A stretch of DNA of 25,880 bases from a virus: positions 1-25,880 of the IMG/VR virus record IMGVR_UViG_3300021139_000128; one strand, given 5' to 3'. The translations under genes were made by a program, and so were the position numbers. Within the stretch, counting starts at the first letter, position 1, and each line of letters begins with the position of its first letter. Shown piece by piece: positions 1-25,880 of the stretch. A model generated the notes under the pieces. It did no database searches and was not told the origin of the DNA. It saw nothing but the letters and a program-made list of their open reading frames with translations.

Positions 1-545
1 TTTTCGCCCAATGTATGCTCTTTCTCGATCTCCGGTGCAAATTCCTTGCCGCCAATGGGTAAAGGAATACCTTTAACCTTCTCCGCAGTATTTTTTGGTG
101 TATATGCTGCAAGAAAATCATCAACAGAAGTTATTTTTGGTTTTTTATCTTCTTGCGGTTTTGCTGAAAGGATTTTTTCTGCATAGTCTTTGCTTGATTT
201 TGGCGCTTTCTCCACGCCAAATTTATCTACTTTATTCTGCCCCCAATTATAAGCTATCAAGGCAGTACGGCGATCTTTGTATTTGTCAATCAATATATTT
301 AAATAATCTTCACCACCTTGGGCATTTTTAACCGGTTCATGGCGTTCTTCTTCTGTTAAACCAACATCTTTTGCGGCGGCAGGAGATAATTGAGCGGGTC
401 CAGTAGCGACTTGATCGCCTTTATAGGAAGGGACATTTTTTCCATTACTTTCAGAGTTAATCAATGCAGGCATCAGCTTCTTAGCTTCTGCCCTAGCATC
501 GCTTATCGGTAAGTATGACTGGAGAAATGTATCAATATCGTTCAT
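1..545 (-). CDS. Lytic transglycosylase (SLT-like) virion protein, 3' end beyond window
   Basis: Minus-strand reading frame open from an ATG at 545 to the left edge (about 181 residues seen, no stop). The N-terminal part has the soluble lytic transglycosylase pattern: the catalytic-type glutamate E32 in LINSESNG, then GPAQLSP, and further on a LIAYNWGQN stretch matching the family's AYNxG motif. Such domains cleave the glycan strands of peptidoglycan and are often carried in the virion of short-tailed phages to open the cell wall during DNA ejection. The start overlaps the stop of the upstream gene (TGATG). It follows two probable ejection proteins, which fits a role as an ejected wall-degrading protein. 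After the SLT domain the sequence becomes lysine- and proline-rich. What lies downstream cannot be seen, so this may be the head of a much larger internal virion protein. Confidence 0.75.
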   Translation of the reverse strand, partial: MNDIDTFLQSYLPISDARAEAKKLMPALINSESNGKNVPSYKGDQVATGPAQLSPAAAKDVGLTEEERHEPVKNAQGGEDYLNILIDKYKDRRTALIAYNWGQNKVDKFGVEKAPKSSKDYAEKILSAKPQEDKKPKITSVDDFLAAYTPKNTAEKVKGIPLPIGGKEFAPEIEKEHTLGE

Positions 546-2275
546 CAATACCCCAATGCTTTAAGTTTAGCTTTTGCTTCATCTGGGGTAATTTTACCGT
601 TTTGTAAGTCTTTTCCAATAGAAATGGCGGCGGGGTTAGACGCAATATCTTTTTCAGGGGTAGAAGAAGGAGTGTTTTTAGGTTGAACAGACGCCTTTAG
701 CAATTCTGCTTTTTGTTCAGCATAACCTTGCTTTCTAAATTCCATTTCTCGTTTCAAATTAGGAACAAGGCTTTCTAATCCTTCTTCTGACAAATAAGGT
801 GAAATCATTTCCGCAGCTTCTCGTCTTGAAGCATCTGTTGCGCCTGCCGCAGAAGTGGAACCTGATAATATCTTGGCAAATTCGCCTTGCGTTGCTATTG
901 CGGAACTCAGGAAGTTATTGGCCTCTTTGCTGCCAGCAATATTTTTTTCGCCCTTCATTAGTGCGCTATTGATAATTGGCCAATCTGTTTTTGGAACTTT
1001 TCTTCCCAATTCAACAAGAAGGTTAAGCTGTTTGTCTGCTGTTTTTTCATAAGCCACAACAAGTTGTTCTTGTTTAGTAAGTTGATTTAAAGCTATTTGG
1101 TTGGCATGAATAGAGAATCTTTGTAAAGACTCTGCTTCTGATGTATTTCCATCAGCTTTTGCCAATTCACTGGCTTTGTTAATAACTTTAGCTTTATCTG
1201 TTGCTGAAAATCGAGACAGAACAGATGAACCATTCCGGCGATAATCTTGGGCTACATAATCAATACCATTTTCATCAAGTAATGAAACATTAGAGTTTCT
1301 TTGAGACGCGCCCATTTTCATTACTTCTTTCGGAATCGAATTAGGGGGAATTGGTGTCCAATTTCCAGAATCATCGGAAATCCATGCTTCTTTTTGGTCT
1401 TTGCTAATCATGTATTTTTGACCAGATGACGGGTCTTGGTACATAGTTCCGCCTCCTGCGCTTCCACCGTGACCAATTTCCTTTACTGTGGTAGGAACTT
1501 GTGTCAGAGGAATACTAACCTCCGTACCGTCAGGATTTTGCCTTGTAGCGGTTTTAGTGATTTCGTTAACCGAATAAGCGGTTCCGTCTTTTGGGTCTTG
1601 GTATATTTTGGTTTTATTTGCTTCAGTTAAAAGCGATTTTTGTCTGGTTACATAATTTTTTGATGCTCTGGCAAGAGAATCAAACGCATCCGGAGTTGCT
1701 TGTGCCAACTGATCTATATGAGGAATGTTAGAGTGCATTTTAAGGAATAAATCCCTTCCAGCCTGAAAGTTTGTCATGGCGTTAGGGTCTTTATTTTTAA
1801 TGTCATCATAATATTTTGAAGTAATACCATCAGCGGCATCGCTCAAACCCTCAGCCGCTTTTAAATCAGCCTCAATTTCATCTTTGTTGGCTCCAGCCAT
1901 CGCTTTTACCGCTTGGGCGTGGGAAAGTGCCATCGCATCTTGATTGGCTTTAAGACCCTGCATTGTTAATGGATCAAGAACTCCTTTGCCAGCCTTTATA
2001 GCGTCTTGTATGCCTTCAGAGGTGGTCAAATCAAAACCGCCACCAATGAGCCATTGTTTATCTCGTTGTTGAGTTACGCTTTCATTAAGGGCAACTTTGT
2101 TTTTTTGGTCATTAGTCTGATCTGCTAGACCTTCGCTCATTTTAGCCGCTACATTAACATCACCCATTGGCTTTACTCTCATAGGGGCATAGGTATCAAG
2201 GTTTTGGGTAATAAGGTTTGAGTTGGCTTCTTGAGGAGCCACCGAATTTGCCATTGGAATGTCGAAAGAAGCCAT
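545..2275 (-). CDS. Probable internal virion / DNA ejection protein
   Basis: 576 residues, hydrophilic and apparently largely helical, rich in Lys, Ala, Gln and Asp, with no signal peptide or membrane segment. No enzyme motif was recognised. Residues around 235-330 carry short repeats of the form YQDPxxGxxY (near 226 and 280), resembling a small beta module. The call rests on position: it lies between the large Gly/Ala-rich ejection-type protein and a transglycosylase, the place where P22-like and other podoviruses keep ejection proteins. Its ATG lies 2 bases after the stop of the previous gene, with AGGA 8-10 bases upstream, and its TGA overlaps the transglycosylase ATG. It could also be another structural protein of the tail or head interior. 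Confidence 0.5.
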   Translation of the reverse strand: MASFDIPMANSVAPQEANSNLITQNLDTYAPMRVKPMGDVNVAAKMSEGLADQTNDQKNKVALNESVTQQRDKQWLIGGGFDLTTSEGIQDAIKAGKGVLDPLTMQGLKANQDAMALSHAQAVKAMAGANKDEIEADLKAAEGLSDAADGITSKYYDDIKNKDPNAMTNFQAGRDLFLKMHSNIPHIDQLAQATPDAFDSLARASKNYVTRQKSLLTEANKTKIYQDPKDGTAYSVNEITKTATRQNPDGTEVSIPLTQVPTTVKEIGHGGSAGGGTMYQDPSSGQKYMISKDQKEAWISDDSGNWTPIPPNSIPKEVMKMGASQRNSNVSLLDENGIDYVAQDYRRNGSSVLSRFSATDKAKVINKASELAKADGNTSEAESLQRFSIHANQIALNQLTKQEQLVVAYEKTADKQLNLLVELGRKVPKTDWPIINSALMKGEKNIAGSKEANNFLSSAIATQGEFAKILSGSTSAAGATDASRREAAEMISPYLSEEGLESLVPNLKREMEFRKQGYAEQKAELLKASVQPKNTPSSTPEKDIASNPAAISIGKDLQNGKITPDEAKAKLKALGY

Positions 2276-2277
2276 TT

Positions 2278-5200
2278 TTATGGTCCTAATGAATAGTCAG
2301 GGACAATGTTTGAAGTAAAATCGGTTGTAATGCTTGGGTTAATGGTTGGTGCTGAAAGGGTTGGTGTAGCCACATTTCCCGCGTTCAAAGTTAAATTATC
2401 TGTTGAGGTGGTTCCTGTAAGAGATGGACTATCTGCTGTAAAGCCGCCACCGGGAACCGCAGTAGTCACCCCTGCGTTGTTAGTGATGGCTACATTATCT
2501 GTGCTGGTTAAGCCTGTTGTAGTGGTATTTAATGCAGGCGCACCAGCAGAAGGCGATGAACTTAAAATAGTACCGTTATTTTGTGAAACATAAGTCGTAC
2601 TGCCTCCCGTTGAAGGGTCAGTTACCGTGTATTGCCCGGTTACAGGGTCGGTAGTACCTCCGACAGGTGGCGCGGATGCGGCATAAGAACTGGTGCTTGT
2701 AGACGCAGGAGCACCAGAAGACCCAAGAGATTGGGGAATTATAGAACTTGAATTAACAGGTTGGGCGCTGCTCATACTTTGCGGAACAGTAGTTCCTGAT
2801 TTTCCCGCTACATACGAGAGGTCGTTCATTATGTTTGTAGCACCAGTGGTAGCTATGTTCCCTTGCGATACCATAGCGTTCGCATTGGCTTGGGCTGCGG
2901 TAGTGTTCCCTGTGTTGATTGCGTTTGCCGAACCTATTGTTGCGTTTCCTAAAGCATTTGCAGAACCTTGAATACCAGCCGCTGTTGCGTTTGCGGCTCC
3001 TGTAGTACCTGCTGCTGTAAAACCTGCGGCGGAATTATTGGCATTTGACGTTGCGGCAGCGGCGTTGGTGGTTGCGGTGGCGGCAGCGCTTCCGATAGCT
3101 TGTTGTATAGTTGCTGTGTTAATTCCTGCGTTTTGGAGAGCGTTAGAAATAGTATTTGCAGAGGCTTGACCAGTGGCAATAGCGTTTTGTAACCCAGACA
3201 AAGTGAGATTGTTTTGTTGGAGCCATTGATTGAAAGCGCTAACTTCCCATTGATTTGCCGTATTTTGTGCAAAAGTATCCAAGTTTTGAATGTTCGCAGA
3301 TGAAAGTTGAGTTCCTCCAACAGCGGCAGCGTTGTTAGTGGTTTGAAGTCCTTGTTGTAACGCGAACTGATAAGCAGGCATGACATTTCCCATGTCAGCC
3401 ATTGAGAAGGGAGTATTAAACTGTCCTCCAGGGGCAAGCCCTGCTGCAAGTTCTGTTGCCGCTTTTGTGCCAAGCGCTGTATAAGGTGCTTGGGCTTGCG
3501 TAATAGCAGGAACGATATTATTTATTGCTGTTTGCGCTTGATTAAGACCTTGAATGGTTTGCTGACCACCTAACGTATAAGCACCTGACATAGCCTGACC
3601 GCCAGCCTTAGCTGCGGCAGCTTGGGTCTGTGCGGCAGCAATGTCAGCCGCTGAAATGACTCCGGCAGATTGTGTTGCCGCATTACTAAGAATGTTTCCT
3701 TGTGCTATATCAGCCGCAGATAGATTTTGCCCTGCCGTGGTTGCCGCGTTAGCAATTAAATTGCCCGCAGATGCTGCATTGTTCATGGCATATACATCTG
3801 CCGCTGTAACTAATCCTGCTCCGATTAAAGTTGCAGTCACAGTGGGGCTAGTTAGTAAACCACTAAGCATCGTCCCTAATGCACTAAAGTTTCCACTTGC
3901 AACATCTGCGGCGGCAACGGTGGGATTAACACTTGATAAAGCCGACCAATCGGTTGAAGCCATTGACTGACCGTTAGAAGTCGCTTGTGATGCAATGCCA
4001 CTGATTAAAGAAGCAGTCCAACCTATTGCTGCCATGCTTGCGGCTGTTGCAGGGTCTATGGTTTGCCCTGCGGCGGCTGCTGCCGATACTATATCGGCTC
4101 CGGTACCTGGCGCTGTATTCATGGAAGATGGCGTGACGGTAGTCATAGGGGTTCCTCCAGTGGTACTTGTCCCACCTGTGGTTGAATTTGTTGAAGCGGG
4201 AGCGGTTGTTCCACTTGTTGAAGCGGGAGTGTTAGTTGCGTTTGTTGACATAGAAGTGGGAGCGGTTGTTCCAACTATGGCATTAGTTATAGCCCCCGTT
4301 ATAGGGTTAGTGACCATGCTCGGTATTCCAGAGCCGGAGGTTGCGGAATTAACCGCTCCGCTTACTGTCCCAGATATACCGCCTGTTAAAGCACTTGTCC
4401 CTACATTGCCACCTGTTACAGCGCCAGTTAAAGCGCCTACTCCTGCCCCTACAAGCCCAGAAGTAATAATGGGAGAGCCTGTAATTGAGTTTATAGCAGG
4501 GGCATTTTGGGCAACTTCAGCTCCTACACCAGAAGAAATAGCACCAGTAGCAGCACCAGTGAGAATATTCCCACCTGTAACGGCGGTTTTCAAAGCACCT
4601 GTAACCGCTCCTGTAACAGCAGCATTGGCAACGCTGCCTACGGTCAGTCCAGTGACGCTTTCTACCCCAGATGATAAAGACCCCAATAATCCTGCGGCAG
4701 CCCCACCTGCGCTTAAAGCCATAGGAATAGCCATTTCAAGAAACTGCCCAAGCCCGCTTTGGAAGAATCCTCCGGGGCTTCCGGGGGTATAAGTAAATTG
4801 TTGTGCTAAATTATTGATGGGTTGAATTACGCCACTGGAATTTGTAGCAACAACCCCGGATATAGAGCCTTCGCTTGAAGGATTATCAAATTGAATATTG
4901 TAAACACCCGGCTGACTGGCGTTAGGGGAAATTGCAATGTCGGGTGGAGTTTGGGTTGTGCTCATTGGATTATATGTTGGCAATGAACCCGGTATTAACT
5001 TTCCACTGCTATCTTGTATGCCAAATCCACTAATCGGCGTATAAACTTGGGAAGTAACGGGGTTCCCGTTGTCGTCTATACTGGTAACGGTTGCCATGTA
5101 CCCTTGCCCACCACTTCCTGAAGACATAGGGTTATAACCATTAGGGTTACTTATAATTTCAGAACCTGCTGGAGCAGCAACACCAGAAGCTGTAATTGGG

Positions 5201-5319
5201 ACGATAGTTGCCGACCCAGTGTTAATGGCGTTCATTATCGAATCCCAATAAGGATTAGATTGAATGTCACCTACGCTTTGGCTGGCTAACTGAACAGTGC
5301 CTGTTACCGGAACGCTCAC
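2278..5319 (-). CDS. Large Gly/Ala/Ser/Thr-rich DNA ejection (pilot) protein
   Basis: 1013 residues. The start is GTG, chosen because an excellent AGGAGG lies 5 bases before it, while the nearby ATG is out of frame and stops at once. Residues about 190-345 are a Gly/Ala/Val-rich tract with recurring GAVTGG and TGAxxGA segments that could insert in or cross a membrane. Residues 350-400 are a Ser/Thr/Pro linker. Residues about 500-760 are Ala/Gln/Asn-rich helix. Within this, PYTALG (612-617), NTPF (635-638) and YQFALQQG (650-657) followed by an alanine run match a pattern common in phage tail or ejection proteins (P-Y-x-x-x-G ... PF ... Y-x-F-x-L-x-x-G). The C-terminal 200 residues are again Thr/Ser/Gly-rich. 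Known relatives are virion proteins delivered ahead of DNA; the pilot role is inferred from composition, size and position. Confidence 0.55.
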   Translation of the reverse strand: MSVPVTGTVQLASQSVGDIQSNPYWDSIMNAINTGSATIVPITASGVAAPAGSEIISNPNGYNPMSSGSGGQGYMATVTSIDDNGNPVTSQVYTPISGFGIQDSSGKLIPGSLPTYNPMSTTQTPPDIAISPNASQPGVYNIQFDNPSSEGSISGVVATNSSGVIQPINNLAQQFTYTPGSPGGFFQSGLGQFLEMAIPMALSAGGAAAGLLGSLSSGVESVTGLTVGSVANAAVTGAVTGALKTAVTGGNILTGAATGAISSGVGAEVAQNAPAINSITGSPIITSGLVGAGVGALTGAVTGGNVGTSALTGGISGTVSGAVNSATSGSGIPSMVTNPITGAITNAIVGTTAPTSMSTNATNTPASTSGTTAPASTNSTTGGTSTTGGTPMTTVTPSSMNTAPGTGADIVSAAAAAGQTIDPATAASMAAIGWTASLISGIASQATSNGQSMASTDWSALSSVNPTVAAADVASGNFSALGTMLSGLLTSPTVTATLIGAGLVTAADVYAMNNAASAGNLIANAATTAGQNLSAADIAQGNILSNAATQSAGVISAADIAAAQTQAAAAKAGGQAMSGAYTLGGQQTIQGLNQAQTAINNIVPAITQAQAPYTALGTKAATELAAGLAPGGQFNTPFSMADMGNVMPAYQFALQQGLQTTNNAAAVGGTQLSSANIQNLDTFAQNTANQWEVSAFNQWLQQNNLTLSGLQNAIATGQASANTISNALQNAGINTATIQQAIGSAAATATTNAAAATSNANNSAAGFTAAGTTGAANATAAGIQGSANALGNATIGSANAINTGNTTAAQANANAMVSQGNIATTGATNIMNDLSYVAGKSGTTVPQSMSSAQPVNSSSIIPQSLGSSGAPASTSTSSYAASAPPVGGTTDPVTGQYTVTDPSTGGSTTYVSQNNGTILSSSPSAGAPALNTTTTGLTSTDNVAITNNAGVTTAVPGGGFTADSPSLTGTTSTDNLTLNAGNVATPTLSAPTINPSITTDFTSNIVPDYSLGP

Positions 5320-5346
5320 ATTTTCCTCCTAATAATCAGCATTTTA

Positions 5347-5781
5347 TCAGTTACTCGCCATGATTTGCCAACTTGTGCCATCTGATTGCACAATAGCCCA
5401 TTTTCCCGCTGTTCCTGCAAGAATTGCGGTACTTGCAGACCCTCCAATTAAAGGAATAATGTTCGCGGTTGCAGACACAACTGTATTTGCTGTCACAGTC
5501 TTAATTAAGATACTTCTTCCCATATAGACCGATGCTAAAGGAAATGTCAGGGTAGAAGTGCCTGCGTAATTCACAACAATTGTTGCATCTGTTGTACCTA
5601 CGGAATAAGTGCTTGCCGTTACAGGTGAAATTTTATTAACCAAAGACGCAACCGGAAAAGACGATAAATACTGAAACAGAACATTAAACCACTTAGTCCA
5701 AATTTCAGTAAGTTTCATGCCCGCTTGTAATTTATAGTCACAAGGAGACAATGTTGGAGGGGGTCCTAGTTGGATACTCAT
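5347..5781 (-). CDS. Small structural protein of unknown function, tail region
   Basis: 144 residues. The first ~45 residues are helical (KLTEIWTKWFNVLFQYL). The rest is Val/Thr/Ala-rich and looks like beta sheet, as in small phage tail or fibre-associated proteins. There is no enzymatic motif. The ATG overlaps the TGA of the gp10-like gene (ATGA), so it is translationally coupled to that tail hub gene, and it is followed directly by the large ejection protein. A tail accessory role is plausible from position only. A fibre or spike adaptor is an alternative. Confidence 0.5.
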   Translation of the reverse strand: MSIQLGPPPTLSPCDYKLQAGMKLTEIWTKWFNVLFQYLSSFPVASLVNKISPVTASTYSVGTTDATIVVNYAGTSTLTFPLASVYMGRSILIKTVTANTVVSATANIIPLIGGSASTAILAGTAGKWAIVQSDGTSWQIMASN

Positions 5782-7220
5782 TTAGAATCCTCCGAACTTC
5801 CATCGGCAGTTAGAGCAGACCCCGCTATTACAAATTGAACTGGGTCAGTCATGGTAAATTGGAATACAAAGTCTCTTGCTCTACCGTTTCTTCTCCATAT
5901 AACACGGGGAGCGAGATATTGCCCTACCAATCCAAGCGTTTTCCACCGCTCATAACCAAATGTTCTTCCTCCATCTTTAGACTTTTGAAGAACAATTTGA
6001 GGATTAGACCCTTGTCCTGTTTGCAAGGCGTTTCCTGTTTCCATGTCCAAGAAGACTTCATCTAAAGTAAATTCATTGCCATTTGACCTTAAATGACGAG
6101 TGGCTATCTGTCTTTTGATGGCAATTCCGTTATCGGTGTAAGCCTCATCACTCATGTAATAAATGTTTCCGTTTGAGTAATCGCTGATAAGGTTTTGATA
6201 ATTAAATGACACCCCAAGATTGCCGTTATGTCGGTTATATACCGCAACGCCTGTTTGGACTTCCTGCCAAATGTTAGAGGTCATGTCATAGAGCAAAGTA
6301 CGGTTAGCCGATGGAAAAGTCAGTTGATAGAAGTTATGAGAACCTATTGCGTAAGTTAAAGCCACCGCATCGGTTATAGTAAAATTGTCTGTAAAATAGT
6401 CTATCAATTGCTCAATATCTGGATTGCTTACAATTTTTGGTGTATATCCATCAATAGCATAAATTTGAATACCACCTTCCTGACTAACGCCTAAAAATAG
6501 AACGGAAGAACCCATATAGGCTCTTGACCATAAAGCGACTAAACCGATATTTTGAACAGTGCCGGGAATCAACGTGTATGGAAGACCTACTGCACCTACA
6601 TCTTGCCAAAACTCAATGGAAGAAGTCCCCCACATGATAATAGTGCCGTTGTTGTTGTCTACCGCTTGCAAAAGGTCGGAATAAGTTTCTTTTGTGCCAA
6701 ACATCACAGGAGTCCATGTTGTTCCGTCAAAAGATGCGCTCACAAAGAATTGCCGTGTTTGGGGGTCATTAACAATGAACCGACCATCAATAAAGGTTAC
6801 TGAAGCAGGTCCGGTAGAGGGAAAATTTCCATCACTGATAATCGTTAATACAGAAGTGAGAATGGTAAAAATATACCCGTTCACACTGTCTACAATCATT
6901 ACTTGGACATAATTATCTGAGATTGAGACATTTCCCGTAGTGGTAGCAATGGTTCCAAGCGCAGTATAAACACCTGCTGTTGTAACCGAATATAAGGTAT
7001 TCCCTGCTACGACATAAAGGATATTAGCTACAACTCTCCAACCTCTTATTGGATAAGTTGGTAAAGTAAACCACAAAACAAGACCCGGAGTTCCCCGTAC
7101 TACAACTTCGCTTTTATCCCCGTCAGAACGAAGGTCGTAATAACAATTTAGCCTTCTTTGGCTACAAGCAACTTGGGAATAAGATTTTATCCCAGTACCA
7201 AATAGGGACATGGGTAACAT
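5778..7220 (-). CDS. P22 gp10-like tail hub / packaged-DNA stabilisation protein
   Basis: 480 residues, close to the length of P22 gp10 (about 470). It opens with the typical MSLFGTGIKSYSQVA-type start in which newly placed residues lead into QRRLNCYYD and RGTPGLVLW, a pattern I associate with the phage stabilisation gp10 family. It continues as repetitive beta blades (WRVVANILYVVAGNTLY, DGRFIVNDP, FYQLTFP, YDMTSNIWQE) ending with RRNGRARDF. In P22 this protein plugs the portal channel after packaging and anchors the tail needle and tailspikes. An in-frame TTG exists one codon upstream. I chose the ATG at 7220 because CGGAG lies 7 bases before it and it overlaps the upstream TGA. The neighbour upstream would be the gp4-like adaptor, as in P22. 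Confidence 0.75.
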   Translation of the reverse strand: MLPMSLFGTGIKSYSQVACSQRRLNCYYDLRSDGDKSEVVVRGTPGLVLWFTLPTYPIRGWRVVANILYVVAGNTLYSVTTAGVYTALGTIATTTGNVSISDNYVQVMIVDSVNGYIFTILTSVLTIISDGNFPSTGPASVTFIDGRFIVNDPQTRQFFVSASFDGTTWTPVMFGTKETYSDLLQAVDNNNGTIIMWGTSSIEFWQDVGAVGLPYTLIPGTVQNIGLVALWSRAYMGSSVLFLGVSQEGGIQIYAIDGYTPKIVSNPDIEQLIDYFTDNFTITDAVALTYAIGSHNFYQLTFPSANRTLLYDMTSNIWQEVQTGVAVYNRHNGNLGVSFNYQNLISDYSNGNIYYMSDEAYTDNGIAIKRQIATRHLRSNGNEFTLDEVFLDMETGNALQTGQGSNPQIVLQKSKDGGRTFGYERWKTLGLVGQYLAPRVIWRRNGRARDFVFQFTMTDPVQFVIAGSALTADGSSEDSK

Positions 7221-8173
7221 CAATCATCTCCGCACAAAAAGTATTCCGACCGTCTTTCTGGTTCTTTCATATGGGCAATGGCAATGGCTTTTTTGTAGTT
7301 ATCTTCCATATCGGTTGTCCAAATGGCTCTAAACATAGAATTGCCTTGTTTAGCCGTTTCCCAACAAAGAGCCAAATACCATTCAGCAGGATATTCAGGA
7401 TTATCTGTTGCGTAGTTAAAGTCTTGGATTTGTTCCAAATAAGTTAAGACAATGTACTTGGAAGTGTCCGAAGCCCCTGCACAGTCTGTATAGAGAGTTG
7501 TCTGACCAAGTTGAGTTTCCCAATAAATAGCGGTTGGGTCGGATATATAAGTAGCCTGAGTTTTAGTTGGTAGCGCGTCATACTCTTGGACATTCATCAT
7601 TTTCAAAGGCGTGTCGTTGTTCTGGTTGTCTCTTAACAGCGCGGTTTCAATGACATCAGGTTGTTGAGCATTAGAAGTATAGTCGTAGCACGTTGCCCCT
7701 GTAGAGGCTTGTGTCGGGACATTGGCATTTAAGGTAAGGGTGGTTCCTGCAACCAAAAGAATCGTTGTCCAAAAGATTACGCCAGAATCCAGTTCAATAC
7801 CAAAATTGTCTCCGTTGGTCATGCCCGTTGAGCTTGTTACTGTAACCGTGGGGCTTCCGCCTGCGTTGGTAGCAGTGGTTGTCGTGGAGACAAAGCTGTT
7901 TGCCCATTGACCAGTAGAAGGGCTTAATACATAACTATACTGATTGCCTTGCAAGAAGCAGTAGCCTCTTTTTCTTGTCCATGTTTTAAGACTTGCTGAC
8001 CCATCACCTTTTCCCGACCATTGCTTCACAATCATGTTTAATATTCGTGAAAGGTCGTTAGTCTCTGTGGGTGTTGGAACCTCAGTGTCATCTAATTTGC
8101 CAAGAAACAGCATTGCGGTACGGATAATATCATCACGCGAAACGGTGAACGAATATGTACCTGAAGTAGCCAT
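7220..8173 (-). CDS. Head-to-tail adaptor protein (P22 gp4-like by position)
   Basis: 317 residues. The N-terminal 60 residues are helical (VSRDDIIRTAMLFLGKLDD..., ILNMIVKQWSGKG), resembling head-completion/adaptor proteins that bind under the portal. The middle is a Thr/Ser/Val-rich beta domain (around 90-165). The C-terminal third returns to helix with YPAEWYLALCWETAKQ and ends in a short acidic tail. This helical-beta-helical layout, together with placement immediately before the gp10-like gene, fits an adaptor, although P22 gp4 itself is much shorter (about 166 residues). The start ATG overlaps the stop of the glycosyltransferase gene (TAATG), and the stop overlaps the start of the gp10-like gene. 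Function is inferred from context rather than from a recognised signature. Confidence 0.55.
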   Translation of the reverse strand: MATSGTYSFTVSRDDIIRTAMLFLGKLDDTEVPTPTETNDLSRILNMIVKQWSGKGDGSASLKTWTRKRGYCFLQGNQYSYVLSPSTGQWANSFVSTTTTATNAGGSPTVTVTSSTGMTNGDNFGIELDSGVIFWTTILLVAGTTLTLNANVPTQASTGATCYDYTSNAQQPDVIETALLRDNQNNDTPLKMMNVQEYDALPTKTQATYISDPTAIYWETQLGQTTLYTDCAGASDTSKYIVLTYLEQIQDFNYATDNPEYPAEWYLALCWETAKQGNSMFRAIWTTDMEDNYKKAIAIAHMKEPERRSEYFLCGDD

Positions 8174-9744
8174 TACGCAACCTCTTTCAGTTTACGGTCA
8201 ATAAATAATTCAAGATGGTAATAACATTCATCAATAGTGATGTCGGCTTGGCATTGAGCGGTTCCGCTACCTTCATCTTTTGTGCAATAGTCCCACCCAT
8301 AATGTAATTGGTGGCAAGTAGGGGCTTCATTGTTTCCACGCCCTTTACACTTGGTTTCTTTTGAAGAAAGAGAAATTGTATTCACCCAATCGCGTGTCAA
8401 GTTTTCTTCCGTAGAATGAGACAGGAATATAAGTTTTGGAACCTCCTCATGGGAGGCTGCATTAAGAACTCCGGTTTCAGGACCCATGACCAAATCCGCT
8501 TCTGTAATAAACGATAACGTCTGGCGAATTGACCATTTTCCGCAAGTCAGATGGACGCGAGGTTCTTTTTCCCAACCCGCTTCAAGAATGACGGCTTCAG
8601 GACCACCACATAAAACAACATCTACGTCCTTGTAGTTGAGCATGAGTGCTGCCAAGATTGCGTCAAGTCCCGCCCATGTCTTATGAACTGACGAACCCGC
8701 AAGACTCCACAGGATTACATACTTGCCCATTTTGGCTCTGGTTTTTCTTGCCCATTCTTTTTCTTCTGGTTTGGGATAGAATTTTACTTGAGGGTCGTGC
8801 GGAACCCCCGCAAGCAAATGCTGGAACTCAAGGTAGTTGTAATTCATAACAGCGTGTCGTGCGGCAGGTGCGAAGGCGTGTGTAGACCTTCCTTGCAAGG
8901 CGAGAAATGTCCCTTCTACTGATTCAGAAAGGTTGATGAATTTGTCATAGTTCTTTGCTTGGTGTCTCCAGAATGAACCTAAGTCTCCATTGGGTATCTG
9001 GTCTTTATCCAGAATCATAAACTCGTCAATGTTAGGGTCAGTAAGAACCACATCAATACCTGGTGGCGAAGTCATTAAAGTGATATGCCAACCTTGCTTT
9101 TTAAGCCCTGCAAAAACAGAAGACGCTTGCATCAAGTCTCCAAAGGCTCCAAACCTGCATATCAAAATCCGTTTCTCATGCTTTGGTTTCAGGTAACTTT
9201 TATTGTGAAATTTCCCATGTTGTTTCTTAAAGACCAGAAGAAACGAATATTCTTTGTCTTCGTTTCGTTCCTGACATTCCAATAAGTCCCAACCGCCACC
9301 CGTAACGCTTTCCATAGCATCAATGATGTCTTTTGGCAGGAAGTCGTGCTTATGGTCATTATTGGCGTATTCCGTTCCAACATTGGGGTAAAAGTCTTTA
9401 TGCGGAAGGTATAAAGCTAAAATACCGTCAAACTTGATGACTCTCCACCATTCTTGAAGGGCGGCTTTGTAATCTACAATATGTTCTAAAAGGTGCGATG
9501 AAAACACGAAGTCCATAGACTGCGTGGCAAAAATATCCAGTTTTTCCCCTGATTGCACTCTTACATCAGGTATTATCGGGTGTCCAAAAATCTCTTTATC
9601 GGCACAGTTGTCCACCGATATGGCTTGGGGCAGAATCTTGAACATTCCTGCCCCAATGTCTATTCCCCGTCCTTTCAAATAAGGCGCAACTTCCCAAACG
9701 ATTTTCTTTGCTTCGTTGCACATCGGGTCATCTTTACTCCACAT
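8173..9744 (-). CDS. Fusion of SAM methyltransferase and GT9 (heptosyltransferase-like) glycosyltransferase
   Basis: 523 residues with two domains. Residues 1-175 are a class I SAM-dependent methyltransferase (Methyltransf_11 type): motif I GIDIGAG (27-33), SSHLLEHI (82-89) and a WWRVIKFDGILALYLPH strand. From about 191 the sequence RILICRFGAFGDLM (192-205) starts a glycosyltransferase family 9 fold, with a nucleotide-sugar C-terminal domain (WSLAGSSVHKTW, VVLCGGPEA) and GPETG (421-425), the GT9 counterpart of GPDTG. GT9 enzymes transfer heptose or related sugars in lipopolysaccharide synthesis. The last 70 residues carry five cysteines that might bind a metal. GAGG 8 bases upstream supports the ATG. 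Cargo of this kind in a structural operon could modify the virion surface, host envelope glycans or a phage-made glycan; the substrate is unknown. Confidence 0.85.
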   Translation of the reverse strand: MWSKDDPMCNEAKKIVWEVAPYLKGRGIDIGAGMFKILPQAISVDNCADKEIFGHPIIPDVRVQSGEKLDIFATQSMDFVFSSHLLEHIVDYKAALQEWWRVIKFDGILALYLPHKDFYPNVGTEYANNDHKHDFLPKDIIDAMESVTGGGWDLLECQERNEDKEYSFLLVFKKQHGKFHNKSYLKPKHEKRILICRFGAFGDLMQASSVFAGLKKQGWHITLMTSPPGIDVVLTDPNIDEFMILDKDQIPNGDLGSFWRHQAKNYDKFINLSESVEGTFLALQGRSTHAFAPAARHAVMNYNYLEFQHLLAGVPHDPQVKFYPKPEEKEWARKTRAKMGKYVILWSLAGSSVHKTWAGLDAILAALMLNYKDVDVVLCGGPEAVILEAGWEKEPRVHLTCGKWSIRQTLSFITEADLVMGPETGVLNAASHEEVPKLIFLSHSTEENLTRDWVNTISLSSKETKCKGRGNNEAPTCHQLHYGWDYCTKDEGSGTAQCQADITIDECYYHLELFIDRKLKEVA

Positions 9745-9746
9745 AT

Positions 9747-10268
9747 TTAAAACCTCACATAAGGGCGTTCAAGGTCACGAAGCAACCTGTCGCCAAACAG
9801 TTCGTCTATGGCAATTTTTGCCCCCACAAGGTGTTCGTAGTCATCAAACCACATCACCCCGCCTTTAACCATCATTGGCTCAATGTATTTCACCGAATCA
9901 ATGTAAGATTGGTATTGGTCACAGTCCAAATTCACAAATGCTACTTTTGGCATCGGAACAGCGCATTGCGGAAAAATTCCCTTAATCAGAATCGTGTCAG
10001 GAAGGTTCGCTTTTACTTGCTCATAAGAAGTGTCGCCAAAATGACCGGGAGACAAAATATCTTTATTTAAATCCTGATACGGTATTCCTGTAAAAGTATC
10101 GTAAGCATAAAAAAGACGGTTTTGATTAGCCGCCAAGTTTTCCAGATATTGAGCCGTACCACCTTTATAAACACCGACCTCAATAAAACAACCTTCAGGG
10201 GTCGTTTTTGCCAAATCAATCATGGAAGCTATGCAGTTCTCTCCTACAAGTGATTTAAGTTTACTCAC
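9747..10268 (-). CDS. TylF/MycF-like SAM methyltransferase
   Basis: About 173 residues from a GTG that overlaps the stop of the preceding gene. An ATG at 10316 would add 16 residues overlapping that gene and lacks support from conservation. Motif I is FIEVGVYKGGT (28-38), the acidic strand is YAYDTFTGIP (54-63), and NLDCDQYQSY (113-122) with WFDDYEH (140-146) matches the metal-binding aspartates of macrocin O-methyltransferase (TylF) relatives. These enzymes O-methylate sugars; phage and surface-polysaccharide loci often carry short versions. It directly precedes the methyltransferase-GT9 fusion, so the two probably act on the same glycan. The product is somewhat shorter than antibiotic-pathway relatives (about 250), lacking an N-terminal extension. 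Confidence 0.8.
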   Translation of the reverse strand: MSKLKSLVGENCIASMIDLAKTTPEGCFIEVGVYKGGTAQYLENLAANQNRLFYAYDTFTGIPYQDLNKDILSPGHFGDTSYEQVKANLPDTILIKGIFPQCAVPMPKVAFVNLDCDQYQSYIDSVKYIEPMMVKGGVMWFDDYEHLVGAKIAIDELFGDRLLRDLERPYVRF

Positions 10269-10584
10269 CGGGGAGTTTCCACATATTAGCGACCCCGACC
10301 TTGTATTTGGTGACATTTAATTTCAGTCCTGCGTTTTGCACATCAAACCAGTTAAAACCCATCATTTCTGATTCTTTCTTGATATTTGATTGCAAAATAG
10401 CCCCGCCTGCCAAAAGTTCTTTCAGATAATCTTCAATTTCTTCAGGTGGCTTACTTTCAATAACTTCTTCTTCCATAGACAAAGGCTTTAGGTCAAAACC
10501 ATAAAACACACCATCTTGCTCGTATTGAGCGGTAGGGTGGTTATAAATTGTTCCATAAGACTTTTCTAAATCAATTGTTTTCAT
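10261..10584 (-). CDS. Hypothetical protein, 107 aa
   Basis: Not recognised. It is 107 residues, acidic in the middle (MEEEVIESKPPEEIEDYLKE), with an aromatic N-terminus (YGTIYNHPTAQYEQDGVFYGFDL). AGGA lies 6 bases upstream of the ATG. Its start is preceded by a perfect GTGGGAATTCTCCCAC palindrome and its end overlaps the GTG of the TylF-like gene, so the two are coupled. The short FYGFDLKPL-type N-terminus is reminiscent of small phage proteins that sit next to capsid decoration genes, but there is no firm family assignment. Confidence 0.6.
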   Translation of the reverse strand: MKTIDLEKSYGTIYNHPTAQYEQDGVFYGFDLKPLSMEEEVIESKPPEEIEDYLKELLAGGAILQSNIKKESEMMGFNWFDVQNAGLKLNVTKYKVGVANMWKLPGE

Positions 10585-10596
10585 TTAGTATCCTAA

Positions 10597-10612
10597 GTGG
10601 GAATTCTCCCAC
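10597..10612. repeat. 16-bp palindrome, copy 1
   Basis: GTGGGAATTCTCCCAC, an inverted repeat (6-bp arms, 4-base loop in RNA), lies 13 bases upstream of the ATG of the 107-aa gene. The identical 16 bases occur again at 24478-24493. In RNA it would form a 6-bp hairpin just upstream of the SD site. Both copies are intergenic, which argues against a coding origin. Possible roles are a protein-binding site, an RNA processing site or a weak pause hairpin. Confidence 0.6.
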
Positions 10613-10639
10613 AGTTAAAGTAATACATTAACTACAGAA

Positions 10640-11062
10640 TCATAGGCGATCAAGGTAGTTATTTCTTTCTGAAAATCCAACATCTTTACCGCCATCTTCA
10701 ACTACTTCTGAATAAAACAAATCAACTTGCTCACCTGTATAGACTTCATCGGTAGGACTCATGTCTTGACGAGAAAAACCTTTTTCCAATGATTTTTCGT
10801 TAATATTGTCAGACACATCGGTATCTCCGCCAAATCCTAAATGGAATTTGTAAGCAGATAGCTTTGGGTCAATTTGCATATTTTGGGGCATTTCGTTGAA
10901 ACGGTCTGGTTTGGCAAATCCGTTGGAATCGAAATCGGTCTTAGGAATTAAGTCTAAATGCGCTCTTTGCGAACCCATAGACACCCATTTACCACTTTTC
11001 CCTTCTTCGCTTTTAATTTTAGAAAACGGGACAATGGTTTGGAATTTTTCTTGCACTGACAT
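10640..11062 (-). CDS. Hypothetical protein, 140 aa
   Basis: Not recognised. It is 140 residues, hydrophilic and charged, with no signal or membrane segment. TAGGAGAA lies about 6 bases before the ATG. It is the first gene after the strong terminator at 11078-11102, so either some read-through feeds it or it has its own promoter in the short gap. It lies between the small post-capsid proteins and the sugar/methyl modification block. Confidence 0.6.
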   Translation of the reverse strand: MSVQEKFQTIVPFSKIKSEEGKSGKWVSMGSQRAHLDLIPKTDFDSNGFAKPDRFNEMPQNMQIDPKLSAYKFHLGFGGDTDVSDNINEKSLEKGFSRQDMSPTDEVYTGEQVDLFYSEVVEDGGKDVGFSERNNYLDRL

Positions 11063-11077
11063 AATATTCTCCTAGAG

Positions 11078-11102
11078 AAAAAGGGGGAGCCGTAGCCCCC
11101 CC
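11078..11102 (-). terminator. Rho-independent terminator with UACG tetraloop
   Basis: Read on the minus strand: GGGGGGGC, loop UACG, GCUCCCCC, then five U residues and C. The stem is 8 bp with one G-U pair and is capped by a C(UACG)G loop, a member of the very stable UNCG class. The T-run follows only in the leftward direction. It lies in the 45-base gap after the 139-aa gene and would end or reduce transcripts coming from the capsid genes. Confidence 0.85.
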
Positions 11103-11107
11103 GTTAA

Positions 11108-11527
11108 TTACTCAGGAATGTCCCGAGCACCTTGCCATCCATCACCGGGATAAGAAATATCGGTAACTTTAATCAGCTTCATTTCATGGATTTCAGCATT
11201 TTCTTGATTGCTGATGTCCATGCCGGGGGGCAGGAAGTTAAACTTCGCTGCTTCACCGTAAGGCGTACCTGCCTTGTCAATGTAGCCGTAGGTCAGGAAA
11301 CCAGATTTTTCGCCAATGTCGTCTTTTAACGAATCCATGCCCCCAACGCCAGCAGGGTGTTCGTTCAAAGGCTCATCAAACTTTTCTGGCATTCCAGCGC
11401 CTTTCATCTGCCCTTCATCTTCCCCGCCACTGTTTTTGTAGTTAGGAGTTTTAGGGGCTTTTGCAGCCATAGGTGCGTTTTTGCCTGTCTTGTCGTTAAG
11501 TAGTGCTTTTGCGTCAGTTTTAGCCAT
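11108..11527 (-). CDS. Hypothetical virion-associated protein, 139 aa
   Basis: 139 residues. The N-terminal half is Lys/Ala/Gly/Pro-rich and looks disordered. The second half is more ordered, with TYGYIDKAGTPYGEAAKFN, FLPPGMDISNQENAEIH and SYPGDGWQ. I recall similar short proteins next to N4-gp56-type capsid genes, but cannot name a family. A TAAGGAGG SD lies 5-6 bases before the ATG. It is the last gene before the terminator, so together with the 176-aa gene and the MCP it forms a likely high-expression head unit. A decoration or head-accessory role is inferred from that. Confidence 0.6.
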   Translation of the reverse strand: MAKTDAKALLNDKTGKNAPMAAKAPKTPNYKNSGGEDEGQMKGAGMPEKFDEPLNEHPAGVGGMDSLKDDIGEKSGFLTYGYIDKAGTPYGEAAKFNFLPPGMDISNQENAEIHEMKLIKVTDISYPGDGWQGARDIPE

Positions 11528-11537
11528 GATAGCCTCC

Positions 11538-12068
11538 TTATACCGTTATGCTAGCAAGAGGAGTAGGCGCAACTTCTATCGCAAACGCAGTAACACAAGT
11601 AGCATCTGTTCCGCGTGTGATAAAAAGTTGATCTCCTTGGTTGATATTAACTCCGCCCGTTGCCGTAACCGAACCACTTGAACCTGTGCCACCGATGTTG
11701 TAAAAATTGGTGAAACCGGGGTTATTGGTTTGGGTTGCAGTGCTTGTGCCATTATACAACGTGACGCAATAAGTTCCCCATGTTTGTGTTGCTAAAGCAG
11801 GGGTAGCGCCAGCGGTGGCAGTATTGTAAACACGGAATAAGGCAAAAGAATCTGCCAATGCGCCAGTTGCGGTTGCGGTTCCGTTCCATTGACCCGTGTA
11901 GGTCGATGAACCAGTTGCTAACAGGGTTGCGGTAACGGAATAAACCGTAAGGTTAGTCCATGCCACGAACTTCTGCGAGGTTGATGCGCCAGCTGCGGCA
12001 GCAGGTGCTGCCAGAACTGTTCTTGCTAAGTATGTTGGATGGTCATACGCCATGCTCTTTGTAGCCAT
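11538..12068 (-). CDS. Probable head decoration / structural protein, 176 aa
   Basis: 176 residues, very rich in Thr, Ala, Gly, Ser and Val with aromatic residues spaced through it, which suggests a beta-sandwich. There is an Ala-rich helix at 18-28 and no enzymatic motif. AAGGAG lies 5 bases before the ATG. It directly follows the capsid gene across a GC-rich hairpin. Small beta-rich proteins in this position often decorate the capsid surface. That role is an inference. Confidence 0.6.
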   Translation of the reverse strand: MATKSMAYDHPTYLARTVLAAPAAAAGASTSQKFVAWTNLTVYSVTATLLATGSSTYTGQWNGTATATGALADSFALFRVYNTATAGATPALATQTWGTYCVTLYNGTSTATQTNNPGFTNFYNIGGTGSSGSVTATGGVNINQGDQLFITRGTDATCVTAFAIEVAPTPLASITV

Positions 12069-12115
12069 GATAACTCCTTATAAGACTACCTCTCAGTCAT
12101 TATGTGCGGTACGGC

Positions 12116-12141
12116 GGTGGGGGAGAGAAGGTTCCCCCACC
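12116..12141. other. Strong hairpin after the capsid gene, no U-tract
   Basis: GGTGGGGG and CCCCCACC form a perfect 8-bp stem with a 10-base loop between the capsid stop (12213) and the next gene (12068). There is no run of T on either side, so it is not a standard intrinsic terminator. A processing or mRNA-stabilising hairpin at the 3' end of the capsid message is a reasonable reading. Confidence 0.55.
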
Positions 12142-12212
12142 CCGCGTTGGATTACGCTAGAACTTGGTACAATTGGAAAATTTCATCAATTACTTTCGTA
12201 ATTGCATGATTA

Positions 12213-12644
12213 TTAAGCCAAACTGTCCCATTTGACGATGCGGCAGTTACTTGCCAAAGAGTGAACAATTCCGAATCCACCCAAATAATACCAAGCAACG
12301 CCTTTGCTTCGCCCGTAATCCGTGGGAATTTTCCCACGCATTTCTTCAGGAGTCGCAATAGCTTCAGCCACAGTGTCATTTCCAAAGAAGAATATCCAAT
12401 CGGAATTTCCCTTTGCCCATGCCGTCATATCACCACCGTTCGCAGTCGAGATACCCGTAGTGCCGATACCCTTGGCAATATTGGTTTGCTCAACATAACG
12501 CACGTTCTCGTACCGTCCGATTTCGCCATTCATAATCAGCTTGAAACCAGTATCCGAATATTGATGGATGGTTTCCAAGTTGTTTTTGAATGAACGCAAG
12601 GTCGTAGGCCAAGCCAGAGCATAGTAATCATCACCCAAATAAGC
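12213..12644 (-). CDS. Capsid protein exon 4 (C-terminal 143 residues)
   Basis: Encodes AYLGDDYYALAWPTTLR through IGRYENVRYVEQ, SDWIFFFGNDTVAEA, EEMRGKIP and YYLGGFGIVH to KWDSLA, then TAA. This is the most conserved part of the N4-gp56-like capsid family and fixes the assignment. The frame stays open upstream into the intron by chance; the exon begins at GCT after the intron's last base, G. Confidence 0.85.
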   Translation of the reverse strand, partial: AYLGDDYYALAWPTTLRSFKNNLETIHQYSDTGFKLIMNGEIGRYENVRYVEQTNIAKGIGTTGISTANGGDMTAWAKGNSDWIFFFGNDTVAEAIATPEEMRGKIPTDYGRSKGVAWYYLGGFGIVHSLASNCRIVKWDSLA

Positions 12645-14737
12645 CTTATATTTTCGCACTGGTTCGTTATTTCCAGTACCGCCGGGTTGGTGATTTCCGG
12701 CTGCTTCAGCTTTCACTGAAGAAAAGACTATATCATCAGTCGCTTCTATGGTATGATGCGACTGTTGCATCCTTCCGCTCACTTGAGCGTACTCCCCGTA
12801 GGGATAGTCGTTGAACGTTAACCGTGAGGTCTTATTATGGAACCAACCATTGCTGCTTATATTGCCGGAGTTATTGATGGGGAAGGTTGTATCCGTATTG
12901 GAAAATTCCCTGCTCCTAAAAGAACAACTCATGGATTTCAGTTCCGTGTGATTGTTGAAATCACTATGTGCGAAAGGCAAACTATTGAATTTATCGCCCA
13001 TCAAACAAATCGGAACATTCAACTCCGAAAACTCAAATCCGGCAAAACTGCTTACAAAGTCGTTTTCTACAATTCCTTCGCTTACAATTTGCTTATTGAT
13101 ACCCTTCCTTTTATTCAAGGGAAGAAACTTCAAGCCGAGGCTTGTATCGAGTGCCACAAATTGATGCCCGGTAGAGGGAAAGACCTCACCATTGAAGCTG
13201 TCAAAGAAATCAATCGAATCCGCGACCATGTTAGTTGGCTCAAGACCTTGGAGGCTCTTCGCTGCTGATTGCCCAATCCTGCAAATTTTCATACCATCAC
13301 GCTCACTGTTTCCAGTCACGTTGTGGTTTTGCGAGGCTCTAAGGGTGTTCCAGCAATTCATGCAATTTTCATTGGTCGCTTACGCGGCCATGCCCCCAAG
13401 TTCATACCAAGGGATATTTCTTTCTTTCATCAAATCCACAATGCTCTTAGCGTGTGCATTGCCGTAAGCGATGGAATTAGTACCAGTGACAGTACCATTG
13501 GTATACAAGGTAACGGCAGCAGTATCAGTTCCGGCTACAGGAATTGCACGAAGCAAGGTTTGGTTGAATTGCGTCCAAGCCAAACGGTCAAAAGTCTTGA
13601 CTGCATCGTTTTTCAACACTTTTTGCACAAGCTCCATCACAGGGAATTTAGACAGATTATCTAATTTGGCTGAGAACGGAACACTATTTCCAGCCTCAGT
13701 AATCGTCAAAGTACCTTGAACGATAGTGAAGTTGGTTTCTGGCATGGTGTTAGTTTCAGTAATCACCCCACCAGCGGTTGCTACATCTGAGAATACATCC
13801 CATGTAAAGATATCACCTTTCTTTTTGCCTTGTTGAGAGGCATCTCGTACATCACAAAATTGCATCCTGTTACCCCTCTGTTTCCAGAGTGAGCCGGTCA
13901 TTTCTGCCGACTTCTACGGATTTCGCCGTAGATCAGAGCACATCATCACCTATGCGGTGCAACGCTCAAGCTCGTTGAGGACTCTCTTTACAGTATTCGG
14001 ATTGCTCCGTTTCGTAATTTTGTAGAAGTCTGCGACTACTTGAAGGTCTTCACGATCAATTTTCAGGTTACGATGGTTTCCACCGTTATCCTTAATTTTC
14101 TCGAATCGCCTTGCCAAATAACGAATCATTAAATCCGCTCTATGACTTTTATCGCCGCACATATGCGGTCTGATAATGCGAAGTACCTTCAATCCGTCTT
14201 CCAATCCCTTCATCAGCAAACTTAACATTGATGCTGTTGGCATATAATGTCCGCCCTCACGCATCATAGGTTTCTGATCCCTCTCCTTGACATAATAACC
14301 AACGTCAAGTTGATCTAAAATTCTAGTTGCCTTGTTAATAATTCCAGCATCCGTATTATAGATCACGATTGAGGTCTGAACTTTGAGATTGCACCCTCTA
14401 TCCTTACGATCATAAGCATTCATTGATAGACTTCCTTCACCTTCTATAATTCCAGCCAACCATCCAATGTCTGCTTCTGTAAGAGTTGCCTGCTGATTAT
14501 CCATTGTTGTATCCTTTTTAGTTTCACGTATTAGTCAAAAAGGTTTTAGGAACTTCCAGCATATCGCGTTGTTTTAGTTCCGCAATTTTGTTTACGGAAC
14601 TTGACAAGTGGTTGTACCGCCATCCGTAGTACATTGCTCAGTTGGCGCGAATACATATAGCCCATTTCTTTCACTTGTCATATTCTCGGCAGCTATCGTT
14701 TACCGAGACTGTTTACTGCCCATACCTGACCAGCCAT
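12213..14737 (-). CDS. Major capsid protein (N4-gp56-like), split gene of four exons
   Basis: The whole gene, spliced as exon 1 (14737-14702), exon 2 (14662-14594), exon 3 (13862-13410) and exon 4 (12644-12213), would give about 329 residues, normal for this capsid family. The joined protein reads MAGQVWAVNSLG / GYMYSRQL...VKFR / QFCDVRDASQQG...ERNIP / AYLGDDYYALAW...KWDSLA, with no missing or extra residue at any junction against the family pattern as I know it. All three junctions fall between codons. AAGGAGG lies 6 bases before the ATG. It follows the scaffold-like gene. The protein forms the icosahedral head shell. Two of the interruptions are group I introns with endonucleases; the first is a 39-nt element with no core. 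Confidence 0.85.
12645..13409 (-). ncRNA. Group I intron 2 of the capsid gene (third interruption), with antisense endonuclease
   Basis: 765 nt. Core elements read on the minus strand: P, AATTGCTGGAA (13358-13348); Q, TTGGGCAATCAGCAGC (13276-13261); R, GTTCAACGACTAT (12816-12804); S, GATGATATAGTC (12737-12726). GACTAT and ATAGTC pair as P7. GCTC/GAGC and TCCC/GGGGA hairpins after R look like the extra P7.1/P7.2 of subgroup IA. The 5' exon ends ...ATCCCT with UCCCU pairing to GGGGG (P1, U-G at the site). The intron ends in G before GCT. P10 is weak here, so the 5' boundary is less sure than for the other intron, though it is fixed by the protein alignment. Confidence 0.8.
12837..13268 (+). CDS. 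LAGLIDADG homing endonuclease, antisense inside intron
   Basis: 143 residues with one LAGLIDADG motif, YIAGVIDGEGCIRI (8-21), so it would work as a homodimer. Such enzymes cut intron-less alleles at the insertion site and so spread the intron. Its orientation is opposite to the capsid gene and to nearly all of the window. GTGAGG lies 7 bases before the ATG. The ORF fills the P6 region of the intron, between Q and R: its TGA (13266-13268) lies within the complement of the Q element and its ATG is 20 bases from R. It cannot be translated from the capsid transcript and needs its own rightward promoter, which I could not identify with confidence. Confidence 0.85.
   Translation: MEPTIAAYIAGVIDGEGCIRIGKFPAPKRTTHGFQFRVIVEITMCERQTIEFIAHQTNRNIQLRKLKSGKTAYKVVFYNSFAYNLLIDTLPFIQGKKLQAEACIECHKLMPGRGKDLTIEAVKEINRIRDHVSWLKTLEALRC
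13410..13862 (-). CDS. Capsid protein exon 3 (151 residues)
   Basis: Encodes QFCDVRDASQQGKKKGDIFTW through SDVATAGG, NSVPFSAKLDNLSK and LLRAIPVAGT to MKERNIP. Family capsid proteins continue from NIP to (A/P)Y..DDYYA, which resumes exactly at exon 4. The frame stays open for ten more codons past the exon and then stops in the intron. Confidence 0.85.
13863..14593 (-). ncRNA. Group I intron 1 of the capsid gene (second interruption), with sense endonuclease
   Basis: 731 nt. P1 is perfect: exon AGUUCCGU (14601-14594) pairs with intron GCGGAACU (14583-14576), 8 bp with U-G at the splice site. P10 is also perfect: intron CAAAAUUG pairs with the first bases of exon 3, CAAUUUUG. Core elements: P, ATATGCTGGAA (14564-14554); Q, AATCAGCAGG (14498-14489); R, CTCAACGAGCTTG (13979-13967); S, GATGATGTGCTC (13947-13936). 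GAGC/GCTC gives P7. The intron ends in G (13863). Q and R both lie inside the endonuclease reading frame, so coding and ribozyme sequences overlap at both ends. Confidence 0.88.
13950..14504 (-). CDS. LAGLIDADG homing endonuclease, sense orientation in intron
   Basis: 184 residues with a single motif, WLAGIIEGEGSLSMN (15-29), so probably a homodimeric LAGLIDADG enzyme. It would cut the intron-less capsid gene near the FR/QF junction and drive intron homing. AAGGA lies 7 bases before the ATG. The first codons overlap ribozyme element Q and the last codons (VLNELE) overlap element R, so the ORF sits in P6. Sequence outside the motif shares little with the antisense endonuclease of the next intron, so the two look independently acquired. 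Confidence 0.88.
   Translation of the reverse strand: MDNQQATLTEADIGWLAGIIEGEGSLSMNAYDRKDRGCNLKVQTSIVIYNTDAGIINKATRILDQLDVGYYVKERDQKPMMREGGHYMPTASMLSLLMKGLEDGLKVLRIIRPHMCGDKSHRADLMIRYLARRFEKIKDNGGNHRNLKIDREDLQVVADFYKITKRSNPNTVKRVLNELERCTA
14594..14662 (-). CDS. Capsid protein exon 2 (23-codon micro-exon)
   Basis: 69 bases encoding GYMYSRQLSNVLRM and AVQPLVKFR, matching the N-terminal arm of N4-gp56-like capsid proteins (GG(Y/F)MYS ... QPLVKFRQF). It is bounded by a 39-nt interruption upstream and the 731-nt intron downstream. The first codon GGC lies directly after the G that would end the upstream element. Confidence 0.85.
14663..14701 (-). other. 39-nt in-frame interruption with group I P1/P10 but no core
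   Basis: Reads AAACGATAGCTGCCGAG then 22 more bases ending in ATG, on the minus strand. It falls between codon 12 (GGT) and codon 13 (GGC) of the capsid protein and has in-frame TAG and TGA. The preceding exon end CTCGGT pairs with GCCGAG inside it (six pairs, U-G at the junction) as in a group I P1. ATAGCT pairs with the following exon GGCTAT as in P10. The last base is G. No P, Q, R or S element is present. Possibilities are the remains of a deleted intron, a translational bypass element, or a leader before an internal start (GTG at 14674 or ATG at 14665, no clear SD). Confidence 0.7.
14702..14737 (-). CDS. Capsid protein exon 1 (12 codons)
   Basis: MAGQVWAVNSLG, the usual first residues of this capsid family. 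The SD is AAGGAGG, 6 bases before the ATG. Read through without splicing, translation would stop two codons later at TAG, giving a 14-residue peptide. Confidence 0.8.
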
Positions 14738-14754
14738 AATAACCTCCTTAACAG

Positions 14755-15696
14755 TTAATGTTTAAGCCCAGACATCCATTGAGGACCGCCTCGTTGAGAG
14801 GCTATTCCTGCAATAATATCTGCGGCTGACTCTTCCTTTTCTTCTTCGACAGTAGTTACCGTCTTACCCGCTGCTGCTTTGGGTACGGCGGGCGCTGATG
14901 CCTTACGCTCTTGCTTGGTCATGGGTTTTACTTCTTCGCCACGGAACTTGGATACCCAACCACGAAGATTGTCTCCAATTTCACGATAACGAACTTCATA
15001 AGGACGGCGATCACCATTGGCAATCATTTGTGTGTCTGTATCCATAGCCATTTTATTTAGATATGGGTCGTTCACGATGTCCTTATAATCATCCCTAAAC
15101 CTTGCTATTGCGTCATTAAAGGTAAGCCGCTCATCAATTGTTTTGGTCAGGTCGTCTTTCGATGGACCGGTACTCCGCAATTTCCGAATCGCCGCTACCG
15201 CTTCTTCTTCATCGCCCATTTGTATCGCCCGAGCAAGGGCTAGGTCTTCATCTTCGACCGAAATCGCGTCTTTTGGTGGCGATTGTAATGCTTGATTCCT
15301 TAATCTTGCCGCTTCAGCCAGATATTGGTCTGCCGCTTCAATTTTTTGCGCCCTTGCAATCACTTCACTCAAAGGCATCAATCTTTCAATCCCGTTGACC
15401 TTAAAAGTCACCATGTCTGGTTGGGATACAGGTTGTGCTACTACAGGTTCTTCTACAGGCACTTCGTCAGGGGCGGGAGCGTTCTCATCGGCTATATATT
15501 GCTGCTCTGCAACAAACGGTTCCGTGTTACCCTCATCATTAACATCCATCAGTTCTTCCGAACGAAATTGGTCATTGTTATTGCCGATAGCGTTTAAAGC
15601 CGCTACGCGAGCGTTGTTTTGTTCCGCTATTGCCGCTGCAATAGCTTCAGAGTTATCCGATGCTTCTTCATTGATTTGTTCGTTTTCTTCGCTCAT
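14755..15696 (-). CDS. Probable capsid scaffolding protein
   Basis: 313 residues, strongly acidic and Ala/Glu-rich. The N-terminal 90 residues are low complexity (Glu/Asn/Pro/Val). The middle is helical, with FKVNGIERLMPLSEVIARAQKIEAADQYLAEAARL (two separate helices around 98-130). The C-terminus is basic (KPMTKQERKASAP...KAAAGK) and ends GGPQWMSGLKH. A helical, acidic protein with a small basic tail directly upstream of the major capsid gene fits a scaffold, which fills the procapsid and leaves before or during packaging. The ATG overlaps the TGA of the 93-aa gene. No protease motif is seen. Confidence 0.65.
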   Translation of the reverse strand: MSEENEQINEEASDNSEAIAAAIAEQNNARVAALNAIGNNNDQFRSEELMDVNDEGNTEPFVAEQQYIADENAPAPDEVPVEEPVVAQPVSQPDMVTFKVNGIERLMPLSEVIARAQKIEAADQYLAEAARLRNQALQSPPKDAISVEDEDLALARAIQMGDEEEAVAAIRKLRSTGPSKDDLTKTIDERLTFNDAIARFRDDYKDIVNDPYLNKMAMDTDTQMIANGDRRPYEVRYREIGDNLRGWVSKFRGEEVKPMTKQERKASAPAVPKAAAGKTVTTVEEEKEESAADIIAGIASQRGGPQWMSGLKH

Positions 15697-15974
15697 TCTT
15701 CCTCCCGTTCTTCTAAAATACCCATTGCTGAAAGCCCGTCTTGAACTGCATCAGTAAGCCAATTCTGGACACTTTCAGCTACCCATACTTTGTTCTGAAA
15801 CCTCATAACTGCTTTTGAATCTGTAGGGTCTACAGCGCGTAAAGCCCTTAAACCTTCTTCTAATTCGTATTTTGCTCTAGTTATCATATACTTGCCAATA
15901 TCAGAGTTCAAGAATTGATGGACTTGTTCTCCAAATACGGCTCTGCGTATGATTAACTCATTTTCGTCTGTCAT
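15693..15974 (-). CDS. Small phage protein of unknown function, 93 aa
   Basis: 93 residues, predicted all helical, acidic C-terminus (ILEEREEE). It is coupled at both ends by ATGA overlaps to the portal (upstream) and the scaffold-like gene (downstream). Small helical proteins between portal and scaffold genes are common in podoviruses and are usually uncharacterised. No motif recognised. Confidence 0.65.
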   Translation of the reverse strand: MTDENELIIRRAVFGEQVHQFLNSDIGKYMITRAKYELEEGLRALRAVDPTDSKAVMRFQNKVWVAESVQNWLTDAVQDGLSAMGILEEREEE

Positions 15975-18391
15975 TTAGGTTCCATAGGTTTAGCTTGTTG
16001 TATAGCAATCTGGTTTTGTAAATCCTGTCCTTTTTGCGCCCCTTGCATAGAATTAGTCAGGTGTTGCATACCAATCTGATGCGCTCTGCTTTGGTCGGCT
16101 TCTCTCATGGCAACTTTATGACCAAGGGTGTCTCTTAGGTTCTGGGATTCATTATCAATATGCTTCATGCCAATATCGTGCATCTTGGATTGGTCTGATT
16201 CCCTTAAAGCCATCTTATGCTTCAAAGACTCTCTCAAGTTTGCATTATCTTCTTGAATTTGAATCCCTTGAATCTTGGCTTCGTTGGTAGCCTGATTAGT
16301 TGCAATACGGGCTTGCGTTACATCGGCTTTGTCTTTTAACTTCTTCTGCATTTCTTGCATCTGTTTGTTAAGCATTAAGTTTTGTTGTTGCAACAAAGCC
16401 AATTGAGGATTGTCGGAGGTAAAGAATCTTGACCCGTCTTGATAACCTAAGTGACCAAAGATTTCTTTGCCAACTTCTTTCATATCAAGCCCCGGAATAC
16501 CTAGTTTTAACATTTGGGTGTATTGGGTCATGGCGGACACGAATTTTTGCAACTTCATGTTAGGGTCTGTTGCGCCCATACCAACATTGACATTAAGCAC
16601 TAACTCACGGTTTAGAAGTTCATCTGAAACTTCTCCCAAACCGTATTCCTTGAACATTTTAGACTTTGCGCCTGCCAACTGAAGAATCGTCTGGTCGGTT
16701 TCATATTCTTGTTCCAGCCACATTAACTGTCTCAAAACAGGCTGTACGAATGTTTCTACATAAGTCCTTAATAGATACTCAACCAAAGTCCCTGCTGACT
16801 GTGACAACATCTGCATATTTCTGGCAGGACCATTTATGCCTTTATCCGCCATGACCTGAGCCGCATTGAAGTTTCCAAGCAATTCTGCCAAGTCATTGTC
16901 TATACGAGAAGATTCTTCATAGGCACTTTGAGTAACATCGGGCCAAGTAATCTCACGAACATCATTGGCAGGGTCGGTCATCATCACGACACCACCGGGA
17001 ACATTCCTAATCAGACCTGATATATCCGCCTGAGAACCAGCTTTAACAAACCATTTCTTGTTCAGAACAAACTTAACATTATCAATGCGTTGGTTGGCGA
17101 TTTCGTTGGCTTCGTCTGCTAACCCGCGACCCAACTGAGGAATACTGGAAGGGTAAACTTTATGTGTTTCAAGAACGCAGTTTCCAAATACATAAGGTCT
17201 GCGCCCATGAAATACGGATTCTTTCAAGGGACGGGGGTTAGTCAGCATATAGTCCGTACCCATTGTGTAGAATTCCATGTCCTCATCATCTACACGGTGA
17301 ATATGCCTTTGTACCCAAACGATTTCATAATCCATCAACTCCTTACCATCAGAATCGTAAGGGTCTGATTTCTCATTTTGTCTTGCTGACCTTGTGGAGT
17401 CGTATTTAGTAGCTCCTGAAGACCTGATAGAACCATCCCCTAATCTTTTCCACTCGCCAGATTTCATCTTGGCTTTTACATCCATAAAATACATGGGAAT
17501 CAGGTGGATAACATAAGGACTGGTATTGATAGGGTCGTCCCATGCCGCAGAAGGGTCTATGCGTATGTTTTCAATGGGAATTATATCCACAACAGGCTTG
17601 TCCACCAATGCCCTGAATTCTGGTATTGGAGGCGAAGGCTCTGGTGGTGGAGGTGGCATCCCCGGTTGATTTGGTTGACCTTGTGGCATCCCCGGTGGCA
17701 TACCCGTGGGCGGTGCTTGCATCTGTGGGGATTGTTGCATTGCAGAAGGAATAGGCATTTCATCAGCAAGACCTTCTTTCTCAAGACCTTCTTCTTCAAC
17801 AGTGAAAGACCCTTCAGGCAAATCTGTCTGCTCTGGGTATTCTCCCGCATCCTCTGGTTTTTCAACAACTACTACATCAATTTCTATTTCAACAGGTTCT
17901 TGTTTGTATTCCCAATAGATATGGGCGCATACCGCCCCTAAAGTCTGGGCATCCTGAAAACCTCCCAAAACCGTGTGATACCATTTAACGCTTTTGGTCA
18001 GACGATATTGAAGCAAAGACTTCATTATCTCCGCAGAGGCAACAGAGACTTTATCGGAAGGGTTCTCCGCTTCAACGGATGTGGTGTCCATATTTGAAAA
18101 GAAAGCGGTTGCCGCAGCCGCTTCGTTTTTTCTGATAATGGAACGAATTTTAGGTCGGTACAGGTGAGAACGCTTTTCGTATTGTGGGTTGTTGTATTTT
18201 GAATCACCAGGATGCTGATTATTAAACGCCCGCAAAGAATCATCCCACACCTTGCGACAATTAGAGTCAAGGTATGTTTCAGAAGTCTGATACGCCCCTC
18301 TAGCCCGTTCTAGCCAGTTTTCATTGCCTTCGGTGTCAGAGCCTTCTTGGGTCTGAGCCGTAGGAGCGGTATTTTTTTTATCAGGAACCAT
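15971..18391 (-). CDS. Portal protein (P22-like)
   Basis: 806 residues. The N-terminus (about 25-165) contains LERARGAYQTSETYLD, KRSHLYRPKIRSIIRKNEAAAATAFFS and helices typical of P22-type portals. Portals form the dodecameric ring through which DNA enters and leaves. Residues 165-210 are acidic and 212-258 are a Pro/Gly/Met/Gln-rich linker. The clip and stem regions follow, and from about 660 the chain is a long Gln/Lys-rich helix with a 33-residue repeat (719-745 and 752-778), counterpart of the P22 barrel. No SD is visible before the ATG; the only upstream help is a possible 14-codon ORF ending 18 bases away. The stop overlaps the start of the 93-aa gene. Confidence 0.85.
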   Translation of the reverse strand: MVPDKKNTAPTAQTQEGSDTEGNENWLERARGAYQTSETYLDSNCRKVWDDSLRAFNNQHPGDSKYNNPQYEKRSHLYRPKIRSIIRKNEAAAATAFFSNMDTTSVEAENPSDKVSVASAEIMKSLLQYRLTKSVKWYHTVLGGFQDAQTLGAVCAHIYWEYKQEPVEIEIDVVVVEKPEDAGEYPEQTDLPEGSFTVEEEGLEKEGLADEMPIPSAMQQSPQMQAPPTGMPPGMPQGQPNQPGMPPPPPEPSPPIPEFRALVDKPVVDIIPIENIRIDPSAAWDDPINTSPYVIHLIPMYFMDVKAKMKSGEWKRLGDGSIRSSGATKYDSTRSARQNEKSDPYDSDGKELMDYEIVWVQRHIHRVDDEDMEFYTMGTDYMLTNPRPLKESVFHGRRPYVFGNCVLETHKVYPSSIPQLGRGLADEANEIANQRIDNVKFVLNKKWFVKAGSQADISGLIRNVPGGVVMMTDPANDVREITWPDVTQSAYEESSRIDNDLAELLGNFNAAQVMADKGINGPARNMQMLSQSAGTLVEYLLRTYVETFVQPVLRQLMWLEQEYETDQTILQLAGAKSKMFKEYGLGEVSDELLNRELVLNVNVGMGATDPNMKLQKFVSAMTQYTQMLKLGIPGLDMKEVGKEIFGHLGYQDGSRFFTSDNPQLALLQQQNLMLNKQMQEMQKKLKDKADVTQARIATNQATNEAKIQGIQIQEDNANLRESLKHKMALRESDQSKMHDIGMKHIDNESQNLRDTLGHKVAMREADQSRAHQIGMQHLTNSMQGAQKGQDLQNQIAIQQAKPMEPK

Positions 18392-18409
18392 TTAGGGTTT
18401 CGGTATAGG

Positions 18410-18454
18410 TTAAGGAATAGCGTTGGGTGTTGTTGAACTTTGGCTAGTACTCAT
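18410..18454 (-). CDS. Possible 14-codon coupling ORF upstream of portal
   Basis: MSTSQSSTTPNAIP, with ATG overlapping the TGA of the 113-aa gene and TAA 18 bases before the portal ATG. It may simply be a chance ORF, but it could pass terminating ribosomes towards the SD-less portal start. No other evidence of expression. Confidence 0.25.
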   Translation of the reverse strand: MSTSQSSTTPNAIP

Positions 18455-18792
18455 AGGACTAGTGGGTTAGTTCCATTTACACCCGTAGCTGCTGTTGGGG
18501 CGGGTTGGTTCCATGATGGATTAGGGTTTTGAATACCACCTACTTTCTGGGTTCCGAAAGTCTGGTTCCAATTTCCGCCTAATTCTCCGGCATTACGACC
18601 CTGCATCATACTTGCTTGCCGTTGTTTTGATTGTTGTTCTGCTTGTTGCAGACGGTTTTGATTGGCAATCTGCTGCGCATTTCCGAATGTTGGTCCGGAT
18701 GTTGCTTGTATTTGTGGATTGCCTTTACCTTGCATTTCCAGATTTTGATCGGCTGCACGTTGTTGTATAGCAAGTTCTTGTGGTGTAGGCAT
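18451..18792 (-). CDS. Gln-rich small protein with GELG-W-FG motif, 113 aa
   Basis: 113 residues, rich in Gln, Asn and Ala (ANQNRLQQAEQQSKQRQ), probably helical or disordered. Residues 68-80 are AGELGGNWNQTFG, shared in aligned form with the two upstream neighbours. It starts 3 bases after the upstream stop with AAGGAGAT before the ATG. Function unknown; a virion or assembly role is suggested only by its place next to the portal. Confidence 0.6.
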   Translation of the reverse strand: MPTPQELAIQQRAADQNLEMQGKGNPQIQATSGPTFGNAQQIANQNRLQQAEQQSKQRQASMMQGRNAGELGGNWNQTFGTQKVGGIQNPNPSWNQPAPTAATGVNGTNPLVL

Positions 18793-18794
18793 GA

Positions 18795-19094
18795 TTATCT
18801 CCTTATTTGTGGGGCGTTAGGTGCTTGTGCCATAGGCATTTGCGGGGGTTGTGTCGGTGGCGCAGCTTGCGGTGGTGCAGGCGGTGCGGCTTGCGGTGGT
18901 GCAGGAGGTGCAGCTTGAGGGGGGGCGGGTGGTTGACCTTGGACTTGAGGTTGTCCAAAAGTTTTTGACCACGGAGTACCAAGCTCACCTGCGTTTACAC
19001 CCACGGCACGATTAGCGCGTAATTGTTCTTCCGATTGGTTTACTTGGCGATTTTTCCAAGCGTCAACGGCATCTGGTTGGTCTAGTCCGTTCAT
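18795..19094 (-). CDS. Small Pro/Ala-repeat protein with GELG-W-FG motif, 99 aa
   Basis: 99 residues. The ATG at 19094 was chosen because GGGAG lies 6 bases before it; an in-frame ATG at 19100 is too close to that site. Residues 35-47 are AGELGTPWSKTFG. The second half is a tandem repeat of eight residues, PPAPPQAA, three times, encoded by a 24-bp DNA repeat near 18850-18925, and then Pro/Gln/Met-rich. Such Pro/Ala rods act as spacers in structural proteins. No other motif. Its start lies in the SD and stop region of the upstream gene. Confidence 0.6.
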   Translation of the reverse strand: MNGLDQPDAVDAWKNRQVNQSEEQLRANRAVGVNAGELGTPWSKTFGQPQVQGQPPAPPQAAPPAPPQAAPPAPPQAAPPTQPPQMPMAQAPNAPQIRR

Positions 19095-19096
19095 TA

Positions 19097-19474
19097 TCAT
19101 CTCCCGAAAAGCTGTTCCCAAGTGGGTCCGAACTGACCCTTATCTACTCCGTTATTCCCTGCGAATACGCTTTGGTTTGTGTTCAACCGATTTTTGGCAA
19201 ATTCTATTGCTTTTTGTATGATTTCCGGTGTGGGATGATTACCCATTTGCAAATATTTTATTTCATCAGCAGTTAAAGTAGGGACAATACTAGGAATAGT
19301 CACTTCTTTACCGCCCAAATTAACCCCGATACTAAGTTCTGACATCATGTTGCCAGAAGCGGTTGGCAAAGCCCCAAGATACCCTTCACCTTTTAATGAC
19401 CCATCTTCCCGATAGCTGGTCGGGGAGTTTGGGTCTAAGTCTCTTGCGACTACAAGAGGCGGAAGATTGTCCAT
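19097..19474 (-). CDS. Conserved phage structural-type protein, 125 aa
   Basis: 125 residues from the ATG at 19474, just after the stop of the upstream gene. An ORF from 19651 would overlap that gene and is not supported. Residues 23-105 carry the pattern SLKGEGYLGAL, MSELSIGVNLGGKEVTIPS, VPTLTADEIKYL and an AKNRL...SVFA tail, which I recognise from many phage proteins annotated as structural or unknown (GGKE(V/M)xIPTLVP..LT..E). It ends with KGQFGPTWEQLFGR, the motif shared with the next two proteins. Role unknown, possibly virion assembly. Confidence 0.65.
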   Translation of the reverse strand: MDNLPPLVVARDLDPNSPTSYREDGSLKGEGYLGALPTASGNMMSELSIGVNLGGKEVTIPSIVPTLTADEIKYLQMGNHPTPEIIQKAIEFAKNRLNTNQSVFAGNNGVDKGQFGPTWEQLFGR

Positions 19475-19475
19475 T

Positions 19476-19682
19476 TTACTTTTTTTCCCATTTCTGGGGA
19501 ATGTTACCTTTGTTATCGCCATTGGGATTTTTCCCACTGACACGGCTTCTGTCAAGCTCTTTGACTCGTTCCAATTTTTTGGGGTCTGCTGGAGGAATGA
19601 TAATAACCTTTGGCTCTTTAGGCTTTTTCCATTTTCCAATAGAGCCGTCATCAGGTTCTAATTGAACAAAATCTCTTTTCAT
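19476..19682 (-). CDS. Small basic hypothetical protein, 68 aa
   Basis: 68 residues, Lys/Pro-rich (about a quarter Lys), probably disordered, ending NIPQKWEKK. A strong SD (TAGGAGAGG) precedes the ATG. It is immediately followed by the 125-aa gene. No family recognised; the charge suggests nucleic acid contact, which is only a guess. Confidence 0.55.
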   Translation of the reverse strand: MKRDFVQLEPDDGSIGKWKKPKEPKVIIIPPADPKKLERVKELDRSRVSGKNPNGDNKGNIPQKWEKK

Positions 19683-19690
19683 AACCTCTC

Positions 19691-20017
19691 CTAAACTAAT
19701 TCACCTTTGTTATGAACCACTTGAACTGCACGGTCATCATAAATGCAGATACAGTTCTTATCTTTTTTGTTCGTAATCTCAAGCTGCTGCCCTAAATGCT
19801 CCGCACACCATCTGCGAATTGCCACCAATCCTTTTGGGTATCTGGCGGTAAAAATCTTAATTTCTTTTCCTTCTTTAAGCCACTTTTTAACCCTTGTTAC
19901 CATTTCTGGTATGGGTTCTCCCACATAGTCGTCATCGTGGGGTCCGTCATCTTGATGGGCTAAGGTTCCATCAAGGTCAATTCCGTACCAACCCTTCCCT
20001 TCGTCTCGCGGGTCCAC
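19691..20017 (-). CDS. HAD-superfamily phosphatase-like protein
   Basis: 108 residues with the HAD fold signature in order: motif I GIDLDGTLA (12-20) with nucleophile D14 and D16; motif II FTAR (56-59); motif IV YDDRA (93-97) with D94/D95. The small cap is replaced by a short acidic loop (DDGPHDDD). HAD hydrolases of this size remove phosphate from small molecules or nucleic acid ends; the substrate here is unknown. The GTG start lies one base after the upstream TAA and has AAGGGG about 12 bases away. Phages carry such enzymes in nucleotide or end-processing roles. Confidence 0.75.
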   Translation of the reverse strand: MDPRDEGKGWYGIDLDGTLAHQDDGPHDDDYVGEPIPEMVTRVKKWLKEGKEIKIFTARYPKGLVAIRRWCAEHLGQQLEITNKKDKNCICIYDDRAVQVVHNKGELV

Positions 20018-20018
20018 T

Positions 20019-20354
20019 TTATTGCGTAGCCCCTTCGTATTTCATGGCAAATTCTTCACCATTCCAAGCCCCTCTAGCCATACCCATGCGCTCTAACAGT
20101 TCTCCTCCTGCCGTGACAGCGGACTTTTTAAGGTCGGAAGCCGAAAAAGATTTAGCCGCATCTATAGTATAGCCCCATCTGGCATCTCCGCCCAAATGCT
20201 TTACAACCAAAGTCATTCCGGGAGCCCAACCGATTGCCCAAGGGTGGTTGGGGTAGGCTGTTGTCAGGGCTTGGGCGATTTCTTTAGCCTTATGCTCCAT
20301 TTCCACGGATTCATCATCAAACGAAGTTACTTCAACTGTTTGAATGTCACTCAT
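20019..20354 (-). CDS. Conserved phage protein of unknown function, 111 aa
   Basis: 111 residues with EIAQALTTAYPNHPWAIGW, a pattern (YP.HPWAV) that recurs in small phage proteins, and a hydrophobic VVKHLGGDARWGYTID middle. No catalytic signature. The ATG overlaps the TGA of the 51-aa ORF (ATGA). Unknown function; it is part of the small-gene cluster between terminase and portal. Confidence 0.55.
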   Translation of the reverse strand: MSDIQTVEVTSFDDESVEMEHKAKEIAQALTTAYPNHPWAIGWAPGMTLVVKHLGGDARWGYTIDAAKSFSASDLKKSAVTAGGELLERMGMARGAWNGEEFAMKYEGATQ

Positions 20355-20506
20355 ACGGAAGGAACGGCAGGTGTTGAAGGAACGGCAGGTGTTGAAGGAA
20401 CGGCAGCGTCTGCTAGTCCTTGGGCATAAGCTATGGCATAGACTTGGTTTACAGCCGTTGCGTGGTCAGTGCCAATATATTCGTTATAAATTTCCATTGC
20501 GGTCAT
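20351..20506 (-). CDS. Small protein, 51 aa, with AVPSTP repeats
   Basis: 51 residues: MTAMEIYNEYIGTDHATA, a helical middle, then (AVPSTP) repeated two and a half times at the C-terminus, encoded by an 18-bp direct repeat. A TAGGAGG SD lies 5 bases before the ATG, and the TGA overlaps the next ATG. The strong SD and perfect coupling support it as real. Function unknown. Confidence 0.6.
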   Translation of the reverse strand: MTAMEIYNEYIGTDHATAVNQVYAIAYAQGLADAAVPSTPAVPSTPAVPSV

Positions 20507-20514
20507 AATGCCTC

Positions 20515-20715
20515 CTAAAATGTACCAGAACCGTAAATACCATTGCTACTGTTGTCGGTTGAATCGAAATGTCGTCCATTGGAAAAGTTGTAGATGTTGT
20601 GATCGGGGATGCGAAACTCTGACCCCCAAGCGCGAATCGCCAAATCCATCCAAGAGATGTTGCGGGTAGTCACCTTGTTGCCAAGGTTGTTTAACTGGTC
20701 TAGCCTGTTCATCAT
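20515..20715 (-). CDS. Small hypothetical protein, 66 aa
   Basis: 66 residues, with GGGAG 3 to 6 bases before two in-frame ATGs (20715 and 20712). The TAG lies inside the SD of the next gene. It contains NISWMDLAIRAWGSEF and a Ser/Asn/Gly-rich end. No family recognised. It is preferred over a second overlapping frame because of its SD and spacing. Confidence 0.5.
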   Translation of the reverse strand: MMNRLDQLNNLGNKVTTRNISWMDLAIRAWGSEFRIPDHNIYNFSNGRHFDSTDNSSNGIYGSGTF

Positions 20716-20763
20716 CGTCTCCCAAATCAGGGAAAAAGTAAGTGTCTGAACGCATTATACTTT

Positions 20764-21522
20764 TTATCTGAAAGAAAATAAATGTTCTTCCCATTTTCCT
20801 TCTTTTGCAGGGATCATACCCCTTAAAATACCATCTACACAGACCATATTGATGGAAAATAGACCTGTAAATATATCTTCTTTGTCCTGTAAAAAGTTGT
20901 CAGGATTGAATAAAGGGGTGATAAACCAATAGGCGTTATAGCCCAAACTCTCAATAAAGCCAATCAATTCGTCTGACTTGGCGGGTCTGTCGTTTTCCAC
21001 AAAAAGAACGGGTTTGCACCGTCTTATCATTTCTTCAGCCCCTTTTAAGACCTGAAGTTCCATGCCCTCAACATCAACCTTGAGGAAATCGCAATCAATG
21101 GTCAATGGGAACGAAGGTATTTCCTCACCTTCCACCATATCCACAAAAGAATAAGCGCCCATATTATTTTCCACGGAAAAGTCGAGTTCTTTATAAAAGA
21201 CCTTTTCCCCCGTCCCCACAGGTACTCTAAAGGCTTCCACATTATCAATCTCGTTTAAAGCCAAAGTTCCGCACAAACAATTAAAAACTTGCTTTTGTGG
21301 CTCAAAGGCAAATACATGACGGGCAATGGAGGCAAAGAAGATGGTATGCGCCCCGTAGTTCGCTCCAACATCTATGACCACATCATTGGGTTGGATGATT
21401 TGTCGGAACAACTTACATTCCGATTCGCTAAACTCACCGTATTTAATCAGGCTTCTTCCAACATATTTATCATTGGTGTTGACGATTATTTTGCCGTAAC
21501 GGGATTCTGTAACAATGTTCAT
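20764..21522 (-). CDS. FkbM-family SAM methyltransferase
   Basis: 252 residues. Motif I is DVGANYGAHT (51-60), FEP follows at 73-75, and FLKVDVEGMELQVLKGAEEM (around 145-165) is the FkbM signature DVEGxExxVLKG. The C-terminal ENDRPAKSDELIGFIESLGY is also typical. FkbM enzymes O-methylate sugars or polyketides. It sits between the terminase genes and the small-gene cluster, away from the other two sugar-modifying genes but in the same operon. GAGGA lies 6 bases before the ATG, and the terminase stop is 9 bases upstream. It may help to modify a virion or host glycan. Confidence 0.85.
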   Translation of the reverse strand: MNIVTESRYGKIIVNTNDKYVGRSLIKYGEFSESECKLFRQIIQPNDVVIDVGANYGAHTIFFASIARHVFAFEPQKQVFNCLCGTLALNEIDNVEAFRVPVGTGEKVFYKELDFSVENNMGAYSFVDMVEGEEIPSFPLTIDCDFLKVDVEGMELQVLKGAEEMIRRCKPVLFVENDRPAKSDELIGFIESLGYNAYWFITPLFNPDNFLQDKEDIFTGLFSINMVCVDGILRGMIPAKEGKWEEHLFSFR

Positions 21523-21531
21523 AACTGATCC

Positions 21532-23115
21532 TCAGCAAATGGCAGGTTCGGCATAACGCAAACCGGACAACAATGGTGATCGGGGTTCCATATCATAGAT
21601 TCTGGACAAAGCATCTACAACATCTTTTAAGCCACCATAAGGGAAGAAATGCAACTGCATACGCAAATGTTCCACAAGATCGTAGGGGACTCCGTTTTCG
21701 TCTGTCCTTCTGATTTGTTTTGCCACCCGAAAGTCGTAGCCTGATTCCATCATCCTGACTTGGTTAGCGGTCAGTTTGTTGACGTTTGTGGGATAAGGAA
21801 CAAAGATTTTTCCTGTTTTCATATCAGGCACAAGCCGTTGTACGCGATCTGTTTTAGAACCTTCCCCATCTCTAGGCCATTGAAGTTCGGTAATATCAAA
21901 AGAAGGTCGCCCGGGAAGTCTCATCTGTTCTTGAAAGTAATCCATATCCGCTTGCGCCCCGAAAGACTCGTAACCGACCCTCACCGATTGAACGCCAGGT
22001 GCTTGCGCCCATTTCATATAGAGCATAGCCAAAGATTCCCACCGCTCTTTCAAATCCATCTTATGATCGTAGCCGTCCAAGAGGTATTTGTTTAAAGCGT
22101 AATCCACCCCAATGACCAGCATGGCGGTATTGGCAGACCCTTTTTTCTTAGATCGTGCGGGATCAACAGTAATGTAAACCGCAAGGGTTTCAGGACGAAC
22201 TTCAAATATTTGCAACTGCGTAATGTCAAACATATGCTGTTTCCCTGACAAAGGGTTTTGCATATATTGACAAGCGATGTCGTTGTCGGTGTTGTTGCGT
22301 AACCTTTTTTCCCATTCTTCTTGCGGGAAGTAAACAGGAATACCGTCTTTTAATCCGTTATGCGTTGCAGCGTAAATTCGAGGTTTAACGGCTCCCCTTT
22401 CTAAGAGCCATTCATATGTGTCCGCGAAATTATATCTTGTACCTATAATCCATTGTTGCCCTCCCACAACGCCTAGCGATTGTGAAAGAGAAAAGGCATC
22501 AGTAGTTTTAGAGACTTGATCTGGTGTTGCCACAGACTTATCTGTAACGATGTCATCATAGATACGGAGTTGGAAATGCTTGCCGATAGGCTGTCCATCC
22601 ACAAGTCCTGATGCTTCAACGGTGGCTTCTTTGGGGTTTGAAGTTCGTTTGACAATAATGCCTCCTTCAACCGACCATCTGGGGGATTGCTTGGACGGGT
22701 TGTCGTAGAGGATGTCGGGGAAAGCGGCTTTGAGGAGCTGGTTGTTTTCAAGTTCAAGTTTGATTTGGCGTAAGAAGTCGGTGGCGATTGTGTTGACATG
22801 GCTAAAGATTCCTATGGTGATTTCAGGGTTGTTGAGAATCTTTTGTATTGTGCCACCAAAAGTAATTATTGAACTCTTAAAATGTTCTCGAGCCCATAAA
22901 TCTAAAAAGTTATCGGGGGCTTTTTCAACTTCACGGCAACGGGCGTAAATCCACGGATGAAGCATATCCACTCGGTTGCAGACCCGCACCAAAAGATAAT
23001 ACCTGTCCAGCTTGCATAAAGCCCTTACTCCCGCAAGGTCAATATTACCGTCTACTGTGTCTATGGAACTCCACCATTTAATAACTTCTGGCAAAGACAA
23101 ATCGAGATGTTTCAT
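21532..23115 (-). CDS. terL: Terminase large subunit
   Basis: 527 residues. ATPase part: deviant Walker A REHFKSSI (76-83), Walker B LRIYDD (183-188), coupling motif GTRY (225-228). Nuclease part: D318 in TVDPARSKK, E383 in GYESFG and D498/D501 in KDVVDALS, the RuvC-like metal site. The protein pumps DNA into the procapsid through the portal and cuts the concatemer. The ATG overlaps the TGA of the small subunit. Order TerS-TerL-portal is the standard packaging arrangement, interrupted here by the FkbM and small-gene block. Headful (pac) or cohesive-end cutting cannot be told from this. Confidence 0.92.
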   Translation of the reverse strand: MKHLDLSLPEVIKWWSSIDTVDGNIDLAGVRALCKLDRYYLLVRVCNRVDMLHPWIYARCREVEKAPDNFLDLWAREHFKSSIITFGGTIQKILNNPEITIGIFSHVNTIATDFLRQIKLELENNQLLKAAFPDILYDNPSKQSPRWSVEGGIIVKRTSNPKEATVEASGLVDGQPIGKHFQLRIYDDIVTDKSVATPDQVSKTTDAFSLSQSLGVVGGQQWIIGTRYNFADTYEWLLERGAVKPRIYAATHNGLKDGIPVYFPQEEWEKRLRNNTDNDIACQYMQNPLSGKQHMFDITQLQIFEVRPETLAVYITVDPARSKKKGSANTAMLVIGVDYALNKYLLDGYDHKMDLKERWESLAMLYMKWAQAPGVQSVRVGYESFGAQADMDYFQEQMRLPGRPSFDITELQWPRDGEGSKTDRVQRLVPDMKTGKIFVPYPTNVNKLTANQVRMMESGYDFRVAKQIRRTDENGVPYDLVEHLRMQLHFFPYGGLKDVVDALSRIYDMEPRSPLLSGLRYAEPAIC

Positions 23116-23825
23116 TTAACCAGTTTTAATGGAGTCACATCAATTATTTCACCGCGAATCTTTCGCTCTAATTCTTCTGCGGTAATCTTATGTTGCAAGA
23201 TCACAGGATTTTCTGAGTCTCCTGTAAGCGTCACACGATCCCCATATTGGTTTGGCAACATACGGGAAATTTCCCATTTGATGTTGTCGCATAAAAGCCT
23301 TGCCCGTTGAACGTCAGGGGTAGTCATGGCAATTTCTTGTAACTGATCCACCCGCCCAATAAGATACTGCTCCCTCTGGGTTCTGCTAAAGGCTTTTAGT
23401 TCAGGGTCATGGCAGGTGGTGTGTGAAATAATTGAATATGGAATCCCTGCCATAACGCAAGCATCTTTAAGTGGTATCAATTCAGATGCCATAAAGCTAT
23501 AAGCCTTATATGCCAATTCCCTATTCTTTTCACCTCTTACTTGTGTCGCTGCTGCGAGGGCTGCGCCTTGTTTTTCCTTAATCAGGCGAATACGTTCTTT
23601 ATCTTTAATGATTTCTTCTTCGGTGCGGTCAGCTTTTTTGGCTTTTTTGGCGATAACTTTTTTGAAAATATCGGCGCGGTTGGAGCGATCCGTACGGCGG
23701 TCAAGTTTTTTGCCGCCTTTTTTACCGGGGAGACCTGTTCCGTTTTTAGAGCCTTTAGGTCTTCCGGTTTTTCCTTTTGGTGCTTCTTTGCTGACCTCAT
23801 CTGAAACATATTCTTCTCCTGTCAT
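23112..23825 (-). CDS. terS: Terminase small subunit
   Basis: 237 residues. The first 100 are Lys/Arg-rich, an unusually basic extension (GKTGRPKGSKNG, KKVIAKKAKKADRTEEE) that may bind DNA. The middle has a helix-turn-helix-like stretch (LKDACVMAGIPYSIISHTTCHDPELKAF), as in the family. The C-terminus DNIKWEISRMLPNQYGDRVTLTGD (split around 180-205) is a known pattern of small terminase proteins. It recognises phage DNA and loads the large subunit. The ORF ends in an ATGA overlap with the large subunit. The start has only a weak SD. Confidence 0.75.
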   Translation of the reverse strand: MTGEEYVSDEVSKEAPKGKTGRPKGSKNGTGLPGKKGGKKLDRRTDRSNRADIFKKVIAKKAKKADRTEEEIIKDKERIRLIKEKQGAALAAATQVRGEKNRELAYKAYSFMASELIPLKDACVMAGIPYSIISHTTCHDPELKAFSRTQREQYLIGRVDQLQEIAMTTPDVQRARLLCDNIKWEISRMLPNQYGDRVTLTGDSENPVILQHKITAEELERKIRGEIIDVTPLKLVK

Positions 23826-23834
23826 TTTATTAAC

Positions 23835-24038
23835 CTAATCATTAGACGTATGGTTATAAGCCGTGTTCTTCTGATAAACCAGATCGGACATAAGATGGTC
23901 TTCCAATTTCGCTGCCATATCCTTGTTGTGACCCTTCTGAATAGCTATATCAAAAGTATAATAACCTGTCATATCTGGAGTATGCCTAAACTCCTTGGGG
24001 CAAATGGCTAACTCACTGTGGTTCTTTGGCTGTTTCAT
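23835..24038 (-). CDS. Small hypothetical protein, 67 aa
   Basis: 67 residues from the ATG at 24038 (ATGA overlap with the upstream stop and AAAGGAGGG 2-4 bases before it; an ORF from 24098 is longer but overlaps the neighbour). Contains CPKEFRHTPDMTGYYTFDIA and GHNKDMAAKLEDHLM. No family recognised. It is coupled to the HELVE protein and precedes terminase. Confidence 0.55.
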   Translation of the reverse strand: MKQPKNHSELAICPKEFRHTPDMTGYYTFDIAIQKGHNKDMAAKLEDHLMSDLVYQKNTAYNHTSND

Positions 24039-24451
24039 AAACCCTCCTTTTCCATAAGTATATTCTTCAACCCCGTCTCTTGACAATAGACTTCCCAATC
24101 AAAACCCAAAGCCTCCGCTACAATTCTTTCCACAATAGTCGCCACAAAATGTTGTTGATGATAAGGCGCTTTCAAATCCGAACCGGGGTCTTCCCCCTCA
24201 AACCCAAAATCAAACTCATCCACCATCTTTTGAGTCACTCCTGCATGACGGCAAAGCTCCATCTCCACCAACTCATGCAAAGCAATCAAGAACCCATACT
24301 TCCTATCAATCTTCTCTACATCAATAACCTCTGTCTCTCCAATCCTATACCAATCCCCAGAAGTCACCACCCCTTCAGGATACCTCATCTTAGACACCGT
24401 TCTGATAATGATGTTAAGGTCGTTTTCATTATAGTTATCAGGCACTTGCAT
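24035..24451 (-). CDS. HELVE-motif protein of unknown function (possible metal-binding)
   Basis: 138 residues from the ATG at 24451, which has GAGGA 5 bases before it; an ATG at 24463 adds four residues without an SD. LIALHELVEMELCRHAG (55-71) holds HExxE, and a second conserved-looking stretch HQQHFVATIVERIVAEALGFDWEVYC follows. I recall small phage proteins with HE(L/M)VE...C.H.G.....V..FD and a C-terminal E...A..LG.DW pattern. Function is unknown; the HExxE could coordinate a metal. It is the first gene of the leftward run. Confidence 0.6.
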   Translation of the reverse strand: MQVPDNYNENDLNIIIRTVSKMRYPEGVVTSGDWYRIGETEVIDVEKIDRKYGFLIALHELVEMELCRHAGVTQKMVDEFDFGFEGEDPGSDLKAPYHQQHFVATIVERIVAEALGFDWEVYCQETGLKNILMEKEGL

Positions 24452-24477
24452 AACATTCCTCATCTAGTTTGTACGAT

Positions 24478-24493
24478 GTGGGAATTCTCCCAC
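24478..24493. repeat. 16-bp palindrome, copy 2
   Basis: The same GTGGGAATTCTCCCAC as at 10597-10612. It lies upstream of the first gene of the operon, 14 bases before an ATG at 24463 and 26 before the preferred start. No SD lies between it and the nearer ATG. Confidence 0.6.
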
Positions 24494-24624
24494 TACCAAC
24501 CTAACCCATTGAAAAGAAACATTTTTCCAAATATAGGTGGCGATTTTTTTTAGAAATCTTCCTATACAGTATAAGCCACATAGGATATGAAAAAAACAGG
24601 GTGGGCAAAATTTTTGGGAAAGTG

Positions 24625-24680
24625 AGCAACGTGAGTTAGCAACGTGAGTATGCCTAGCAACGTGAGTTAGCAACGTGAGT
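24625..24680. repeat. Four copies of AGCAACGTGAGT
   Basis: Exact copies at 24625-24636, 24638-24649, 24656-24667 and 24669-24680. Each pair is spaced by 1 base (13-bp period), with 6 bases between pairs. They might bind a regulator or replication protein. Confidence 0.8.
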
Positions 24681-24777
24681 GGGTGTATTGTTCATAGCCA
24701 TAGCCCTCCCATTTTTCAGCAACGGTTTGCCGGTTTTCCTCGGTTGAGCCGGAGTCCCATGACCTTTTTTGACATTC

Positions 24778-24807
24778 TATTTAACATAATGTCGAAACTG
24801 TCACAAT
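24778..24807. repeat. 30-bp direct repeat, left copy
   Basis: Identical 30 bases to 25137-25166, beginning TATTTAACATAATG and ending CTGTCACAAT. It includes the right arm of an inverted repeat GACATT...AATGTC that is complete only at this copy (24771-24793). Confidence 0.85.
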
Positions 24808-24825
24808 CCACGATCAATGCAGATG

Positions 24826-25130
24826 GCATGCCGCGGGGTATATGGCATGGCGTATGGTGTGTGCCAGCATAGGGTATGGCGTATGCGTAGGGCATGGTGC
24901 ATGGGTCATGGCATAGGGCATGGCGTATGGTGTAGGTCATGGCGTTACCGCGTAGGTCATGGCAGCGTTACCGCATGGGCATAGGGCATGGCGTATGGCG
25001 TTACCGCATGGGGTGGGGCATAGGGCATGGGGTGGGGTGGGATAGGTAGGCAGAGCGCATGGCGTTGCAGCTGGCGCATGGGGCATGGTATAGGGCATGG
25101 CGCATGGGGTACGGTGTGGGATATATCCCT
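24826..25130. repeat. G/T-rich CATGG-type degenerate repeat block
   Basis: A degenerate repeat. GGCATGGCGTATGG occurs exactly at 24844-24857, 24917-24930 and 24985-24998. GCGTTACCGC occurs at 24942-24951, 24965-24974 and 24998-25007. Many GGGCATGG and GGTCATGGC words lie between. The plus strand is strongly G and T over C. No gene is supported inside it. Confidence 0.8.
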
Positions 25131-25136
25131 TTAGTA

Positions 25137-25166
25137 TATTTAACATAATGTCGAAACTGTCACAAT
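25137..25166. repeat. 30-bp direct repeat, right copy
   Basis: Exact repeat of 24778-24807. The flanking bases differ. The two copies bracket the G/T-rich block. Confidence 0.85.
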
Positions 25167-25200
25167 TCGCGCATGAAGGAAAAGGGAGAGACGATCCCCG

Positions 25201-25296
25201 AATTTCCATGGCAATGGAAGACACCCGCAGCTCATGCCCCGCGGTATAGGGATCGCGCATTTCACCCATGGTGGTGGCCAGTTCAACCGTCTGCAA
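25201..25296 (-). pseudogene. Fragment of an HD-GYP-type domain gene
   Basis: On the minus strand this encodes LQTVELATTMGE then MRDPYTAGHELRVSSIAMEI. That closely matches the start of HD-GYP (c-di-GMP phosphodiesterase) domains, (E/M)RDPYTAGHxxRVxxLA, where the His and Asp are part of the metal site. After this the family pattern is lost at once (RGSSLPFPSC), with no continuation to HD or GYP, so it is a piece of about 32 codons with no gene around it. Upstream, an open frame continues to 25413 without family likeness. It is probably bacterial DNA caught beside a recombination point. Confidence 0.6.
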
Positions 25297-25341
25297 GGAG
25301 GAGCTGGTTGGCCCATGGGCGTAAGGGTCAGCAGGATCGAT

Positions 25342-25373
25342 ATATATACAGTATAAAAAATAATTGTATATAT
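25342..25373. repeat. Inverted repeat, AT-rich
   Basis: ATATATACA (25342-25350) and TGTATATAT (25365-25373) are perfect 9-bp arms around a 14-base spacer. It sits just upstream of the rightward promoter and contains one copy of TATACAGTATAA, so it may be an operator. Confidence 0.55.
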
Positions 25374-25386
25374 TTACATAAGGGGG

Positions 25387-25414
25387 TTGACAATACGCGG
25401 GATTTGCGTACAAT
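25387..25414 (+). promoter_or_regulatory. Sigma70-type promoter
   Basis: TTGACA (25387-25392), a 16-base spacer and TACAAT (25409-25414). The -35 is consensus and the -10 has five of six. It lies 46 bases before the ATG of the 91-aa gene and points rightward. Confidence 0.75.
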
Positions 25415-25460
25415 GTACCTATTCGCTGCGATTAGGCGATAACAAAACAAGGGGAACAAC

Positions 25461-25736
25461 ATGATCAAATTCAATAAATTTTGCGTTACCAATGGAGTGA
25501 TTAAAGCCCGCGTGTTTTACTGCTTGGACGATCGAAGCGATGGCCGCAAGTGCGTCATCCTCTACGCCAAGGACTATGGTTCCCTTGGCAAGATTTTTCC
25601 CGATGTGTACGAGAACGACACCGAGAAGGTCTATGGCACACACGAGGGATTACTTCGATTGAGATTGTTTGAGAACCATCCTCTTTATCAAGCTGCCAGA
25701 GATCGCGCTGAATCTGATCGTAAGGTGGCAGCCTAA
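25461..25736 (+). CDS. Small hypothetical protein, 91 aa
   Basis: 91 residues with AAGGGG 6 bases before the ATG and a good promoter upstream. It contains ARVFYCLDDRSDGRKCVILYAKDYG and FENHPLYQAARDRAESD. I associate this style of small protein with plasmid or integrative-element accessory genes, without naming a family. It is the first gene of a rightward unit. Base composition is higher in GC than the phage operon. Confidence 0.65.
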   Translation: MIKFNKFCVTNGVIKARVFYCLDDRSDGRKCVILYAKDYGSLGKIFPDVYENDTEKVYGTHEGLLRLRLFENHPLYQAARDRAESDRKVAA

Positions 25737-25759
25737 CTAACCCAAAAGGAAAACATGAC

Positions 25760-25880
25760 ATGAAAATGACTAAAGCGCAACAGTTCACCGTCGACGAGCT
25801 CGGGTTCATCGAGATCGCCCTCACCAAGGTGCTGTCAGCCGCCGCACGCGGTGAGCTTGACCTCAACCTGCTGGCCCGCG
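25760..25880 (+). CDS. Small plasmid/element-type protein, 3' end beyond window
   Basis: About 40 residues visible: MKMTKAQQFTVDELGF then ALTKVLSAAARGELDLNLLAR. The ARGELDLNxLAR pattern recalls short proteins on plasmids and integrative elements in which it continues into an EEL..RG... stretch. AAGGA lies 9 bases before the ATG. The coding DNA is clearly GC-rich, unlike the phage genes, so it probably came from another replicon or the host. An ATG at 25755 in another frame stops after two codons. Confidence 0.5.
   Translation, partial: MKMTKAQQFTVDELGFIEIALTKVLSAAARGELDLNLLAR

Follow-up and report, generated by a model that had tools for sequence, protein, structure and literature searches.

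The stretch analyzed here (the window) is the full 25,880 nt of IMG/VR record IMGVR_UViG_3300021139_000128, in which the head gene cluster lies on the minus strand. The capsid gene of this cluster is laid out in four exons, interrupted by a 39-nt insert and two group I introns. Its features, in the direction of transcription, are as follows:

14702 to 14737, minus strand: capsid exon 1a, MAGQVWAVNSLG, with the ATG at 14737 and a Shine-Dalgarno sequence AAGGAGG upstream
14702 to 14707, minus strand: 5' splice-site half of the insert's P1, CTCGGT, identical in contig L071
14663 to 14701, minus strand: 39-nt insert, AAACGATAGCTGCCGAGAATATGACAAGTGAAAGAAATG, with in-frame TAG and TGA; a homologous 39-nt insert lies at positions 3173 to 3211 of L071
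14691 to 14696, minus strand: P10 guide strand ATAGCT, which reads GAAGCC in L071
14685 to 14690, minus strand: P1 guide strand GCCGAG, whose G pairs with the exon-terminal U; identical in L071
14663 to 14684, minus strand: tail of the putative mini-intron, 22 nt, its last base being the terminal G; 14 of 21 positions identical to L071
14657 to 14662, minus strand: 3' exon half of P10, GGCTAT, which reads GGCTTC in L071, a compensatory change
14594 to 14662, minus strand: capsid exon 1b, GYMYSRQLSNVLRMAVQPLVKFR, starting GGC TAT
13863 to 14593, minus strand: intron 1, a full group I intron of 731 nt with P1 GTTCCGT/GCGGAAC, the proposed source of a helper core
13950 to 14504, minus strand: LAGLIDADG-like homing endonuclease ORF of intron 1, with a weak match to Pfam LAGLIDADG_1 below the cut-off
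13898 to 13982, minus strand: P7-P3'-P8-P7'-P9 portion of the intron 1 core, matched by the core model
13410 to 13862, minus strand: capsid exon 2
12645 to 13409, minus strand: intron 2, the second group I intron of the capsid gene, 765 nt, with boundaries taken from the alignment with L071
12837 to 13268, plus strand: LAGLIDADG-like ORF within intron 2
12213 to 12644, minus strand: capsid exon 3 and the stop codon, ending at 12213

Joined, the four exons encode a stop-free protein of 329 aa, which matches the major head protein of PHROG 1357 and shares ~50% identity with capsid proteins from phages of Vibrio and Escherichia. The two LAGLIDADG-like ORFs differ in orientation relative to the capsid gene, that of intron 2 being antisense and that of intron 1 sense. 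Elsewhere in the window, an ORF at 8173-9744 on the minus strand, inside the structural gene cluster, reads like a fusion of a methyltransferase and a glycosyltransferase (by reading only), and a degenerate tandem repeat cluster with GCGTATGGCATAGGGCATG-like units of ~19-22 nt occupies positions 24845-25037, near the contig end.

An earlier, sequence-only reading of the window had placed 39 nt with in-frame TAG and TGA between capsid codons 12 and 13, and had recognized in them the P1, P10 and terminal G of a group I intron. The coordinates are confirmed and every one of the pairings is present. Translated in frame, the insert gives KR*LPRI*QVKEM. P1 comprises 6 bp closing on the U·G pair, or 7 bp if the next U-A is counted; P10 likewise has 6 bp, and the guide strands of the two helices are directly adjacent. 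A P1 with an adjacent P10 arises by chance in 11 of 1,000,000 shuffles of the window insert with the exons held fixed, and in 19 of 1,000,000 shuffles of the L071 insert. A blind scan of all loci for the P1/P10 motif returned 82 matches against 76 in the control, and we claim no further mini-intron candidates from it. Since the blind scan does not discriminate, the significance of the motif derives from its sitting exactly on an insertion point that is defined independently by the relatives. The catalytic core P3-P9 with the P7 guanosine site is absent from the insert, which has no match to our core model of the intron 1 family. The inserts of the two lineages that carry one are without stable internal structure when folded alone (0 and -1.4 kcal/mol), and folding reveals no conserved internal helix, hence no P7, in the insert of either. 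When the flanks are included the P1 hairpin forms, with unremarkable z-scores (-1.4 and -0.2); no P9.0 could be assigned in the mini-intron. By the core test the insert is thus not an autocatalytic group I intron, while its splice-site rules and apparent descent mark it as group I-like.

Two more IMG/VR contigs, from other metagenomes, carry the insert region at 99.9% identity. At the equivalent codon boundary, a 39-nt insert of its own is present in a diverged phage (L071/L087, IMG/VR 3300037361_000036), in the context CTCGGT^TAAATTGAAGCCGCCGAGATGATTACAAGCGAGAAATCG^GGCTTC. The presence of the insert in three assemblies, together with a separate 39-nt version in a diverged phage, shows that we are not dealing with a one-off assembly error. 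The L071 insert also ends in G and its P1 is unchanged from the window. Its P10 reads GAAGCC/GGCTTC: two pairs differ in both strands and a U·G is replaced by C-G, and swapping a P10 strand between the window and L071 breaks the pairing either way. The capsid proteins of the two phages are 91% identical, and the four-fold sites of their capsid genes are identical at 47 of 139 positions (8 of 28 in the middle of the endonuclease gene). The mini-intron retains 25 identical bases out of 38 aligned (P ~6e-5 against the silent rate), and its tail past P1 retains 14 of 21 (P ~0.002). With silent sites saturated, this degree of identity indicates long-standing retention of the mini-intron. Exon 1a differs between the two phages in five codons, all synonymously, and the Shine-Dalgarno sequence before it is kept in both, so residues 1 to 12 continue to belong to the capsid protein.

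Gly-Gly stands at this position in every one of the 85 distinct uninterrupted relatives, in agreement with the two glycines that the earlier reading had ascribed to the family, and exact removal of the 39 nt would therefore restore the family sequence. The expectation that precisely 39 nt are removed is further backed by the compensatory P10 of L071 and by full introns at almost the same site. Full introns at the insertion site had been suggested as something to look for in related phages; a search using the intron 1 endonuclease did recover such introns, though three or four bases downstream of that site. In four relatives, L088, L089, L113 and L198, this capsid gene is interrupted by a complete group I intron that belongs to the intron 1 family and includes an endonuclease gene. 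The introns near the mini-intron site are positioned as follows:

L088: full intron at GG^Y, with P1 and P10 of 6 bp each
L113 (a contig of a Rhizobiales MAG): full intron at GG^Y, with P1 and P10 of 6 bp each
L089: full intron one base later than GG^Y
L198/L201: full intron near the mini-intron site; P10 of L198 weak by eye

The mini-intron and the nearby full introns share a common layout of exon U^(U)AA, the P10 strand, and G plus the P1 strand. The mini-intron is best read as the P1/P10 end and the 3' end of a full intron of this nearby type, with the middle deleted. In L090, a full intron occupies the site of the window's intron 1 and the first site is empty. We found no phage with a full intron at each of the two sites, as would be expected of the ancestor. 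Among phage GenBank records, 47 have a related capsid gene in one piece, and the nearest match to the endonuclease is only 24% identical. Two contigs (L052, 3200-4000; L053, 246-1046) contain an insertion of ~800 nt elsewhere in the same capsid gene, at GKKKGD^IFTW, with the mini-intron site empty. Introns or endonucleases of the intron 1 family also lie beside other phage structural genes (L196, 1998-2044; L200, 11781-11831; L086, ~3900-4620), which means that the family is not limited to one capsid type.

At the gathering threshold Rfam reports nothing in the window. By E-value it recovers intron 2 (Intron_gpI, 37 bits, E 3e-7, below the gathering score) and matches intron 1 as a fragment only. 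Rfam being too insensitive for the intron 1 family, we built our own core model from L088, L090, L113, L198, L196 and L200, leaving out the window and L071. The model finds a single core in the window (13982-13898, 73 bits) and a single core in L087 (72 bits), both within intron 1, which makes intron 1 the sole core of its family found by the model in either insert-bearing contig. Intron 1 is a complete group I intron, in which P1, P10 and the P7/P8/P9 core are all present, and its P1 is of 7 bp including the U·G, the same as that of the mini-intron. The earlier reading was right to call it a real intron, but its distance from the insert is 70 nt, with a start at 14593, and not the 100 bases given there. 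A further contig, L094, has two matches to the core model ~870 nt apart (4496-4590, 39.7 bits; 5367-5457, a weak 18.5 bits), possibly representing two related introns close together.

The insert is carried by two lineages only, and both also have intron 1, 70 nt downstream; none of the relatives without intron 1 has the insert. When 2.9 million viral contigs were scanned for copies of exon 1b whose preceding codon begins with a base other than G, only these two lineages came up. L044, the sister of L071 in the capsid tree (support 96/86), lacks both the insert and intron 1. This placement implies that the insert and intron 1 were gained or lost together more than once. The link between them could also be explained by homing with co-conversion over 70 nt, with no functional dependence, and this option, given the short spacing, is the main weakness of the helper claim. 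Specific pairing of the mini-intron tail with intron 1 does not rise above that of shuffled tails. Intron 2 is a different group I intron from the intron 1 family, and since it is missing in L071 it is not a common helper.

Removal of the insert at the RNA level is well supported by the sequence comparisons. A core-deleted intron and splicing helped in trans had been put forward as separate options; we favor both, as two parts of one model, under which the 39 nt are likely a group I intron that lacks a core and depends for its splicing on the ribozyme of the neighboring intron 1. The locus would then probably represent a natural two-part group I system, consisting of a 39-nt coreless satellite intron with its own guide and a neighbor whose ribozyme splices it; we infer the identity of intron 1 as the helper. 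In the proposed mechanism, the upstream exon and the insert would form P1, with the U·G wobble marking the 5' splice site, while the adjacent guide bases would form P10 with the downstream exon and the terminal G would mark the 3' splice site. The P1/P10 duplex of the mini-intron would dock into the intron 1 core, replacing intron 1's own P1; intron 1 may act on the same transcript before leaving it, or the released intron may act in trans. Exogenous guanosine would cut after Gly12 while P10 holds the downstream exon, after which the terminal G would occupy the guanosine site and the exons would be joined. The two transesterifications would bring Gly codons 12 and 13 together and put the capsid gene back in frame. 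The mini-intron probably originated by internal deletion of a full intron once present at or beside the site, and the core may have been dispensable because another member of the family was available for catalysis. We infer this order of events.

The insert might instead be removed by group I chemistry that does not involve intron 1, through a minimal ribozyme that the insert forms with parts of the exons, as claimed for fungal introns of 63-75 nt, or through another core or a host factor. P1, P10 and the terminal G would serve such a route equally, and a 67-nt intron with P1, P7 and P10 only has been reported to splice in vitro (PMC3160393). The phage insert, however, lacks a stable fold and hence a P7 of the fungal type, so that a self-splicing insert would be without a guanosine site; intron 2, the other core at hand, is missing in L071, and the insert is seen only together with intron 1. 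We regard this route as unlikely. That a full intron collapsed during assembly, or that the capsid gene is defective, is hardly credible: although all data are metagenome assemblies, the three that hold the insert agree at 99.9% identity, and the diverged lineage has the same length and a compensatory change. Collapse, named earlier as what would refute the mini-intron, is ruled out to the extent that sequence allows.

Two further explanations leave the insert in the message. T4 gene 60 bypass uses a nascent-peptide signal, and in a bypass of this type the ribosome would leave GGU (codon 12), skip 39 nt and land on GGC. Both codons are read by tRNA-Gly with anticodon GCC (take-off GGT and landing GGC are synonymous, not identical), the take-off codon lies within a hairpin in both lineages, and in L071 a stop codon, TAA, directly follows it. 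In the window, by contrast, the take-off codon is followed by AAA CGA and not by a stop, and with only 12 residues made at take-off there would be little nascent peptide to carry a gene 60-type signal. The product would moreover lose one Gly that is invariant in the 85 distinct relatives, and bypass predicts neither the covariation of P10 nor the presence of complete group I introns so close by. Bypass, one of the options first listed for the insert, therefore appears improbable. Still less probable is that the insert is kept and the capsid starts inside or just after it, at a GTG or ATG in the insert or at Met 15. In favor of this option, the window insert has a GTG and an ATG in frame at its 3' end, but the end of the L071 insert has no in-frame ATG or GTG. 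There is also no Shine-Dalgarno sequence there, whereas the normal start has one in both phages, and exon 1a is under purifying selection.

The phage group I introns with LAGLIDADG endonucleases that make up the intron 1 family resemble the mini-intron in the U·G of P1, in P10 and in the terminal G, and have in common with it the host gene, the insertion area and the order of exon U, (U)AA, P10 and P1. They measure 731-755 nt, whereas the mini-intron measures 39 nt and is without P2-P9 and the endonuclease gene. The group III introns of euglenids are shortened, are thought to rely on trans-acting ribozyme parts, and are derived from group II introns of the chloroplast; they are thus similar to the mini-intron in the proposed reliance in trans, but differ in descent and location. 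In engineered group I spliceozymes (PMC4094466) and trans-excision-splicing ribozymes (reviewed in PMC6155759), a core acts on a short insert in another RNA. As proposed for the phage, a group I core there excises a short coreless insert and joins the flanks; these systems, however, are man-made and the guide is supplied by the ribozyme, while the proposed substrate here carries its own P1/P10 guide. Degenerate group I introns of 63-78 nt with P1, P7 and P10 are found in the SSU rRNA of Phialophora and lichens (PMC3160393). They share the group I origin, have most of the core deleted and keep P1 and P10. Unlike the mini-intron, they also retain P7 as well as base pairing to the 3' exon, have a final U and reside in fungal rRNA, and one intron of this type is reported to splice without a helper (PMC3160393). 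The phage element is shorter, lacks P7, ends in G, and lies in a phage protein gene beside a full relative. The T4 gene 60 gap and the byps of Magnusiomyces (PMC5009743) are likewise short stop-containing inserts with the take-off codon in a hairpin, but are handled by the ribosome, lose one codon at landing, and are without P10 covariation or a parent group I intron. Searches of a literature that included few subscription papers, aimed at natural group I introns without a core that are spliced with help in trans, turned up the engineered cases and the fungal mini-introns only.

Given its missing core, its splice-site rules and its apparent descent, we file the mini-intron as a putative helper-dependent variant of the group I intron. 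If the model is true, the element would be shorter than the smallest group I introns in the literature searched (63-75 nt, PMC3160393). It would provide a case of a natural group I ribozyme splicing another intron out of a message, and thus a natural counterpart of the engineered spliceozyme, open to study in a small phage gene. It would also parallel, among group I introns, the transition by which self-splicing introns gave way to a common splicing apparatus. The spliceosome is proposed to have arisen from group II introns through such a loss of an intron's own catalysis. The capsid gene of these phages would then demonstrate that an intron deprived of its catalytic part can survive on that of its neighbor.
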